From: Blastococcus colisei
GTDB taxonomy: Bacteria; Actinomycetota; Actinomycetes; Mycobacteriales; Geodermatophilaceae
Reading direction: 5' to 3'
DNA: 64,000 nucleotides
Assembly (NCBI RefSeq): GCF_006717095.1
Contig: NZ_VFQE01000001.1
Location: 806,001 to 870,000 of the forward strand
Shown: piece after piece, positions 1 through 64,000 of the stretch
Position numbering within the stretch: the first letter of the stretch is position 1
Layout of the letters: each line of letters opens with the position of its first letter
Translations under genes and position numbers: made by a program
The notes under the pieces: generated by a model
Databases searched by the model: none
The model's input: only the letters and a program-made list of their open reading frames with translations
What the model was told of the DNA's origin: nothing

Positions 1-95
1 GTGCCGTAGGTGCGGCGCGAGTACCACTGGGTGAGCCGGTTGAGCAGCGTGCGGGGCGGGTCGAGGGGGATGCGGGCGTCGTCGGTCGCGGTCAT
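1..95 (-). CDS. Carboxymuconolactone decarboxylase-family protein (5' part only)
   Basis: Only about the first 31 codons lie in the window; the gene runs off the left edge. The visible N-terminus (MTATDDARIPLDPPRTLL, then a W-Y-S-R-R-x-Y-G stretch) resembles the start of actinobacterial carboxymuconolactone decarboxylase/AhpD-like proteins, which often open with a short R-I-P-L-x-P-P-R segment before a W-Y-S-R-R helix. The ATG is supported by a strong ribosome binding site, GGAGAGGAA, five bases upstream. The catalytic Cys-x-x-Cys/His region is outside the window, so enzymatic activity cannot be judged. Family assignment rests on the N-terminal pattern alone. Confidence 0.5.
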   Translation of the reverse strand, partial: MTATDDARIPLDPPRTLLNRLTQWYSRRTYG

Positions 96-338
96 GTCGG
101 TTCCTCTCCATCGGGTGGGTGCACTCATGGAGACGGAACAGCGCAGCCGGATGTGACACGGCCGGGAGATCAGGGCCGGAGCCGGTCGGGTCCAGCCCCT
201 GGCGACCCGACCGGCCCGGCGACCGGATGCACCCTCGGCCCCTCGGAGAGCGGCGAAGCGGTGGCGCCCGGTCCCCGGCAACATCCGGGCGCTCCGCGGG
301 GTCACGGCGGACACGCCCGGTCGCGCCGGACGTCGGGA

Positions 339-488
339 TCAGCAGAGGCCGGGTGCGATACGTCGCACCCGGACGGGCGCACGGGCGCAGTGACGGGACG
401 CGGGTGCAGATGCTGTCGCCCGGAACCTGGCGGCGACGTCGGCGGGCAGGCGGTGCCCGAACGGCGGCACGGGCATCGGTTCGTGCAT
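339..488 (-). CDS. Possible 49-residue small protein
   Basis: A short reading frame begins MHEPMPVPPFGHRLPADV and is preceded by purine-rich GGAAGGA and GAGG stretches. It has high GC at third positions, but so does most of this sequence in several frames. No domain, signal peptide or membrane segment is visible and I do not recognise a family. It is the only plausible gene in the 491-base stretch between the CMD-family gene and the small gene at 588; otherwise that stretch shows nothing recognisable. It may well be spurious. Confidence 0.22.
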   Translation of the reverse strand: MHEPMPVPPFGHRLPADVAARFRATASAPASRHCARAPVRVRRIAPGLC

Positions 489-575
489 CGGCCTCACGTC
501 CTTCCGGTGGGCGGTGACCGGAGGAGGCGCGGGACGGGACGCCGGATACAGCGCCCGCCGCGAGAGGCCGGCGGG

Positions 576-581
576 CACACT
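576..581 (+). promoter_or_regulatory. -10 box of a leaderless promoter
   Basis: CACACT fits the xANNNT form of the actinobacterial -10 box and ends six bases before the GTG at 588, the geometry expected for a leaderless transcript. This is weaker than the TANNNT examples elsewhere in the window. Confidence 0.35.
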
Positions 582-587
582 CTCGCG

Positions 588-881
588 GTGGACACCTTCA
601 CCCTCTTCCTCGCGCTGCGTCCCGAACCACCGCTGGACCAGGCGGCCGTCGACGCGCTGGGTGGAGTACTGCGCCCCGGGGACGACGACCTGCGCGTGTG
701 GCGCGAGGAGGGGCGCGGCCTCCTCCGGGTGTCGACGGAGACATCCGCCGAGGGGCTCGAGGCGGCGCTGGAGCTCGCGCACGGGCTGGGCGCCGAGGTG
801 CTGGCGGAGTGCCCGGGGACGCTGCTCGAGGTCTCGGCCCTGGGGGACGAGGACTCCCTGGTCTGGCGCGCGGTCCCCTGA
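588..881 (+). CDS. Hypothetical protein, 97 aa
   Basis: Small soluble-looking protein beginning VDTFTLFLALRPEPPLDQ and ending in a D-S-L-V-W-R-A-V-P tail. It is acidic, with alternating short hydrophobic stretches suggesting an alpha/beta fold. There is no signal peptide or membrane segment and I do not recognise a family. The frame is open far upstream, but the GTG at 588 is chosen because a -10-like CACACT lies just before it and the residues upstream (Arg/Pro/Gly-rich) look non-coding. It is convergent with the chorismate mutase gene 62 bases downstream. Confidence 0.6.
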   Translation: MDTFTLFLALRPEPPLDQAAVDALGGVLRPGDDDLRVWREEGRGLLRVSTETSAEGLEAALELAHGLGAEVLAECPGTLLEVSALGDEDSLVWRAVP

Positions 882-943
882 CGGTCCCGCTGTACGGCCC
901 CGTCCCGAGGCTCGCCCTGAACGTCGAAGGACGGGGACCTCGT

Positions 944-1234
944 TCAGAGCCGGCCGCGACCCTGACGGAGCAGCATCATGCCGAGCGCGGCGCCGTCGGC
1001 ACCCAGCGCCGCCTCGAACCGCGCGAGCACCTGCTGCTCACGGGAGAGGTTGAGTCGCGTGCCGCCGCTGGCCGACCGCAGCGCGCCGATCTCCTGCGAG
1101 ATGGCCAGCCGGCGCCGGACGAGCTCGATGATCTCGGCGTCGCACGCGTCGATCGCGGACCGCAGTTCGCCGATGCGCTCGATCTCGGTGCCGGTGACGG
1201 CGACGGGCGCGGAGGAGGCGGTGAGGGCGCTCAT
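944..1234 (-). CDS. aroQ: Chorismate mutase, AroQ type
   Basis: Converts chorismate to prephenate, the branch point to phenylalanine and tyrosine. The 96-residue all-helical protein matches intracellular actinobacterial AroQ mutases such as M. tuberculosis Rv0948c. It has a long first helix (about residues 18-50) containing I-D-x-x-D-x-E-I-I-x-L-V-x-x-R, then the S-x-E-I-G-x-x-R segment with arginines expected in the active site. There is no signal peptide, so it is cytoplasmic. Mycobacterial homologues work in complex with DAHP synthase, which is not encoded here. It is divergent from pcrA, as in M. tuberculosis. The 159 bases in front of the start hold an aromatic leader peptide and an intrinsic terminator, suggesting control by transcription attenuation. 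Confidence 0.9.
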   Translation of the reverse strand: MSALTASSAPVAVTGTEIERIGELRSAIDACDAEIIELVRRRLAISQEIGALRSASGGTRLNLSREQQVLARFEAALGADGAALGMMLLRQGRGRL

Positions 1235-1280
1235 GGGATGTCCTTCGGGTGCTGGTGGCCCGTAGGTCCCCGGAAACGAG

Positions 1281-1313
1281 AAAACGCCCCGGGGCTCTTC
1301 GGGCCCGGGGCGT
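1281..1313 (-). terminator. Intrinsic terminator in the chorismate mutase leader (candidate attenuator)
   Basis: Read on the minus strand, a 10-bp perfect stem (ACGCCCCGGG with its complement, loop of 10) is followed by TTTT, then CTCG and TTT. It sits after the leader peptide stop codon and about 47 bases before the chorismate mutase ATG. It therefore lies inside the transcribed leader, where an attenuator would be expected, rather than downstream of any gene. True T-tracts are rare in this GC-rich window, which makes this one stand out. Confidence 0.7.
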
Positions 1314-1330
1314 CTGTTGCGGCGGAGTGC

Positions 1331-1393
1331 TCAGCCAGCGGTGACGGACACCGGATCCCGGTGACCGTAGTAAAAGCTGACCGTGGCGAGCAC
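1331..1393 (-). CDS. Aromatic leader peptide of the chorismate mutase gene
   Basis: A 20-codon reading frame starts with GTG, carries Ser-Phe-Tyr-Tyr-Gly at codons 6-10, and ends with TGA 18 bases before the terminator stem. Consecutive Phe-Tyr-Tyr codons in a short ORF before a terminator and before chorismate mutase are the classical layout of ribosome-mediated attenuation sensing charged tRNA-Phe and tRNA-Tyr. A -10-like CAGACT ends seven bases before the GTG, so the peptide would be translated from a leaderless transcript. An aromatic leader peptide (AroR) is known before the DAHP synthase gene in Corynebacterium glutamicum; similarity to it is from memory. The alternative antiterminator fold has not been computed. 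Confidence 0.65.
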   Translation of the reverse strand: MLATVSFYYGHRDPVSVTAG

Positions 1394-1400
1394 GGACCGG

Positions 1401-1406
1401 AGTCTG
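1401..1406 (-). promoter_or_regulatory. -10 box for the chorismate mutase leader transcript
   Basis: CAGACT on the minus strand, seven bases before the leader-peptide GTG at 1393, has the same geometry as the other leaderless promoters in the window. No clear -35 box is visible. Confidence 0.45.
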
Positions 1407-1494
1407 CCACAGGTCCGACGCGATCGCCACGATCGGCTCGTGGGACGGGTGGGGTGGACGTGGACGGCGCCCGGGGAGTGTCCCCCGTCCGGCT

Positions 1495-1500
1495 TACAGT
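1495..1500 (+). promoter_or_regulatory. -10 box for the pcrA leader ORF
   Basis: TACAGT matches the TANNNT -10 consensus and ends nine bases before the ATG of the small ORF at 1510. Transcription would begin within a few bases of that ATG, so the upstream ORF is probably read from a leaderless or near-leaderless mRNA. Confidence 0.55.
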
Positions 1501-1509
1501 GATGTGGTC

Positions 1510-1572
1510 ATGAACCCACCCCACGAAAACGCTCCGCTGGCGCTCCACGTCTCCGCGGGGACCCCGGGATGA
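1510..1572 (+). CDS. Upstream ORF (20 codons) overlapping the pcrA start
   Basis: A short ORF beginning MNPPHENAP and ending G-T-P-G-stop. Its TGA overlaps the pcrA ATG as ATGA, the arrangement used for translational coupling. A TANNNT -10 box places the transcription start at or just before its ATG, and no strong ribosome binding site precedes the pcrA ATG, so pcrA translation may depend on termination-reinitiation from this ORF. No composition bias (such as runs of one amino acid) suggests amino-acid sensing. It could also be a chance ORF. Confidence 0.5.
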   Translation: MNPPHENAPLALHVSAGTPG

Positions 1573-3881
1573 GCGTCCAGGAGGCCCTGACCGGGCCGCA
1601 GCAGTCCCTGCCCGGAACCGAGGCCCTCCAGCGCACCGCCAAGGGCCCCGTCGGGCGCGAGCTCGAGCGGATGCTCGCCGGTCTCAACGGCCCACAGCGC
1701 CAGGCCGTCGTCCACGAGGGCGGGCCGCTGCTCATCGTGGCCGGCGCGGGCTCGGGGAAGACCCGGGTGCTCGCGCACCGGATCGCCTACCTGCTGGGTG
1801 CGCGCCACACCCAGCCCGGCGAGATCCTCGCGATCACGTTCACGAACAAGGCCGCCGGCGAGATGAAGGAGCGGGTGGCCCACCTCGTCGGGCCGCGCGC
1901 CCGCGCGATGTGGGTCTCGACGTTCCACTCCATGTGCGTGCGCATCCTCCGCGCCGAGGCCGCCAAGCTGGGCCTGAAATCGTCGTTCACGATCTACGAC
2001 CAGGGCGACTCGGTCCGGCTGATGACGATGGTCGCCCGCGACCTCGACCTCGACGCCAAGCGCTACCCGGGCCGCAGCCTCGCCGCGCAGGTGTCCAACC
2101 TCAAGAACGAGCTGGTCGACGAGGAGGGCTACGTCCCGCAGACGGCGCCGGAGAAGGTGCTCGCGGAGGCCTACAAGCTCTACCAGCAGCGGCTGCGCCA
2201 GGCGCACGCCATGGATTTCGACGATCTGATCATGAACACCGTGCACCTGCTGCAGGCGTTCCCCGACGTCGCCGAGCACTACCGGCGCCGCTTCCGGCAC
2301 GTGCTGGTCGACGAGTACCAAGACACGAACCACGCCCAGTACATGCTGGTCCGCGAGCTGGTGGGCGACGGCACGGGCCCGGTGCCCATGGCCGAGCTGT
2401 GCGTCGTCGGCGACGCCGACCAGTCGATCTACGCGTTCCGCGGCGCGACGATCCGCAACATCGACGAGTTCGAGCGCGACTACCCGCAGGCCACCACGAT
2501 CCTGCTGGAGCAGAACTACCGCTCCACCCAGCGGATCCTGAAGGCCGCGAACCAGGTCATCTCGCGCAACACCGGTCGCCGTCCCAAGAACCTGTGGACC
2601 GACTCCGGCGACGGCGAGCTGATCGAGGGCTACGTCGCCGACAACGAGCACGACGAGGCCGCCTGGGTCGCCGAGCAGATCGACGCCCTGGTCGACGAGG
2701 GCGTGGCCCAGCCGAAGGACATCGCAGTCTTCTACCGGACCAACAACGCCTCCCGTGTCTTCGAGGAGGTCTTCATCCGGGTCGGCATGCCCTACAAGGT
2801 CGTCGGCGGGGTGCGCTTCTACGAGCGCAAGGAGGTCCGCGACGCGCTGGCCTACCTGAAGGTGGTCGCCAACCCGACCGACATCGTCAGCCTGCGCCGG
2901 GTCATCAACACCCCGAAGCGCGGCATCGGCGACCGGGCGGAGGCATGCATCGAGAACTTCGCCGACCGCGAGCGGATCCCGTTCGCCTCGGCGCTGCGCC
3001 GGTGTTCGGAGGTGGGTGAGCTCGCCACCCGCTCGCTGAAGTCGGTCCAGGAGTTCGTCGCGCTGCTGGAGGAGTTCGAGCAGCTGGTCGAGACCGGTTC
3101 GGGGCCCGCCGCGCTGCTGGAGAGCATCCTCGACCGCACCGGCTACCTCGCCGAGCTGCAGGCGAGCACCGACCCCCAGGACGAGGGGCGGGTCGACAAC
3201 CTCAACGAGCTGATCTCGGTGGCCGCGGAGTTCGAGGCAGCCAACCCGAACGGGACGGTCACCGACTTCCTGGAGCAGGTGTCGCTGGTGGCCGACGCCG
3301 ACCAGATCCCGGTCACCGGCGACGACGCCGGCGTCGTCACGATGATGACGCTGCACACGGCCAAGGGCCTGGAGTTCCCGGTCGTCTTCCTGACGGCGCT
3401 GGAGGACGGCGTCTTCCCGCACCTGCGCGCCCTGGGGGACCCGCGAGAGCTGGAGGAGGAGCGGCGGCTGGCCTACGTGGGCATCACCCGCGCCCAGCAG
3501 AGGCTGTTCCTCTCACGGGCCCAGGTGCGCACCAGCTGGGGGCAGCCGTCGTACAACCCGCCGTCCCGGTTCCTGGACGAGGTCCCGCCGGACACGGTGC
3601 ACTGGGCCCGGCTCGAGCCGGCCCCGGCGTCGACCGGCTACTCGTCGGCCCAGTCGCGGGTCGCCGCGACCGGTCTGTCGACCGGTGGCCTGCGCGGTGG
3701 CGCGGGCAACCGGGCGGTCATCGCGGTGGACGTCGGCGACCGGGTCAGCCATGACGCGTTCGGCCTGGGCACCGTGGTCGAGGTGACCGGCGTGGGCGAC
3801 AAGGCCCAGGCCACGGTCGACTTCGGCTCCGGCGGCACCAAGCGCCTGGTCCTCAGGTACGCCCCCCTCGTGAAGCTCTGA
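1569..3881 (+). CDS. pcrA: ATP-dependent DNA helicase PcrA/UvrD1 (superfamily 1)
   Basis: A 3'-5' DNA helicase for repair, replication restart and removal of blocked complexes. Its 770 residues match UvrD1/PcrA in length and domain order. It has the Q motif and Walker A (GAGSGKT, about residues 57-63), motif Ia (TFTNKAAGEMKERV), Walker B/motif II (VDEYQDTN), motif III (GDADQSIYAFRG), motif IV (QNYRST), motif V (TLHTAKGLEFP) and motif VI (AYVGITRAQ). It ends in a small SH3/Tudor-like domain (about residues 720-770) that in PcrA/UvrD homologues contacts RNA polymerase. The start is the ATG overlapping the upstream ORF. The position next to chorismate mutase and the M23 peptidase gene is the same as Rv0949 in M. 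tuberculosis. Confidence 0.96.
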   Translation: MSVQEALTGPQQSLPGTEALQRTAKGPVGRELERMLAGLNGPQRQAVVHEGGPLLIVAGAGSGKTRVLAHRIAYLLGARHTQPGEILAITFTNKAAGEMKERVAHLVGPRARAMWVSTFHSMCVRILRAEAAKLGLKSSFTIYDQGDSVRLMTMVARDLDLDAKRYPGRSLAAQVSNLKNELVDEEGYVPQTAPEKVLAEAYKLYQQRLRQAHAMDFDDLIMNTVHLLQAFPDVAEHYRRRFRHVLVDEYQDTNHAQYMLVRELVGDGTGPVPMAELCVVGDADQSIYAFRGATIRNIDEFERDYPQATTILLEQNYRSTQRILKAANQVISRNTGRRPKNLWTDSGDGELIEGYVADNEHDEAAWVAEQIDALVDEGVAQPKDIAVFYRTNNASRVFEEVFIRVGMPYKVVGGVRFYERKEVRDALAYLKVVANPTDIVSLRRVINTPKRGIGDRAEACIENFADRERIPFASALRRCSEVGELATRSLKSVQEFVALLEEFEQLVETGSGPAALLESILDRTGYLAELQASTDPQDEGRVDNLNELISVAAEFEAANPNGTVTDFLEQVSLVADADQIPVTGDDAGVVTMMTLHTAKGLEFPVVFLTALEDGVFPHLRALGDPRELEEERRLAYVGITRAQQRLFLSRAQVRTSWGQPSYNPPSRFLDEVPPDTVHWARLEPAPASTGYSSAQSRVAATGLSTGGLRGGAGNRAVIAVDVGDRVSHDAFGLGTVVEVTGVGDKAQATVDFGSGGTKRLVLRYAPLVKL

Positions 3882-3984
3882 CTCCCTGGCTCAGCCGTGC
3901 TCTAGGGGTTGTTCTCGCCCTTCGGGGACGATGCAGCGCTCCGAATGTGTGAAGAACACTCCCGAAGCCGCGCTCGAACGACCG

Positions 3985-4833
3985 TCAGATCTGCACGCCG
4001 CGCTCGGCGAGCCAGTCCTGCGGGTCGAGCGGGCGGCCGTCGATGTCGCCGCGGTGGATCTCGTAGTGCAGGTGCGGCCCGGTGGAGTAGCCCTCGTTGC
4101 CGACCTTCGCGATCTGGTCGCCGGCGTGCACGATGTCGCCGGCCCGGACGTCGTAGTACCGCATGTGCCCGTAGATGTGCACGTTGCCGTCGGCGTCCTG
4201 GATGTAGACGGCATTGCCGAAACCGGAGACGCGGCCGGCCTTGATGACCACGCCGTCGGCGGCCGAGTAGATCGGAGTGCCGAGCGGGGCGGCCAGGTCG
4301 AGGCCGTAGTGCATCTGGCCCCAGCGCATGCAGTAGCAGGTGGTGAGCCGGCCCTGGGTGGGGAGCACGGTCTTCGGGGCCCGCGCGGCGCGGGAGGCCG
4401 CGAGCTCGCCGAGCCGGGCCTGCGCCTCCGCTTCGGAGATGCTGCGGCGCACGCCGGCGTCGTCGATGCCCCCGCTCAGGGCGAGGTCGGCGGCGACGCC
4501 GAGGCCGTAGTCGGAGGCGGTGCCCGTCAGTTCGTCCGATGGTCCGGTGAGGCCGGGGACCGCCGCGAGGACGGCGCCGGCGATCAGGGCGGCGAGCCAG
4601 AGGTGGGCTCGGCGGCCGGGAGGGTGGGGGAGCCGCCGGGTCCGGGGGCGCGTGGCCGGCTCCGCGGTGACCGGCTCCGCGGTGACCGGCTCCGCGGCGG
4701 TGGCCGTCGGCCCCGCCGTGGAGACGGCGGCGGGCGCTGTCCGCGTGGCGTCGACGATGGGGGCGCCCAGGGAGGCGGTGTCGCGCTCGGTCCCGGGCCG
4801 CTCGAGGACCTGGGGTGCACTGCTGCGAGACAT
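3985..4833 (-). CDS. Membrane-anchored M23 peptidoglycan endopeptidase (Rv0950c-like)
   Basis: Predicted zinc metallopeptidase or LytM-type factor acting on peptidoglycan outside the membrane. The start at 4833 is preceded by GGGAAGG at good spacing; this gives 282 residues. The N-terminal 75 residues are a Pro/Ala/Thr-rich cytoplasmic tail, then comes one membrane helix (about 77-95) and a linker. The C-terminal M23 domain (last ~115 residues) carries HYGLD (zinc ligands His and Asp), a YGHM motif and GPHLHYEI with the H-x-H zinc and catalytic histidines. The key residues are all present, so it may be active. A 15-bp unit repeated three times at 4656-4700 encodes a V-T-A-E-P repeat in the tail. 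Confidence 0.87.
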   Translation of the reverse strand: MSRSSAPQVLERPGTERDTASLGAPIVDATRTAPAAVSTAGPTATAAEPVTAEPVTAEPATRPRTRRLPHPPGRRAHLWLAALIAGAVLAAVPGLTGPSDELTGTASDYGLGVAADLALSGGIDDAGVRRSISEAEAQARLGELAASRAARAPKTVLPTQGRLTTCYCMRWGQMHYGLDLAAPLGTPIYSAADGVVIKAGRVSGFGNAVYIQDADGNVHIYGHMRYYDVRAGDIVHAGDQIAKVGNEGYSTGPHLHYEIHRGDIDGRPLDPQDWLAERGVQI

Positions 4834-5030
4834 GGCGCACCTTCCCGGACGAGCGCTGCCCTGCCGAGCCGTGTGGCGGCCCGCCGGGGGAGCGGCGGTG
4901 GCTGAGGACGACCGGGTCCGGTCGTCCACCGGTGGTCACCGGCGCCGTGATCGAACCGTAACGATGTGTCATGGCACGGCAAAGCACCGCACGGCACGTG
5001 TCGCGTTGTGTGCGCGGTGTGATGAGGCTC

Positions 5031-5091
5031 GGACGGCAGGACGGCAGGACGGCAGGACGGCAGGACGGCAGGACGGCAGGACGGCAGGACG
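5031..5091. repeat. Perfect 8-bp tandem repeat, about 7.6 copies
   Basis: The unit GGACGGCA is repeated head-to-tail seven times without error plus five more bases. It lies in the 326-base gap between the M23 peptidase start (4833) and the lipase stop (5160), on the upstream side of the M23 gene. No convincing gene overlaps it. Eight is not a multiple of three, so copy changes would shift any overlapping frame. Apart from the repeat I see nothing recognisable in this gap. Confidence 0.9.
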
Positions 5092-5159
5092 CTGGCACGC
5101 GGGTACGACGGAACCGGCATGACCGCGGCCGCGCCTACGGCGACGCGCCCGGGAACGGC

Positions 5160-6059
5160 TCAGGCGACGGCGGTGCGGCCGACCGCCGGCCGGTCCGTGG
5201 CCTCGCGACGGCCGGCCAGCGTCGCGGCGACCTCGTCGACCACCTGCCGGTGCCGGGGCAGGCTCATGTGCCCTACTCCCCGGACCAGGACGTTACGGGC
5301 GGCGAGATCGGGGTGGTCGCACCGGCCCGACCGCGTCGGCAGTACCACCTGGTCGAGATCGCTGTAGATCGCCGTGACCGTGGTCCGGCAGGCAGGGGCG
5401 GGCTCGGCGAGCTCCCGCAGCACCGGTGATCCCGGCCGGAGCTGGCGGATCAGCGGGGTGGGGACGACGTGGGCGAGGACCGAACCCTGGTGCGGGGTCC
5501 CGAGGGTCACCAGCGACTCGACCCGACGGTCCCCGCCCTGGCGCTGCACGTGGTAGCGGGCGATCAGTCCCCCGAGGCTGTGCCCGACGACGTGCACCCG
5601 GTCGTAGCCGGTCTGCTCGCAGAGGCGCTCGATGTGCGCGCCGAGATCGGCCGCTCCGCGGGCGACGTCGGTGAGGAGCGGGCTGTAGTTCCAGGTGCAG
5701 ACGTGGGCGAACCCGCGCCGGCGCAGGCTGCGCTGCATCACGGAGAAGACCGACCGGTTGTCCACCAGGCCGTGCACGAGCAGTACCGGGATGCGGGCGG
5801 CCAGCGGATCGGCGGCGAAGAGCGCCCGCACCGTGGGTGGTTGCTGCCCCGGGCGGTTGCGCGGGTCGGGCCGCAGTGCCGGTACCCGCGTGCCGAGGGG
5901 ATACATGAGCACGTGGGCGCCGACCCAGGCGAGTTCGGTGAGGCCGCCGGTCAGCGTGGCGGGGCTGCACAGGGCGCGCAGCGTGCCCCCTGGCGTGCCG
6001 ACGGGTGCCGGTCCGGTGTGCGACTCTGGGTGGCGCTCCGGACCACTCGTTGCACGCAT
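5160..6059 (-). CDS. Alpha/beta hydrolase, lipase/esterase-like
   Basis: Serine hydrolase of the triacylglycerol-lipase type; the substrate is unknown. The 299-residue protein has an oxyanion-loop HG (VLLVHGLVDN, about residues 92-101), the nucleophile elbow GHSLGG (about 159-164), followed by a T-L-G-T-P-H-Q-G segment typical of lipases. A late Asp (YSDLDQVV) and His (VGHMSLP) complete the triad. Residues 30-55 are moderately hydrophobic and may associate with the membrane, but no standard signal peptide is present. The ATG at 6059 is preceded by GGGGAGA. A perfect CRP-type palindrome sits about 95 bases upstream, between this gene and the divergent membrane-protein gene. Confidence 0.8.
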   Translation of the reverse strand: MRATSGPERHPESHTGPAPVGTPGGTLRALCSPATLTGGLTELAWVGAHVLMYPLGTRVPALRPDPRNRPGQQPPTVRALFAADPLAARIPVLLVHGLVDNRSVFSVMQRSLRRRGFAHVCTWNYSPLLTDVARGAADLGAHIERLCEQTGYDRVHVVGHSLGGLIARYHVQRQGGDRRVESLVTLGTPHQGSVLAHVVPTPLIRQLRPGSPVLRELAEPAPACRTTVTAIYSDLDQVVLPTRSGRCDHPDLAARNVLVRGVGHMSLPRHRQVVDEVAATLAGRREATDRPAVGRTAVA

Positions 6060-6153
6060 GACCGATCTCCCCGACTGTCCTCCACCGGCATCGGCGCGGT
6101 TCGGCCTCGCTGGTCCGTGGATATGTGTCCGTCGATTTCACGGTAATGCGCTC

Positions 6154-6171
6154 GTGTGATGCGCATCACAC
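6154..6171. promoter_or_regulatory. CRP/FNR-family operator, perfect palindrome
   Basis: An 18-bp perfect inverted repeat containing TGTGATGCGCATCACA, which is exactly the CRP consensus TGTGA-N6-TCACA shared by E. coli CRP and mycobacterial Crp (Rv3676). It lies in the 243-base divergent region between the lipase gene (start 6059) and the membrane-protein gene (start 6303), so it could control either or both. The match to the consensus is direct; binding by a Crp homologue in this organism is inference. Confidence 0.7.
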
Positions 6172-6302
6172 ACGACTCTCCGGATCGTCGGCGGATCGAG
6201 TCCGGTTCGTGACCGGATCGCTGCCATCCGGAACCACGCGACCGCTGCCCGCGGTCGCAGACTGAGGTCGATTCCGACGACCTGGGAACCGAAGGGGGAA
6301 CC

Positions 6303-7346
6303 GTGTCCCGCGACGCCCGAACGGGGCCGACCAGCCGCCGCGTGACGCCGACCGCGCGCCGCGGTGCGGTGCGGCCGACGCCGTCGGCGCGCCCGGCCAC
6401 GCAGCAGGCAGGGACGCCGACGCCGGGGGAGGGGCTCGTCGTCGGCCCGGTGCCCCCTGGTGCTCGCGTCGCCGGGGTGCTGCTCGTACTCGCCGCCCTG
6501 GCCGGCGTCGCGGCCGCCTTCCCCACGTATCTGGTCGTGGGCGGCCAGGACCTGTCGGCGGTGGACGGGTTCGGCAGCGCGCTCGTCGCCCTGCTCGTGC
6601 CCGGAGTCCACCTCGCTGTCGGCGGCGCCCTCCTCCGGGGAGCGGTGCCGAAGTTCGGTCTGGCCTACGCGGGTGTGGCCGGGGCGCTGGGTGTCGGACA
6701 GCTGCTGATCGAGCTCTACCACGGCAGCAGTTCGACGACCCGGCCCGCGGTCGAGGTGCTCGCCGGGGAGCGCGTGCTCACCAGCGGCGTCGAGGCGGCG
6801 CCCGGCTGGGTCCTCGGCGTCGTCGCCCTCGGGCTCACCGTCCTCGCGGGCGTCGTGGCCATCTGGTCGTGGGGTCGGACCGTCATGGAGGACGGCGGCG
6901 CGCTCGACTCCGTCCGCTCGGGCCTGGCCGGCTCCGCCGTGCTGCTGGGCGTCACGGCCGTCCTGTGTCTCTCGCTGCCGTCCTCCGACGTGCCCGACGA
7001 GCTGGTCACCGACCCCGCGACGGGTCTGGAGACCGTGGTGACCCAGGAGGGCCCGCGGGCGTTGCTCGAGCGCCCCGGGCTCGCGCTCCTGGGTGGGTTG
7101 CTGCTCGCCGGCGCCGTCGTCCTCTGCTCGGTCATCGCGCCGTCGCTGCGCCCGCGCCTGGCCGTCGTCGGGGGCCTGCTCGGCGTGACCGTCGTCGTCC
7201 TGGGGGCGGCGCTGACCGGGGTGCGGGACGCAGCCTCCTCCGGCGAGCTGGAGTGGACCCTTCCCGGAGCGGGCCTGCTCGTCGCCGGGCTGGCTTACGC
7301 GGCGCTCACCGCGCTCGCCTGGCGCCTGCGCCGTGGCCGTTCCTGA
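6303..7346 (+). CDS. Integral membrane protein of unknown function
   Basis: A 347-residue protein. The first ~50 residues are a basic, Pro/Thr-rich cytoplasmic tail. About eight hydrophobic segments follow (near residues 55-78, 90-112, 115-137, 165-190, 215-232, 255-275, 280-305 and 315-338), with a polar loop after residue 235. No family signature is recognised. GTG is chosen because GAAGGGGGA precedes it at good spacing. It is divergent from the lipase gene and separated from it by the CRP-type palindrome; the next gene on the same strand starts 35 bases downstream with its own promoter. Confidence 0.75.
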
Positions 7347-7368
7347 CCGCGATCAGCGCAGCTGCTCC

Positions 7369-7374
7369 TAAGCT
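7369..7374 (+). promoter_or_regulatory. -10 box of a leaderless promoter (B12-binding protein)
   Basis: TAAGCT fits TANNNT and ends seven bases before the GTG at 7382, with no ribosome binding site in between. Confidence 0.55.
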
Positions 7375-7381
7375 ACGTCTC

Positions 7382-7783
7382 GTGGACGAACGCATCCGGG
7401 TGGTCATCGCCAAGCCGGGCCTCGACGGGCACGACCGCGGCGCGAAGATCGTGGCGCGTGCACTGCGCGACGCGGGCATGGAGGTCGTCTACACCGGCCT
7501 GCACCAGACGCCGGAGCAGATCGTCGAGACCGTGATCCAGGAGGACGCCGACGCCGTGGGGCTGTCCGTGCTGTCCGGCGCCCACATGACGCTCTTCGCC
7601 CGCCTGCGCGAGCTGATGGACGAGCGCGGCATCGACGACGTCGTCGTCTTCGGCGGCGGGATCATCCCCGACGAGGACATCCCGGAGCTCGAGCGCCTGG
7701 GCATCGGCCACATCTTCACGCCGGGCGCGACCACCACCGAGATCGTCGACTGGGTGCAGCAGAACGTCGGCGCCCCCGCCTGA
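7382..7783 (+). CDS. Stand-alone cobalamin-binding domain protein (acyl-CoA mutase small-subunit type)
   Basis: A 133-residue protein that is nothing but the B12-binding domain of methylmalonyl-CoA mutase-type enzymes. It has P-G-L-D-G-H-D-R-G with the D-x-H-x-x-G motif whose His coordinates cobalt, a following S-V-L-S-G-A-H segment, and a V-V-F-G-G-G-I-I-P glycine-rich turn. This matches small subunits of two-component acyl-CoA mutases (isobutyryl- or 2-hydroxyisobutyryl-CoA mutase type). No large catalytic subunit is adjacent; a separate methylmalonyl-CoA mutase gene begins at the right edge of the window. The GTG start is supported by a -10 box seven bases upstream. Confidence 0.85.
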
Positions 7784-7790
7784 CCACGGA

Positions 7791-7855
7791 CCAGGCATAG
7801 GTACCAATACCTGCGTCTCGGGGCCCAGAACGCAGGTATAGGTACCTATGCCTGG
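7791..7855. repeat. Paired inverted 26-bp repeat, copy 1 (between convergent genes)
   Basis: Arms 7791-7816 and 7830-7855 are inverted copies matching at 25 of 26 positions around a 13-base loop. They fill most of the 73-base gap between the convergent B12-binding and S15-hydrolase genes. The arms start CCAGGCATAGG, and the same arm sequence recurs as an inverted pair at 23370-23436, also between convergent genes. The RNA hairpin would form on either strand and could act as a bidirectional terminator. The shared sequence, not just structure, suggests a dispersed REP/BIME-like family. Confidence 0.8.
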
Positions 7856-7856
7856 C

Positions 7857-9710
7857 TCAGTCGACGACGGGCAGCGTGAGCTGCTGGATGTGGTCGGGGC
7901 CGGTCGCGAGGCTCACCGGCTGCGGCACGGTGGACCCCCGGTAGGCCAGGTCGCCGCCGGCGAGGACCACGGCCAGCCGGTGACCGGCCTCGAACCGGTG
8001 CACGATCGCCGGCAGCTCGATGGTGACCGGCTTCGTCACGTCGGCGACGCGCGCGGGGGAGATCAGCCGGTACGGCAGCTCGACCGTGCCGTCGGGGCCG
8101 ATGTCGTAGACCTTGGCGTAGACCACCAGCTGCCCGGCCGGTCCGGTCGGCTGCGTCGCGGCCACCGCGGGGGCATCCAGCTGCACGGTGAGCCGCGGGG
8201 AACCGACGACGTCCAGCGGCTCGGCCAGCGGCGGCGTGGCGAAGCGGATCGCCGTCCCCGGGGGATCGGTCACCGGACCCGACTGGTCGAGGAATGCGGT
8301 CTCGGTGTAGTTCGGCCCGAACGGCGCCACGCTGCTGTACGCGCTGACGCCGGGGACGACCTCCGCCTGGCTGTCGACCAGCGCACCGCCCTGGAGGCCG
8401 CCGCCGGACAGGTGCAGCGTCCGCTCCTCACCGACGGGGTAGGACGGCGCCGAGGCGTAGGCCTCCTCGATGTCGCCGGTCTCCTCCATGACCCAGCCGC
8501 GGTAGTAGTCGAACGCCGGCTTCGGAGCCGGGCCTCGGCCGCGGACGTAGTGGTCGAACCAGGCGAGCGCCTGGCGGCCCTGGTAGGAGTCCTCCGGGTT
8601 GCGCTCGTCCAGCTCTCCCGGCCGCGGGCTCGGGCCGCTGTGGCCCCACGACTGCCAGACCAGCGACACGGGGGTGCCCTGCTCCTTCAGGGCGGTGTAC
8701 GTCGCGACCGACTCCTGCAGGTTGAACAGGGTGTCGGCCTGGCCCTGCGCGATGAGAGTGGGGACGCGCACGTCGGACACGTAGCCGGCCACCGAGTTCG
8801 ACCGCAGGAACTCGACCGACTCCTGGCTGGCGAAGCCGGTCGCCGCCACCTCCGCGAGGGCGGTGCACACCGGGGCGTCGAAGTTGAGGCAGTTCTCCCG
8901 CGCCAGGTCCTGCACCTGCGCCGGATCGGACAGCGCGGGGAGGTCCTGCACCCCGTTGGCGAACCCGAGCGCGGTGAACAGCAGGGACCACTGGTACTTG
9001 AAGACGCCGGTGTTCGCCGAGCTGACCGAGCCGCTCCCTGCCGCGCCGCCGGGGATCCCGCTGTTGTCGGGGTTGAGCGAGTAGGCGAGGTCGTTCCACG
9101 TGATCATCGGGATGATCGCGTCGAGGCGGTCGGTGCCGGCCGCGTGCTCCACCGCGGCGGCCGCGAACTGGATCTGGCCGCCGTAGGAGCCCCCGACCAT
9201 CCCGACCGCGGGGTCGTGGGCGACGCCGGTGCGGCGATCCTCGCGGATCACCTGGTCGACGAGGACGCGCGCACCGGTCGCGTCGTCCACCGCGACGATC
9301 GACGGGTCGCCGCCGAGGAACCGCAGGAGCTGGCCGGCCGCCGCGCCGTCGTGCTCGCGGTCGTCGAGGGTGATGGGGCAGAGGTCGCCGTCGACGAATC
9401 CGAGGCCGGTGTAGGAGAGCGTCACGTACCCGTGTTCACCGAAGCCCTGCGCGAAGTCTGCCTGGTCGTCCTTCGTGCCGCCGAAGCCGTTCGTCGTGAG
9501 CAGTGCCGGTCCCGGCCGCCGCGCGGTCACCCCGGCCGGCACGTAGAGGTCGGCGTCGATCTGGCACGTCCGCCGCTCGGGTCCGAGTCCGGTCACGGTG
9601 ATCGTCAGGTCGCGCGGCACGACCTCGGTGGCAGCCGCCGGCGGAGCCAGCGCGGTCATGCCTCCGGCGGCCAGCACGGTGGTGACCAGGGCAGTTGCGG
9701 CTCGGCGCAC
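7857..9710 (-). CDS. Secreted X-Pro dipeptidyl-peptidase/CocE-type S15 hydrolase
   Basis: Extracellular serine peptidase or esterase. The GTG at 9710 is chosen because GAGGAG lies six bases upstream and it gives a clean signal peptide (V-R-R, hydrophobic core T-A-L-V-T-T-V-L-A-A-G-G, cleavage after A-P-P-A-A-A). The alpha/beta-hydrolase domain (roughly residues 45-375) has the nucleophile motif GGSYGG, a later Asp in GQADTLF and His in SWGHSG. The C-terminal ~240 residues form the beta-rich PepX_C domain. At 617 residues it fits the S15/CocE group. True dipeptidase activity versus ester or amide hydrolysis cannot be told from sequence. It is convergent with the B12-binding gene and divergent from sucC. 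Confidence 0.85.
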   Translation of the reverse strand: MRRAATALVTTVLAAGGMTALAPPAAATEVVPRDLTITVTGLGPERRTCQIDADLYVPAGVTARRPGPALLTTNGFGGTKDDQADFAQGFGEHGYVTLSYTGLGFVDGDLCPITLDDREHDGAAAGQLLRFLGGDPSIVAVDDATGARVLVDQVIREDRRTGVAHDPAVGMVGGSYGGQIQFAAAAVEHAAGTDRLDAIIPMITWNDLAYSLNPDNSGIPGGAAGSGSVSSANTGVFKYQWSLLFTALGFANGVQDLPALSDPAQVQDLARENCLNFDAPVCTALAEVAATGFASQESVEFLRSNSVAGYVSDVRVPTLIAQGQADTLFNLQESVATYTALKEQGTPVSLVWQSWGHSGPSPRPGELDERNPEDSYQGRQALAWFDHYVRGRGPAPKPAFDYYRGWVMEETGDIEEAYASAPSYPVGEERTLHLSGGGLQGGALVDSQAEVVPGVSAYSSVAPFGPNYTETAFLDQSGPVTDPPGTAIRFATPPLAEPLDVVGSPRLTVQLDAPAVAATQPTGPAGQLVVYAKVYDIGPDGTVELPYRLISPARVADVTKPVTIELPAIVHRFEAGHRLAVVLAGGDLAYRGSTVPQPVSLATGPDHIQQLTLPVVD

Positions 9711-9866
9711 GGACGGCTCCTCATCGGCGGCGATCGGGGCGGTGCGGCGGGCGGCGAGCGCTCCAGGAGCTCCGGAGTGCAGCGATCGGGTGACGCACCG
9801 TGTGATGCGCCCCACGCCTTCCCGGCCCCTACAACGCCCGAGGGGGCGGCGGGGTTACGGGCGGTC

Positions 9867-9872
9867 TACGGT
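9867..9872 (+). promoter_or_regulatory. -10 box of the leaderless sucC promoter
   Basis: TACGGT fits TANNNT and ends eight bases before the sucC GTG; no ribosome binding site intervenes. A half-match to a CRP site (TGTGATGCGC) lies about 60 bases further upstream but lacks the second half. Confidence 0.6.
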
Positions 9873-9880
9873 GCCTGTTC

Positions 9881-11044
9881 GTGGATCTCTTCGAGTACCA
9901 GGCCCGTGACCTGTTGGCCTCGCACGGCGTCCCCGTGCTCCCCGGCGGCGTCGCCGAGACGCCCGAGGAGGCGGAGGCGATCGCCCGCGAGATCGCCCAG
10001 CCCGTCGTCGTCAAGGCGCAGGTGAAGGTGGGCGGCCGCGGCAAGGCCGGCGGCGTCAAGCTCGCCGACGACCCCGAGGACGCGAGGGCCCGCGCCCAGG
10101 ACATCCTCGGGCTGGACATCAAGGGGCACATCACCCACAAGGTGATGGTGGCCCAGGCCAGCGACATCGCCGAGGAGTACTACTTCTCCTACCTGCTCGA
10201 CCGGTCCAACCGCACCTTCCTGGCCATGGCCTCGAAGGAAGGCGGCATGGACATCGAGCAGCTCGCGGTCGAGCGGCCCGAGGCGCTGGCCCGCATCCAG
10301 GTCGACGCGTCGAAGGGCGTGGACGAGGCCAAGGCGGCCGAGATCGTCGACGCCGCCAACTTCCCGGCCGACGTGCGCGACCAGGTCATCGCGATCGCCG
10401 TCCAGCTGTGGGAGGTCTTCACCCAGGAGGACGCCACCCTGGTCGAGATCAACCCGCTGGCCAAGGCGCCCGACGGCACCGTCCTCGCGCTCGACGCCAA
10501 GGTGACCCTCGACGCGAACGCCGACTTCCGGCAGGCCGAGCACGCCGCCCTCGAGGACGCCGCCTCGGCCGACCCGCTCGAGGCCGCCGCCAAGGAGAAG
10601 AACCTCAACTACGTCAAGCTCGACGGCGAGGTCGGGATCATCGGCAACGGCGCCGGGCTGGTCATGAGCACCCTCGACGTCGTCGCCTACGCCGGCGAGG
10701 AGTTCGGAGGCGTCAAGCCGGCCAACTTCCTCGACATCGGTGGCGGCGCCTCGGCCGAGGTGATGGCCAACGGCCTGCACATCATCCTGGGCGACCCGGC
10801 CGTCAAGAGCGTCTTCGTCAACGTCTTCGGCGGGATCACCGCCTGCGACGCCGTCGCCAACGGCATCGTCTCCGCGCTCGGCATCCTGGGCGACGAGGCG
10901 ACCAAGCCGCTGGTCGTCCGGCTCGACGGGAACAACGTCGAGGAGGGCCGGCGGATCCTCGCCGAGGCCAACCACCCCCTGGTGACCGTGGTCGACACGA
11001 TGGACGGCGCCGCGCGCCGGGCCGCCGAACTCGCCGCCGCCTAA
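9881..11044 (+). CDS. sucC: Succinyl-CoA synthetase beta subunit (ADP-forming)
   Basis: Carries the ATP-grasp domain of the TCA-cycle enzyme that converts succinyl-CoA to succinate with ATP formation. The 387-residue length is standard. It opens [19 protein letters not shown], has [15 protein letters not shown] (nucleotide binding, about residues 45-59), a V-E-I-N-P-L magnesium and nucleotide segment, and the C-terminal ligase region with N-G-A-G-L-V-M and V-N-V-F-G-G-I. The GTG start is supported by a -10 box. It is followed after 28 bases by sucD, forming the usual sucCD operon, which is also next to the pcrA region in M. tuberculosis. Confidence 0.96.
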
Positions 11045-11072
11045 TCGCCCCTCGAACCGACAGGACACCAGA

Positions 11073-11948
11073 ATGTCGATCTTCCTCAACGAGAACAGCA
11101 AGGTCATCGTCCAGGGCATGACCGGCTCCGAGGGCAGCAAGCACACTTCTCGCATGCTGGCCTCCGGCACCGCCATCGTCGGCGGCGTGAACCCCCGCAA
11201 GGCCGGGACCAGCGTCGACTTCGACGGCGCCAGCGTCCCGGTGTTCGGCGGTGTCGCCGACGCCATGAAGGAGACCGGCGCCGACGTCAGCGTCATCTTC
11301 GTGCCGCCGCCGTTCGCCAAGGCCGCCGTCATCGAGGCAGTGGACGCCGGGATCGGGCTCGCCGTGGTCATCACCGAGGGCATCCCGGTACACGACTCGA
11401 CGTACTTCTGGGCGCATGCCCAGGGCAGCGCCACCCGGATCATCGGGCCCAACTGCCCCGGTCTGATCAGCCCCGGGCGCTCCAACGCCGGGATCATCCC
11501 GGCCAACATCACCCAGGCCGGGAAGATCGGGCTGGTCAGCAAGTCGGGCACCCTGACCTACCAGATGATGTACGAGCTCCGAGACATCGGTTTCTCCACC
11601 GCCGTCGGCATCGGCGGCGACCCGGTCATCGGCACCACGCACATCGACTGCCTCCAGGCCTTCCAGGACGACCCGGAGACCGAGGCCATCGTGATGATCG
11701 GTGAGATCGGCGGCGACGCCGAGGAGCGCGCTGCCGACTTCATCAAGGCCAACGTGACCAAGCCCGTCGTGGGCTACGTCGCCGGCTTCACCGCGCCCGA
11801 GGGCAAGACGATGGGCCACGCCGGCGCCATCGTCTCGGGCTCGGCCGGCACCGCGCAGGCCAAGCAGGAGGCCCTCGAGGCCGCCGGCGTGCGCGTCGGC
11901 AAGACGCCGTCGGAGACGGCGCGCCTCATGCGGGAGATCGTCGGCTGA
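11073..11948 (+). CDS. sucD: Succinyl-CoA synthetase alpha subunit
   Basis: Partner of SucC; binds CoA and carries the phosphorylated histidine. The 291-residue protein has the N-terminal CoA-binding Rossmann segment ([13 protein letters not shown]), the I-G-P-N-C-P-G-L-I stretch, and the active-site histidine in [10 protein letters not shown] near residue 249. ACAGGACACCAGA precedes the ATG, giving a weak ribosome binding site. The gene is followed by a strong hairpin at 12052-12087, closing the sucCD unit. Confidence 0.96.
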
Positions 11949-12051
11949 CAGCCCTGGGAGCATCGCAGCGAGCGCCGGCGAGCGAGGAGCGGACCAGGGC
12001 GCGGAAGCAGACCACGGGCATCGTCGGTTCCTGACAGGACCACCGTCACCG

Positions 12052-12087
12052 GCTGCCCGGTGTCCCCGCCTGGGGGCACCGGGCAGC
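12052..12087 (+). terminator. Hairpin terminator after sucCD
   Basis: A 16-bp stem with one G-U pair and a four-base loop (GCCT); arms begin GCTGCCCGGTG and end CACCGGGCAGC. There is no T-tract, as is common for actinobacterial hairpins. It lies 104 bases after the sucD stop, in the 266-base gap before the next gene. Confidence 0.7.
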
Positions 12088-12214
12088 GGCGTCCCCGGCG
12101 CCCTGCGAAGATCACGGTCGGACGACGACGCGCGTGGCGTCGTTGCCGGACCTCTCGCGGGGCGGTGACGATCCGCCTCGGACACCTCCGATCCTCTGCG
12201 AGGAGAGCCCTGCG

Positions 12215-13360
12215 ATGACCGCCAGCCAGCCTCCCCAGCCGCCCACCGGTGAGCAGCCGGAGCCGGAGCACGGGCACTCCCAGCAGCAGCCCCCTCAGGG
12301 CCCGCCACCCGGGTACGGCACGCCGCCCCCTCACGGCCAGCAGCCCCCACCGGGCTACGGCCAGCAGCCTCCGCCCGGATACGGGCAGCAGCCGCCACCG
12401 GGCTACGGGCCCCCTGGTTACGCGCCCCCGGGCTACGGGCCCCCCGGTTACGCGCCTCCGGGCTACGGGCCGCCTCCCGGTTACGGTCCGCCTCCCGGCT
12501 ACGGGCCCCCGGGATATCCGGGCGGCTACGGACAGCCGGGTTACGGGCCGCCTCCCGGCTACGGGCCCCCGGGATATCCGGGTGGCTACGGGCAGCCGGG
12601 CTACGGGCCCGGGCACAACCCTTACGCCCGCCCCGCCGGACCCGGGATCACCTTCTCCGTCGACCTCAAGCGGCTGAAGATCGCCGACTACGTCCTCGTC
12701 GGTGGCACGCTGCTTTTCTTCGTCCTGGCGTTCTTCCCCTGGGTGACCTTCGGGAACGAGTTCTTCGGCTTCCAGCTCAGCGGCTGGGAGCTCGGCCAGG
12801 TCACGTCTGCCTTCGTGCTGTTCTTCCTGGCGACGGCGTGGGCGGTTCTGCCGGCCTTCGTCACGATGACGCTCGGCTTCCCGCGCTCGTGGATCACCGT
12901 GGGCCTGGCGGGACTGGGCTGGCTGCTCACGCTCTTCGCGTGGCTCGACGCCCTGGACGGCGGCTTCTCCATCTGGGCGCTGCTGGGATTCCTGACGGCG
13001 ACGGGGATCCTCGTGGTCGCCGGCCTGTTGCTCGTGCCCGAGATCCGCAACCGCCCGGCGCTGCCCGGGCACGTGGCCGACGCGGCCCCATGGGCCAGCC
13101 AGCCGGCGCCGGGCTTCGGTCAGCAGCAGGTGTTTCCCCACCAGCCCTACGGTCAGGGTGGGCCCGGCCAGCCGCCCTACGGCCAGGGCGGTCACGGACA
13201 GCCGGGCCACGACCAGCCGGGTCAGCCCTATGGCCGGCAGGCGCAGCAACCGTCCTCGTCGTCGCCTCCGCCGCCGTCCGCGCCCCCGACCCCCGGGGGC
13301 TCGACCGCGTCCGGTGAGGGTTCGGGTACTCCCGGTCCCGACGAGCGGCCCACCGCCTGA
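12215..13360 (+). CDS. Pro/Gly/Tyr-rich four-helix membrane protein (Rv0954-like)
   Basis: A 381-residue protein in the position of M. tuberculosis Rv0954. The ATG at 12215 is chosen because AGGAGAG precedes it. Residues 1-140 are low-complexity repeats of P-P-G-Y-G and P-P-G-Y-P-G-G-Y. A core with about four membrane helices follows (near residues 155-175, 195-215, 225-245 and 255-275). A Gln/Pro/Gly-rich tail makes up the rest. Both tails would lie in the cytoplasm if helices are even in number. Function is not known with certainty; the tails may mediate protein-protein contacts at the septum or cell envelope. A DNA-level 60-bp duplication lies within the N-terminal repeat region. Confidence 0.82.
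   Translation: MTASQPPQPPTGEQPEPEHGHSQQQPPQGPPPGYGTPPPHGQQPPPGYGQQPPPGYGQQPPPGYGPPGYAPPGYGPPGYAPPGYGPPPGYGPPPGYGPPGYPGGYGQPGYGPPPGYGPPGYPGGYGQPGYGPGHNPYARPAGPGITFSVDLKRLKIADYVLVGGTLLFFVLAFFPWVTFGNEFFGFQLSGWELGQVTSAFVLFFLATAWAVLPAFVTMTLGFPRSWITVGLAGLGWLLTLFAWLDALDGGFSIWALLGFLTATGILVVAGLLLVPEIRNRPALPGHVADAAPWASQPAPGFGQQQVFPHQPYGQGGPGQPPYGQGGHGQPGHDQPGQPYGRQAQQPSSSSPPPPSAPPTPGGSTASGEGSGTPGPDERPTA
12481..12600 (+). repeat. Tandem 60-bp coding repeat, two copies
   Basis: Bases 12481-12540 and 12541-12600 are identical at 57 of 60 positions and encode the same Pro/Gly/Tyr-rich 20-residue unit. The near-identity at third positions points to recent duplication or slippage within the membrane-protein gene. 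Confidence 0.9.
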
Positions 13361-13443
13361 CCGTCGCGACGGGACGACCGATATCGGGGACGGTCCCGGC
13401 GCGTGCGGCCACGTCCGTCGCGAGCACTTGCGAGAGTGGGGGC

Positions 13444-14619
13444 GTGGTCTCCCTGCTCGCCCGCCTGCCCCGGGGTAACCACGTGGCCGCGATTCCGCTC
13501 GTCGGTCTGGCCGGGGCGGCGTCCGTCGCCGTCAGCGCCGCCGCACTGGCCGGGCTGGCGCTGGCACTCGTCGTCGTCCAGACCCTCGACCCCGTCGGCG
13601 GCCGGTCCGTGGGGAACTCGATCGTCCTGGCCGGCCGGCTGTGGCTTCTCGCGCAGGGCGGGGAACTGCGCATCGCCTCCGGGCCCCTGGTCCTCGCGCC
13701 ACTCCTGCTGACCCTGGGCCTGGCTTGGGGGCTGTCCCAGGCCGGCCGCGGGGTGGCCCGGCTCCGTGCCCCGCTCAGCACGACGGACGCCGGGCGGGCT
13801 GCCGGTGTCGTCGCCGGCGTGCACGTGCTGCTCACGGTGGTGCTGGCTCTCGCGGTCGACGCGCCCGAGGCCCGGGTCGGCCTCGTCCGGACGGTGGTCG
13901 GCGCCACGGTGCTCGCGGTGGTCGCTGCCGGATGGGGCGTGGTCCGGGAGTCCGGTCTGCTCGACGAGACGCTGGACCGGGGACCCGTCCGAGCGGTCCT
14001 GCGCGGAGTCCTCGCGGGTCTGCTGGCCGCACTGGGGCTCTGCACCGTCGTGGTCGCCGTCGCCCTGGTGTCCGACGCCGGCGGCTACGCCGCGCTGTCG
14101 GGCTCGCTGGGCGGAGCGGGAGCCGGCGCGGTCGGGCTGGTCGGTCTGGCCCTGATCCTCCTGCCCAACGCCGCAGCCGCGGTGCTGGGACTGGCCGCCG
14201 GTCCCGGATTCCACGTCGGCGCCGGAACCCTGGTCTCCGTGCACGGGGTGACGCTCGACGCCGTCCCCGCGCTGCCGATGCTCGCGGCGCTGCCGGACAC
14301 GCAGGCGGTCCCGCTGATCGCCTTCGTGTCCCAGGTCATCCCGGCCCTCGCCGGGCTGGTCGCCGGCGTCACGGTGGGCCGCTGGCTGCGGGACGACGCC
14401 GGCGGCTCCGTGGTCGCCGGGCTGAACGGGATCCTCACCGGCGCGCTGCTGGGCGTGGCGGGCGGGCTGCTGGTCTGGCTGGCGGGCGGCTCGCTGGGTG
14501 ACGGCGCCCTCGCGCAGGTCGGCGCGCCCCCGGTCGCCACCGGCATCGCGATCGCGGCGCAGGCCGGGATCGCGGCGGCCGTCGGCGCCGCCGTGAGCCG
14601 CTGGCGCGCGCACGGCTGA
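13444..14619 (+). CDS. DUF6350 integral membrane protein (PerM-like, Rv0955 position)
   Basis: A 391-residue, extremely hydrophobic protein with roughly ten to twelve membrane helices and few conserved polar residues. Gene order (Rv0954-like gene before, purN after) matches M. tuberculosis Rv0955, called PerM, a cell-division-linked membrane protein needed for persistence. I recognise it by position, length and helix pattern rather than a motif. GTG at 13444 is the earliest sensible start, and no strong ribosome binding site is visible. Only 44 bases separate it from purN, which appears to have its own promoter. Confidence 0.75.
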   Translation: MVSLLARLPRGNHVAAIPLVGLAGAASVAVSAAALAGLALALVVVQTLDPVGGRSVGNSIVLAGRLWLLAQGGELRIASGPLVLAPLLLTLGLAWGLSQAGRGVARLRAPLSTTDAGRAAGVVAGVHVLLTVVLALAVDAPEARVGLVRTVVGATVLAVVAAGWGVVRESGLLDETLDRGPVRAVLRGVLAGLLAALGLCTVVVAVALVSDAGGYAALSGSLGGAGAGAVGLVGLALILLPNAAAAVLGLAAGPGFHVGAGTLVSVHGVTLDAVPALPMLAALPDTQAVPLIAFVSQVIPALAGLVAGVTVGRWLRDDAGGSVVAGLNGILTGALLGVAGGLLVWLAGGSLGDGALAQVGAPPVATGIAIAAQAGIAAAVGAAVSRWRAHG

Positions 14620-14650
14620 GCCGTCCTGTCCGGAGCTCCCGGCCCGCGGT

Positions 14651-14656
14651 TAGGGT
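14651..14656 (+). promoter_or_regulatory. -10 box of the leaderless purN promoter
   Basis: TAGGGT fits TANNNT and ends seven bases before GTG 14664. A second in-frame GTG at 14658 would begin one base after the box, so the later GTG is the likely start. Confidence 0.6.
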
Positions 14657-14663
14657 CGTGGTC

Positions 14664-15290
14664 GTGCCCGCACCCGTGTCCGTCCCGCGGGCCCGTGTCG
14701 CCGTCCTGCTGTCCGGGAGCGGCTCGCTGTGCGCGGCGCTCCTCGCCGCGGCCGACGACCCCGCCTACCCGGCCGAGGTCGTCGTCGTCGGCAGTGACCG
14801 CGCCGCCGCCGGGCTGGAGCACGCCCGGCGGCGCGGTATCCCCACGTTCACCTGCGCGCTCGGCGAGCATCCCGACCGCGGCGCCTGGGACCGTGCGCTG
14901 GCCCGCATGCTGGCCGACCACCGGCCCGACCTCGTCGTCTCCGCCGGGTTCATGAAGCTGGTCGGCCCGGCCGTGCTGGCGGCCTTCGGCGGTCGGCTGG
15001 TCAACACCCATCCGGCGCTGCTGCCTGCCTTCCCCGGCGCGCACGCCGTGCGGGACGCCCTCGCCGCCGGGGTTCCCGTGACGGGCGCGACCGTGCACCT
15101 GGTCGACGCCGGCCTCGACACCGGCCCGGTTCTCGCCCAGCGCGAGGTGGCTGTCCTCCCCGACGACGACGAGGCGGGCCTGCACGAGCGGATCAAGGGC
15201 GTGGAGCGCCAGCTCCTGGTGGAGACGGTGGCGCAGCTCGTCGCCCCCGATCGGATGTCACAGCGAGGAACGAGGAAGAGCGACCGATGA
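14664..15290 (+). CDS. purN: Phosphoribosylglycinamide formyltransferase
   Basis: Third step of purine synthesis: transfers formyl from 10-formyltetrahydrofolate to GAR. The 208-residue protein has the N-terminal V-L-L-S-G-S-G-S phosphate loop, the catalytic [14 protein letters not shown] region (His of the H-P-S-L-L-P motif), and the downstream Asp in D-T-G-P-V-L-A-Q. The purH start overlaps its stop codon as ATGA, so the two are translationally coupled. Both purN and purH consume 10-formyl-THF, a cofactor whose main producer FolD is missing from its expected place 3 kb downstream. Confidence 0.94.
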
Positions 15291-16837
15291 GCGACCGCAC
15301 CCCCATCCGCCGTGCCCTGCTGGGCGTCTACGACAAGACCGGCGTGGAGGAGCTGGCCGCGGGCCTGGCCGCCGCCGGCGTGGAGCTGGTCAGCACCGGC
15401 GCCACCGCCCGGCGCATCGCCGAGGCCGGCATCCCGGTGACGCCCGTCGAGCAGGTGACCGGCTTCCCCGAGTGCCTGGACGGCCGGGTGAAGACGCTGC
15501 ACCCCGCCGTCCACGCCGGGATCCTGGCCGACCGTCGCAAGCCGGAGCACGTCGCGCAGCTGGGCGAGCTGGGGATCGCCCCGTTCGACCTGGTGGTGGT
15601 CAACCTCTACCCGTTCACGGAGACGGTCGCCTCGGGCGCGACCCCCGACGAGTGCGTCGAACAGATCGACATCGGCGGCCCGGCCATGGTGCGGGCCGCG
15701 GCGAAGAACCACCCCTCGGTCGCCGTCGTCGTCGACCCCGCCCGCTACGGCGACGTCCTGACCGCCGTCGGCAACGGCGGCTTCACGCTCGCCGAGCGGC
15801 AGAAGCTGGCCGCGGCCGCGTTCCGGCACACGGCGTCCTACGACATCGCCGTCGCCTCGTGGCTGGGCAACGTGGTGGCTCCGGACGACGACAGCGGCTT
15901 CCCGGCCTGGGTGGGCGCGAGCTGGGAGCGGGCCGACGTCCTGCGCTACGGCGAGAACCCGCACCAGAGCGCGGCGCTGTACCGCAGCTGGCAGCCGGGG
16001 CTGGCGCACGCCGAGCAGCTGCACGGCAAGGAGATGTCCTACAACAACTACGTCGACACCGACGCCGCCTGGCGGGCCGCGCACGATCACGCGGAGCCCT
16101 GCGTCGCGATCATCAAGCACGCCAACCCGTGCGGGATCGCCGTCGGCACCGACATCGCCGCGGCGCACCGCAAGGCCCACGCCTGCGATCCCCTCTCGGC
16201 CTTCGGCGGCGTGATCGCGGCCAATCGGGAGATCGACCTGACTATGGCCGAGCAGGTCGCGGAGGTGTTCACCGAGGTCGTCGTCGCGCCGTCCTTCACC
16301 GACGACGCGGTGCGCGTGCTGACCGGCAGGAAGAACGTCCGGCTGCTGCGGCTTCCCCACCTGCCGGCGCCGGGGGCGGAGATGCGCCCGATCGGGGGCG
16401 GCCTGCTCCTGCAGGTCAAGGACCGCCTCGACGCTCCCGGCGACGACCCCACCACCTGGCGGCTGGCGACCGGCGAGCCGCTGGACGCCGCCGGTCTCGA
16501 CGACCTCGTGTTCGCCTGGCGCGCGGTCCGCGCGGTGAAGAGCAACGCGATCCTGCTGGCGCACGACCGGGCCACCGTCGGCGTCGGCATGGGCCAGGTC
16601 AACCGGGTGGACTCCGCTCGGCTGGCCGTGTCCCGGGCGGGGGAGCGGGCCGTGGGGTCGGTGGCGGCCTCGGACGCCTTCTTCCCGTTCGCCGACGGGC
16701 TGCAGGTCCTGCTGGAGGCCGGGGTGCGCGCCGTCGTCCAGCCGGGTGGCTCGGTACGGGACGAGGAGGTCGTCGCGGCCGCGGCGGCCGCCGGCGTGCC
16801 GCTGTACCTCACCGGCACCCGCCACTTCGCGCACTAG
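15287..16837 (+). CDS. purH: Bifunctional AICAR formyltransferase/IMP cyclohydrolase
   Basis: Catalyses the last two steps to IMP. At 516 residues it has the standard two-domain layout. The N-terminal IMP cyclohydrolase/MGS-like domain contains G-V-Y-D-K-T-G and V-K-T-L-H-P. The C-terminal transformylase domain contains the active-site lysine and histidine in I-I-K-H-A-N-P-C-G and the later V-K-S-N-A-I and D-A-F-F-P-F segments. The ATG overlaps the purN stop. The pentapeptide-repeat gene begins two bases after its stop codon, extending the operon. Confidence 0.96.
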
Positions 16838-16839
16838 TC

Positions 16840-17481
16840 GTGGCGCAGCGCTACTCGTCCCGCCCACAGGTCGGTCCCCCCGAGGCCGGTGCGGAGATCG
16901 AGGGTGCGGACTTCGCCCGGGTCGACTGGTGGGGTGCCGAGCTCGACGGCGTGACGTTCACCCGGTGCCGGTTCGACGATGCCGGGCTGGAGGAGCTGGT
17001 CACCCGGCGCTGCGTGTTCGACCAGTGCGCCCTCACCGGGGTGCGGATGGCCGGCTCCCGGCACCTCGGATCGGCGTTCCTGTCCTGCCGCTTCGACCGG
17101 GCCAGGCTCATCGACGCCACCTGGGAGGGCTGCAAGCTGACCGGCTCGCAGTTCCCGGGCGCCCAGCTGCGGCCGATGACCGCGACCGAGTGCGATTGGA
17201 GCTACGCCTCCCTGCGGGGCGCGGACCTCTCCGCGCTGGTCCTCTCCGGGCAGCGGTTCCGCGAGGCCGACTTCACCGACGCCGACCTGCGCGGGAGCGA
17301 CCTCACGAACGCGGACCTGGACCGGGCCCGCCTGCAGGGCGCGAAGCTGCGCGGCGCCGACCTGAGGGGCACCTCGACGGACGGGATCAACTGGCGCGCG
17401 TTCGAGCTGACCGGCGTCCGGATCGACCTGAGCCAGGCCGTCCAGTTCGCCGCTGCCCACGGCGCCGTCGTGTCGGGCTAA
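16840..17481 (+). CDS. Pentapeptide-repeat protein
   Basis: A 213-residue protein built largely of A(D/N)Lxx repeats forming a right-handed quadrilateral beta-helix. Clear runs include A-D-F-T-D-A-D-L-R-G-S-D-L-T-N-A-D-L and A-K-L-R-G-A-D-L-R-G-T. Earlier coils are irregular, with several Cys-x-F turns (C-R-F-D, C-V-F-D). Some family members (MfpA, Qnr) mimic DNA and protect gyrase from fluoroquinolones, but the sequence alone does not show that here. GTG 16840 starts two bases after purH, so expression with the purine genes is likely. It ends tail-to-tail with the gene at 17478, overlapping by four bases. Confidence 0.8.
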   Translation: MAQRYSSRPQVGPPEAGAEIEGADFARVDWWGAELDGVTFTRCRFDDAGLEELVTRRCVFDQCALTGVRMAGSRHLGSAFLSCRFDRARLIDATWEGCKLTGSQFPGAQLRPMTATECDWSYASLRGADLSALVLSGQRFREADFTDADLRGSDLTNADLDRARLQGAKLRGADLRGTSTDGINWRAFELTGVRIDLSQAVQFAAAHGAVVSG

Positions 17482-18032
17482 CGGGCGTACCGCCGGCGGC
17501 TGACCAGCGCCTTCAGGCTGCCGAGGAGGCCGAGGACGGCGACGGCGATCGCGCACCAGAAGCCCGGCCCGAAGAAGCCGAGGTCCCAGTCGGCGTCCGC
17601 GAGCGGTACCAGGACCCCGGCCGTCACCGCGGCGCTGACCAGCAGCGCCAGCAACCCCAGGAAACGGTGGGACTTCATCGGCAGCCACAGCATCAGGCCG
17701 AGGAGGAAGAGCACCCCGCCGCCGAGCACGATCGCCAGCGGCTGCCACAGGCCGTCGTCGAAGATCCCGCCGAGGTCGTCGAAGCCGTTCCGGACCAGGC
17801 CCCAGCCGGAGATGTCGCCGTCGGCCAGCCAGTCCAGGACCAGGCTGATGGCGGCCGCGATCCCGGCGAGGATCAGCAGCAGACCGCCCAGGCTCTCCGG
17901 CCCGCGGATCGCGACCGGCCGGTCGGAGTAGTCGGGAGCCGTGTCTCCGGCGGGTGCGCGGTCCCGCGAGGGCGGGTAGGCGGTCGCGCCGGCAGGCGAC
18001 GTGCCGGGTCGGTCGGGTTCGCGCTCGGTCAT
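17478..18032 (-). CDS. Four-helix membrane protein with polar N-terminal tail
   Basis: A 184-residue protein. Residues 1-48 are polar (Pro/Arg/Asp-rich), followed by four membrane helices (about 52-70, 95-115, 122-142 and 150-175) and a short basic C-terminus (S-R-R-R-Y-A-R). The ATG at 18032 has GGAGG seven bases upstream. No known family is recognised. Its start lies about 100 bases from the divergent folD remnant promoter, in what would originally have been the purH-folD region. Confidence 0.75.
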   Translation of the reverse strand: MTEREPDRPGTSPAGATAYPPSRDRAPAGDTAPDYSDRPVAIRGPESLGGLLLILAGIAAAISLVLDWLADGDISGWGLVRNGFDDLGGIFDDGLWQPLAIVLGGGVLFLLGLMLWLPMKSHRFLGLLALLVSAAVTAGVLVPLADADWDLGFFGPGFWCAIAVAVLGLLGSLKALVSRRRYAR

Positions 18033-18117
18033 GTGCGTACCTCCGGCGGTCGGGGGGCGCGGGGTGCCCTCTCCTGGCGAGCGTAGGACCGCGCAGTGAT
18101 CCGCGGGGCTTCTCGGG

Positions 18118-18123
18118 CAGACT
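18118..18123 (+). promoter_or_regulatory. -10 box of the former folD promoter
   Basis: CAGACT ends seven bases before the GTG of the folD remnant, the same leaderless geometry as other promoters here. It probably now drives the DUF3017 gene. Confidence 0.5.
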
Positions 18124-18130
18124 GTCCGGT

Positions 18131-18190
18131 GTGCCCGCGACGATCCTCGACGGCAAGGCGACGGCCGCGGCCCGGATTCCCCGACCATGA
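18131..18190 (+). pseudogene. folD: folD remnant: 5' end of methylenetetrahydrofolate dehydrogenase/cyclohydrolase
   Basis: A 19-codon ORF starts with GTG and reads A-T-I-L-D-G-K-A-T-A-A-A from codon 3, which is the conserved N-terminus of actinobacterial FolD (normally ~285 residues). After codon 15 it ends in R-I-P-R-P-stop, and the stop overlaps the DUF3017 start as ATGA. In M. tuberculosis folD (Rv3356c) directly precedes the DUF3017 gene (Rv3355c), so the remnant is exactly where folD should be. An internal deletion of about 270 codons that kept promoter, start and junction explains the layout. It may now serve as a leader ORF for DUF3017. A sequencing or assembly deletion is the alternative. 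Confidence 0.7.
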
Positions 18191-18486
18191 CCCGTCCGCC
18201 GCTCTACGTCCGCCGGCCCTTCCTCGCCGGGCTGCTGCGTCAGCTCCCCCTGCTGGTGGTCCTCGGCTTCGTGGCCACGGGGCTGCTGTTCGTCAGTCTC
18301 GGGCACTGGCGCCAGGGGCTGGTCATCGTCGGTCTGGCCCTCGGCGGTGCGGGCGTCCTGCGGCTTCTCCTGCCGGTGCGACGTGCGGGGTTCCTCGCGG
18401 TGCGCAGCCGGCCGGTGGACTTCGTCCTCATGACGGGCGCCGGTCTCGCGCTCGCCGTCATCGCCCTGATGATCCCGGCCGCCTGA
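18187..18486 (+). CDS. DUF3017 small membrane protein
   Basis: A 99-residue protein with three membrane helices (about residues 18-37, 43-60 and 76-96) separated by short basic loops. It matches the DUF3017 family found next to folD in actinobacteria (Rv3355c in M. tuberculosis). The function is unknown. Its ATG overlaps the stop codon of the folD remnant, implying coupled translation with what is left of folD. Confidence 0.8.
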   Translation: MTRPPLYVRRPFLAGLLRQLPLLVVLGFVATGLLFVSLGHWRQGLVIVGLALGGAGVLRLLLPVRRAGFLAVRSRPVDFVLMTGAGLALAVIALMIPAA

Positions 18487-18545
18487 GGAAGGACCTCGCG
18501 CACGCTCGGGGAGGGGGCCGGTCGGCGGGTACGCCCGTGCGGCGA

Positions 18546-18551
18546 TAGGTT
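18546..18551 (+). promoter_or_regulatory. -10 box of the leaderless mdh promoter
   Basis: TAGGTT fits TANNNT and ends seven bases before the ATG at 18559, deciding that start over an in-frame TTG inside the box. Confidence 0.6.
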
Positions 18552-18558
18552 GACGGCC

Positions 18559-19512
18559 ATGGCAGAGAAGTCGCGGAAGGGCAAGGTCACCGTCGTCGGT
18601 GCCGGTTTCTACGGCTCGACCACTGCACTCCGGCTCGCGGAGTACGACATCTTCGAGACCGTCGTGCTCACCGACATCGTCGAGGGCAAGCCTGAGGGCA
18701 TCGCGCTGGACATGAACCAGTCGCGACCCATCGAGGGCTTCGAGACGAGGGTCGTCGGGGTCGGCGGGGGTTCCTACGAGGGCACCGAGGGTTCCGACGT
18801 CGTCGTCATCACCGCGGGACTCCCGCGCAAGCCCGGCATGAGCCGGATGGACCTCATCGAGACCAACGCGAAGATCGTCCGCTCGGTCGCGGAGAACATC
18901 GCCGCCACCTCACCCGACGCGGTGATCATCGTGGTGTCCAACCCGCTGGACGAGATGACCGCGCTGGCGCAGCTGGCCACCCAGTTCCCGAAGAACCGGG
19001 TGATGGGCCAGGCCGGCATGCTCGACACCGCGCGCTTCAGCAACAACGTGGCCGAGGAGCTCGGCGTCCCGGTGTCCTCCGTGCAGACCCTGACCCTGGG
19101 CTCGCACGGCGACACCATGGTCCCGGTGCCCTCGCGCTGCACCGTCGACGGCAAGCCGCTGTCCGACGTGCTGGCCGCCGACCGCATCGAGCACCTGGTC
19201 GACCGCACCCGCAACGGCGGCGCCGAGGTCGTGGCGCTGCTGAAGACCGGTTCGGCCTACTACGCGCCCTCGGCGGCCGCCGCCCGCATGGCCCGCGCCG
19301 TGATGGAGGACTCCGGCGCGGTCATGCCCGTCTGCGCCTGGGTCGACGGCGAGTACGGGATCAACGGCGTCTACCTGGGCGTCGAGGCCGAGATCGGCCG
19401 ACAGGGTGTCCGGAAGGTCGTCGAGGGCGACCTGTCCGAGAGCGAGCTGGCCGGGCTGCGCGAGGCGGCCGAGGCCGTGCGCGCCAAGCAGGCTGACGTA
19501 GCCGACCTCTGA
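18559..19512 (+). CDS. mdh: Malate dehydrogenase, LDH-like type
   Basis: NAD-dependent malate/oxaloacetate interconversion in the TCA cycle. The 317-residue protein belongs to the LDH-like MDH group. It has the nucleotide loop V-V-G-A-G-F-Y-G-S, the Asp of V-L-T-D-I-V at the end of strand 2 (NAD preference), the mobile loop L-P-R-K-P-G-M-S-R with the Arg that reads the C4 carboxylate (MDH rather than LDH), V-S-N-P-L-D, and the catalytic histidine in G-S-H-G-D-T-M-V-P. It is followed after 38 bases by icd, and both belong to the same pathway as sucCD upstream. Confidence 0.93.
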
Positions 19513-19550
19513 GCCCTTCCGGCTCGGAGCATGTAGAGAGGGACCCGCAC

Positions 19551-20765
19551 GTGGCGAAGATCAAGGTCGAGGGCACCGTCGTCGAGCTCGACGGCGACGA
19601 GATGACCCGGATCATCTGGCAGTTCATCAAGGACCAGCTGATCCTCCCGTACCTCGACGTCAACCTGGAGTACTACGACCTGGGCATCGAGGCGCGGGAC
19701 GCGACCGACGACCAGATCACCGTCGACTCCGCGAACGCCATCAAGAAGCACGGCGTCGGCGTCAAGTGCGCGACGATCACGCCCGACGAGGCGCGCGTCG
19801 AGGAGTTCGGTCTCAAGCGGATGTACCGCTCGCCGAACGGGACGATCCGCAACATCCTCGGCGGTGTCATCTTCCGCGAGCCGATCATCATGGAGAACGT
19901 GCCGCGGCTGGTGCCCGGCTGGACCAAGCCGATCGTCGTCGGCCGCCACGCCTTCGGTGACCAGTACCGTGCCACCGACTTCAAGTTCCCCGGTGAGGGG
20001 ACGCTGACGATCAGCTTCCAGCCGGCCGACGGCTCTGCGCCGATCGAGCACGAGGTGTTCCAGTCGCCCGGCGGCGGTGTCGCGATGGCGATGTACAACC
20101 TCGACGACTCGATCCGCGACTTCGCGCGGGCCTCGATGAACTACGGCCTGCAGCGCGGCTACCCGGTCTACCTCTCGACCAAGAACACGATCCTCAAGGC
20201 CTACGACGGCCGCTTCAAGGACCTGTTCGAGGAGGTCTTCCAGGCCGAGTTCAAGGACAAGTTCGACTCCGCCGGGATCACCTACGAGCACCGGCTGATC
20301 GACGACATGGTGGCCGCGTCCCTGAAGTGGGAGGGCGGCTACGTCTGGGCCTGCAAGAACTACGACGGCGACGTGCAGTCCGACACCGTGGCCCAGGGCT
20401 TCGGCTCGCTCGGCCTCATGACCTCGGTGCTGATGAGCCCCGACGGCCGCACCGTCGAGGCCGAGGCCGCCCACGGCACGGTGACCCGCCACTTCCGGCA
20501 GCACCAGCAGGGCAAGGAGACGTCGACCAACCCGATCGCGTCGATCTTCGCCTGGACCCGAGGCCTCGCCCACCGCGGCAAGCTGGACAACACCCCCGAG
20601 GTGACCCGCTTCGCCGAGACGCTGGAGAAGGTCTGCATCGACACCGTCGAGGGCGGTCAGATGACCAAGGACCTCGCACTGCTGATCTCCAAGGACCAGC
20701 CGTGGCTGACCACCCAGGACTTCCTGGCGGCCATCGACACCAACCTGCAGAAGGCCATGGCCTGA
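19551..20765 (+). CDS. icd: NADP-dependent isocitrate dehydrogenase, homodimeric eukaryote-like type
   Basis: Oxidises isocitrate to 2-oxoglutarate with NADP. At 404 residues it matches the class related to mitochondrial IDH2 and M. tuberculosis Icd1. It opens [19 protein letters not shown] and carries [10 protein letters not shown] (isocitrate-binding Ser and Arg), [10 protein letters not shown], and A-A-H-G-T-V-T-R-H near the coenzyme site. The GTG at 19551 is preceded by GAGAGGGA. A 17-bp hairpin follows the gene. Confidence 0.95.
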
Positions 20766-20783
20766 GTGCCCTGAGCTGACCGT

Positions 20784-20820
20784 CGACGGCCCCCTCACCC
20801 ACCGGGTGAGGGGGCCGTCG
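20784..20820 (+). terminator. Terminator hairpin after icd
   Basis: A perfect 17-bp stem with a three-base loop (arms begin CGACGGCCCC and end GGGGCCGTCG), 18 bases after the icd stop and between convergent icd and CAP-domain genes. No T-tract is present. It could act in both directions. Confidence 0.8.
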
Positions 20821-20904
20821 CACGCCCGGAGGTAGGACCACTGCGCATGAGCGTCGTGCCGCGGCCGTCTTCTCGCCGCCACGGCTCCTGCGTGAGGCTC
20901 GGAG

Positions 20905-21810
20905 TCAGCCGAAGAGCTGGGTCCACCAGGGGCCGCCGCCGCCCTGGGCGACGCCCACCCCGAGACGGGTCAGGCCGCAGTCGAGGATGTTCGCCCGGTG
21001 CCCCGAGCTGTTCATCCAGGAGGTCATGACCTCGGCGGCGGACTGCTGGCCCCGGGCGATGTTCTCGGCCCGCGCGGAAACGCCGGCGCGGTCGGCGCGG
21101 TCGAACGGGTCGAGCCCGTCGAGGTTGACGTGGTCGAAGAACCCGCGGTCGCGCATGTCCTCGCTGTGCGCCCGGGCGACCGCGGTCAGCCCGGCGTCCG
21201 CGGAGACGGGTCCGCAGCCGGCGGCCGCCCGCTCGGTGTTCACCAGGGCCAGGACCTGGTCCTCGACGCCACCGGACGCCGGCACCGCGGCAGCAGCCAC
21301 CGGTGCGGGTGCGGGGGCCTCCGGAGCGGGGGCGGGAGGCTCGGGCGACGGGTCAGCGGGCTCGGCAGCCGGCTCGGGAGCGGGCTCGGCAGCCGGCTCC
21401 GGCGGCGCGGCCGGTGCCGAGGTGACCGGGTCGGGCACCGCCGGCGTGGTCGGGAGCGGCGCGCTGAGGGGCGGCGCCGTCGTCGGCGCCCCGGCCGGCG
21501 CGTCGGTCGGCGACGGTGCGGCGGTGGCCTCACCCGTCGTCGAGGAGAACGTCGCGGTCGACGTCAGGCCGGCGAACGCGCGCGAGGACAGAGCCTGCCC
21601 GTCCTGGCCGAGCACCACCGGGGAGTTCGGCCCCGTGCCCGCCATCACCGGGACGGCGAGGACCAGTGCGGTGATCACCGTGCTGAGCGCCGCACTCAGC
21701 GCCAGCCGCGCGCCCCGGTGCCCGGACGCGCGGCGACCGAGCCGCGCCCAGCGGATGAGTGCGCGAGTCATGCGGGCAGTGAGCGGAGGACCCGCAGGGA
21801 CGTGGTGCAC
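20905..21810 (-). CDS. Secreted CAP-domain (SCP/PR1-like, YkwD-type) protein
   Basis: A 301-residue exported protein. An N-terminal basic region is followed by a hydrophobic helix (about residues 37-58), which serves as a signal or anchor. Residues 95-175 are a Pro/Ala/Glu-rich spacer that would span the cell wall. The C-terminal ~120 residues are a CAP domain with V-N-T-E-R-A-A-A-G, H-S-E-D-M, the conserved A-E-N-I-A-R-G and S-S-G-H-R-A-N-I-L motifs, including the two histidines of the CAP cavity. Bacterial YkwD-type CAP proteins have unclear activity. The GTG start has GAGG seven bases upstream; an internal ATG at 21771 is possible. The divergent 221-base region to the CNNM/CBS-protein gene shows no recognisable element. 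Confidence 0.85.
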   Translation of the reverse strand: MHHVPAGPPLTARMTRALIRWARLGRRASGHRGARLALSAALSTVITALVLAVPVMAGTGPNSPVVLGQDGQALSSRAFAGLTSTATFSSTTGEATAAPSPTDAPAGAPTTAPPLSAPLPTTPAVPDPVTSAPAAPPEPAAEPAPEPAAEPADPSPEPPAPAPEAPAPAPVAAAAVPASGGVEDQVLALVNTERAAAGCGPVSADAGLTAVARAHSEDMRDRGFFDHVNLDGLDPFDRADRAGVSARAENIARGQQSAAEVMTSWMNSSGHRANILDCGLTRLGVGVAQGGGGPWWTQLFG

Positions 21811-22031
21811 GGCATAACCTCACGAGAGCGATCGATCACGATTCGTTATCGCGTCGAGACTAACGGTGCGCGCAAGGTGACCGTGAGTCCCCGAGAGAAA
21901 CGTCACGGGCAGCTTCGTGAATCCCCAGGTGGACGCGCCACGGCACCCGCTCGGCACCCCGGCGTCTCGCGACCAGGCACCATGGACGCGACCGCGCCCC
22001 ACCCACCGAAACCCCGAGGAGTACGCCGCCG

Positions 22032-23360
22032 GTGAGCGACGTCTGGCTCAGCATCGTCATGGTCGTCGTCTTCATCATGATCGGCGGTGTCTTCGCCGGA
22101 GCGGAGATCGCTCTGGTCTCCCTGCGCGAGTCGCAGGTCCGCGCCATGGCCGAGGCCGGACGGCGCGGCAAGGCCGTGCAGAAGCTCCTCAGCGATCCCA
22201 ACCAGTTCCTGGCCGCGGTCCAGGTCGGGGTGACCTTCGCCGGGTTCTTCTCGGCCGCATTCGGTGCCAGCACCCTGTCGCAACCCTTCGCCGACTGGCT
22301 GGTCGGCCGGGGGGTGTCGGAAGGCCTGGCCGGCACCCTGGCGCTCGTCCTGGTCACGATCGCCATCAGCTACCTGTCGCTGGTCGTCGGCGAGCTGACG
22401 CCCAAGCGACTGGCCCTGCAGCGGGCCGAGGGGTTCGCGCTGCTCGTCGCCGCCCCGCTGAACGCCATCGCCAAGCTGTCGCGGCCGATCATCTGGCTCC
22501 TCTCCAGATCCACCGACGTCATGGTCCGGCTCTTCGGTGGTGACCCGAAGCAGAGCGGGGAGTCCATCAGTCAGGAGGAGCTGCGCGACCTGGTGGCCGC
22601 GCACGAGTCGCTCAGCAGCGACGAGCGCCGGCTGATCGACGAGGTGTTCAGGGCCGGCGAGCGCGAGGTCCGGGAGGTCATGACTCCCCGGACGGAGGTC
22701 GCGTTCCTCGAGGGCTCGATGACCGCCAGTCGTGCCGCCAAGCTGGTGGCCGACTCCAACTGGTCACGCTTCCCGGTGGCCGGCCGCGACCAGGACGACG
22801 TCGTCGGCTTCGTGCACGTGCGCGACCTCTTCCTGCCCAACCACCCGGCCGGCCGGGCCGCGACCGTCGGCGATCTCGCCCGCGAGGTGAAGCGGCTGCC
22901 CGGTACGGCGGGGGTGTTGACCGCGCTGAGCGAGATGCGGCGGGAGAACCACCACCTGGCGATCGTCGTCGACGAGTACGGCGGCACCGACGGGATCGTC
23001 TCCCTCGAGGACCTCATCGAGGAGGTCATCGGGGAGATCTACGACGAGTACGACGAGGAGGTCGGCCGGGAGGCCGGTCAGCCCCCCGGGGGACCCCGCG
23101 AGGTGGACGGCCTGCTCAACCTGGACGACTTCACCGAGGCCACCGGCCTGCAGCTGCCCGACGGCCCCTACGAGACCGTCGCCGGCTACGTCCTCGCCGA
23201 GCTCGGCCGGCTGCCGGAGACGGGCGACACCGTCGAGGTCGAGGGGCGGTCGCTCTCGGTGGTCGAGCTCGACGGCCGGCGCATCGCCCGGATCCTCGTC
23301 AGCCCCCCGCCGGCACCCACGGACGACGGGGCGGCGGCCGGCGAGAACGCGACGAGCTGA
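22032..23360 (+). CDS. Hemolysin-family CNNM/CorC-type membrane protein with CBS pair
   Basis: Probable divalent-cation (Mg2+/Co2+) transport or homeostasis protein at the membrane. The 442 residues comprise an N-terminal DUF21/CNNM domain with about four membrane segments (residues 5-25, 55-80, 95-118 and 130-150), a pair of CBS domains (about 205-330, containing M-T-P-R-T-E-V and D-E-Y-G-G-T-D-G-I-V), and a C-terminal CorC_HlyC domain. GTG is preceded by a GAGGAG stretch. Most bacterial members labelled hemolysins are not toxins; transport is the better-supported role. It ends before the second inverted-repeat element and is convergent with galE. Confidence 0.87.
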   Translation: MSDVWLSIVMVVVFIMIGGVFAGAEIALVSLRESQVRAMAEAGRRGKAVQKLLSDPNQFLAAVQVGVTFAGFFSAAFGASTLSQPFADWLVGRGVSEGLAGTLALVLVTIAISYLSLVVGELTPKRLALQRAEGFALLVAAPLNAIAKLSRPIIWLLSRSTDVMVRLFGGDPKQSGESISQEELRDLVAAHESLSSDERRLIDEVFRAGEREVREVMTPRTEVAFLEGSMTASRAAKLVADSNWSRFPVAGRDQDDVVGFVHVRDLFLPNHPAGRAATVGDLAREVKRLPGTAGVLTALSEMRRENHHLAIVVDEYGGTDGIVSLEDLIEEVIGEIYDEYDEEVGREAGQPPGGPREVDGLLNLDDFTEATGLQLPDGPYETVAGYVLAELGRLPETGDTVEVEGRSLSVVELDGRRIARILVSPPPAPTDDGAAAGENATS

Positions 23361-23369
23361 GCTCCAGGA

Positions 23370-23436
23370 CCAGGCATAGGAACCTATGCCTGCGGTTCAA
23401 GGGGCTTGGGCCATAGGTAAAGGTTCCTATGCCCGG
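23370..23436. repeat. Paired inverted 26-bp repeat, copy 2 (between convergent genes)
   Basis: Arms 23370-23395 and 23411-23436 are inverted copies (about 21 of 26 matching) around a 15-base loop. They fill the 80-base gap between convergent hemolysin-family and galE genes. All four arms of this and the element at 7791 share the core CCRGGCATAGGWACC. The left arm here is itself nearly palindromic, allowing alternative small hairpins. Confidence 0.8.
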
Positions 23437-23440
23437 GGGG

Positions 23441-24397
23441 TCAGCCGCGAGACCGCGCCACGTCCCAGGCGTCGCGGACGATCCCGACGAGATCGGTGTG
23501 CTTCGGGGTCCAGCCCAGGTCGGACCGGATGCGGTCGCTCGAGGCCACGAGCTGCGCGGGGTCGCCCGCCCGCCGGTCGCCGACGACGACCGGAACGGGG
23601 TGCCCGGTCACCTCGCGCGCGGCGTCGACGACCTCCTGCACAGAGAAGCCGGTGCCGTTGCCCAGGTTGTAGATCCGGTGCTCGCCCTCGGCCGGGGCCG
23701 GCAGGGCCAGCAGGTGCGCGTCGGCGAGGTCCTCGACGTGCACGTAGTCGCGGATGCAGGTGCCGTCGGGCGTCGGGTAGTCCTGGCCGTAGACGGTGAG
23801 CGACTCCCGCCGGCCGGCCGCGACCTGCAACGCGAGCGGGATGAGGTGCGTCTCGGTCGTGTGCCGCTCCCCGAGGCCGTAGGCGGCGCCGGCGACGTTG
23901 AAGTAGCGCAGGCTCACGGCCGCGAACCCGTGGGCGACCGCGTACGAGGTCAGCATGTGGTCGACGGCGAGCTTCGAGGCGCCGTAGGTGTTGGTCGGCC
24001 TCGTCGGTGCGTCCTCACGGATCGGCACCGACTCGGGCTCGCCGTAGGTGGCGGCGGTGGAGGAGAAGACGATCCGGCGGCAGTCGGCCGCGCGCATCGC
24101 CTCCAGCAGCGCCAGCGAGCCGCCCACGTTGGTGTCCCAGTACTCGTGCGGTCGCTGCTGCGAGACGCCGACCAGCGACTTGGCGGCGAAGTGCAGCACC
24201 GCCTCGGGCCGGACGTCGGCCAGCACCGGCGCCGAGTCGTGCAGGGACACCGCCGCCAGGGACGCGCCCTCGGGGACCGCGTCGGCGTGGCCGGTCGACA
24301 GGTCGTCGAGCACCGTCACCTCGTGGCCGTCGGCCAGCAGCGCCGCCGTCACTACGCTGCCGATGTAGCCGGCTCCACCGGCGACGAGTACGCGCAT
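23441..24397 (-). CDS. galE: UDP-glucose 4-epimerase
   Basis: Interconverts UDP-glucose and UDP-galactose for cell-wall and capsule sugars. The 318-residue extended SDR has the NAD loop G-G-A-G-Y-I-G-S at the N-terminus, S-S-T-A-A-T-Y-G with the catalytic serine/threonine, T-Y-G-A-S-K as the Y-x-x-x-K pair (about residues 143-147), and R-Y-F-N-V-A-G-A in the substrate region. The ATG at 24397 follows a TANNNT box on the minus strand, so it is probably leaderless. It is divergent from the aminotransferase gene with 74 bases between. Confidence 0.92.
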
Positions 24398-24403
24398 GGC
24401 GTC

Positions 24404-24409
24404 ACCCTA
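24404..24409 (-). promoter_or_regulatory. -10 box of the leaderless galE promoter
   Basis: TAGGGT on the minus strand ends six bases before the galE ATG. Confidence 0.55.
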
Positions 24410-24416
24410 GGTGTGA

Positions 24417-27235
<2,819 letters not shown>

Positions 27236-27290
27236 AGCGCCCCGCGCTGCAGCGCGCGCGGACCGAGAGGCCAGGCCCCAGACTCGGGCG

Positions 27291-28256
27291 GTGAGTTCCG
27301 CCGCGCCTCCGGAGCAGTCCGCCGTCCGGACGCCGTGGTGGACCCGGCTGTACTCCCGGTTCGAGGCCACCATCGACGCGCAGCGCCGGCGGCACCACTG
27401 GTTCGACCACCTGGCCCGTGCGGGCGGCCGCTACCAGCGCACCCAGGGCGACCTCATGGCCGCCGGCGTCACCTACTTCGTGTTCCTCGGCCTCTTCCCG
27501 ATGCTCCTGCTGATCGCCTCGGTCATCGGGCTGGTCCTCGCCGGCAACGAGCTGCTGCAGCAGGAACTGTTCGCCGCGATCCGCGACACGTTCCCCGGCT
27601 CCATCGGACAGGAGCTGGTCCGGCAGCTCCGGAGCTCCATCGACGGGGCAGGCTTCATCGGGCTGATCGCGCTGGCGGGTTTCGTCTACGCCGGGCTGCG
27701 GGCCATGGACAAGCTCCGCATCGGCATGGAGCGGATCTGGAAGGGCCACGCCGACGAGCCCCACGTCCTGCGCGACAACCTCCAGGACATCGTGGCGCTG
27801 GTGGCGCTGGGTGCGGTCGGAATGGCGAGTCTGGGCCTCACCGGAGGGATCACCTACGCGACATCGTGGGTTTTCGAGCTGCTCGGGATCGCCGACGAGC
27901 CGGCATTGGCCGTGCTCACCTGGGTGCTGGGCATCGCGCTCGCCATGGCCGCCGACACCCTGGTCCTGCTCTGGTTGTTGCGGGTCGTGCCGTCGGTCAA
28001 CCACCCGTTGCGGCTGCTGCTGCCCGGCGCGCTGTTCGGCGCAGCCGGTGTCGAGGTGCTCAAGCTGATCGGCGGTTTCTACCTGTCCCTGATCTCCGGC
28101 AGCGTCACGGCCTCGGCCTTCGGCGGCGCGGTGGGCCTGCTGGTGTGGATCAACCTGGTGGCCCGCTTCGCGTTCTTCACCGCCGCCTGGACGTCGACCC
28201 TCCGGCGGATCGAGGCGGTGAGCCCGCCCCGGCAGGAGCGTCCGGTGATGGCCTGA
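27291..28256 (+). CDS. YihY/BrkB-family membrane protein (Rv3335c-like)
   Basis: A 321-residue inner-membrane protein with the six-helix YihY/virulence factor BrkB fold: helices near residues 60-85, 120-140, 165-190, 205-230, 240-265 and 270-295. The conserved G-V-T-Y-F-V-F-L-G-L-F-P-M motif lies in the first helix and a Y-A-G-L-R segment in the second. The family is proposed to transport or scramble lipids or other compounds, but function is not firmly known. GTG at 27291. Its last 80 bases overlap, in antisense, the 3' end of the D-Ala-D-Ala carboxypeptidase gene. Confidence 0.85.
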   Translation: MSSAAPPEQSAVRTPWWTRLYSRFEATIDAQRRRHHWFDHLARAGGRYQRTQGDLMAAGVTYFVFLGLFPMLLLIASVIGLVLAGNELLQQELFAAIRDTFPGSIGQELVRQLRSSIDGAGFIGLIALAGFVYAGLRAMDKLRIGMERIWKGHADEPHVLRDNLQDIVALVALGAVGMASLGLTGGITYATSWVFELLGIADEPALAVLTWVLGIALAMAADTLVLLWLLRVVPSVNHPLRLLLPGALFGAAGVEVLKLIGGFYLSLISGSVTASAFGGAVGLLVWINLVARFAFFTAAWTSTLRRIEAVSPPRQERPVMA

Positions 28257-29469
28257 GCACCGGGACCACCCGCACCGCCCGACGGCGCCCCACGAGGGTC
28301 GCGGTGACGATCGCGAGTGCACCTCCGCCGAGGGCCACCGGCACCCAGGGGGACGTCCCGGCCGGGTCGGGCTCCACCGCCTGCGGCACGGGCACCGGCG
28401 GGTGGGTCCGCGGCGCGGTGCTCGTCGGGGACGGGAGCGGCGGGAGTTCCCCGGAGGTCACGAGCGTGCCCACGCCGTCGACACCGGCCGGGACGGCGAA
28501 CCCCCAGTCGAGCAGGAGTGCCGCCTGGTCCGCCGCGCGCAGCGGGACGTTCTCGGTGTCCATCACGCTGACCACCAGCCGGCGGCCATCGCGTTCGGCG
28601 GCGGTGACGAAGGTGTGGCGGGCGGCGTCGGTGAAGCCGGTCTTGCCGCCGAGGTTGCCGGGGGTCGCCGCCAGCGGGTTCTGGTTCTGGATCTGGTAGC
28701 CGGGGAAGCGGCCCTCGACCGGGGGCATGTCGGCGGTCGGCGTGGTGAGCACCGCGGCCGTCACCGGATCGGCCAGCAGCGCGCGGAAGACGAGCGCGAG
28801 GTCGTAGGGCGAGGACGACTGGCCGGCCACATCGAGACCTGACGGGGTGCCGGCCACGGTGTCGTAGGCGCCGAGGCTTTCGGCGGTCTCGTTCATGGCC
28901 GCGAGGGTGACGTCGATCCCGCCGGCCGCTCGGGCCAGCGCGTTGGCGGCGTCGTTCCCCGACTGCAGGACGAGGGCTTGCAGCAGCAGGGACACCGGGT
29001 ACCGCCCGCCCTGCACCAGGCCCACCCGGCTGCCCTCGATGTTCTCGTCCTCGACCGTGCCCTCCACCACGGTGGCCGGGTCGAGCAGGGGTGCGAGGGT
29101 CAGCAGTGTGAGGGTCTTCAGCGTGCTGGCCGGGTAGTAGCGGCCGTGCGGGTCCCGGGCGGCGAGGATCTCACCGCTGCCGATGTCGGCCACCAGCCAG
29201 CCGTTCGCTGCCAGGCCGTCGGGCACGGGCGGGGCGCCGTCGGCCACCACGGTGCCGCGCGTGTCCAGGTCCTCGCCGCCGACCGTCCGGCCGTCGGGTG
29301 CCGAGCCCTGGGGCGGGCGGCCGACGTAGGGGGCGGTCGGCGTCGGTGCGGACGGGTCGACCGTGGGCCGTGCGTCGTCGGCAACGGCAGGCGCCGCCGC
29401 GGGAAGGACGACCGCCGCCGCGACCAGGGCGGCCACCGGCCACCTCGCCCGCCGCAGGCGTCGCTCCAT
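28177..29469 (-). CDS. D-alanyl-D-alanine carboxypeptidase (S11 penicillin-binding protein)
   Basis: Trims the terminal D-Ala from peptidoglycan pentapeptides outside the membrane. It has 430 residues. A signal peptide (A-A-L-V-A-A-A-V-V-L-P-A-A-A-P-A-V-A) precedes the S11 domain. That domain carries S-x-x-K in Y-P-A-S-T-L-K-T-L, S-G-N in Q-S-G-N-D-A-A-N and K-T-G in G-G-K-T-G-F-T. A Pro-rich linker and a C-terminal membrane helix (V-A-L-G-G-G-A-L-A-I-V-T-A-T-L-V) with a basic tail anchor it. It is equivalent in position to dacB1 (Rv3330) near trpS. The ATG at 29469 is chosen from the TANNNT box eight bases upstream. Confidence 0.92.
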   Translation of the reverse strand: MERRLRRARWPVAALVAAAVVLPAAAPAVADDARPTVDPSAPTPTAPYVGRPPQGSAPDGRTVGGEDLDTRGTVVADGAPPVPDGLAANGWLVADIGSGEILAARDPHGRYYPASTLKTLTLLTLAPLLDPATVVEGTVEDENIEGSRVGLVQGGRYPVSLLLQALVLQSGNDAANALARAAGGIDVTLAAMNETAESLGAYDTVAGTPSGLDVAGQSSSPYDLALVFRALLADPVTAAVLTTPTADMPPVEGRFPGYQIQNQNPLAATPGNLGGKTGFTDAARHTFVTAAERDGRRLVVSVMDTENVPLRAADQAALLLDWGFAVPAGVDGVGTLVTSGELPPLPSPTSTAPRTHPPVPVPQAVEPDPAGTSPWVPVALGGGALAIVTATLVGRRRAVRVVPVLRPSPDAPAGAGSPPRSAGGSTSRRR

Positions 29470-29477
29470 GGTCAGGC

Positions 29478-29483
29478 ACCGTA
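29478..29483 (-). promoter_or_regulatory. -10 box of the leaderless carboxypeptidase promoter
   Basis: TACGGT on the minus strand ends eight bases before the ATG at 29469, as in the sucC promoter. Confidence 0.55.
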
Positions 29484-29556
29484 GGCGCCGCCGTCCCCGT
29501 CGCACCCGATGGGGTGAGACGGCTCACGCCCGGCGGCTGGTTCGCAACGATCGCAT

Positions 29557-29622
29557 CTCAGTCCTGAGCGAGGCGGTGGCGTCCGCCCCGGACGCAGTTA
29601 GCGTTCCTCAGTCCTGAAGCGA
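29557..29622 (+). promoter_or_regulatory. Direct-repeat pair upstream of the nucleoside-uptake operon
   Basis: The 11-mer CTCAGTCCTGA occurs at 29557 and again at 29607, exactly 50 bases (about five helical turns) apart, with similar GCGA sequence following each. The first copy is part of a palindrome CTCAGTCCTGAG. The pair sits 97-162 bases before the bmp-type lipoprotein start, inside the 249-base divergent region, and may be binding sites for a repressor or activator of the nucleoside genes. Confidence 0.45.
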
Positions 29623-29718
29623 TCGAGTCCGGCCCGGCGGCCGGGGCCGAAGGATTTCTGACCCGATCGGGGCGCACCGTGACGAGTGGACGCGCGCCCC
29701 CCCAGAGAGGAGATCGTC

Positions 29719-30783
29719 TTGCGCCGAGCGCGGATGACGAAGGCTGCGGCACTGCTGCTGGCCGGTGGCATGGCCCTGTCGGCCTGTGCCAGCGACGAAG
29801 AGCCCGGCGGCACCGCCAGCGAGACCGGCGGTAGCGGCAGCGAGGAGCTCCGCATCGGCCTGGCGTACGACACCGGCGGTCGCGGCGACCGCTCCTTCAA
29901 CGACTCGGCCTACGCCGGTGTCGAGAGGGCGATCGACGAGTTCGGCGGCACGGTCCAGGAGTTCAGCCCGAATGACGACGGCTCCAACCGCGCCGAGGGC
30001 CTCGCCAACCTCGCCCAGGAGGGCTTCAACCCGGTCATCGCGGTCGGCTTCGCCTACGACGAGGTCCTCGGTGACGTGGCGGCCGACTTCCCGGACACCA
30101 CCTTCGCGCAGGTCGACGGCTCGGTCGACGCGCCGGAGTACAAGGGCGACAACGTCACCGGCCTGCTGTTCGCCGAGGAGCAGGGCTCCTTCCTGGCCGG
30201 CGTGGCCGCGGCGCTGAAGTCCGAGACCGGGCAGGTCGGTTTCGTCGGCGGCGTCGAGACCCCCCTGATCCAGAAGTTCCAGGCGGGCTTCGAGGCCGGC
30301 GTGGCAGCGGTCGACCCGGCCATCACGGTCAACAGCCAGTACATCTCGCCGGCCGGTGACTTCTCCGGGTTCAACGATCCCGCCCGCGGCGAGATCCTGG
30401 CGCAGGGCATGTTCGATGCCGGCGCCGACATCGTCTACCACGCGTCCGGTGGCTCGGGGACGGGCGTGTTCCGCGCCGCCGCGGCCTCCGGTGGCCGGGC
30501 GATCGGTGTCGACTCCGACCAGTACCAGACGGTCGACGACCCGGCGCTGCAGGCCGTGATCATGACGTCCATGCTCAAGCGGGTCGACAACGCCGTGTAT
30601 GCGTTCATCGCCGACTTCGTCGAGGGCGGCGTCGAGGGTGGCACCGACATCGTCAACGACCTGTCCACGGAGGGCGTCGGCCTGGCCACCACCGGTGGCT
30701 TCATCGATGACATCCAGGACCAGATCGACGACTACCGTCAGCAGATCGTCGACGGCGACATCGAGGTCCCGACGACTCCGTGA
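29719..30783 (+). CDS. Bmp-family nucleoside-binding lipoprotein (ABC transporter)
   Basis: Substrate-binding lipoprotein, probably for purine or pyrimidine nucleosides, anchored outside the membrane. TTG at 29719 is chosen because GAGAGGAGA lies just upstream; an ATG 15 bases later is the alternative. The signal peptide ends in the lipobox L-S-A-C, with a Gly/Ser-rich linker after the cysteine. The rest is a Bmp/PnrA-type periplasmic-binding fold with L-A-Y-D-T-G-G-R-G-D-R-S-F-N-D near the N-terminus, A-E-G-L-A-N-L, E-Q-G-S-F-L-A-G and G-V-D-S-D-Q-Y. At 354 residues it fits the family. A hairpin separates it from the ATPase gene, which would keep the binding protein more abundant. Confidence 0.9.
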   Translation: MRRARMTKAAALLLAGGMALSACASDEEPGGTASETGGSGSEELRIGLAYDTGGRGDRSFNDSAYAGVERAIDEFGGTVQEFSPNDDGSNRAEGLANLAQEGFNPVIAVGFAYDEVLGDVAADFPDTTFAQVDGSVDAPEYKGDNVTGLLFAEEQGSFLAGVAAALKSETGQVGFVGGVETPLIQKFQAGFEAGVAAVDPAITVNSQYISPAGDFSGFNDPARGEILAQGMFDAGADIVYHASGGSGTGVFRAAAASGGRAIGVDSDQYQTVDDPALQAVIMTSMLKRVDNAVYAFIADFVEGGVEGGTDIVNDLSTEGVGLATTGGFIDDIQDQIDDYRQQIVDGDIEVPTTP

Positions 30784-30787
30784 CGCC

Positions 30788-30819
30788 GGACGCGGGCCCG
30801 CTCCGGCGGGCCCGCGTCC
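30788..30819 (+). terminator. Hairpin between the lipoprotein and ATPase genes
   Basis: A 14-bp perfect GC-rich stem with a TCCG loop, starting four bases after the lipoprotein stop codon. It likely terminates part of the transcription or protects the lipoprotein mRNA 3' end. The remaining ~280 bases before the ATPase ATG at 31101 contain open frames on both strands but nothing I recognise as a gene. Confidence 0.65.
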
Positions 30820-31100
30820 TCGGTCGATCCGACGGCGGGTCCGGGCGCACGCTGCCCGGGCCCGCCGTCGTGATGCCGACGGTGGCGCTGTCGCCGACCC
30901 GGGTGGTCCCCGGCCCCCGGCCCCCGGCGCCCGCAGGTCCGCCGGTGTGCGACATCATGCGGCCAGCCGTATTCCGGGCACCTGGCGCATGGGCCGGGCA
31001 GCCGGTCGAGCCGGTGACGACGGTCGACCCCTTCGCCACCGACGAAGACGAGCAGACGTGCACCGCGCACCCGTGGTCGCACATGAGGGAAAGGCCCACC

Positions 31101-32690
31101 ATGGCCGCAACAGGAGCGACGGCGGGCGACCGTCCGCCCGCCGGGCAGTCCGGGCGCAGCGACGATGCCCCCTATGCGGTGGAGTTGCGCGGGATCACCA
31201 AGCGCTTCCCGGGTGTGGTCGCCAACCGCGACATCGAACTACGGGTGCGGCGCGGCGAGGTGCACGCGATCGTGGGGGAGAACGGCGCCGGCAAGTCGAC
31301 GCTGATGAAGACCCTCTACGGCATGCACCGCCCGGACGAGGGCGACATCCTGCTGAACGGCCGCGAGGTGCGCTTCCGCAGTCCCGCGGACGCGATCGAG
31401 GCCGGAATCGGCATGGTGCACCAGCACTTCATGCTGGCCGACAACTTCACCGTCCTGGAGAACGTCGTCCTGGGCAGCGAGCCCACCCGGGCGGGCCGGC
31501 TGGACCGGGCAGAGGCCCGCCGCCGGATCACCGAGATCTCCGACCGCTACGCCCTCGGCCTCGAGCCCGATGTGCTCGTGGAGGACCTCGGCGTCGGGGA
31601 CCGGCAGCGGGTCGAGATCGCCAAGGTGCTCTACCGCGGGGCGACCACGCTGATCCTGGACGAGCCGACCGCCGTCCTCGTGCCCCAGGAGGTGGACGAG
31701 CTGTTCGGCAACCTCGCCGAGCTCAAGCGCGAGGGCCTGACCGTCATCTTCATCTCGCACAAGCTCGACGAGGTGCGCCGCGTCGCCGATTCGATCACCG
31801 TCATCCGGCGCGGCACGACGGTCGGCACCGCCGATCCCCGGACGACGTCGGCCAAGCAGCTCGCCGAGCTGATGGTCGGCTCCGAGCTGCCCACGCCGGA
31901 GACCCGCACGTCGACCGTCCGCGACACCCCGGTGCTCCGGCTCGAGCACCTCACCGTCGTCGGCGTCGTCGGCCGGCCGCTGGTCGACGACGTCAGCCTC
32001 ACCGTCCGCGAGGGCGAGGTCGTCGGCATCGCGGGCGTCGAGGGCAACGGCCAGGCAGAGCTCGTGGACGCGATCATGGGGCTGCGCCCGCTGGCTGGTG
32101 GCGAGGTGCGGCTCGGCGACGACGACGTCACCACGTGGTCCACCCGCGCCCGCCGGGAGGCCGGCGTCGGCTTCATCCCCGAGGACCGCCACCGGCAGGG
32201 CATGCTGCTCGACGCGCCGCTCTGGGAGAACCGGATCCTCGGCCACCAGACGCGCCCGCCCGCGGCGAAGGGGCTGTTCATCGACCGAAGAGGGGCGCGC
32301 GCCGACACCGAGCGGATCATGCGGGAGTACGACGTCCGGGCCCCCGGCGCGGACACCCTCGCCGTCGCGCTGTCCGGCGGCAACCAGCAGAAGCTGATCG
32401 TGGGCCGCGAGATGAGCGCGAACCCCCGCCTGCTCGTCGCCGCCCATCCCACCCGTGGCGTCGACGTCGGCGCGCAGGCCGGGATCTGGGAGCTGCTCAA
32501 GGATGCCCGGGCCGAGGGGCTCGGGATCGTCCTCGTCTCCGCCGACCTCGACGAGCTGATCGGGCTGTCCGACACGCTGCACGTCATGCTGCGCGGCGCG
32601 CTGGTCGCGACGGTCGACCCCCGGCGCGTCACGCCCGAGGAGCTCGGCGGCTACATGACCGGCGCACGGAGCGCGGCGGGCGCGGCATGA
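31101..32690 (+). CDS. Nucleoside ABC transporter ATP-binding protein (two ABC domains)
   Basis: A 529-residue energising subunit of a sugar/nucleoside-type importer. The first ABC domain has Walker A G-E-N-G-A-G-K-S-T (near residue 59), a signature region L-G-V-G-D-R-Q-R-V-E and Walker B L-I-L-D-E-P-T-A-V-L. The second has a degenerate Walker A (G-V-E-G-N-G-Q-A-E-L) but an intact signature L-S-G-G-N-Q-Q-K. This asymmetry is normal for RbsA/NupO-type ATPases. ATG 31101 is preceded by GAGGGAAAGG; an ATG six codons upstream is possible. It is followed by two permease genes with 4-base stop-start overlaps. Confidence 0.92.
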   Translation: MAATGATAGDRPPAGQSGRSDDAPYAVELRGITKRFPGVVANRDIELRVRRGEVHAIVGENGAGKSTLMKTLYGMHRPDEGDILLNGREVRFRSPADAIEAGIGMVHQHFMLADNFTVLENVVLGSEPTRAGRLDRAEARRRITEISDRYALGLEPDVLVEDLGVGDRQRVEIAKVLYRGATTLILDEPTAVLVPQEVDELFGNLAELKREGLTVIFISHKLDEVRRVADSITVIRRGTTVGTADPRTTSAKQLAELMVGSELPTPETRTSTVRDTPVLRLEHLTVVGVVGRPLVDDVSLTVREGEVVGIAGVEGNGQAELVDAIMGLRPLAGGEVRLGDDDVTTWSTRARREAGVGFIPEDRHRQGMLLDAPLWENRILGHQTRPPAAKGLFIDRRGARADTERIMREYDVRAPGADTLAVALSGGNQQKLIVGREMSANPRLLVAAHPTRGVDVGAQAGIWELLKDARAEGLGIVLVSADLDELIGLSDTLHVMLRGALVATVDPRRVTPEELGGYMTGARSAAGAA

Positions 32691-33922
32691 GCGCCGTCAC
32701 CGCGAGAGTGCGCCGTACCGGGCTGGCCCTGTTCGGCCCGGTCCTCGCCGTGCTGGTCGCGCTGGTCATCTCCGCTCTCGTCATCGCGCTGATCGGGGAA
32801 AACCCGCTCAGCGCGCTGCGGGTGATGCTGGACCTCGGCGACTCCCCGTCGCAGCAGGTCCAGTCGATCGTCGTCATCCTCAACCGGGCGGTTCCGCTGT
32901 TCCTGGCCGGCCTGGCGGTGTCGATCGCCTTCCGGATGGGCTTGTTCAACATCGGCGTCGAGGGCCAGTACCGGATCGCCACGATCGTCGCCGCGGCGGT
33001 GGGTGCAGCCGTGGTGCTGCCCGGCCCGCTGCACGTGCTGCTGATCGTGGTGGTCGCGATGCTCGTCGGGGCGTTGTGGGCCGGCATCGTCGGCGTGCTG
33101 AAGGTGACCCGCGGCGTCAGCGAGGTCATCAGCTCGATCATGCTCAACTTCATCGCCCTGGGAACGGCGTCCTTCCTGCTCACCGGCCCCTTCCGGGGCA
33201 GCCCCGAGGGTGCCTCGGTGATCACCACCCGGGAGATCCCGGAGTCCGGCTGGTTCCCGAGCCTCAACGGCCTGCTGACCGGCATGGGGCTGGCCGAGCC
33301 CCGGACCGAGCTCTTCGGCTTCCTCGTGGTGGCGATCGTCGTCGGCGTGGCGATCGCGGTGTTGCTCGAGCGCACCCGCTTCGGGTTCGATCTCCGGGCC
33401 ACCGGCCTGTCGCCGTCGGCGGCGACCGCGAGCGGCGTCGACGCCCGCGGCATGGTGGTCAAGACGATGTTGCTCTCCGGCGCCGTGGCCGGGCTGATCG
33501 GCCTGCCGGACCTGCTCGGCGACAGTCGTGCCTTCGGTACCGAGTTCACCGCCGGGCTCGGCTTCCTCGGCATCGCGGTGGCCCTGCTGGGGCGCAACAG
33601 CCCCGTGGGCGTCGCCGTGGCGGCGCTGCTGTTCGCCTTCCTCGACCGCGCCGCGCTGCCGCTGCAGTTCGCCGACATCCCGGCCTCGGTGGTCACGATC
33701 ATCCAGGGAACGATCGTGCTGGCCGTCGTCATCGCCAACGAGGTCGCTCGCCGGCTGGCCCTGCGGTCGGCCGAACGGGCCGGCGCGTCGTCCTCGCCTC
33801 CCGACGGCGGCGGGGACGGCGGTGGGGGCACGCCGGTTCCCGACGACGGTCCGCCCGGCAACAGCGGCGGACAGCGGGTCCGTGCCGGGGTTCCCGGGCA
33901 GCCGCGGGGAGCGCAGGCATGA
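32687..33922 (+). CDS. Nucleoside ABC transporter permease 1
   Basis: A 411-residue membrane subunit of the BPD_transp_2 family, with about nine or ten helices. It contains G-L-F-N-I-G-V-E-G-Q-Y (near residue 85), typical of the first permease of Bmp-type importers, and a G-V-S-E-V-I-S-S-I-M-L-N-F segment. After the last helix (ending near residue 355) a 55-residue Gly/Pro/Asp-rich tail of low complexity is unusual for the family. The ATG overlaps the ATPase stop codon as ATGA. Confidence 0.9.
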   Translation: MSAVTARVRRTGLALFGPVLAVLVALVISALVIALIGENPLSALRVMLDLGDSPSQQVQSIVVILNRAVPLFLAGLAVSIAFRMGLFNIGVEGQYRIATIVAAAVGAAVVLPGPLHVLLIVVVAMLVGALWAGIVGVLKVTRGVSEVISSIMLNFIALGTASFLLTGPFRGSPEGASVITTREIPESGWFPSLNGLLTGMGLAEPRTELFGFLVVAIVVGVAIAVLLERTRFGFDLRATGLSPSAATASGVDARGMVVKTMLLSGAVAGLIGLPDLLGDSRAFGTEFTAGLGFLGIAVALLGRNSPVGVAVAALLFAFLDRAALPLQFADIPASVVTIIQGTIVLAVVIANEVARRLALRSAERAGASSSPPDGGGDGGGGTPVPDDGPPGNSGGQRVRAGVPGQPRGAQA

Positions 33923-35196
33923 GCACCGTCGCGGAATCCCCGGACACCCGGCCCAGCCGCGGACCACTGACCGATCTGCTCACCGGCGGTGGCCGGCAGC
34001 GGCGGATCATGTGGCTGGTCGTCGGCGCGATCGTCGTGTTCTCCGTCGTCCGCGTCATCTCCGGTCAGCAGGAGCTGACGTCGTCCTCGACCCTGTCCGC
34101 GGCGCTGCTCCTGGCGGTGCCGATCGGCCTGGCGGCGCTCGGCGGGCTCTTCGCCGAACGCGCCGGCGTGGTCAACATCGGCCTCGAGGGGATGATGGTC
34201 CTGGGCACCTGGGGTGCCGGCTGGGGCGGCTGGCACTGGGGCTGGGCCGGTGCGCTCGTCGTCGGAGCCACCTTCGGGGCGATCGGTGGCCTCGTGCACG
34301 CGGTCGCCACCGTCAGCTTCGGTGTGGACCACGTGGTCTCCGGTGTGGCGATCAACCTCCTCGCCGAGGGGGTCGTGCGCTTCCTCTCGGAACTGGTCTA
34401 CGTCGACGGAACCGGTGGCGGACCGACGCAGTCACCGTCCCTCGCCAGCCAGCCACCGTCGTTCTCGGTGCCAGGGCTCTCGTCCGGGCCGGACGTGCTG
34501 GGCGACCTCGAGGCGAAGGGTTGGTTCCTGCTCAGCGATGTCGCGGGCCTGCTGCGCGGCCTGACCAGCGGCGTCGGACTGCTCACCCTGTTCGCCGTCC
34601 TGCTGGTCCCGATCAGCTACGTGGTGCTGTGGCGGACTGCCTTCGGGCTGCGGCTGCGCTCGTGCGGCGAGAACCCGGCGGCCGCGGACTCCCTCGGTGT
34701 CCCGGTCATCCGGCTGAAGTACATCGCGGTGATCATCTCCGGTGCCCTCGCCGGCCTCGGCGGGGTCTTCCTGGTGTTCATCGCCGGCATCTATCGCGAG
34801 GGGCAGACGGGCGGCCGTGGCTTCATCGGGCTGGCGGCGCTGATCTTCGGCAACTGGCGACCCGGTGGCCTGGCGGCCGGTGCCGGCCTGTTCGGCTTCG
34901 CCGATGCGCTGCAGCTGCGCAGCCGGACGGCGGTCGTGGCACTGCTGCTGCTGGTCGCCGTCCTGCTGGCCGCGGTGGCGGTCTACCAGGCGGTGCGGCG
35001 CAAGCTGCTGCAGGCCATCCTCGCCGGCGCGTTCGCGGCCGCCGCACTGGTCGGCTTCCTCACCATCGACGTGCTCCCCGACGGGATCGTCTTCTTCACC
35101 CCGCACATCACGACTCTGCTCGTGCTGTCGCTGGCATCCCAGCGACTACGGATGCCCAAGGCCAACGGGCTGGTCTACCGACGAGGAGAGCACTAG
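33919..35196 (+). CDS. Nucleoside ABC transporter permease 2
   Basis: A 425-residue second permease of the same family, with the diagnostic V-V-N-I-G-L-E-G-M-M (near residue 82) and a Trp-rich external segment (G-W-G-G-W-H-W-G-W). It has about ten helices. A large polar loop near residues 155-200 replaces the short loop of some homologues. The ATG overlaps the permease 1 stop as ATGA, and its TAG overlaps the GTG of cdd, showing a tightly coupled operon from transport into catabolism. Confidence 0.9.
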   Translation: MSTVAESPDTRPSRGPLTDLLTGGGRQRRIMWLVVGAIVVFSVVRVISGQQELTSSSTLSAALLLAVPIGLAALGGLFAERAGVVNIGLEGMMVLGTWGAGWGGWHWGWAGALVVGATFGAIGGLVHAVATVSFGVDHVVSGVAINLLAEGVVRFLSELVYVDGTGGGPTQSPSLASQPPSFSVPGLSSGPDVLGDLEAKGWFLLSDVAGLLRGLTSGVGLLTLFAVLLVPISYVVLWRTAFGLRLRSCGENPAAADSLGVPVIRLKYIAVIISGALAGLGGVFLVFIAGIYREGQTGGRGFIGLAALIFGNWRPGGLAAGAGLFGFADALQLRSRTAVVALLLLVAVLLAAVAVYQAVRRKLLQAILAGAFAAAALVGFLTIDVLPDGIVFFTPHITTLLVLSLASQRLRMPKANGLVYRRGEH

Positions 35197-35635
35197 TGAC
35201 TGACGGGGTGGTGGGGCGGGTGGACGACGCTGCCTGGGACGCTCTGCGGGCGGCCGCGCGGGAGGCGATGACCCGCGCCTACGCGCCGTACTCGAAGTTC
35301 CCCGTCGGCGTCGCCGGCCTCGTGGACGACGGTCGCGTCGTGACGGGCTGCAACGTGGAGAACGCCTCCTACGGGCTGGGCCTGTGCGCCGAGTGCGGGA
35401 TGGTCAGCGACCTGGCCCGCACCGGCGGCGGCCGGCTCGTCGCCGTGGCCTGCGTGGGTGGCGACGGCCGGCCGCTGATGCCCTGCGGGCGGTGCCGGCA
35501 GCTGCTGTGGGAGCACGGGGGAGCGGACATGCTCATCGAGACCGTGTCGCTCGGCATCGTGCCCATGCGCGAGGTGCTGCCCGACGCCTTCGGTCCGGAC
35601 GATCTCGTCGCCGCGGCCGAGCGGGGACAGGGCTG

Positions 35636-35636
<1 letters not shown>
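35196..35636 (+). CDS. cdd: Cytidine deaminase
   Basis: Deaminates cytidine and deoxycytidine to uridine and deoxyuridine. The 146-residue homotetrameric-type enzyme has the N-x-E-N-A-S-Y-G substrate segment, the zinc and catalytic C-A-E motif (L-C-A-E-C-G) and P-C-G-R-C-R-Q providing two more zinc cysteines. GTG 35196 shares one base with the permease stop; ACGAGGAGAG just upstream is a strong ribosome binding site. The cdd-deoA pair is also adjacent in M. tuberculosis (Rv3315c-Rv3314c). Confidence 0.93.
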
Positions 35637-36904
<1,268 letters not shown>

Positions 36905-37005
36905 CATCGCGACCCTCCGGGCCGCACCGCGACCAGGAGCCGTGACACTGCGATCCTCCGGATCGCATCGCGACCACGCACGTGGCCGTTGCATCGAGCG
37001 TCTCG

Positions 37006-37037
37006 TGTCACGCCTCCGGGGCCCACTCGGCGTGACA
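37006..37037. promoter_or_regulatory. Inverted repeat upstream of the ABC exporter genes
   Basis: TGTCACGCC at 37006 and its exact complement GGCGTGACA at 37029 flank 14 bases, just upstream of a -10-like GAGACT (37045-37050) and the GTG at 37059. A further GTGTC/GACAC pair spans the start codon. This would be a plausible operator for a repressor of the exporter. The 154-base gap after deoA also holds a small GCGATCC/GGATCGC hairpin. Confidence 0.4.
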
Positions 37038-37058
37038 GGGCTGGGAGACTGTCGTGTC

Positions 37059-37961
37059 GTGACACGTACTCCGGCGGCTCCTCCTGTGGCGGCGCCGCAC
37101 TCCGGCGAGCCGCTCGACGCGGACGCCGCCATCTCCATCCGGGGCCTGGTCAAGCGGTACGGCGACTTCGTCGCCGTCGACGGGCTCGACCTCGACATCC
37201 GGCGCGGCGAGATCTTCGCGCTGCTCGGCCCCAACGGTGCGGGCAAGACGACGACGGTCGAGATCTGCGAGGGCTACCGCGCCCGCGACGCCGGCGAGGT
37301 CCGGGTGCTGGGCCAGGATCCGGCCGGCGGGGCGCGCGCGTGGAAGGCGCAGCTGGGTATCGTGCTGCAGTCCGGTGCCGGCGACAGCCAGCTGACCACC
37401 CGGGAGATGCTGACCGCACAGGCGTCCTACTACGCCGACCCGCGCGACCCCGACGAGGTGCTGGAGCTGGTCGGCCTCACCGAGAAGGCCGGCGTCCGCG
37501 GGAAGTCGCTCTCCGGTGGCCAGCGTCGCCGGCTCGACGTCGCCCTCGGCATCGTCGGCCGGCCCACCCTGCTCTTCCTGGACGAGCCGACCACCGGATT
37601 CGACCCCGAGGCCCGGCGCCAGTTCTGGTCGCTGATCCGGTCGCTGCGCGAGCTCGGCACCACGATGCTGCTGACCACCCACTACCTGGACGAAGCGGAG
37701 GCGCTGGCCGACCGCGTCGGCGTCATCACCCGCGGCCGGCTGGTCGAGGTGGCGGTCCCGTCCCTGCTGGGCGGCCGCGAGACCGCCCCCGCCGTCGTCA
37801 GCTGGACCGAGGACGGCACCCGCCGCACCGAGGCCACGGCGACGCCGACCGCGCTGCTGCGCGAGCTCGCCACCCGCTTCCCCGGCGAGGTCCCCGAGCT
37901 GGCGGTGGCCCGGCCCACCCTCGAGGACGTGTACCTGCAGATGATCGGTGAGGCCCGATGA
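37059..37961 (+). CDS. ABC transporter ATP-binding protein (drug-exporter type)
   Basis: A 300-residue ATPase of the DrrA/NatA-like group. It has Walker A G-P-N-G-A-G-K-T-T (near residue 55), the Q-loop G-I-V-L-Q-S-G-A-G-D, signature L-S-G-G-Q-R-R-R, Walker B L-L-F-L-D-E-P-T-T-G-F-D and H-loop T-T-H-Y-L-D-E-A. A C-terminal ~80-residue extension is typical of the group. GTG 37059 is chosen from the upstream GAGACT box. The permease start overlaps its stop. The substrate is unknown; location between deoA and add does not by itself imply nucleoside export. Confidence 0.88.
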   Translation: MTRTPAAPPVAAPHSGEPLDADAAISIRGLVKRYGDFVAVDGLDLDIRRGEIFALLGPNGAGKTTTVEICEGYRARDAGEVRVLGQDPAGGARAWKAQLGIVLQSGAGDSQLTTREMLTAQASYYADPRDPDEVLELVGLTEKAGVRGKSLSGGQRRRLDVALGIVGRPTLLFLDEPTTGFDPEARRQFWSLIRSLRELGTTMLLTTHYLDEAEALADRVGVITRGRLVEVAVPSLLGGRETAPAVVSWTEDGTRRTEATATPTALLRELATRFPGEVPELAVARPTLEDVYLQMIGEAR

Positions 37962-38791
37962 CCACCCCGGCAACCACGCAGTCCCCGGTGACCACGCGGC
38001 CGCTGCCGTCCCTGCCGAGCGTCTACCGCTCGCGCGCCTCGGTCGAGCTCAAGGAGTTCTTCCGGCAGCGGGAGTCGGTGGTCTTCACCCTCATGCTGCC
38101 GGTGCTGCTGCTCGTCGTGTTCGGCGCGGTGCTGAACTTCGACCTCGGCAACGGCGTCACGTTCACCCAGTACTTCATGGCCGGGATCATCGCGGCCGGC
38201 ATCCTCGGCGCCAGCATGCAGAACATGGCGATCAGCATCGCGACCGAGCGCTCGGACGGAACGCTGAAGAGCCTGGCCGGGACGCCGATGCCGAAGAGCG
38301 CCTACTTCGTCGGGAAGGTCGTCCAGGTGCTCGCCGTCACCGTGGCGATCATCGTCGTCCTGCTGCTGATCGGCGTCGTCTTCTACGGCATCGACCTGCC
38401 CTCGGGTGCCGAATGGCTGACCTTCGCCTGGGTGGCCGGCCTCGGTGCGGCCGCCTGCACGCTGCTGGGGATCGCCCTGTCGAGCCTGGCCAAGAACGGC
38501 CGGTCGGCCTCGGCGACGGTCACGCCGTTCGCCCTGCTGCTCCAGTTCATCTCCGGGGTGTTCTTCCAGTTCAGCGAGATCCCGACGTGGATGCAGACGG
38601 TGGCGGCCCTCTTCCCGCTGAAGTGGATGGCGCAGGGGCTGCGCTCGGTCTTCCTGCCCGACGTGATGGCCGCCTCCGAGCCGGCGGGCAGCTGGGAGCT
38701 CGGCCGGATCGCGCTGGTCCTGGGCGCGTGGTGCGTCGCCGGGCTGCTGCTCTGCGTCGCCACCTTCCGCTGGCAGGACTCTGCACACTGA
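37958..38791 (+). CDS. ABC-2 type transporter permease
   Basis: A 277-residue membrane partner of the preceding ATPase. Six helices are expected (near residues 45-65, 72-95, 122-150, 155-178, 185-208 and 245-265), with S-V-E-L-K-E-F-F-R-Q-R-E before the first helix, a common ABC-2 feature. The ATG overlaps the ATPase stop as ATGA. It exports an unknown compound, probably a drug, lipid or small metabolite. Confidence 0.86.
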   Translation: MTTPATTQSPVTTRPLPSLPSVYRSRASVELKEFFRQRESVVFTLMLPVLLLVVFGAVLNFDLGNGVTFTQYFMAGIIAAGILGASMQNMAISIATERSDGTLKSLAGTPMPKSAYFVGKVVQVLAVTVAIIVVLLLIGVVFYGIDLPSGAEWLTFAWVAGLGAAACTLLGIALSSLAKNGRSASATVTPFALLLQFISGVFFQFSEIPTWMQTVAALFPLKWMAQGLRSVFLPDVMAASEPAGSWELGRIALVLGAWCVAGLLLCVATFRWQDSAH

Positions 38792-38845
38792 CGTCCTCCG
38801 GACGTCAACGCGGCCAACGGCCGTGCCCCAACGGCGTTGAGCCCT

Positions 38846-38959
38846 TCCCGTCCCGCCTCGGGGAGCCCTCCGGGCCCCCGCTCGACGCGACCCGCTGCGC
38901 GGAGTTGCTATCCCGTCCCGCCTCGGGGAGCCCTCCGGGCCCCCGCTCGGCGCGACCCG
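38846..38959. repeat. Direct repeat of 49 bp, two copies
   Basis: Bases 38846-38894 and 38911-38959 are identical at 48 of 49 positions, separated by 16 bases. Each copy has an internal GGGGAGCCCTCCGGGCCCCC-like dyad that could form a hairpin. They fill most of the 187-base gap between the exporter permease and adenosine deaminase, and the second copy ends only eight bases before the add -10 box, so they may act as terminators, as operators, or as a duplicated dispersed repeat. Confidence 0.8.
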
Positions 38960-38966
38960 TGCCAGG

Positions 38967-38972
38967 TAACTT
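38967..38972 (+). promoter_or_regulatory. -10 box of the leaderless add promoter
   Basis: TAACTT fits TANNNT and ends six bases before the GTG at 38979. Confidence 0.6.
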
Positions 38973-38978
38973 TCTCGC

Positions 38979-40055
38979 GTGCCAGTCCCACTGACCGCCG
39001 AGTCGATCCGCCGCGCGCCGAAGGTGCTCCTGCACGACCACCTGGACGGCGGCCTGCGCCCGCAGACGGTGCTCGAGCTGGCCGACGAGGCCGGCTACCG
39101 CGACCTGCCCGCCTCCGACGCCACCGAGTTGGGCGCCTGGTTCCGGCAGGCGGCGTACTCCGGCTCGCTGGTGCAGTACCTGGCGACGTTCGCGCACACG
39201 GTCGGCGTGATGCAGCGCCCGGAGGCCATCCACCGGGTCGCGCGCGAGTGCGCGCTGGACCTGGCCGCCGACGGCGTCGTGTACGCGGAGGTCCGGTTCG
39301 CCCCCGAGCTCTCCACGGCTGAGGGGCTCCCCATCGACGCCGTGGTCGAGGCGATGGTGGACGGCTTCGCCGTGGGTGGCCGGAAGGCAGCCGAGGCCGG
39401 CACCCCGATCCGCGTGGGGGCCCTGCTGTGCGCCATGCGCCAGGCCGACCGCTGGGACGAGGTCGCCGGCCTGGTCGTCCGGTATCGCGACGCCGGGGTG
39501 GTCGGGTTCGACCTCGCGGGCCCCGAGATGGGCTTCCCGCCGGACCGGATCCCCTCGGCCATCGGCGTGCTCGACGGTGCCCGGGCGCACCGCACGATCC
39601 ACGCCGGTGAGGCCGCCGGCGTCGACAGCATCCGCGCCGCGCTGGACGGGGCGCGCGCCGAGCGCCTGGGTCACGGCGTCCGCATCGCCGACGAGGTCGC
39701 CGCGGACGGAACGCTCGGCCCGCTGGCGCGACGGGTGCGCGACGAGCAGGTGACGCTTGAGATCGCGCCGTCGTCCAACGTGCAGACCGGCGCCTACCCG
39801 TCCCTGGCCGAGCACCCGGTCGACCGGCTGCACCGGCTCGGCTTCGCCGTCACGCTCAACACCGACAACCGGCTGATGAGCGGGGTGTCCGCCAGCAGCG
39901 AGATCGCCGCGGTCGCCGGCACGTTCGGCTGGTCCTGGGACGACGTCCGGACGGTCACCGAGCGTGCGCTGACCGGCGCCTTCCTCGACGACGGGGAGCG
40001 CGCCCGCCTGCTCGAGACGGTCGTCCGGCCGGGGTACGCGGGACTGCGGTCCTGA
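38979..40055 (+). CDS. add: Adenosine deaminase
   Basis: Deaminates adenosine and deoxyadenosine to inosine forms. At 358 residues it has the metal-binding H-D-H-L-D-G-G (near residues 15-21), the F-A-P-E-L region, zinc and catalytic residues H-A-G-E-A (near 208-212), S-S-N-V-Q-T-G-A, and the final metal and catalytic Asp in L-N-T-D-N-R-L-M-S-G. The GTG is supported by a -10 box. It supplies inosine for the purine nucleoside phosphorylase encoded at 53394-54200. Confidence 0.94.
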   Translation: MPVPLTAESIRRAPKVLLHDHLDGGLRPQTVLELADEAGYRDLPASDATELGAWFRQAAYSGSLVQYLATFAHTVGVMQRPEAIHRVARECALDLAADGVVYAEVRFAPELSTAEGLPIDAVVEAMVDGFAVGGRKAAEAGTPIRVGALLCAMRQADRWDEVAGLVVRYRDAGVVGFDLAGPEMGFPPDRIPSAIGVLDGARAHRTIHAGEAAGVDSIRAALDGARAERLGHGVRIADEVAADGTLGPLARRVRDEQVTLEIAPSSNVQTGAYPSLAEHPVDRLHRLGFAVTLNTDNRLMSGVSASSEIAAVAGTFGWSWDDVRTVTERALTGAFLDDGERARLLETVVRPGYAGLRS

Positions 40056-40110
40056 CGGAGGGTGACCGTTGACACCCGGTCCTGGGGAATCGTCCGGCGA
40101 TCACCGCTGC

Positions 40111-40297
40111 TAACCTGGGCGTACCGGCGCAACGCCGGTCATCCTCCCGGACGGTTGGTCCGGGCATGAGCGCATCCGTGCAGATCACGCGTTCCATCCC
40201 TGGGCGCACACGATCGCCAAGTGAGGACGCCGGTACCTGACGGTGCTCCTCCTCTTCCACGGGACGCGCTCCGAGCTGTATCGGAGCCCCACCCCGC
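40111..40297 (+). promoter_or_regulatory. Promoter and long 5' untranslated region of the DEAD-box helicase gene
   Basis: TAACCT at 40111 matches TANNNT and is the best -10 box in the 242-base gap after add. It would leave a leader of about 175 bases, unusually long for this window where many genes are leaderless. The leader begins with a hairpin (ACCGGCG/CGCCGGT near 40122-40138) and has further GC-rich dyads. Long leaders of cold-shock-type RNA helicase genes are often autoregulatory; that role here is inference. Confidence 0.4.
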
Positions 40298-41794
40298 ATG
40301 ACTTTGGTCCACCCTGTCTCGTTCGAGTCCAACACGACTGAGAACGCCGTTCATAACACCACCGAGAACACCGCCGTCGAGGCCGCGACCGGGCCGACGT
40401 TCCACGAGCTGGGCCTGCCCCAGCTGCTGGTGACGGCGCTCGAGCGCCGCGGCATCCACCGCCCGTTCGCCATCCAGACCTCCGCCCTCCCGGACGCTCT
40501 CGCCGGGCGCGACGTGCTCGGCAAGGCCGCCACCGGTTCGGGCAAGACGCTGGCCTTCGGCCTGCCGCTGCTCGCCCGCATCGGCGCCGAGGTCAAGAAC
40601 GGCCGCCGTGCCCCGCGCGGGCTGGTCCTCGTCCCGACCCGCGAGCTGGCCCAGCAGGTGCACGACAACCTGGCGCCCCTCGGCCAGGCCACCGGTGTCC
40701 AGCTGGCCACCGTCTACGGCGGTGCGCCCATGTACCGCCAGATCCAGCAGCTCCGTCGCGGCGTCGACGTCATCATCGCCACCCCTGGCCGGCTGCAGGA
40801 CCTGATCAGCCAGGGTGAGGCGACCCTCGCCGAGGTCGTCGTGACCGTGCTGGACGAGGCCGACTTCATGGCCGACCTGGGCTTCCTCCCGGTCGTCAAG
40901 GAACTGCTCGACCAGACCGACCGCAACGCCCAGCGGCTGCTGTTCTCGGCCACGCTGGACGGCGAGGTCGATTCCCTGGTCCGCCGCTACCTCAAGGACC
41001 CGGCGCGCCACGAGGTCAAGCGCACCGGCGACGACGCGCCGCCGGCCGAGCACCTGGCGTTCAGCCTCGCCTTCCGCGACAAGCTGCAGGTGGCGACCGA
41101 GCTCGCCGGCCGCCCCGGACGCACGATCGTCTTCGCTCGCACCCAGCTGGGGGTGGACCGGCTGGCGGAGAACCTGAAGGCCGCCGGCATCAAGGCCGAG
41201 GCCATCCACGGTGGGCTGCCGCAGTCCGCGCGCAAGCGCGCCCTGGAGGAGTTCACCGACGCCCGGTCCCCGGTCCTGGTGGCCACGGACGTCGCCGCGC
41301 GCGGCATCCACGTGGACGACGTCTCGCTGGTCCTGCACTACGACCCGCCGACGGACGCCAAGACCTACCTGCACCGCTCGGGCCGCACCGCCCGCGCCGG
41401 TGCCGCCGGCGTCGTCGTCTCGCTGCTGCTGCCTGATCAGGTGGGCCAGTCCAAGCGCCGGTTCCGCACCGCCAAGGTCGACCCGGCCATCGACCGGATC
41501 CGTCCGGGCGACCAGGCGATCCTCGACCTGGTGGCGAAGGGGGTCCCGGTGGAGCCCAAGGAGCGCACCCAGCGCGACATGCGTCGTGGCGGTGGCGGTC
41601 CCGGCGGCCGTCCCCGTCGGGACGGCGACCGCCCCACCGGCGGTCACCGTGGCGGCCCGCGTCGCTCGTTCGGCGACAAGCCGCGGCCGGCCGGTGAGCG
41701 TTCCGGTGGCTCGTACGGCGAACGTTCCTCGGGTGGCGAGCGCGGCGGGCGTTCGGGTGGTCGGCCGAGCCGGCCCTCGCGCTACAGCAACTGA
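40298..41794 (+). CDS. DEAD-box ATP-dependent RNA helicase
   Basis: RNA remodelling helicase for ribosome assembly or mRNA decay. The 498-residue protein has an acidic 30-residue N-terminus and then the Q motif region F-x-E-L-G-L (near 36). It has Walker A A-T-G-S-G-K-T, motif Ia P-T-R-E-L-A-Q-Q, D-E-A-D (V-L-D-E-A-D-F-M), S-A-T, and the C-lobe motif H-R-S-G-R-T-A-R-A-G. The last ~85 residues are an Arg/Gly/Ser-rich basic tail likely to bind RNA. It is comparable to the RhlE-type helicase Rv3211. The ATG has only a distant GGAG, consistent with regulated translation. A strong hairpin follows the gene. Confidence 0.9.
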   Translation: MTLVHPVSFESNTTENAVHNTTENTAVEAATGPTFHELGLPQLLVTALERRGIHRPFAIQTSALPDALAGRDVLGKAATGSGKTLAFGLPLLARIGAEVKNGRRAPRGLVLVPTRELAQQVHDNLAPLGQATGVQLATVYGGAPMYRQIQQLRRGVDVIIATPGRLQDLISQGEATLAEVVVTVLDEADFMADLGFLPVVKELLDQTDRNAQRLLFSATLDGEVDSLVRRYLKDPARHEVKRTGDDAPPAEHLAFSLAFRDKLQVATELAGRPGRTIVFARTQLGVDRLAENLKAAGIKAEAIHGGLPQSARKRALEEFTDARSPVLVATDVAARGIHVDDVSLVLHYDPPTDAKTYLHRSGRTARAGAAGVVVSLLLPDQVGQSKRRFRTAKVDPAIDRIRPGDQAILDLVAKGVPVEPKERTQRDMRRGGGGPGGRPRRDGDRPTGGHRGGPRRSFGDKPRPAGERSGGSYGERSSGGERGGRSGGRPSRPSRYSN

Positions 41795-41811
41795 GCACCG
41801 AGCACTGACGC

Positions 41812-41848
41812 AAGCGGCCGGTCCCGGGATCCCCGGGGCCGGCCGCTT
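41812..41848. terminator. Bidirectional terminator hairpin
   Basis: A 14-bp stem with one G-U pair, further extendable inward, with arms beginning AAGCGGCCGG and ending CCGGCCGCTT. It lies 18 bases after the helicase stop and 14 bases before the stop of the convergent gene. Confidence 0.75.
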
Positions 41849-41861
41849 CGTCGTTCGGCGT

Positions 41862-43211
41862 TCAATCGCGGAAGACGAGCGCTCCGCTGATCTGGGTGAC
41901 GACCTGGTCCCACTCCCCGCGCAGCGTGGCGGCGTCCTCGGCGCGGAGCACCGCCCGCGGCTCGGCCTCACCGCGGGCGACGGCCTTGCCGAGAGCGGAC
42001 GTCGGGGAGAGCAGTGCGTCGACGCGGGCGAGGCCCGCGTACTCGGCCAGGTCGCGGACGCCCTCCACGGGCTGGGCGAAGGCCTGGTGGTCGACCAGTC
42101 CGGCGGCGCCGTCGGCCACCTCGGACAGCACCTCGGAGAGCTCGGTGAGGTCGTAGCGGTCCTGGTCGGCCGGCAGTGGCGGGACGTCGGTGTCGGCGAC
42201 CTCCGGCCAGGAGGCGATCTCCATGAGGTCGTGGTCCTCGGTGCCCCTGCAGAAGCGCGCGAGCGCTTCGGGGGTATCGAACACGAACACCTCGCCGTTG
42301 CGGCCCAGGAAGCGGGCGACGTCCTCCACGTAGCAGCGCAGGGTCACCCCGGCGCCCTCGGGGACGACGACCTCGACGGGCAGGATGCCGACCGCCTCCC
42401 AGAACGCCCCGGCCTTCGCGACCTCGCTCGGGGATGCGCTGATCCGGCCCCCGCGGGCAATGGTGCGCACCGGAGCGCCGGCGGTCGAGCCCGCCTGCTC
42501 CTCGTCGTCCACGAGCACCATGTCATCCCCGCGGCCGCCCCCCACGTCGTCGGTGTCGACGTCCTCGGCCCCCGCCGCCGACGGGTAGTCCTCGAGCGTG
42601 GCCGAGCCCGCGCCGGTCCAGTCGAAGTGGTCGTCGAGCTCCTCGACGACGTCCTCCCACAGGTCGTCGAGGACACTCCCGACGCCGACCCAGGCGTTCT
42701 CGCCCGAGCGGCCGACGAAGGCATCCACGCCGAGGCCGAGCGAACCGATCTCGGGCTTGGCGGCCAGCTCGGCGACGGCCTCGAACTGGGTCTCGTCGTC
42801 GTCCTCGTCGTCGTCACCGCCGGTGTCCAGGCACTCGGCGAGCCGGCTGACGATGTCGACGGTCGCGGCCAGCTCCTCGACGGCCCACCGGTCGGGGCTC
42901 TCCGCGGCGATGTCGTAGACGCCGTCGAGGTCGAACCGGTGGTCGTCGTCGGGCGTCAGGTCGGCGGCACCGAGCCCCACGACGACCGGCCACACGGGGT
43001 GGTCGGCGAGGTCGTGGTCGGTGCTGCGCCGGCAGAACGCGGCGAGCGCCGCGGGGGTCGGGAAGAGGTGGACCTTCGCGACGTCGTCCTCGGTGGTGCC
43101 GAGGAACGCCTGCCACTCCTCCCCGTCCTCCTCCCACGGGGGAGCCCACAGCGTGTAGCCGGTGCGGTCATCGAGGGTGAGTGCGATCGGGACGATGCTG
43201 GGCCTGGCCAC
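41862..43211 (-). CDS. Acidic uncharacterised protein with an internal domain duplication
   Basis: A 449-residue, strongly acidic, apparently cytoplasmic protein; similar actinobacterial proteins are sometimes labelled primosomal protein, without evidence I can see. Two homologous halves are clear. Residues about 40-115 contain E-D-D-V-A-K-V-H-L-F-P-T-P-A-A-L-A-A-F-C then R-x-S-T-D-H-D-L and a W-P-V-V. Residues about 295-375 contain V-E-D-V-A-R-F-L-G, F-D-T-P-E-A-L-A-R-F-C-R, G-T-E-D-H-D-L and a W-P-E-V, followed in both cases by D-x-x-R/H-x-D-L-x-x-V/L. A Gly/Asp-rich acidic linker (residues ~125-260) joins them. No nucleotide-binding or catalytic motif is visible. It is convergent with the helicase gene. 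Confidence 0.7.
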   Translation of the reverse strand: MARPSIVPIALTLDDRTGYTLWAPPWEEDGEEWQAFLGTTEDDVAKVHLFPTPAALAAFCRRSTDHDLADHPVWPVVVGLGAADLTPDDDHRFDLDGVYDIAAESPDRWAVEELAATVDIVSRLAECLDTGGDDDEDDDETQFEAVAELAAKPEIGSLGLGVDAFVGRSGENAWVGVGSVLDDLWEDVVEELDDHFDWTGAGSATLEDYPSAAGAEDVDTDDVGGGRGDDMVLVDDEEQAGSTAGAPVRTIARGGRISASPSEVAKAGAFWEAVGILPVEVVVPEGAGVTLRCYVEDVARFLGRNGEVFVFDTPEALARFCRGTEDHDLMEIASWPEVADTDVPPLPADQDRYDLTELSEVLSEVADGAAGLVDHQAFAQPVEGVRDLAEYAGLARVDALLSPTSALGKAVARGEAEPRAVLRAEDAATLRGEWDQVVTQISGALVFRD

Positions 43212-43281
43212 GGCTCCATCCTGCCCGGTCCACCCCCGGGCGCGCGCCCGGGTTGGGGAGCGGGGGGCGCCGGCTGCGTCG

Positions 43282-44151
43282 CTAGACCCCGATCGGGTGC
43301 CACACCGTCTTCGTCTCGAGGAACGGCGTCATCCGGGACAGGCCGGGATCCGCGGTCCAGTCCGGATCGGCCGCCGGCGCGCGCAGCACGCGCTTGACCG
43401 TGCCGGCCGCCTCGCGCTCGAACTCCATGGCCCGCCCCGCGGGTGCGCCGGTCAGGTCGATGGCGTCGACGTCGGCGTGCTCGGCCAGCCAGGTGCCCAG
43501 CTCCGCGGCGTCGCCGGTCAGCAGGTTGACCGTGCCGGCCGGGACGTCACTGGTCGCGAGCACCTCGGCGAGCGTCACCGCGGGCAGCGGCCGGTCCTTC
43601 GACGTCACGACGACGGCCGTGTTGCCGGTGGCCAGCACCGGCGCCAGGACGCTGACCAGGCCGAGCAGCGAGGACTGCTGCGGCGCCAGGACGGCGACGA
43701 CGCCGGTCGGCTCGGGCATCGAGAAGTCGAAGTACGGCCCGGCGACGGGGTTGGCCCCGCCGAGGACGGCGGCGAGCTTGTCGGTCCAGCCGGCGTACCA
43801 GACCCAGCGGTCGATGGCGGCGTCGACGGCGGCGCGGGCCTTGGAGCCTGACAGCCCCTCGCCGGCGGCGACCTCCTCGCAGAACTGGACGTGCCGGCCC
43901 TCCATCACCTCGGCCACGCGGTAGAGCACCTGGCCGCGGTTGTAGGCGGTCGCGCCCGACCACGTGCCGAACGCGGCGCGGGCGGCGACGACGGCGTCCC
44001 GGGCGTCCTTGCGGGAGGCCCAGGCGGCGTTGGCGAGGAAGTGCCCCTTGGTGTCGGTGACCTCGTAGGTGCGCCCGGACTCCGAGCGCGGGAAGGCGCC
44101 GTTGACGTAGAGCTTGTAGGTCTTGCGGACGGCGAGCCGGTCGGAACTCAC
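43282..44151 (-). CDS. Aldehyde dehydrogenase-like protein lacking the catalytic domain
   Basis: A 289-residue ALDH homologue translated with a GTGA overlap from the complete ALDH upstream. The N-terminal ~235 residues align with the NAD-binding half: a V-N-G-A-F start, the A-A-R-A-A-F-G-T-W-S helix, L-A-P-V-L-A-T-G-N-T-A-V-V, and D-L-T-G-A-P-A-G in place of F-T-G-S-x-x-x-G. The region with the catalytic Glu and Cys is absent, yet the protein closes with F-L-E-T-K-T-V-W-H-P, which resembles the C-terminal oligomerisation tail of ALDHs. This looks like loss of the catalytic domain with retention of cofactor and assembly parts, suggesting a non-catalytic partner of the upstream ALDH. Confidence 0.75.
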   Translation of the reverse strand: MSSDRLAVRKTYKLYVNGAFPRSESGRTYEVTDTKGHFLANAAWASRKDARDAVVAARAAFGTWSGATAYNRGQVLYRVAEVMEGRHVQFCEEVAAGEGLSGSKARAAVDAAIDRWVWYAGWTDKLAAVLGGANPVAGPYFDFSMPEPTGVVAVLAPQQSSLLGLVSVLAPVLATGNTAVVVTSKDRPLPAVTLAEVLATSDVPAGTVNLLTGDAAELGTWLAEHADVDAIDLTGAPAGRAMEFEREAAGTVKRVLRAPAADPDWTADPGLSRMTPFLETKTVWHPIGV

Positions 44152-45593
44152 TGATCGTTCCCCTTCAGGTAGGCGGCGAGCCCGTGCCGGCCGCCCTCGC
44201 GGCCGTAGCCGGACTGCTTGTAGCCGCCGAACGGCGACGTCGGGTCGAACTTGTTGAACGTGTTGGCCCACACGACGCCGGCTCGGAGCTGGTTGGCGAT
44301 CTTGAGGATGCGCGACCCCTTCTCGGTCCAGATACCGGCCGAGAGGCCGTAGGTCGTGTTGTTGGCCTTCGCGACGGCCTCGTCCGGCGTGCGGAAGGTG
44401 AGCACGCTGAGCACCGGCCCGAACACCTCGTCGCGGGCGATGCGGTGCGCGGGGGAGACGTTGGTGAAGACCGTCGGCGGGAACCAGAAGCCGCGGTCGG
44501 GCAGATCGCAGGCCGGCTGCCACCGCTGGGCGCCCTCGGCCTCGCCGTAGTCCGACAGCTCGCGGATGCGGGCGAGCTGCTCGGCGCTGTTGATCGCGCC
44601 GATGTCGGTGTTCTTGTCCAGCGGGTCGCCGACGCGCAGCGTGCCGATCCGCCGCTGCAGCGAGGCGATGACCTCGTCGTGGATCGACTCCTGGACCAGC
44701 AGCCGCGAGCCCGCGCAGCAGACGTGCCCCTGGTTGAAGAAGATCCCCTGGACGATGCCCTCGACCGCCTGGTCGATGGGGGCGTCGTCGAAGACGATGT
44801 TGGCCGCCTTGCCGCCGAGTTCGAGGGTGAGCTTCTTGGCGGTGCCGGCGACCGCGCGGGCGATCGACTTGCCGACCTCCGTCGAGCCGGTGAACGCCAC
44901 CTTGTCGACGTCCCCGTGCTCGACCACCGCACGGCCGGTGTCACCGGCGCCGGTGACGATGTTGACCACGCCGGGCGGCAGGTCCGCCTGCCGGCAGACC
45001 TCGGCGAACAGCAGGGCGGTGAGCGGCGTGGTCTCCGCCGGCTTGAGGACGACGGTGTTGCCGGTGGCCAGGGCCGGGGCGATCTTCCACGCGAGCATCA
45101 GCAGCGGGAAGTTCCACGGGATGACCTGGCCGGCCACGCCCAGCGGCCGCGGGCCGGGTCCGAGCCCTGCGTGATCGAGCTTGTCGGCCCAGCCCGCGTG
45201 GTAGAAGAAGTGCGCCGCGGCCAGGGGGACGTCGACGTCGCGGGACTCCCGGATCGGCTTGCCGTTGTCCAGCGACTCCAGGACGGCGAACTCGCGGGCG
45301 CGCTCCTGGAGGATCCGGGCGATCCGGAACAGGTACTTGCCGCGGTCGGCCGGGCGCATCGGGCCCCACACGCGGGTGAACGCGCGCCGGGCGGCGGCCA
45401 CGGCACGGTCGACGTCGGCCTCGCTGGCGGAGGAGACCTCGGTGAGGACCTCTTCGGTGGCCGGGTTGACGCTCTTGAACGCCTCACCGGTGCCGTCGAC
45501 GAACTCGCCGTCGATGAAGAGGCCGTAGGAGGGCGAGATGTCGACGATGGACCGCGACTCGGGCGCGGGGGCGTACTCGAACATGCTGGTCAT
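44148..45593 (-). CDS. Aldehyde dehydrogenase (NAD-dependent)
   Basis: A 481-residue complete ALDH. It has P-W-N-F-P-L (near residue 157), K-P-A-E-T-T-P-L-T-A, F-T-G-S-T-E-V-G, the catalytic Glu in L-E-L-G-G-K-A-A, the catalytic Cys in G-H-V-C-C-A-G-S (near 280), and E-V-F-G-P-V-L-S. It starts five bases after the deoC stop on the same strand. DeoC releases acetaldehyde from deoxyribose-5-phosphate, so oxidation of acetaldehyde to acetate is a natural inferred role. The following ALDH-like gene overlaps its stop codon. Confidence 0.9.
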   Translation of the reverse strand: MTSMFEYAPAPESRSIVDISPSYGLFIDGEFVDGTGEAFKSVNPATEEVLTEVSSASEADVDRAVAAARRAFTRVWGPMRPADRGKYLFRIARILQERAREFAVLESLDNGKPIRESRDVDVPLAAAHFFYHAGWADKLDHAGLGPGPRPLGVAGQVIPWNFPLLMLAWKIAPALATGNTVVLKPAETTPLTALLFAEVCRQADLPPGVVNIVTGAGDTGRAVVEHGDVDKVAFTGSTEVGKSIARAVAGTAKKLTLELGGKAANIVFDDAPIDQAVEGIVQGIFFNQGHVCCAGSRLLVQESIHDEVIASLQRRIGTLRVGDPLDKNTDIGAINSAEQLARIRELSDYGEAEGAQRWQPACDLPDRGFWFPPTVFTNVSPAHRIARDEVFGPVLSVLTFRTPDEAVAKANNTTYGLSAGIWTEKGSRILKIANQLRAGVVWANTFNKFDPTSPFGGYKQSGYGREGGRHGLAAYLKGNDQ

Positions 45594-45598
45594 CGCTG

Positions 45599-46594
45599 TC
45601 AGTCCACCGTGACGTAGTCGGGGCCGGAGTAGTGGCCGGTGCGCAGCTTCTGCCGCTGCAGCAGGAGGTCGTTGAGCAGGCTGGAGGCGCCGAAGCGGAA
45701 CCAGTCGGGGTCCAGCCAGTCAGGGCCGACAGTCTCGTTGATCAGCACCAGGTGCTTGATCGCGTCCTTCGTCGTCCGGATGCCGCCGGCGGGCTTGAAC
45801 CCGATCTGGCGGCCGGTCGCGGCGCGGAAGTCGCGGACCGCCTCGAGCATCACGAGGCTCACCGGGAGGGTCGCGGCCGGGTTGACCTTGCCGGTGGAGG
45901 TCTTGATGAAGTCGCCGCCGGCGAGCATGGCGATCCACGAGGCGCGGCGGACGTTGTCCAGCGTGACCAGCTCACCGGTCTCGAGGATGACCTTGAGGTG
46001 TGCCTCTCCGCAGGCCTCCTTGACGGCGACGATCTCCTCGTAGACGTCGAGGTAGCGGCCGGCGAGGAAGGCGCCGCGGTCGACGACCATGTCGATCTCG
46101 TCGGCGCCGTTGGCCACGGCGTCCTCCACGTCGGCGATCTTCACCGCGCGGCTGGCGCGGCCACTGGGGAACGCGGTGGCGACCGCCGCGACGTGGATGC
46201 CGCTGTCGCCGAGCGCCTCGCGCGCGACGCCGGCGAGGTCGCCGTAGACGCAGACGGCCGCGACCTGCGGGCAGGCGGGGTCGCCCGGGTCGGGACGGCG
46301 GGCCTTGGCGGCCAGCGATCGCACCTTGCCGGGGGTGTCGGCGCCCTCGAGCGTGGTGAGGTCGACCATCGCGATCGCGGTGTCGATGGCCCAGGCCTTC
46401 GAGGTGGTCTTGATCGACCGGGTGCCCAGCATCGCGACGCGACCCTCGGCGCCCACCTGGTCGACGCCCGGCAGGCCGTGCAGGAAGGCACGGAACGCCG
46501 AGTCGGAGCGCGTCACGTCGTCGTACGGCGGGAGCGGCGTCATCAACGCGCGCGCGCCGTCGGGCAGCGCGTCGGGGTCGAGCACGTGGGTCAT
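45599..46594 (-). CDS. deoC: Deoxyribose-phosphate aldolase
   Basis: Cleaves 2-deoxyribose-5-phosphate into acetaldehyde and glyceraldehyde-3-phosphate. The 331-residue protein is a longer DeoC type with the TIM-barrel active-site lysine in F-I-K-T-S-T-G-K and the second lysine in G-F-K-P-A-G-G-I-R-T. A-V-C-V-Y-G-D and V-I-L-E-T-G-E-L flank the barrel. ATG 46594 has GGGGAG about ten bases upstream; ATG 46603 is too close to that site. It heads a three-gene unit with the two ALDH-type genes and completes deoxynucleoside breakdown started by Cdd, DeoA, Add and PunA. Confidence 0.92.
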   Translation of the reverse strand: MTHVLDPDALPDGARALMTPLPPYDDVTRSDSAFRAFLHGLPGVDQVGAEGRVAMLGTRSIKTTSKAWAIDTAIAMVDLTTLEGADTPGKVRSLAAKARRPDPGDPACPQVAAVCVYGDLAGVAREALGDSGIHVAAVATAFPSGRASRAVKIADVEDAVANGADEIDMVVDRGAFLAGRYLDVYEEIVAVKEACGEAHLKVILETGELVTLDNVRRASWIAMLAGGDFIKTSTGKVNPAATLPVSLVMLEAVRDFRAATGRQIGFKPAGGIRTTKDAIKHLVLINETVGPDWLDPDWFRFGASSLLNDLLLQRQKLRTGHYSGPDYVTVD

Positions 46595-46759
46595 GCGCGC
46601 CATTCTCCCCTGCCGGGGGTTCGTGATCCGAACCTGCAGCCCCGATGGGGTGGGGCGTCGATTGCGCTCGTACTCCGGGGAGTGGGTCAAGGGGCTGACG
46701 CCATCTGTGTACAGCGCCTTGACCTGGGGATTCATGCTGCGATAGCCGCTGTGGCGCGA

Positions 46760-46765
46760 TAGACT
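46760..46765 (+). promoter_or_regulatory. -10 box upstream of the DUF222/HNH gene
   Basis: TAGACT lies 33 bases before the GTG at 46799, so this transcript would have a short leader with the GGGAGG site rather than being leaderless. Confidence 0.4.
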
Positions 46766-46798
46766 TCGAACACTTGATCGAGCGGTGTGGGAGGTGTC

Positions 46799-48031
46799 GT
46801 GGGCGAGCTGGCATCGGCGCTGGACGCCCTCGCCGCCGAGGACCTGCATGCCATGGTTGCGCCCCAGCTGCTGGACCGGAGCGCGGAGCTGGTGCGGGCG
46901 CGGAACCGGATCGACGCCGAGCTGGCGCGCACGGTGCGGGTGGCCGACCTGACGCAGGCGCCGGAGCACGACGGGTTGAAGACGATGCGGTCGTGGTTGC
47001 GCGGGCATGCTCGCCTCTCGCCGTCCGCGGCCGGTCAGCTCGTGCGCAACGGGCGGGTGCTGGAGCATCTGCCTGCGGTGGCGGCCGGCTGCGCTGCCGG
47101 TGAGATCACCGCCGAGCAGGTGTCGGTGCTCGCCCCGGTGGTGTCGCCGGAGAACGTGGCGGCGGCCGCCGAGCAGGGTGTGGACCTGGCCGAGGTCGAT
47201 GCGGTGCTCGCGGAGACGGCTGCCACCCGCCAGCACGCGCACCTGGGTCGGGTGGTGCACCACTATCTGGAGCGACTCGACCCCGACGGCAGCGAGCCCG
47301 ATCCGACCGAGCAGCGCTCGCTGCGGATGACGAAGCACTCCGACGGCAGCCTGAGTGGCGCTTTCGACCTCGACGCGGTCGGCGGGGAGAAGGTGCAGTC
47401 GGTGCTCGAGTCGTTCGTGCAGGCCAACCGGCCCGCCGGCGACCTGCGCACCCGCGCCCAGCAGCTCGGTGATGCGCTGGTGCAGTGGGCCGACGTCACC
47501 CTCGCCTCGGGCCAGGCGCCGATCATGCGCACGGTCAAGCCGCACGTCATCGTCCTGATCGACGTCGAGGACCTGGCCGACCCGGCCACCGGCCCCGGTG
47601 CGGGCGAGATGGGGTTCGGCGCCGTCATCTCCGCCGCCCGGGCCCGCTGGCTGGCCTGCGACGGCACCATCAGCAGGGTCGTCATGGGGCCCGACGGCGA
47701 GGTCCTGGATCACGGGCGGACCAAGCGGATCGTCCCGCCGGGCCTGCGCCGGGCCGTGGAGGTGCAGGAGCGGCACTGCGTGTTCGCCGGCTGCGAGGCG
47801 CCGACCCACTGGTGCGACGTCCACCATGTCCAGGAGTGGGTGCTCCACGAGGGCCCGACCAGCCTGGAGAACTCCGCGCTGCTCTGCGAACGTCACCACA
47901 CCAAGGTGCACCACGGCTTCCGGGTCGAACGACAACCCGACGGCCGATGGCGCACCTGGCGACCCGACGGCACCGAGATCCTCGTGCTCCAGCGCATCAC
48001 CGGCGGGACGGAGCGCGCCCGTACGGGCTGA
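46799..48031 (+). CDS. DUF222 domain protein with C-terminal HNH endonuclease motif
   Basis: A 410-residue protein of the family that includes the mycobacterial 13E12 repeat proteins, usually multicopy in actinobacteria. The N-terminal ~290 residues are the helical DUF222 region (A-L-D-A-L-A-A-E-D-L start, L-S-P-S-A-A-G-Q-L-V). The C-terminus has an HNH nuclease core: C-V-F-A-G-C-E-A-P, the C-D-V-H-H-V first histidines, N-S-A-L-L-C and the C-x-x-H-H end. All nuclease residues look intact. GTG 46799 is preceded by GGGAGG. Its target is unknown. No flanking repeats or target duplications mark it as a mobile insertion here. Confidence 0.85.
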   Translation: MGELASALDALAAEDLHAMVAPQLLDRSAELVRARNRIDAELARTVRVADLTQAPEHDGLKTMRSWLRGHARLSPSAAGQLVRNGRVLEHLPAVAAGCAAGEITAEQVSVLAPVVSPENVAAAAEQGVDLAEVDAVLAETAATRQHAHLGRVVHHYLERLDPDGSEPDPTEQRSLRMTKHSDGSLSGAFDLDAVGGEKVQSVLESFVQANRPAGDLRTRAQQLGDALVQWADVTLASGQAPIMRTVKPHVIVLIDVEDLADPATGPGAGEMGFGAVISAARARWLACDGTISRVVMGPDGEVLDHGRTKRIVPPGLRRAVEVQERHCVFAGCEAPTHWCDVHHVQEWVLHEGPTSLENSALLCERHHTKVHHGFRVERQPDGRWRTWRPDGTEILVLQRITGGTERARTG

Positions 48032-48084
48032 GCGGGCTCCACCACGGAAGCGAGCGGGCGCGGACCGGGCGTGTGTGCTGCCGA

Positions 48085-48090
48085 TACGGT
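48085..48090 (+). promoter_or_regulatory. -10 box of the leaderless upp promoter
   Basis: TACGGT fits TANNNT and ends seven bases before the GTG at 48098. Confidence 0.6.
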
Positions 48091-48097
48091 GTGCCGC

Positions 48098-48721
48098 GTG
48101 CAGCTCACCGTCGTCGACCACCCGTTGGCCCGTGCCCGTCTGACCAGGATGCGCGACGAGCGGACGGACAACGCCATGTTCCGCGCCGCCCTGCGCGAGC
48201 TCACGCAGATGCTGGTCTACGAGGCGACCCGCGATCTGGCCATCGCCGAGGAGCCGATCCAGACGCCGGTCGTCGCGACGACCGGCTTCCGGCTGGCCGC
48301 ACCCCCGTTGATCGTGCCGGTCCTGCGGGCCGGCCTCGGGATGGCCGACACCGCGCACGGGATGCTGCCGGAGTCGCAGATGGGCTTCGTCGGCCTGGCC
48401 CGCAACGAGGAGACCTTCCAGCCGGAGGCCTACATGGCGTCGTTGCCGGCGTCCCTGGTCGACCGCGAGGTCTTCGTCCTCGACCCGATGCTGGCCACGG
48501 GCGGCTCGCTCGTGCACTGCTGCGGTCTGCTCACTGCCCGCGGCGCCACGTCGATCACCGTCCTGTGCGCGCTGGCCGCGCCGGAGGGCATCCAGCGGCT
48601 GGAGGAGAGCGGGCTGCCGCTGCGGGTGTTCACCGCCAGCGTGGACGAGGGGCTCAACGACAAGGCCTACATCGTCCCCGGCCTGGGCGACGCGGGCGAC
48701 CGCCAGTTCGGCGCGGTCTGA
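48098..48721 (+). CDS. upp: Uracil phosphoribosyltransferase
   Basis: Salvages uracil to UMP using PRPP. At 207 residues it is a standard bacterial UPRTase, with the [15 protein letters not shown] segment, the PRPP loop [11 protein letters not shown] (near residue 130) and the uracil-binding [11 protein letters not shown] near the C-terminus. The GTG is supported by a -10 box. It uses uracil freed by the pyrimidine phosphorylase. The oxidoreductase gene starts two bases after its stop codon. Confidence 0.95.
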
Positions 48722-48723
48722 CC

Positions 48724-49614
48724 GTGCGCTTCGGCGTCCTGGGCACCGGCTTCTGGGCCAAGGAGATCCACGCCTCGGCGCTCGCGGCGCATCCGGCCGC
48801 CGAACTGGTCGGCATCTGGGGTCGTGACGTCGCGAAGGCGGAGGCCGTGGGCGCGGAGTTCGACGTCCCCGGGTTTGCCCACGTCGACGAGCTGCTGGCG
48901 CAGGTGGACGCCGTCAGCATCGCGCTGCCGCCGGACGTGCAGGCGCCGCTGGCCGAGCGCGCTGCCAGGGCGGGCAAGCACCTGCTGCTGGAGAAGCCGA
49001 TCGCCCTCGACGTCGAGGGCGCCGACCGAGTGGTGGCCGCCGTCCGGGATGCCGGCGTCGCGTCGGTCGTGTTCTTCACCTTCCGGTTCCGTCCGGCGAC
49101 GGCGACCTGGCTCGAGCAGGCGGCCCGGACGACGCCGGCCGGTGGGCACGGGTCGTGGCTGTCGTCGCTCGCCGGCTCGCCGTTCGACTCCTCGCCGTGG
49201 CGCAAGGACCGCGGGGCGCTGTGGGACATCGGCCCGCACGCGCTCTCGCTGCTCGTGCCCGCGCTCGGCCCGGTGGTCGCCGTGCAGGCCGGCGCGGGGC
49301 TGGGGGACACCGTGCACCTGGTGCTCACGCACGAGTCCGGCGTGGCATCGACGGTCACGGTGTCGCACACGGTGGCCCCGATGTCGGTGGGCAACGAGTT
49401 CTTCGTCCACGGGGACGCCGGTCGGCTCGTGCTGCTGCCGGAGGACGGGGTGGCGCCGGAGGCCTTCGCGGTGGCCGTCGACGAGCTGATGCAGGCCGCG
49501 GTCGCCGGTGGCACGCACCCGTGCGACGTCGGCTTCGGGCGGGACGTCGTCGCCGTGCTCGCGGCGGCCGCACGCGCGCTGGACTCCGGCTGCCGGGAGC
49601 CGGTCGGCCGGTGA
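48724..49614 (+). CDS. Gfo/Idh/MocA-family oxidoreductase
   Basis: A 296-residue NAD(P)-dependent dehydrogenase of unknown substrate. The N-terminal Rossmann fold has V-L-G-T-G-F-W-A-K and, near residue 90, the family's E-K-P motif (L-L-L-E-K-P-I-A-L), whose lysine is catalytic. The C-terminal substrate domain contains W-R-K-D-R-G-A-L-W-D-I-G-P-H-A, with the conserved Asp and His. GTG 48724 lies two bases after the upp stop, so it is likely co-transcribed with upp; a link to pyrimidine salvage is not evident. Confidence 0.85.
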   Translation: MRFGVLGTGFWAKEIHASALAAHPAAELVGIWGRDVAKAEAVGAEFDVPGFAHVDELLAQVDAVSIALPPDVQAPLAERAARAGKHLLLEKPIALDVEGADRVVAAVRDAGVASVVFFTFRFRPATATWLEQAARTTPAGGHGSWLSSLAGSPFDSSPWRKDRGALWDIGPHALSLLVPALGPVVAVQAGAGLGDTVHLVLTHESGVASTVTVSHTVAPMSVGNEFFVHGDAGRLVLLPEDGVAPEAFAVAVDELMQAAVAGGTHPCDVGFGRDVVAVLAAAARALDSGCREPVGR

Positions 49615-49707
49615 CCACCGCGACGGCGCAGCGGACGAGGAGGACGGGGCTCCCGCGGTCCAACCGGTTCGGCCCATCACCCCACTGACGCCCGGCGGGC
49701 GCCCGGC

Positions 49708-50271
49708 TCAGCGGGCGCGCTCGTGCCGCAGCAGGACGACGCCGTTGCCGAAGGTCCGCGCCTCGACCAATCGCAGGTCGGTCGGTGCACCCGACGGCCC
49801 GAAGAGCTGCCGCCCACGGCCGAGCAGCACCGGGTTCACGAAGAGCCGGTACTCGTCGATCAGGTCGTGCCGCCGGAAGGTCGCGGCGAGGTCGGCGCCG
49901 CCCAGCACCATGTCGCCTCCGGGCCGGTCCTTGAGCGCACGGATCTCGGCCGGGTCGACCTCGTTCCGCACCTCGGTGGCCCAGTCGACACGGTCCAGCG
50001 TCCGCGAGAAGACGATCTTGGGCATGTCCCGCCAGATACCGGCGAACTCCTTCATCGGCGCGGAGACCTCCGGGTCCTGGTCGGCCGTGGGCCAGAACGC
50101 CGCCATGAGCTCCTGGGTGACCCGTCCCTCGAGGAACGTGCTCGCGGTCGCGAGCTGCTCGTTGACGTAGGTGTGCAGCTCGTCGTCGACCCGGTGCCAG
50201 CTGATGTCGTGGTCCGGCCCCTCGAAGAAGCCGTCGAGCGACACCGACATGTGCACGATGATCTTCCGCAT
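49708..50271 (-). CDS. Dihydrofolate reductase-family (RibD C-terminal-like) protein
   Basis: A 187-residue protein of the RibD_C/DHFR-like superfamily. It starts M-R-K-I-I-V-H-M-S-V-S-L-D-G-F-F-E-G-P, has a G-R-V-T-Q-E-L segment, G-G-D-M-V-L-G-G-A-D (cofactor glycines, near residue 117) and the typical D-E-Y-R-L-F-V-N-P-V-L-L-G-R-G-R-Q-L-F end. Members reduce NADPH-dependent substrates, but most of this YyaP/YwjB-like group have no proven one. It is not a folate gene replacement for the missing folD. The gap before it on the plus strand (49615-49707) shows only a small GC-rich dyad. Confidence 0.85.
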   Translation of the reverse strand: MRKIIVHMSVSLDGFFEGPDHDISWHRVDDELHTYVNEQLATASTFLEGRVTQELMAAFWPTADQDPEVSAPMKEFAGIWRDMPKIVFSRTLDRVDWATEVRNEVDPAEIRALKDRPGGDMVLGGADLAATFRRHDLIDEYRLFVNPVLLGRGRQLFGPSGAPTDLRLVEARTFGNGVVLLRHERAR

Positions 50272-50452
50272 CGAATCTCCTCCAGGTGGTTCGGCCGTCG
50301 CCCTGTCATCAAGGAGGACCGCTCCGGCGGGCGGAACTCATCGGCGTCCAGCGGCTCACCCGACCGGGTGGTTTCGACGCTGGCCGGTCGCCCCAGGTCC
50401 ACCAGAACCGCACAGTCCACGTCGCAGCGGTCGACGAGCGGATGGAGTGGGC

Positions 50453-50860
50453 GTGACGGTGGGGCAGTGGTACGTACGACGTGGTCGGATCTCGCGACGG
50501 GTCTTCTGGCTGCACTATTTCCTGCCGATCCTCGGTGCCCAGATCGCAGCCGGCATCCTCGACCTCGTCCTCGGGTTCGCGAGCACCAGGCCCGAGAGCG
50601 GTGAGGGCTTCGTCTTCTCGACGACGTCCGGGCCGATCGGGCTCGTCGTCGCCCTCGCCCTGCTCGTGCCGAGCGTCGCCTCGCAGGTGACCCGGCTGCA
50701 CGACCGTGGCCACTCGGCCTGGTGGCTGTTGTGGGTCTTCCTGCCGATCGTCGGCGTGATCCTCCTCATCGTCCAGACCGGTTTCCTCCGTGGCGATGCC
50801 GGCCCCAACCAGTACGGGCCGGCCCCCGACCGTCCGGTGCGCGACCCGATCGACGCCTGA
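50453..50860 (+). CDS. DUF805 membrane protein
   Basis: A 135-residue protein with the DUF805 pattern: an N-terminal F/Y-x-R-x-R-I-S-R-R-x-F-W segment, three or four helices (near residues 20-42, 58-78 and 92-115), and R-L-H-D-R-G-H-S-A-W-W between helices, a hallmark of the family. Function is unknown. GTG 50453 has GGAG seven bases upstream. It is divergent from the RibD-like gene and convergent with the phosphomutase gene. Confidence 0.85.
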   Translation: MTVGQWYVRRGRISRRVFWLHYFLPILGAQIAAGILDLVLGFASTRPESGEGFVFSTTSGPIGLVVALALLVPSVASQVTRLHDRGHSAWWLLWVFLPIVGVILLIVQTGFLRGDAGPNQYGPAPDRPVRDPIDA

Positions 50861-50879
50861 TCCCGCGCGGCTCGGCGGC

Positions 50880-52505
50880 TCAGAGACCCAGCGCCGCCGA
50901 CATCTCCGCGCGCAGCTGGTCCAGCTCGTCCTCACCCCGCCCACGGGCGGCGATCAGCCCGGCGTCCTCGTGCACCGGGACCACGGTCTCCAGGTAGGCC
51001 TTGAGCTTCGGCTCGGTGCCGCTGGGCCGCACGATCACGCGGACGCCGTCGCCGAGCAGCCGTACCGCGTCGACCGGAGGGTCCTCCAGCGCCAGGTCGG
51101 CGTAGCCCACCGGGCGGCCGAGCAGGGTCGCCGGCGGCCGGGCGCGCAGCCGCGTCATCGCATCCGAGATCAGCGACAGGTCCTCGACCCGCGCCGACAG
51201 CTGGCCGGTCACGAACAGCCCGTGCTCGCCCGCCAGCTCGTCCAGCCGGTCCAGCAGCGTGCGCCCGTCGGACTTCAGCTCGGCCGCCAGGAGCGCGACG
51301 GCCAGGGCGGCCGAGATCCCGTCCTTGTCGCGGGCCACCGACGGGGTGACGGCGTAGCCCAGCGCCTCCTCGTACCCGTAGACCAGCGGCGCCTCGTCCG
51401 ACCCGGCGCGGATGATCCACTTGAACCCGGTCGGCGTCTCCGCCGACGGCTGCCCGGCGGACTGTGCGATGACGTGCATCAGCGAGCCGCTCACCAGCGA
51501 CGACGCGTACGTCCCGCGCGCGCCACGCCGCAGCAGCCAGTCGGCCAGCAGCGCACCGACCTCGTCACCGGTCAGCTGACGGCCGCCGCAGACCACTGCG
51601 CACCGGTCGGCGTCGGGGTCCTCCGCGATCGCGAGGTCGGCCTCGATCCGCGCGGCCAGTGCCTTCAGCAGGTCGGTGGCGCCCGGCTCCTCCGGGTTGG
51701 GGAAGGAGACGGTCCGGAACGTCGGGTCGGGAGAGTCCTGCTCCGGCACGGTCACCGGCTCCGCGAGCCCGGCGGCGGTGAACACCGCCCGTGTCGTCCC
51801 CGCGCCCACGCCGTGCATGGCGGTGTACGCGACCGTGAGGTTTCCCCGGGCCGGTACGCGCGCCGGCTGGAGCGCCTCGACGACCGCGGTCACGTAGTCG
51901 TCCCGGACGTCGTCGCCCAGGGTCAGCCACTCGTCGGACAGCGGCACGTCCCGTGCCGGTCCGACCGCCGCGATCGCGGACTCGATCTGCCGGTCGGCCG
52001 GCGGCACGAGCTGTGCGCCGTCGCCGAGGTAGACCTTGTAGCCGTTGTCGTCGGGCGGGTTGTGGCTGGCCGTCACCATGACGCCGGCCACGCACGCGAG
52101 GTGCCGGACGGCGAAGCAGAGGACCGGCGTGGGCAGTGCCCTGGGCAGCACCTGCACCGCGAACCCCGCACCCGCCAGGACCGCGGCGGAGAGTCGCGCG
52201 AACTCGTCGGACCGGCGGCGCGCGTCGTAGCCGATGACCACGCCGCCACCCGCGTGCCCGGACTCGGTGAGGTGGCGGGCCAGACCCGCAGCGGCCCGGG
52301 TGACCACGGCGGCGTTCATCCCGGCCGGCCCGGCACGCAGCGGACCCCGCAGCCCCGCCGTCCCGAACGTCAGCGGACCCGAGAAGCGACGGGCCAGCTC
52401 CTCGAGGTTCGCGGCCTCGATCAGCGCCTCGATCTCCGCGCGGTCCCCGGCGTGCGGATCGGCGTCGGCCCAGGCCCGGGCGGTGGTGAGCAGGTCGTCG
52501 CTCAT
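50880..52505 (-). CDS. pmmB: Phosphohexomutase-superfamily enzyme, PGM2/phosphopentomutase-like (PmmB)
   Basis: A 541-residue alpha-D-phosphohexomutase. It has F-G-T-A-G-L-R-G near residue 45, the phosphoserine loop V-T-A-S-H-N-P-P-D-D-N-G-Y-K, Mg-binding D-P-D-A-D-R, the sugar loop Y-E-E-A-L-G-Y and the C-terminal phosphate loop R-P-S-G-T-E-P-K. The T-G-F-K-W and D-K-D-G-I-S-A-A stretches and overall length recall the PGM2/phosphopentomutase branch more than classical PMM. Placed downstream of punA, and equivalent to Rv3308 next to deoD, it could interconvert (deoxy)ribose-1- and -5-phosphate; no DeoB-type mutase is seen in the window. The ATG overlaps the stop of the dehydrogenase gene. Confidence 0.85.
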   Translation of the reverse strand: MSDDLLTTARAWADADPHAGDRAEIEALIEAANLEELARRFSGPLTFGTAGLRGPLRAGPAGMNAAVVTRAAAGLARHLTESGHAGGGVVIGYDARRRSDEFARLSAAVLAGAGFAVQVLPRALPTPVLCFAVRHLACVAGVMVTASHNPPDDNGYKVYLGDGAQLVPPADRQIESAIAAVGPARDVPLSDEWLTLGDDVRDDYVTAVVEALQPARVPARGNLTVAYTAMHGVGAGTTRAVFTAAGLAEPVTVPEQDSPDPTFRTVSFPNPEEPGATDLLKALAARIEADLAIAEDPDADRCAVVCGGRQLTGDEVGALLADWLLRRGARGTYASSLVSGSLMHVIAQSAGQPSAETPTGFKWIIRAGSDEAPLVYGYEEALGYAVTPSVARDKDGISAALAVALLAAELKSDGRTLLDRLDELAGEHGLFVTGQLSARVEDLSLISDAMTRLRARPPATLLGRPVGYADLALEDPPVDAVRLLGDGVRVIVRPSGTEPKLKAYLETVVPVHEDAGLIAARGRGEDELDQLRAEMSAALGL

Positions 52506-53317
52506 GCCTGGAAGTTCTCCGCGTCGAACTCGGCCAGCGTGTACTCGCCGCCGACCCGCGCGTGCACCGGGTCGGCGGGGTCGGGCGTGCCGAGCGCCTC
52601 GATCAAGGCCTCGGCGTAGACCTCGGCGTCGTCCTGCGGCTCGTAGCCGAGCGCGCGGGCCGCGGTGAGGTCCCACCAGTTGCGGGTGTTGGCCGAGACG
52701 CCCCAGATCACCGAGAAGCCGGGGGACGGCGCGGTCAGCGCGGCGTCCACCAGCGACACGGTGTCGGCGGGGGAGAGCCAGGTCGCGAGCTGCCGGGTCG
52801 TCGTCGGCTCCGCGAACGCGCTGCCGATCCGCAGGCACACGACGTCCAGGCCGTACCGGTCGACGTAGAGCGAGCCGAGGGCCTCCATCGCCACCTTGGA
52901 GACGCCGTAGTAGGTGTCCGGCCGCGGCGGGGCGTCGACCTCGCGCAGCAGCCCGCCGTCCGGGCGCGGGGTGTACCCGGTGGCGTGGTTGCTGCTGGCC
53001 AGGACGACACGGGACACACCGGTCAGCCGCGCGGCCTCGAGGGCGCAGAAGGTGCTCTCGATGTTGGTCGACCGGATCGCCGGCCAGGTGGACTCCCCGG
53101 AGATGCCGGCCAGGTGCACCACCGCGGACGCTCCCTCCGTGGCGTCGACCATGGCCACGAGGTCGCCGGCGTCGGCGACGACCTGCTCCTCGCCGGGGCG
53201 GACGTCGGGCAGCGGGACGACGTCCAGGCTGCGCAGCGCCCACCCGCGTTCGGGCAGCCCGCCCCGCAGCACCGTGCCGATGCGGCCGGCCGCGCCGGTG
53301 ACCAGGACCAGGCTCAC
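52502..53317 (-). CDS. NAD-dependent epimerase/uronate dehydrogenase-like SDR
   Basis: A 271-residue extended SDR with V-T-G-A-A-G-R-I-G (cofactor loop), the S-S-N-H-A-T-G-Y segment characteristic of uronate dehydrogenases, and Y-Y-G-V-S-K as the catalytic Y-x-x-x-K (near residue 135). It may oxidise hexuronates or act on another sugar; substrate is inferred only from the S-S-N-H motif. The GTG at 53317 has a strong GAGGAGG site. It overlaps pmmB by four bases, forming punA-SDR-pmmB on the minus strand. Confidence 0.82.
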   Translation of the reverse strand: MSLVLVTGAAGRIGTVLRGGLPERGWALRSLDVVPLPDVRPGEEQVVADAGDLVAMVDATEGASAVVHLAGISGESTWPAIRSTNIESTFCALEAARLTGVSRVVLASSNHATGYTPRPDGGLLREVDAPPRPDTYYGVSKVAMEALGSLYVDRYGLDVVCLRIGSAFAEPTTTRQLATWLSPADTVSLVDAALTAPSPGFSVIWGVSANTRNWWDLTAARALGYEPQDDAEVYAEALIEALGTPDPADPVHARVGGEYTLAEFDAENFQA

Positions 53318-53393
53318 GTGTCCTCCTCGCTGGCGCTCGTCGGCCGCGTTCGCGGGGCTGCTCTGCCTTCTCGTGCGCTCGCGAGCTCGCGCA

Positions 53394-54200
53394 TCACATC
53401 CGCCCGATCAGCTCGACCAGGAAGTTCCCCAGCCGCCCGGCAGCCGCCTTGCCCGCGGCGATGACCTCGTCGGCGTCGAGCTTCTCGCCCGTCACGCCGG
53501 CGGCGGCGTTGGTGACCAGGGACAGGCCGAACACCTCCAGCCCGGCGGCATGGGCGGCGATCGCCTCCAGCGCCGTCGACATGCCGACCAGGTCGGCGCC
53601 CAGCGTGCGCAGCATCCGGATCTCGGCCGGCGTCTCGTAGTGCGGACCGGGCAGAGCGGCGTAGACGCCCTCGCCGAGCGTCGGGTCCAGCTCGCGGGCC
53701 AGGGCCCGCAGGCGGGCGGAGTACAGGTCGGTGAGGTCGACGAAGTGCGCGCCGACGAGCGGTGAGCGCGCGGTGAGGTTCAGGTGATCGCTGATGATCA
53801 CGGCCTGCCCCACGCGGTGGTCCGGCGCCAGGCCGCCCGCTGCATTGGTGAGGACGACGGTCCGCACGCCCGCGGCGGCCGCCGTGCGCACCCCGTGCAC
53901 CACCGGGTCGACGCCGCGGCCCTCGTAGAAGTGGGTGCGGCCGAGGAAGAGCAGCACGCCGCGGTCACCGACCCGCACCGACCGGACCTCACCGCCGTGG
54001 CCGACCGCGGTGGGGGCCGCGAACCCGGGCAGGTCCCCGATCGCCACCGAGGCGGAGGCGCGGCCGAAGGCGTCGGCGGCCGGGGCCCAGCCGGAACCCA
54101 TGACCACCGCCACGTCGTGCGGCCCGCCCAGCGCGGCGGTGAGGTCCTTCGCCGCCATGGCGGCGAGGGATGCGGGATCGGTTCCGGGGGCCTGGTTCAC
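53394..54200 (-). CDS. punA: Purine nucleoside phosphorylase
   Basis: Phosphorolysis of (deoxy)inosine and guanosine to base plus (deoxy)ribose-1-phosphate. The 268-residue trimeric-type (PNP/MTAP) enzyme has G-S-G-W near residue 35 (phosphate binding), the phosphate-site histidine in [15 protein letters not shown] and the purine-site G-P-H-Y-E-T-P-A-E and S-L-V-T-N-A-A-A-G. The GTG is supported by a minus-strand TANNNT box. Position before pmmB is the same as deoD-pmmB (Rv3307-Rv3308) in M. tuberculosis. Confidence 0.94.
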
Positions 54201-54206
54201 GCACGG

Positions 54207-54212
54207 ACGCTA
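54207..54212 (-). promoter_or_regulatory. -10 box of the leaderless punA promoter
   Basis: TAGCGT on the minus strand ends six bases before the punA GTG at 54200. The divergent GNAT gene begins at 54269, with GACGAT as a possible -10 six bases before its ATG. Confidence 0.55.
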
Positions 54213-54268
54213 ACGCAGACGCGGAAAAGCGGTGTGCGTCCGTCCGGGGCCACGGAGACGATGGGGGC

Positions 54269-54835
54269 ATGACGGGGACCGAGCGAGGGACGCAGCCCAT
54301 CCTGACCGGTGATCGCGTGCGGCTGCGGCCCTGGCGGCCGGACGACGCGGCAGTCGTGCTCGCTGCCTGCCAGGACACCGACATCCAGCGGTGGACCCAG
54401 GTGCCTCTGCCCTACGCCGCCGAGCACGCGGAAGGGTTCGTCGGAGGGATCGCGCCGCAGACCTGGGACGAGGGCGGCGCGCTGTTCGCCGTCGAGCCGG
54501 CCGACGGCGGGCCGCTGATCGGCAGCATGGGCCTCTTCCCGCCACGCGACGGCGTCGGGGAGGCCGGCTACTGGACCGCGCCCGAGGGCCGCGGTCAGGG
54601 GTTCACGGCCGAGGGGCTCCGCGTCCTCGCCGACTGGGCGCTGGACGTCGTCGGCGTCCACCGGGTCGAGTTGCTGGTCGACCCGGCGAACGCCGGTTCC
54701 CGCCGGGTCGCGGAGCGCGCAGGCTTCGTCGCCGAGGGGACGATCCGGCAGCGCTTCCTCTTCCGCGGGCAGCCGAGCGACGTCGTCCTCTACGCCCGGC
54801 TCGCGGGCGACCCGCGCCCGCCTACCGCTCGGTGA
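54269..54835 (+). CDS. GNAT-family N-acetyltransferase (RimJ/RimL-like)
   Basis: A 188-residue acetyltransferase of the group that includes ribosomal-protein N-terminal acetyltransferases. It has L-R-P-W-R-P-D-D-A near residue 21, a central beta strand, G-Y-W-T-A-P-E-G-R-G-Q-G-F-T-A-E as the acetyl-CoA loop (motif A, near residue 103), and N-A-G-S-R-R-V-A-E-R-A-G-F as motif B. The acceptor is unknown. Its 3' end overlaps by 14 bases the convergent small secreted-protein gene. Confidence 0.85.
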   Translation: MTGTERGTQPILTGDRVRLRPWRPDDAAVVLAACQDTDIQRWTQVPLPYAAEHAEGFVGGIAPQTWDEGGALFAVEPADGGPLIGSMGLFPPRDGVGEAGYWTAPEGRGQGFTAEGLRVLADWALDVVGVHRVELLVDPANAGSRRVAERAGFVAEGTIRQRFLFRGQPSDVVLYARLAGDPRPPTAR

Positions 54836-55088
54836 GGTCGGGCGTGCACGCCGCTTGCCGCGACAGGTAGCTGTCGTACGCGTCGGACACCAACCGGTAC
54901 TCGTCCTGGCCGTCGCCGACGGTGCCGGGCCAGACGCCCGCGGCGGCGATGGCGACGGCGCATGGGTCCCGGTTCAGGGCGGGCGGGTCCGCGGTGGCGA
55001 CGCCGCTGACCGCGCCGGCCAGCAATGCGGCGGAGGCCAGGGTGATCGTGGCGGTGCGGGCGGGGTGCTGGGACAGGCGAGTGGACAT
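54822..55088 (-). CDS. Small secreted cysteine-pair protein, paralogue A
   Basis: An 88-residue exported protein. The signal peptide (basic start, hydrophobic T-I-T-L-A-S-A-A-L-L-A-G-A-V, cleavage after V-A-T-A) leaves a mature part of about 55 residues with exactly two cysteines, one near its start (R-D-P-C-A-V-A) and one near its end (A-A-C-T), likely disulphide-bonded. Between them lie W-P-G-T-V and E-Y-R-L-V-S-D-A-Y-D-S-Y-L. The same pattern recurs in the gene 272 bases upstream. The family is not recognised. The ATG at 55088 has GAGG seven bases upstream. The 272 bases between the two genes hold no recognisable feature. Confidence 0.75.
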   Translation of the reverse strand: MSTRLSQHPARTATITLASAALLAGAVSGVATADPPALNRDPCAVAIAAAGVWPGTVGDGQDEYRLVSDAYDSYLSRQAACTPDLTER

Positions 55089-55360
55089 GATCCGTACCTC
55101 ACGGGAGAGAGAGCCGGGCCGTCCGGGCTGCGCAGGCGGGCGCAGAGCGGGTGGTCGAGGGGCCTGGGGGTTCACCGGTGGCGGGGGCTCCGCCCGGTGC
55201 GCGTCGGTGGACTCCGACGCCGGGGAGAGGTGGCGAGGACCGGGCGGGATACATCCGGCGGCGGGCACGTGCCGGGCTCCTGAGCCCCCAGCGACGTCGG
55301 CGGACGGCAACCGCCGTCCCCGACCCGTGGACCGGGGACGGCGGGCCGGACCGGGGGCGG

Positions 55361-55618
55361 TCAGTTCCCGGTCGCTGTGCACTCCGGCTGCCGGAGCAGG
55401 TAGCTGACGAACCCGTCGGACACGTGGCGGTACTGCCCCTCGGGAGTGGGCACGAGCCCGGGCCACACCTGGGCGCGCGCCAGCGTGCTGCTGCAGGTGG
55501 GCAGGTCGAGATCCGGCGGATCGGCCGACGCCGTCGTCGGCGGGAGGACGACGAGGCCGCCGGCGAGGGCGACGGTGACGAGAGTGGCGCGGTGGTTGCG
55601 GCGCGAGGGAACGGACAT
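55361..55618 (-). CDS. Small secreted cysteine-pair protein, paralogue B
   Basis: An 85-residue exported protein, paralogous to the one at 54822. The signal peptide (R-R-N-H-R-A-T then L-V-T-V-A-L-A-G-G-L-V-V-L, cleavage near A-S-A-D) is followed by a mature domain with two cysteines (L-P-T-C-S-S-T and P-E-C-T), W-P-G-L-V, Q-Y-R-H-V-S-D-G-F-V-S-Y-L-L-R-Q. Shared spacing with paralogue A: Cys, about seven residues, W-P-G, then Y-R-x-V-S-D-x-[FY]-x-S-Y-L-x-R-Q and a final Cys-Thr. GAGGAGGAA precedes the ATG. It is divergent from the SARP/STAND regulator gene with 198 bases between. Confidence 0.75.
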   Translation of the reverse strand: MSVPSRRNHRATLVTVALAGGLVVLPPTTASADPPDLDLPTCSSTLARAQVWPGLVPTPEGQYRHVSDGFVSYLLRQPECTATGN

Positions 55619-55805
55619 GACCGGGTTCCTCCTCAGTGGTGCCGGGCGGTTCCCGGCGACGTCATCAGCAGAAGCCGGTGCGGTTGAGGGTCGGCTGGCA
55701 ACGGTTGCGGCCCGGTGCGGCAACTTCGTCCGGCCGGCACCGCGGGGCCTGAGCGATCGCCCGCCGCGGCGCGCAAAGGCCTCCTGTGCGCCTGCTCTCC
55801 GGGCC

Positions 55806-55811
55806 TACCGT
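55806..55811 (+). promoter_or_regulatory. -10 box of the SARP/STAND regulator gene
   Basis: TACCGT fits TANNNT and ends five bases before the ATG at 55817; the transcript would be leaderless. Confidence 0.5.
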
Positions 55812-55816
55812 GTGGC

Positions 55817-58800
55817 ATGCGTGTCGCGGTCCTCGGACCGCTGGAGGTCCGGACGGATTCCTCCGCCCCCGTCCATGTGCCCGGGGCGAAGGAACGGCTG
55901 CTCCTGGCCGTGCTCGTGGCCGGCGCTCCCGGGATAGTCAGTACCGATTCGCTCGCCGAGGCCCTGTGGGACGGCGATCCGCCCGTGTCCGCCCGCAAGT
56001 CGCTGCAGGCCCACGTCGTCCGCCTCCGCAGCGCCCTCGAACCCGACCGACCGACGGGCTCGCCCGGCCGGTTCGTGGTGCGTCGCGGCCCCGGCTACGC
56101 GCTGACCCTCGACCGTGACTCGGTCGATGCACTGCGCATCACCGACCTCGCCGGACGCGGTTCCGCCAGGCTCGCCGCCGGTGAGCTCGAGGAGGCCGAG
56201 CGCGAACTCCGGGCCGCCGTCGCGCTGTGGCGTGGGGAGCCGTACGCGGACTGGCCGGACGCCGGGTTCGCTTCCGCCGAGCGACGCCGGCTCGCGGAGG
56301 TCCGGGCGAGTGCGATCGCCGGACTGCTCGAGGCGCAGCTGCAGCTCGGCCGGCATGCCGAGGTGCTGCCGGAGCTGGAGCGGCTCGTCACCCAGGAGCC
56401 GCTGCGCGAGGGCTGGTGGCGGTTGCTCATGCTCGCTCTCTACCGGGCCGGCCGGCAGGCCGACGCGCTGGCGGCAGGCCGTCGGGTCCGCGCCCTGCTC
56501 GCCGACGAGCTCGGTGCGGAACCCGGCCCGGCGCTTCGCGCCGTGGAGAGAGCCGTGCTCACCCATGACCCGTCATTGGTCGCTCCGCGGCCTCCGACCC
56601 GACCGGTCGACGCCGTCCAGTTCCCGGGATCGTGCCCGTACAAGGGGCTGGCGGCCTACCAGGTCGACGACGCCCCGCTGTTCCACGGTCGGCGCCGTCT
56701 CGTGGAGAGCCTGGTCACCCGGCTGGTCGATGCGCCTCTCCTCGTCGTCTCCGGGCCGAGCGGCGCGGGCAAGTCCTCCGTCGTCCGCGCCGGCCTGGTG
56801 CCGGCCCTGGTCGGCGGCGCGCTGCCGGCGAGCCGCACCTGGCGCCCCGTGATCGTTCCGCCGGGACGGGCGCCGGTGGACGTCCTGGCCCAGTTGGCCG
56901 GCGATCCGCCCCCGGCCGATCCGGTCCTGCTCGTCTGCGACCAGTTCGAGGAGCTGTGGGCACCTGGGATCGACCCCGCGGAGCGCAGGGCCTTTCTCGA
57001 CGCCGTCCTCGGGCTGTTGGCCGACCGGGTCGTCGTCCGCTGCGTCGTCGTCGTGCGGGGTGACCACGTCGGCCGGCTGGCCGAGCACCCCGCGTTCACC
57101 GACCACCTGGGGGCCGCGTTCGCCCTCGTGCCGCCGCTCACCGAGCCGGAACTCCGGGAGATCGTCCGGGAGCCGGCGAGCGCGGTGGGGCTGCGGGTGG
57201 ATCCCGAACTGGTCGACACCGTCGTCACCGACGTCCTCGGGCAGGCCGGCGCCCTTCCATTGCTGTCGACCGCTCTGGTGGGCACGTGGGAGCGTCGCCG
57301 GGGCGACGTCCTGACGCTCGCCGGGTACCTGGAGGCCGGCGGCGTCTCCGGAGCACTGATGCGGTCCGCCGAGTCGGCGTACGCGGCGCTGGACGAGACC
57401 GAGCAGGACGTCGCCCGGCGGATCCTCGTCCGGCTGGCCGACACCGACGACGGCGGCGCGCTGGTCCGTCGCCCCGTTCCACTCGCCGAGCTGGACCTGT
57501 CCGGGGCCCGCCGCGAGGTGGTGGAGACGTTCGTCGAGCGCCGGCTGCTGGCCGTCGACGGGAGCCGGCTCGAGGTGGCCCACGAGGCGCTGCTCACCGA
57601 ATGGCCGAGGCTCGGCCGCTGGCTCGAGGACGACGCCGCCGGACGCGTGGTGCGGCGGCACCTGGCCCCGGCGGCCCGCGAGTGGGAGGCGGCCGGCCGG
57701 CCGGAGGACGAGCTGTACCGGGGAGCCCGGCTCACCGCCGCGCTCGACTGGGCGACCACTGCTGGGGACGAGCTCACCCCGGTCGAGCGGGACTTCCTCG
57801 ACGCGTCCCGGGCGCACGCGGAGCGGGATCTGGTCGCCGCCCGCCAGCGGGCCGAGCGGGAGGCGCGGGGACGCCGCCGCACCCGGCGGCTGGCCGCGGG
57901 CCTGGCCGCCGCCCTCGTCGTCGCCCTCGTCGCCGGGGCCCTGACCCTGCGTGCCCAGCGGGAAGCGACCCGGGCCTCCCTGGTCGCCGACGCCAACCGC
58001 CTGGCCGCGCTGTCCACGACGGTCGGGTCCCTGGACGTCTCCCTGCTGCTGGCCGCCCAGGCCGTCCGCCTCGCCGACACCTCGGAGACCGAGGACGGTC
58101 TGCTCACCGCACTGGTGACGCACCGGCGGGCGGAACGGGTGGCGCCGTTCGTCGGACAGGCCGGCGGCGCGTTGCTCGCCGACGACGGCGGGACCCTCTT
58201 CATCGGTGCGGGCGCCCAGGTGGCGGCGTGGCGGCTCGGCCCCACGTCGCTGCCGGAACCGCTCGTGGAGGTCGGATCCCGGTGGCGGGTGTGGCGGGCC
58301 TCCGACGCCTCTCCCACGGAGGGGCTGCTGGTCGCCGCCGGATGGGGCGAGAACGACGACCCCTGGGTCCGGTCGCTCACCGCGGAGGGCACCGAGCGCC
58401 TGCTGCTGGCCGACACGGAGGTCGGCGGGCTCCCCATCGCGCTGAGCTTCACGGCGGACGGCCGCGCGGTCCGCCTCCTCCTGGCGCACCCGGACGACGC
58501 GGGGGTGCGCTGGACCATGAGCGTGCTCGACCCGGTGACGGGAAGCCACCGGAAGACGGGCGTCGGCGGGATGTCGCCGGCTGCCGTGGGGGACCTGCTC
58601 GCGCACGTCTCCGACGCGGGCGGCAGCGCGGTGCTGTGGGACTTCCCCGGAGCCGGCCCGGCAACGCTCGTCCGCCTCGACGACGGCTCGCAGGTCACCC
58701 TTCAGGTGCCGCAGCGCACCGTCGGGACGGTCGCCTTCCACGCGCTGGAGTCAGGAGCCGCCCAGGCATGGGCCGACGGCGTCCTGACGCTGTACGACGC

Positions 58801-60205
58801 CGGCGGCCGAGCCGTGCAGGAGCTCGACGTCGGCGCCGCGGTGGTGAGGGACGTGGCTGTGGCAGCCGACGGCAGTTGGGCGGTCACCGTGGGGGGCAGC
58901 GACACCGTCCAGCTGTGGGCCATCGATCCGACCAGCGGTCGGTGGAGCTCTCGCGGGTCGCTGACCGGGCACGACGCCGACGTCCTGCAGGCCGAGGTGG
59001 ACCCGGCGGGTGAGCGGCTGCTCACCGTCTCGCTGGACGACACGGTGATCGCCTGGGACATGACGGCCGATGCGGGCTTCGGCGAGTCCCACCCCGGGGT
59101 GCCGGACCGGTGGATCTCCAACCGGCCGCAGCACGTCGAGCCCACCGGGATGGTCGTCGCGCCCACCCGGTCGGGCAGTTCCCTACCCGCCCCGATCGAC
59201 CGAGGCCCCGACTCGCTCGGCGTGGCCGCGACCTTCCTCGACCCCGGGACGGGGAGCGTGGTCGAGCAGGTCGAGGTGGGCGACACGCTCGTGGGCGCGC
59301 GGTTCGGCTCGTCGGTGTCGGTCAGTCCGGACGGTGCCCTGGTCGCGGTGACCTCGGGGTTCGCCACGACCGTGCTGGACACCGGCACCGCCGAGGTGGT
59401 CGAGCGGATCGTCCTCCCGCCGACCGGTGAGGTCTTCGAGGGCGAACCGCTCCCCGCACAGGTCGTGTGGTGTACGGGCTGGACCCCGGACGGCTCCCGC
59501 CTGCTGCTCTGCGCGGAGGGCGAGCTCGCGAGCGGGACCGGTGGCCAGCTCGTCGTGGTGGACACCGCGACGTGGGAAGTCACCGGGCAGGTCGACATCG
59601 GCGGTGCGGCTCAGGTCATCGAGACCAGCCCGGACGACCGGCACATGGCCGTGGCGATGTCGAACTCCTCCGCGCTGCGGGTGCTCGACGCCGACACCCT
59701 CGAGACCCAGGAGACCATCGAGATCGAGAACGAGGACCTGCAGTTCGACCTCTCCTTCTCCCCGGACGGTCGGTACCTGGCCACGGGCGGGGACAACGGC
59801 CTGCTCCACCTGTACGACACCCGCACCTGGCAGCGGGTGTGGTCGCCCATCCCCACGAACCACGGGATGGTCGTCCAGGTCGAGTGGCGCCCGGACAGCA
59901 GGACGGTCGTGACCTCCGGCGAGGAGGGAACGGTCACGCTGGTCGACGTCGAACGGGGCCTCGCCCGATCCGTGCCCCTGCCGGGCTCCGACGAGCCCGG
60001 ACAGGGCAGGGCGTACCTGGCGATGACGCGCGACGACGAGATCGTCGTCCTGGCGAGTCAGCACGCGGGGCGCCGTTACCCGATGGAGCCGTCGGTCTGG
60101 TTGGCCGACGCCTGCGCCGTGGTGGGGCGGGACCTCACCAGCGAGGAGTGGTCGCGCTACCTACCCGGACGGGAGCGGGCGCCGACCTGCACGGATCTGG
60201 ACTGA
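55817..60205 (+). CDS. SARP-type regulator fused to STAND NTPase, membrane helix and WD40-like propeller
   Basis: A 1462-residue multidomain protein. Residues ~1-95 form an OmpR/SARP winged-helix DNA-binding domain (opening R-V-A-V-L-G-P-L-E-V). Residues ~100-245 are the helical BTAD domain with A-V-A-L-W-R-G-E-P-Y. Residues ~275-690 are a nSTAND1-type NTPase, introduced by P-Y-K-G-L-A-A-Y and carrying Walker A G-P-S-G-A-G-K-S-S (near 311) and Walker B L-V-C-D-Q-F-E-E-L-W (near 371). A hydrophobic helix lies near 690-712, then a coiled stretch A-N-R-L-A-A-L-S-x-x. Residues ~790-1460 are WD40-like beta-propeller repeats, one well preserved (L-T-G-H-D-A-D-V ... V-I-A-W-D-M). It is presumed to sense a ligand through the propeller and oligomerise on ATP. 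The membrane helix in a DNA-binding protein is odd but known in this class. Confidence 0.88.
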   Translation: MRVAVLGPLEVRTDSSAPVHVPGAKERLLLAVLVAGAPGIVSTDSLAEALWDGDPPVSARKSLQAHVVRLRSALEPDRPTGSPGRFVVRRGPGYALTLDRDSVDALRITDLAGRGSARLAAGELEEAERELRAAVALWRGEPYADWPDAGFASAERRRLAEVRASAIAGLLEAQLQLGRHAEVLPELERLVTQEPLREGWWRLLMLALYRAGRQADALAAGRRVRALLADELGAEPGPALRAVERAVLTHDPSLVAPRPPTRPVDAVQFPGSCPYKGLAAYQVDDAPLFHGRRRLVESLVTRLVDAPLLVVSGPSGAGKSSVVRAGLVPALVGGALPASRTWRPVIVPPGRAPVDVLAQLAGDPPPADPVLLVCDQFEELWAPGIDPAERRAFLDAVLGLLADRVVVRCVVVVRGDHVGRLAEHPAFTDHLGAAFALVPPLTEPELREIVREPASAVGLRVDPELVDTVVTDVLGQAGALPLLSTALVGTWERRRGDVLTLAGYLEAGGVSGALMRSAESAYAALDETEQDVARRILVRLADTDDGGALVRRPVPLAELDLSGARREVVETFVERRLLAVDGSRLEVAHEALLTEWPRLGRWLEDDAAGRVVRRHLAPAAREWEAAGRPEDELYRGARLTAALDWATTAGDELTPVERDFLDASRAHAERDLVAARQRAEREARGRRRTRRLAAGLAAALVVALVAGALTLRAQREATRASLVADANRLAALSTTVGSLDVSLLLAAQAVRLADTSETEDGLLTALVTHRRAERVAPFVGQAGGALLADDGGTLFIGAGAQVAAWRLGPTSLPEPLVEVGSRWRVWRASDASPTEGLLVAAGWGENDDPWVRSLTAEGTERLLLADTEVGGLPIALSFTADGRAVRLLLAHPDDAGVRWTMSVLDPVTGSHRKTGVGGMSPAAVGDLLAHVSDAGGSAVLWDFPGAGPATLVRLDDGSQVTLQVPQRTVGTVAFHALESGAAQAWADGVLTLYDAGGRAVQELDVGAAVVRDVAVAADGSWAVTVGGSDTVQLWAIDPTSGRWSSRGSLTGHDADVLQAEVDPAGERLLTVSLDDTVIAWDMTADAGFGESHPGVPDRWISNRPQHVEPTGMVVAPTRSGSSLPAPIDRGPDSLGVAATFLDPGTGSVVEQVEVGDTLVGARFGSSVSVSPDGALVAVTSGFATTVLDTGTAEVVERIVLPPTGEVFEGEPLPAQVVWCTGWTPDGSRLLLCAEGELASGTGGQLVVVDTATWEVTGQVDIGGAAQVIETSPDDRHMAVAMSNSSALRVLDADTLETQETIEIENEDLQFDLSFSPDGRYLATGGDNGLLHLYDTRTWQRVWSPIPTNHGMVVQVEWRPDSRTVVTSGEEGTVTLVDVERGLARSVPLPGSDEPGQGRAYLAMTRDDEIVVLASQHAGRRYPMEPSVWLADACAVVGRDLTSEEWSRYLPGRERAPTCTDLD

Positions 60206-60390
60206 GACGGACACGCCACCGTCCCCGACGGGCGGGAGCGGCTGTCACGTGGCTGTGCCCGCGGCGGGGGCGGGACGCCGCATCGCGCGGCTGTCACCGG
60301 GTGCCTGCACGCGGGAGCGCAGTGCGCGGCCTGTGGAACTCGCCCGTGGTGATCCGCCCGTGCGGAGGGGTGGACGACCGTGATCGAACC

Positions 60391-60396
60391 TAGACT
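60391..60396 (+). promoter_or_regulatory. -10 box of the leaderless GCS2-type ligase promoter
   Basis: TAGACT fits TANNNT and ends six bases before the GTG at 60403. The preceding 185 bases after the regulator gene show no other recognisable element. Confidence 0.6.
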
Positions 60397-60402
60397 TCCG
60401 AC

Positions 60403-61608
60403 GTGCAGATCCCCTTCGAGTCCTCCGAGCGCTCCAGCCTGGGCGTGGAGTGGGAGCTGCAGCTGGTCGACCTCGAGACCCGCGAGCTGACGGCGGGGGC
60501 GATCGAGATCCTCGAGGAGATCCGGCCCGAGGGCGCTGACGAGCACCCCAAGGCCAAGCACGAGCTGCTGCAGTCGACGATCGAGATCATCACCGGGATC
60601 TGCACCACGGTGTCGGAGGCCAAGGCCGACTTGGCCGGCACGCTGGCCGAGGTGAGCGCCGCCGCCGAGCGCCGCGGGCTGGGGCTGATGTGCGCGGGCA
60701 CGCATCCGTTCACCGACTGGCAGAGCCAGCTCATCTCGCCCAAGGAGCGCTACCTGCAGCTGGTCGAGCGCATGCAGTGGCTGGCCCGGCGGCTGCAGAT
60801 CTTCGGCGTGCACGTGCACGTCGGCGTCCGGTCGCCGGACAAGGCCATCCCGGTCGTGAACGCGCTGTGCCAGTACATCCCGCACTTCCTGGCGCTGTCG
60901 TCGTCGTCGCCGTTCTGGGTCGGCTGCGACACCGGTCTCGCGTCGTCCCGGACGAAGGTCTTCGAGTCGATGCCGACCGCGGGACTGCCCTACCAGCTGT
61001 CGGGATGGGACGAGTTCGAGACCTACATGGAGACGCTGATCTCGACCAACTCCATCGAGAGCGTCCGGGAGGTGTGGTGGGACGTCCGCCCGCACCCCGG
61101 TTTCGGCACGGTCGAGCTGCGCATCTGCGACGGCCTCCCCACCCTCGACGAGATCGGCGCGGTCGCCGCGCTCTCCCAGTGCCTGGTCGAGCAGTTCGAC
61201 ACCCAGCTCGACCGCGGCTACACCCTTCCCACGCCGGCGAGCTGGGTGCTGCGGGAGAACAAGTGGCGCGCGGCCCGGTACGGCCTCGACGCCGACGTCG
61301 TCGTCGACGAGAAGGGCACCATCCGCCCCGTACGGCAGGCGATCCTGGACCTGATGGAGGACCTCACCCCGACGGCGAAGCGGCTCGACTGCGAGGCCGA
61401 GCTCCGCGACGTCGAGCGGGTCCTCGCCGTCGGCGCCTCCTACCAGCGGCAGCGGGCGGTGGCCCTGGGCGCCGACGGCGACCTGAAGCCGGTCGTGGAC
61501 AGCCTGCTCGCGGAGATGCGGGACGGCCTGCCCTCCTCCGGTCCGGTCGGCGACCCCACCGGTCCGGTGCCCGGCCCGGCCGACTGCGCCGGGGGGCACG
61601 CGGCATGA
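60403..61608 (+). CDS. Carboxylate-amine ligase, glutamate-cysteine ligase type 2 (YbdK-like)
   Basis: A 401-residue GCS2-family enzyme that would join a carboxylate (often glutamate) to an amine. It carries the start S-S-L-G-V-E-W-E-L-Q-L-V-D with metal-binding Glu residues, a K-H-E-L-L-Q-S-T-I-E-I segment, the H-V-H-V-G-V-R nucleotide and metal region (near residue 140), and W-W-D-V-R-P-H-P-x-F-G-T-V-E-L-R. YbdK homologues (including mycobacterial Rv0433) make gamma-glutamyl amides of unknown role; mycothiol-producing actinobacteria do not need glutathione. The following M20 gene overlaps its stop codon, suggesting a ligase-hydrolase pair. Confidence 0.88.
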   Translation: MQIPFESSERSSLGVEWELQLVDLETRELTAGAIEILEEIRPEGADEHPKAKHELLQSTIEIITGICTTVSEAKADLAGTLAEVSAAAERRGLGLMCAGTHPFTDWQSQLISPKERYLQLVERMQWLARRLQIFGVHVHVGVRSPDKAIPVVNALCQYIPHFLALSSSSPFWVGCDTGLASSRTKVFESMPTAGLPYQLSGWDEFETYMETLISTNSIESVREVWWDVRPHPGFGTVELRICDGLPTLDEIGAVAALSQCLVEQFDTQLDRGYTLPTPASWVLRENKWRAARYGLDADVVVDEKGTIRPVRQAILDLMEDLTPTAKRLDCEAELRDVERVLAVGASYQRQRAVALGADGDLKPVVDSLLAEMRDGLPSSGPVGDPTGPVPGPADCAGGHAA

Positions 61609-62918
61609 CGCCGGTCGTCGAGAAGCTCGGTGCCGCCGTCGACGAGTGGGTCACCGCCAACCAGTCCGCGCTGTCGGCCACCCGGCGGCACCTGCACGCC
61701 CACCCCGAGCTCGGCTACGCGGAGTTCGAGACGACGTCCTTCCTCGAGCAGCGGCTGCGCCACCACGGGCTCACACCGCGCCGGTTGCCCACGGGCACCG
61801 GCCTCACCGTCGACGTCGGCTCGGGTGGACCGATCGTCGTCCTGCGGGCCGACATCGACGCCCTGCCCCTGACCGACCTCAAGGACGTGCCCTACGCCTC
61901 CACCCGCGAGGGGGTCGCCCACGCCTGCGGGCACGACGTGCACACCACCGTCGTCCTCGGCGTCGCCGTCGCGCTCGCCTCGATGGACGGCCTGCCCGGC
62001 ACCGTCCGCTGCGTCTTCCAGCCCGCCGAGGAGACGGTGCCCGGCGGCGCGACCGAGGTGGTCGCCTCGGGTGTGCTGGACGGCGCGTCCCGGGCGTTCG
62101 CGCTGCACTGCGACCCGTCGATCCCGGCCGGGACGATCGGCCTGCGGACCGGCCCGATCACCGCGGCCTGCGACCGCATGGACGTCACCCTCACCGGGCC
62201 CGGCGGGCACACCGCCCGCCCGCAGCTCACCGTCGACCTCGTCGACGCGCTCGGCCGGTTGATCACCGACGTCCCCGGCCTGCTGTCCCGGCAGGTCGAC
62301 CCGCGGACGGGGATGTCGCTGGTGTGGGGAGCGGTCAGCGCCGGGGTCGCGGCCAACGCCATCCCGCAGCGCGGCCAGCTGCGCGGCACCGTGCGGGTAC
62401 TGGACCGGGATGCCTGGAAGGGCGCCGAGGAGCTGATGCGCTCACTGGTGGAGCGGGTCGTCGCCACGACCGGCGCCGAGGTGGACGTCGACTACATCCG
62501 GGGCGTCCCGCCGGTGGTGAACGACCCCCGCGCGGTCGCGCTGCTGCGGGCCGCGGCGCTGGAGACGGTCGGCAGCGACCACCTGGCGCTGTCCCCGCAG
62601 TCCATGGGTGGTGAGGATTTCGGCTGGTTCGCCGACGTCATGCCCATCGCGCTGGCCCGGCTGGGCACCCACGGCGGCGGCGCGCCCCTCGACCTGCACC
62701 GGGGCACGTTCGACGTCGACGAGCGCGCGATCGGGGTCGGCGTCCGCCTCCTGGCCCGCACCGCGCTGCACGCGCTGGAGGCCGACGCGGAGCCGTCACC
62801 CAGCAGCCCGCCGCCACCCCCTCGCACGCGGCCGCCCGCGCCCGGAGACACTTCTGCTCGACGATCCGTCGACGAGAGGCGGGAACCTGAGGATGAGCCG
62901 CACCGACCGGCAGGCTGA
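61605..62918 (+). CDS. M20-family amidohydrolase (AmiA1/AmiB1-like)
   Basis: A 437-residue metallohydrolase that cleaves N-acyl amino acid or related amide bonds. It has R-R-H-L-H-A-H-P-E-L-G near residue 27, metal ligands in A-C-G-H-D-V-H (near 107), the catalytic Glu pair in Q-P-A-E-E-T (near 142), the dimerisation-domain G-P-G-G-H-T-A-R-P histidine and the final S-M-G-G-E-D-F-G-W metal-site segment. The last ~45 residues are a Pro/Arg-rich tail not needed by the family. The ATG overlaps the ligase stop. Its 3' end overlaps the mutA start by 26 bases in another frame. Equivalents Rv3305c-Rv3306c also sit by deoD-pmmB. Confidence 0.88.
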   Translation: MTPVVEKLGAAVDEWVTANQSALSATRRHLHAHPELGYAEFETTSFLEQRLRHHGLTPRRLPTGTGLTVDVGSGGPIVVLRADIDALPLTDLKDVPYASTREGVAHACGHDVHTTVVLGVAVALASMDGLPGTVRCVFQPAEETVPGGATEVVASGVLDGASRAFALHCDPSIPAGTIGLRTGPITAACDRMDVTLTGPGGHTARPQLTVDLVDALGRLITDVPGLLSRQVDPRTGMSLVWGAVSAGVAANAIPQRGQLRGTVRVLDRDAWKGAEELMRSLVERVVATTGAEVDVDYIRGVPPVVNDPRAVALLRAAALETVGSDHLALSPQSMGGEDFGWFADVMPIALARLGTHGGGAPLDLHRGTFDVDERAIGVGVRLLARTALHALEADAEPSPSSPPPPPRTRPPAPGDTSARRSVDERREPEDEPHRPAG

Positions 62919-64000
62919 CGCACCCGCGCCCGCGCACGCTGACGCAGAGGTGCCGGCCGAGCACGAGGTCCCCAGCGATCTGGCGCTGGCCGCCGAGTTC
63001 GGCGCCACGACGCGGGACCAGTGGCGGGAGCTGGTGGCAGGCGTGCTGCGCAAGAGCGGCCGCGAGGAGCTGCCCGACCCGGTCGAGGACGCGCTGAGCC
63101 GCACCGTCGCCACGGGTGTGCGGGTCGCCCCGCTGTACACGGCCGACGACGCCGGCGACCTGCCGACCGCGGTGGGTGTCCCTGGCCTGGCGCCGTTCGT
63201 GCGCGGCTCACGCGCCGGGGGCGATCCAGCCGTGCCCGGCGGCTGGGACGTGCGCCAGCGGCATGCCCATCCCGACGTCGCCGTCACCAGGGAGGCCGTC
63301 GCCGCCGACCTGGAGAACGGCGTCACCTCGCTGTGGCTCGTCGTGGGCGACGGCGCGGTGCCGGCCGAGGAGCTCGGGAACGTGCTCGCCGACGTCTATC
63401 TCGACCTCGCGCCGGTGGCGGTCACGGGCGGCCTGCCGGCCGCGGAGGCGTTCCTCGCGCTGGTGGAGGGCCGGGACGACCTCGCGCCCGGCGGCTCGCT
63501 GGGCCTGGACCCCCTCGCGGTGCACGCGGCCACGGGGGAGCGGCAGGACCTCACCTGCCTCGCCGGCGTCGCCCGGCGGGCAGCGGCCCATGACGGTCTG
63601 CGTTCCGTCGTCGTCGACGCCACCGTCTTCCACGACGCGGGCGCGTCGGTGGTGGAGGAGATCGGCTGCTCCCTCGCGGCGGGTGTCGCCTACCTGCGGG
63701 CGCTGACCGAGGGCGGGCTGTCGGTCGACGAGGCGTTCGGCCAGCTCGAGTTCCGCTACGGCGCGAGCGCCGACCAGTTCACGACGATCGCCGCGCTGCG
63801 TGCCGCGCGCCGCCTCTGGGACCGTGTGGGCGGGGTCAGTGGTGCCTCGTCGGAGAGCCGCGCCCAGCGTCAGCACGCGGTCACCTCGTCGGTGATGACG
63901 ACGAAGCGCGACCCGTGGGTGAACATGCTGCGGACGACGGTGGCGTGCTTCGCCGCCGGCGTGGGCGGCGCCGACGTCGTGACGGTCCAGCCGTTCGACG
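62893..64000 (+). CDS. mutA: Methylmalonyl-CoA mutase small (beta) subunit, 5' part
   Basis: The gene runs off the right edge after about 369 codons; a complete small subunit has roughly 600-640. After a ~25-residue polar N-terminus comes D-L-A-L-A-A-E-F then R-D-Q-W-R-E-L-V, characteristic of MutA N-termini, and then the TIM-barrel region with G-G-W-D-V-R-Q-R-H-A-H-P-D, F-R-Y-G-A-S-A-D-Q-F and T-T-K-R-D-P-W-V-N-M-L-R. The subunit is non-catalytic and supports MutB in propionate and odd-chain or branched-chain catabolism. The ATG is inside the M20 gene, 26 bases before that gene's stop, with a GAGG close by. The degenerate B12 domain lies beyond the window. Confidence 0.88.
   Translation, partial: MSRTDRQADAPAPAHADAEVPAEHEVPSDLALAAEFGATTRDQWRELVAGVLRKSGREELPDPVEDALSRTVATGVRVAPLYTADDAGDLPTAVGVPGLAPFVRGSRAGGDPAVPGGWDVRQRHAHPDVAVTREAVAADLENGVTSLWLVVGDGAVPAEELGNVLADVYLDLAPVAVTGGLPAAEAFLALVEGRDDLAPGGSLGLDPLAVHAATGERQDLTCLAGVARRAAAHDGLRSVVVDATVFHDAGASVVEEIGCSLAAGVAYLRALTEGGLSVDEAFGQLEFRYGASADQFTTIAALRAARRLWDRVGGVSGASSESRAQRQHAVTSSVMTTKRDPWVNMLRTTVACFAAGVGGADVVTVQPFD

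Follow-up and report, generated by a model that had tools for sequence, protein, structure and literature searches.

A leader with Phe and Tyr codons upstream of chorismate mutase in Geodermatophilaceae and other actinobacteria: a probable transcription attenuator

The pheL leader of Escherichia coli contains Phe codons, is translated from a Shine-Dalgarno start and attenuates transcription according to the charging of Phe-tRNA. Its target is pheA, the gene for chorismate mutase-prephenate dehydratase (PMC11802643), and the likeness to what we propose here is that of a leader peptide attenuating a gene with chorismate mutase (CM) activity. However, pheA encodes a fusion enzyme, whereas our locus encodes a monofunctional CM behind an apparently leaderless leader that contains Phe as well as Tyr codons. 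Among actinobacteria, AroR of Corynebacterium glutamicum is a Phe-Tyr-Phe leader of aroF, the gene for DAHP synthase, and is reported to respond to limitation of Phe and not of Tyr (PMC4046766, PMC11802643); the first-pass annotation of our DNA likewise names AroR as an aromatic leader controlling that enzyme. Set beside the CM leader by description only, AroR is likewise an actinobacterial aromatic leader with attenuation of an aromatic-pathway gene; it controls DAHP synthase, however, and the leader described here precedes CM, so that the AroR/aroF pairing is not the one found.

Leaderless leader peptides are described for the leu, ilv and trp genes of Streptomyces lividans, several of them with a hairpin and U-tract (PMC8079986). 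They serve other pathways than the CM leader, which is probably leaderless as well, and among the eight leaders listed in the available text of that paper (Leu, Trp, Ala, Ile, Met, Thr) there is none for Phe or Tyr. The ilvBNC attenuator of C. glutamicum, which has been probed with mutants and includes an anti-antiterminator as a further element (PMC11857589), and that of ilvB1 in Mycobacterium tuberculosis (PMC13236596) follow the same logic of a leader reading frame with terminator and antiterminator, for branched-chain amino acids instead. Mycobacterial cysteine attenuators have a leaderless short reading frame with codons for the pathway product; they differ in responding to cysteine, and no aromatic leader is among those described in the sections available (PMC4633059, PMC9094748). 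In the accessible part of a 2005 survey of RNA elements at actinobacterial amino-acid genes, no conserved structures are reported before Phe/Tyr operons (PMC1262725). When the leader was compared with Rfam, T-box included, no match reached the gathering threshold and a relaxed threshold gave only scores far below it; nor did we find an account of a CM leader in the literature searched, a scope outside which most subscription journals fell. Attenuation as such is known; the CM leader is broadly distributed.

The window, that is the whole stretch of DNA analysed, comprises 64,000 nt of Blastococcus colisei (NZ_VFQE01000001.1, 806,001-870,000), and all parts of the candidate switch lie on its minus strand (Table 1). 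The first-pass annotation had named a 20-codon GTG reading frame, a -10-like box, a hairpin with T-tract and the ATG of CM, and each of these was recovered in place. The CAGACT box is separated from the leader GTG by a 7-nt spacer, the terminator hairpin spans 1313-1284 with TTTT at 1284-1281, and the 46-nt gap between terminator and CM contains the GAAGGA sequence. The enzyme was identified by NCBIfam models NF005894 and TIGR01808, both over cut-off, and by a Pfam CM_2 match; its nearest solved relative is the intracellular CM Rv0948c of M. tuberculosis (PDB 2qbv, E 1.1e-17). The genome contains a single covariance-model match, at CM, and inspection by eye of about 450 nt upstream of its type II DAHP synthase and prephenate dehydratase genes revealed no leader.

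Table 1. Features of the chorismate mutase locus, in window coordinates
Feature	Position	Strand	Basis
Extended -10 promoter element, predicted (TGG-CAGACT; box CAGACT 1406-1401)	1401..1409	-	Motif recurs in leaders
Leader ORF VLATVSFYYGHRDPVSVTAG, 20 codons, GTG 1393 to TGA 1331	1331..1393	-	Read from sequence
Control codons Phe-Tyr-Tyr (core Phe-x-Tyr)	1367..1375	-	Codon tally, 143 distinct leader ORFs
Hairpin P2 (segments 1:2), from second base of last Tyr codon	1344..1368	-	Fold, alignment and covariation
Predicted antiterminator arm, segment 2 (P2 3' arm and next base)	1343..1354	-	Masked partial-transcript folds; co-adaptation
Predicted antiterminator arm, segment 3 (also terminator 5' arm)	1305..1314	-	Masked folds; co-adaptation
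Intrinsic terminator (segments 3:4) and T-tract	1281..1313	-	-21.5 kcal/mol; covariation
GAAGGA, Shine-Dalgarno-like, for CM	1241..1246	-	Read from sequence
Monofunctional CM, 96 aa, ATG 1234	944..1234	-	NCBIfam, Pfam and PDB matches
UvrD/PcrA-type helicase, divergent	1569..3881	+	ORF list, Pfam

We consider it highly probable that these parts form a ribosome-mediated transcription attenuator that tunes CM to the levels of charged Phe-tRNA and Tyr-tRNA. The leader has codons for the end products, a terminator lies between leader and gene, the pairings are predicted to exclude one another, and the control codons are placed such that a ribosome on them would block segment 1, P2 opening inside the Tyr codon, at its second base. 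On the other side of the balance, the leader of B. colisei offers few control codons, one for Phe and two for Tyr.

Conservation in relatives, the lack of which had been named in advance as a possible refutation, was found for both codons and stems. Parsing of peptides, by a rule that demanded the F..YG motif, succeeded for 176 of 180 leaders; the remaining four comprise two that were misextracted (L195, L213) and two that have FFYG with the start codon beyond the parsed stretch (L124, L128). Among 143 distinct leader reading frames the motif is absent from one. The first-pass annotation had pointed to three codons, F-Y-Y: the Phe and the last Tyr are indeed constant, but the middle codon varies (Y, F, S, A or P in the family; T, L, R or absent elsewhere), and the core is better written Phe-x-Tyr-Gly. 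Phe is encoded by TTT in 103 and by TTC in 39 frames, Tyr by TAC in 117 and by TAT in 25, and synonymous change is thus tolerated. Of the residues in the 129 distinct CM leader peptides, 9.0% are Phe and 9.6% Tyr, and Trp makes up 0.2% (5 residues), so that, by this tally, the two amino acids derived from prephenate both feature and Trp hardly at all.

It could be argued that the Phe and Tyr codons are incidental, and that any slowing of leader translation, by antibiotics or by lack of any amino acid, opens read-through into CM. An upstream reading frame acting as such a general stress switch is known for mycobacterial whiB7 (PMC4128351, PMC13236596). Against this stands that codons for Phe and Tyr are found immediately ahead of P2 across 17 family-level groups, with Trp nearly absent, although both the motif and the 5' end of P2 belonged to the parsing rules, and that the regulated enzyme makes the precursor of exactly Phe and Tyr. 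We regard a general stress switch as very unlikely.

A further possibility is that the peptide itself is the sensor, with nascent Phe-x-Tyr-Gly-His-Arg-x-Pro-Val halting the ribosome on a small molecule, for instance Phe, Tyr or prephenate, and the unchanged RNA switch registering the stall. In Geodermatophilaceae the peptide is conserved well past the Phe/Tyr codons, as an arrest peptide would be. However, its C-terminal part varies between families (GTGSPAAVGRA, GNRPTGCHGRAA, YRSAVPVGI) with the hairpin kept, and in L043 both arms of P2 are altered in concert (CAC to CGC, GTG to GCG) at the price of His to Arg and Val to Ala. Moreover, a frame shifted directly after FFYG with the hairpin kept (L136) speaks against arrest. 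We rejected this reading because what families have in common is the hairpin and not the peptide C-terminus, and would give it only a slim chance. Regarding L136 in its own right, this leader is one base shorter than its relatives, and may be a natural hint that the C-terminal peptide is dispensable.

The start of the leader is marked by a -10-like element. One of CATACT, CAGACT or CACACT occurs in 151 of the 176 leaders, and NANNNT stands 6-7 nt upstream of the start codon in 171, five being without it even by a loose rule. In 66 distinct family sequences the distance from box to start codon is 6 nt (12) or 7 nt (54), and the Phe codon follows the start by 18, 21, 33 or 36 nt (53, 10, 2 and 1 sequences, respectively); the -10 pattern and these four offsets were built into the search rule, which 66/66 sequences satisfied. 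The N-terminal length of the leader varies among relatives by whole codons. This spacing fits a transcript that starts upstream of the hairpin at a leaderless start codon, and the leader reading frame is probably leaderless. A separate promoter closer to CM may also be present.

Folding of the 117-nt leader RNA gave -60.4 kcal/mol (z -4.5 against shuffles). In the free fold of the window's leader, as in a fold obtained from the alignment alone, P2 starts within the Tyr codon, at base 2; the alignment fold recovered P2 and the terminator without either being specified. Measured from the Tyr codon, P2 is 24-26 nt long in 171 of the 176 leaders, its 5' end being imposed by the search. In A4, an alignment built by sequence alone from loci that covariance model R1 had matched, 90.1% of cells pair in P2, and double-sided changes number 22, where shuffles give 9.1 +- 3.1 (1/500 as high); for the terminator the corresponding values are 95.1%, and 22 against 5.7 +- 1.9 (0/500). 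When the partners were slid by 1-3 columns, pairing fell to 27-47% in P2 and 26-63% in the terminator. The search for covarying stems proposed with the original annotation thus found two, both above shuffles. R1 itself includes P2 and the terminator, so that the choice of loci leans to these helices, and sequences beyond the family were likewise gathered with models holding both, which favors them.

A third helix, P1, joining the start and end of the leader reading frame, was left out of the model: 75% of its cells pair and doubly changed pairs are no more numerous than in shuffles (418/500 as high), although doubly changed cells and the covariation score do exceed shuffles. A single leader from a Blastococcus MAG (L011) has a deviating terminator 5' arm (GACGACCCGGTCC) with a poorer match to the 3' arm, and its switch may be weakened.

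The terminator had been described as one of few in the window, and in fact no other intrinsic terminator in the 64 kb satisfies a strict rule that demands 8 or more perfect pairs and a tail with 4 or more T. A simple scan of the first 20 kb, limited to loops of 3-8, missed it, probably on account of the loop of 10 closed by its perfect stem.

The predicted structures correspond to the segments of a classical attenuator, with P2 as 1:2, the antiterminator as 2:3 and the terminator as 3:4. We infer that the transcript starts at or beside the GTG and that the leader is translated without a Shine-Dalgarno step. With Phe and Tyr ample, the ribosome would reach the stop codon, 10 nt beyond P2, and mask the P2 3' arm; the terminator would then form and transcription end before CM. 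With Phe-tRNA or Tyr-tRNA uncharged, the ribosome would stall at the Phe-x-Tyr codons, and its front would mask the P2 5' arm, which starts inside the Tyr codon. A ribosome stalled at a Phe or Tyr codon would have a footprint extending over much of this arm. The freed P2 3' arm could then pair with the terminator 5' arm before the terminator 3' arm exists, giving read-through into CM. The sign of the response would be such that the switch probably raises CM output only on Phe or Tyr shortage.

Computed folds agree with this scheme in part of the time course of transcription. In RNA masked through the P2 5' arm and with the terminator 3' arm unmade, the P2 3' arm pairs with the terminator 5' arm (1343-1354 with 1314-1305), at -15.3 to -23.1 kcal/mol depending on the mask. 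A ribosome at the stop codon precludes this pairing, and the terminator then forms at -24.0. For the full-length RNA, every mask that was applied, including that of the P2 5' arm, leaves the terminator as the minimum-energy structure, and the antiterminator must therefore win kinetically, by forming first. Winning by being first is the usual assumption for such switches.

The topology of the antiterminator is found in 66/66 distinct family leaders. Its energy is no better than that of shuffled sequence (mean z about 0 over these 66 leaders) and was discarded as evidence, and an arm-swap test was used instead. In A4 the paired columns of the antiterminator show little variation: 91.1% of its cells form pairs, the number of doubly changed cells does not exceed that in shuffles (104/500 as high), and the covariation score does so slightly (16/500).

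In the swap test, run in both directions, native arms beat cross-family arms in 16/16 families and in 73 of 84 sequences. No advantage of native arms appeared in four control pairings, namely the terminator arm with either the leader part or the P2 5' arm, and sequence beyond the terminator with either the leader part or the P2 3' arm. An initial one-directional version gave a mean of -18.1 for native against -15.6 for crossed arms (Wilcoxon p 0.0017, 17 families), with native arms better in 70 of 85 sequences and a poor result in groups f2 (2/8) and f8 (5/11). Both versions were capped at 15 distinct arm pairs for each family, which gave 84 of 128 in the two-directional and 85 of 129 in the one-directional test; family f46, whose arm is truncated, was kept in the first version and left out of the second, in which 6 of the 16 families are single sequences. 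One leader (L121) was left out of the swap set, being without a terminator under the rule used. The arms themselves differ by lineage: f16 leaders have an 8-pair helix of CGUAGGUC with GACCUACG, with wobble on one or the other side, those of f15 pair GUGAU with AUCAC or GUGG with CCAC, and in f33 CGCC or UGCC, then A, then UGG, pairs with CCAGGCG. The computation of alternative folds, suggested as a check at the outset, has thus yielded the antiterminator pairing, with predicted arms that are lineage-specific and co-adapted across families.

The same evidence bears on whether there is any switch, or only a hairpin that ends unrelated transcription beside a chance reading frame. Lone hairpins are common, and 13 of the 40 weaker loci at class level are followed by neither CM nor DAHP synthase. 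However, the helicase gene upstream of our locus is divergent, so that no minus-strand gene ends nearby for the terminator to serve and nothing is left to terminate. Furthermore, reading frame, promoter, P2 and terminator are conserved together and the arms co-adapt. An idle hairpin is in our view hardly credible.

Within the family, a leader in open frame precedes CM in 85 of 86 fetched loci, with the Phe-x-Tyr core in all 85; the sequence of the 86th (L046) begins 18 nt before the match and has no upstream. The 86 loci count the window's own genome twice, and some other genomes twice. Named relatives of the window's genome belong mostly to Blastococcus, Geodermatophilus, Modestobacter and Klenkia, and among the 55 named loci the leader stands before CM in 54. 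R1, built from 42 family leaders, matches 109 of 112 family genomes, and the remaining three are the same three in which no CM was found; adjacency of leader and CM was read at fetched loci only, and G019 has them on separate contigs. As judged from these sequences, the leader is as constant a partner of CM in Geodermatophilaceae as a subunit would be.

The first-pass annotation had proposed the attenuator for this actinobacterium. Conserved codons, stems and antiterminator support the attenuator reading, and the element is no peculiarity of the organism but extends over the order and beyond. Of 397 genomes sampled from the order R1 matches 296, which represent 66 of the 85 genera (75 of the 296 are in the family; the matches were read for part of the 296), and in one genus of group f16 it matches 41/41 genomes. 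When 40 fetched loci from family and order were read, CM was downstream in 36; the other four are a CM-like reading frame recognized by eye (L124), a bare terminator (L154), a contig end (L155) and one unassigned locus (L117). A second model, R2, which was built on 45 family and order leaders, matches in 35 of 40 chosen genomes, which is no rate since most were chosen because R1 had matched. R2 also matches in other orders of the class, where the tally of 151/394 is not a count of CM leaders. Reading of 49 loci from two R2 searches placed CM downstream in 47. In genus g19 of f8, with leaders such as VLSPQRRFFYGYRSAVPVGI, one CM (L194) matches Rv0948c at E 8.1e-40, and on the strength of this match and these leaders mycobacteria most likely carry the element. 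Left out were L154 and L155, for the reasons just given, L151, L152 and L156 as repeats of family leaders, L087-L116 as mostly such repeats, and L187, from the same genome as L134; the genome of L195 entered again as L253. The contig end at L155 (G033, contig C170) holds a second copy of the CM leader in a genome that is 76% complete, and may reflect contamination or assembly duplication.

The 40 weaker class-level loci reveal a second version of the element. Type I DAHP synthase follows in 25 of them, CM in 2 and neither gene in 13, several of which are bare terminators. These 25 leaders (L239-L243, L247, L252, L255, L257 and L259-L274; leader near position 401 after orientation), from other actinobacterial families, have the same layout of leader, hairpin and terminator, and PF00793 matches beside the leader in 25/25. 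Trp accompanies Phe and Tyr in 19 of the 25 (MQRNFWRFYGYRP..., MRTAWSFWYGDGP...) against 5 of 129 distinct CM leaders. DAHP synthase serves three aromatic amino acids and CM two, and the codons follow. The 19 Trp-bearing leaders represent three family-level groups, and since 17 of them are from f31 the independent events are few. An association of CM leaders with type II and of DAHP-synthase leaders with type I DAHP synthase was considered and not borne out: all 25 genomes with DAHP-synthase leaders have a type I match and 18 also a type II match (3 only in pieces), while 16 genomes with CM leaders comprise 7 with type II only, 8 with both and 1, incomplete, with neither. It is conceivable, although we would put it at somewhat under an even chance, that a single ancestral module, already present before the actinobacterial orders covered here diverged, controls access to the Phe/Tyr branch and in some lineages is found at DAHP synthase instead, having gained Trp codons there, so that the codons of a micro-peptide track the pathway position of the enzyme. 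Four further loci (L248, L249, L254, L276) contain leaders with Thr codons and a hairpin (L249, MKRAAWTTTPETVPAR) and resemble the thrS leader listed for S. lividans in the available part of PMC8079986.

The M. tuberculosis complex of CM and DAHP synthase is under feedback control by Phe and Tyr (PMC4281200). If our reading is true, the Phe/Tyr branch has, on top of this feedback, a conserved transcriptional control at CM, and a Phe/Tyr-responsive switch would become usable in strain engineering. It predicts short leader transcripts and ribosome footprints in existing streptomycete and mycobacterial transcriptome data. The CM leader would be an RNA family where Rfam is without one, and the CM and DAHP synthase versions together constitute a natural experiment on control codons following enzyme position. 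Elsewhere in the window, at about 5020-5110, overlapping reading frames on both strands encode repeats (VLPSCRPA, GRQDGRTA), that is a short tandem repeat, which stands upstream of the minus-strand reading frame 4929-3985.
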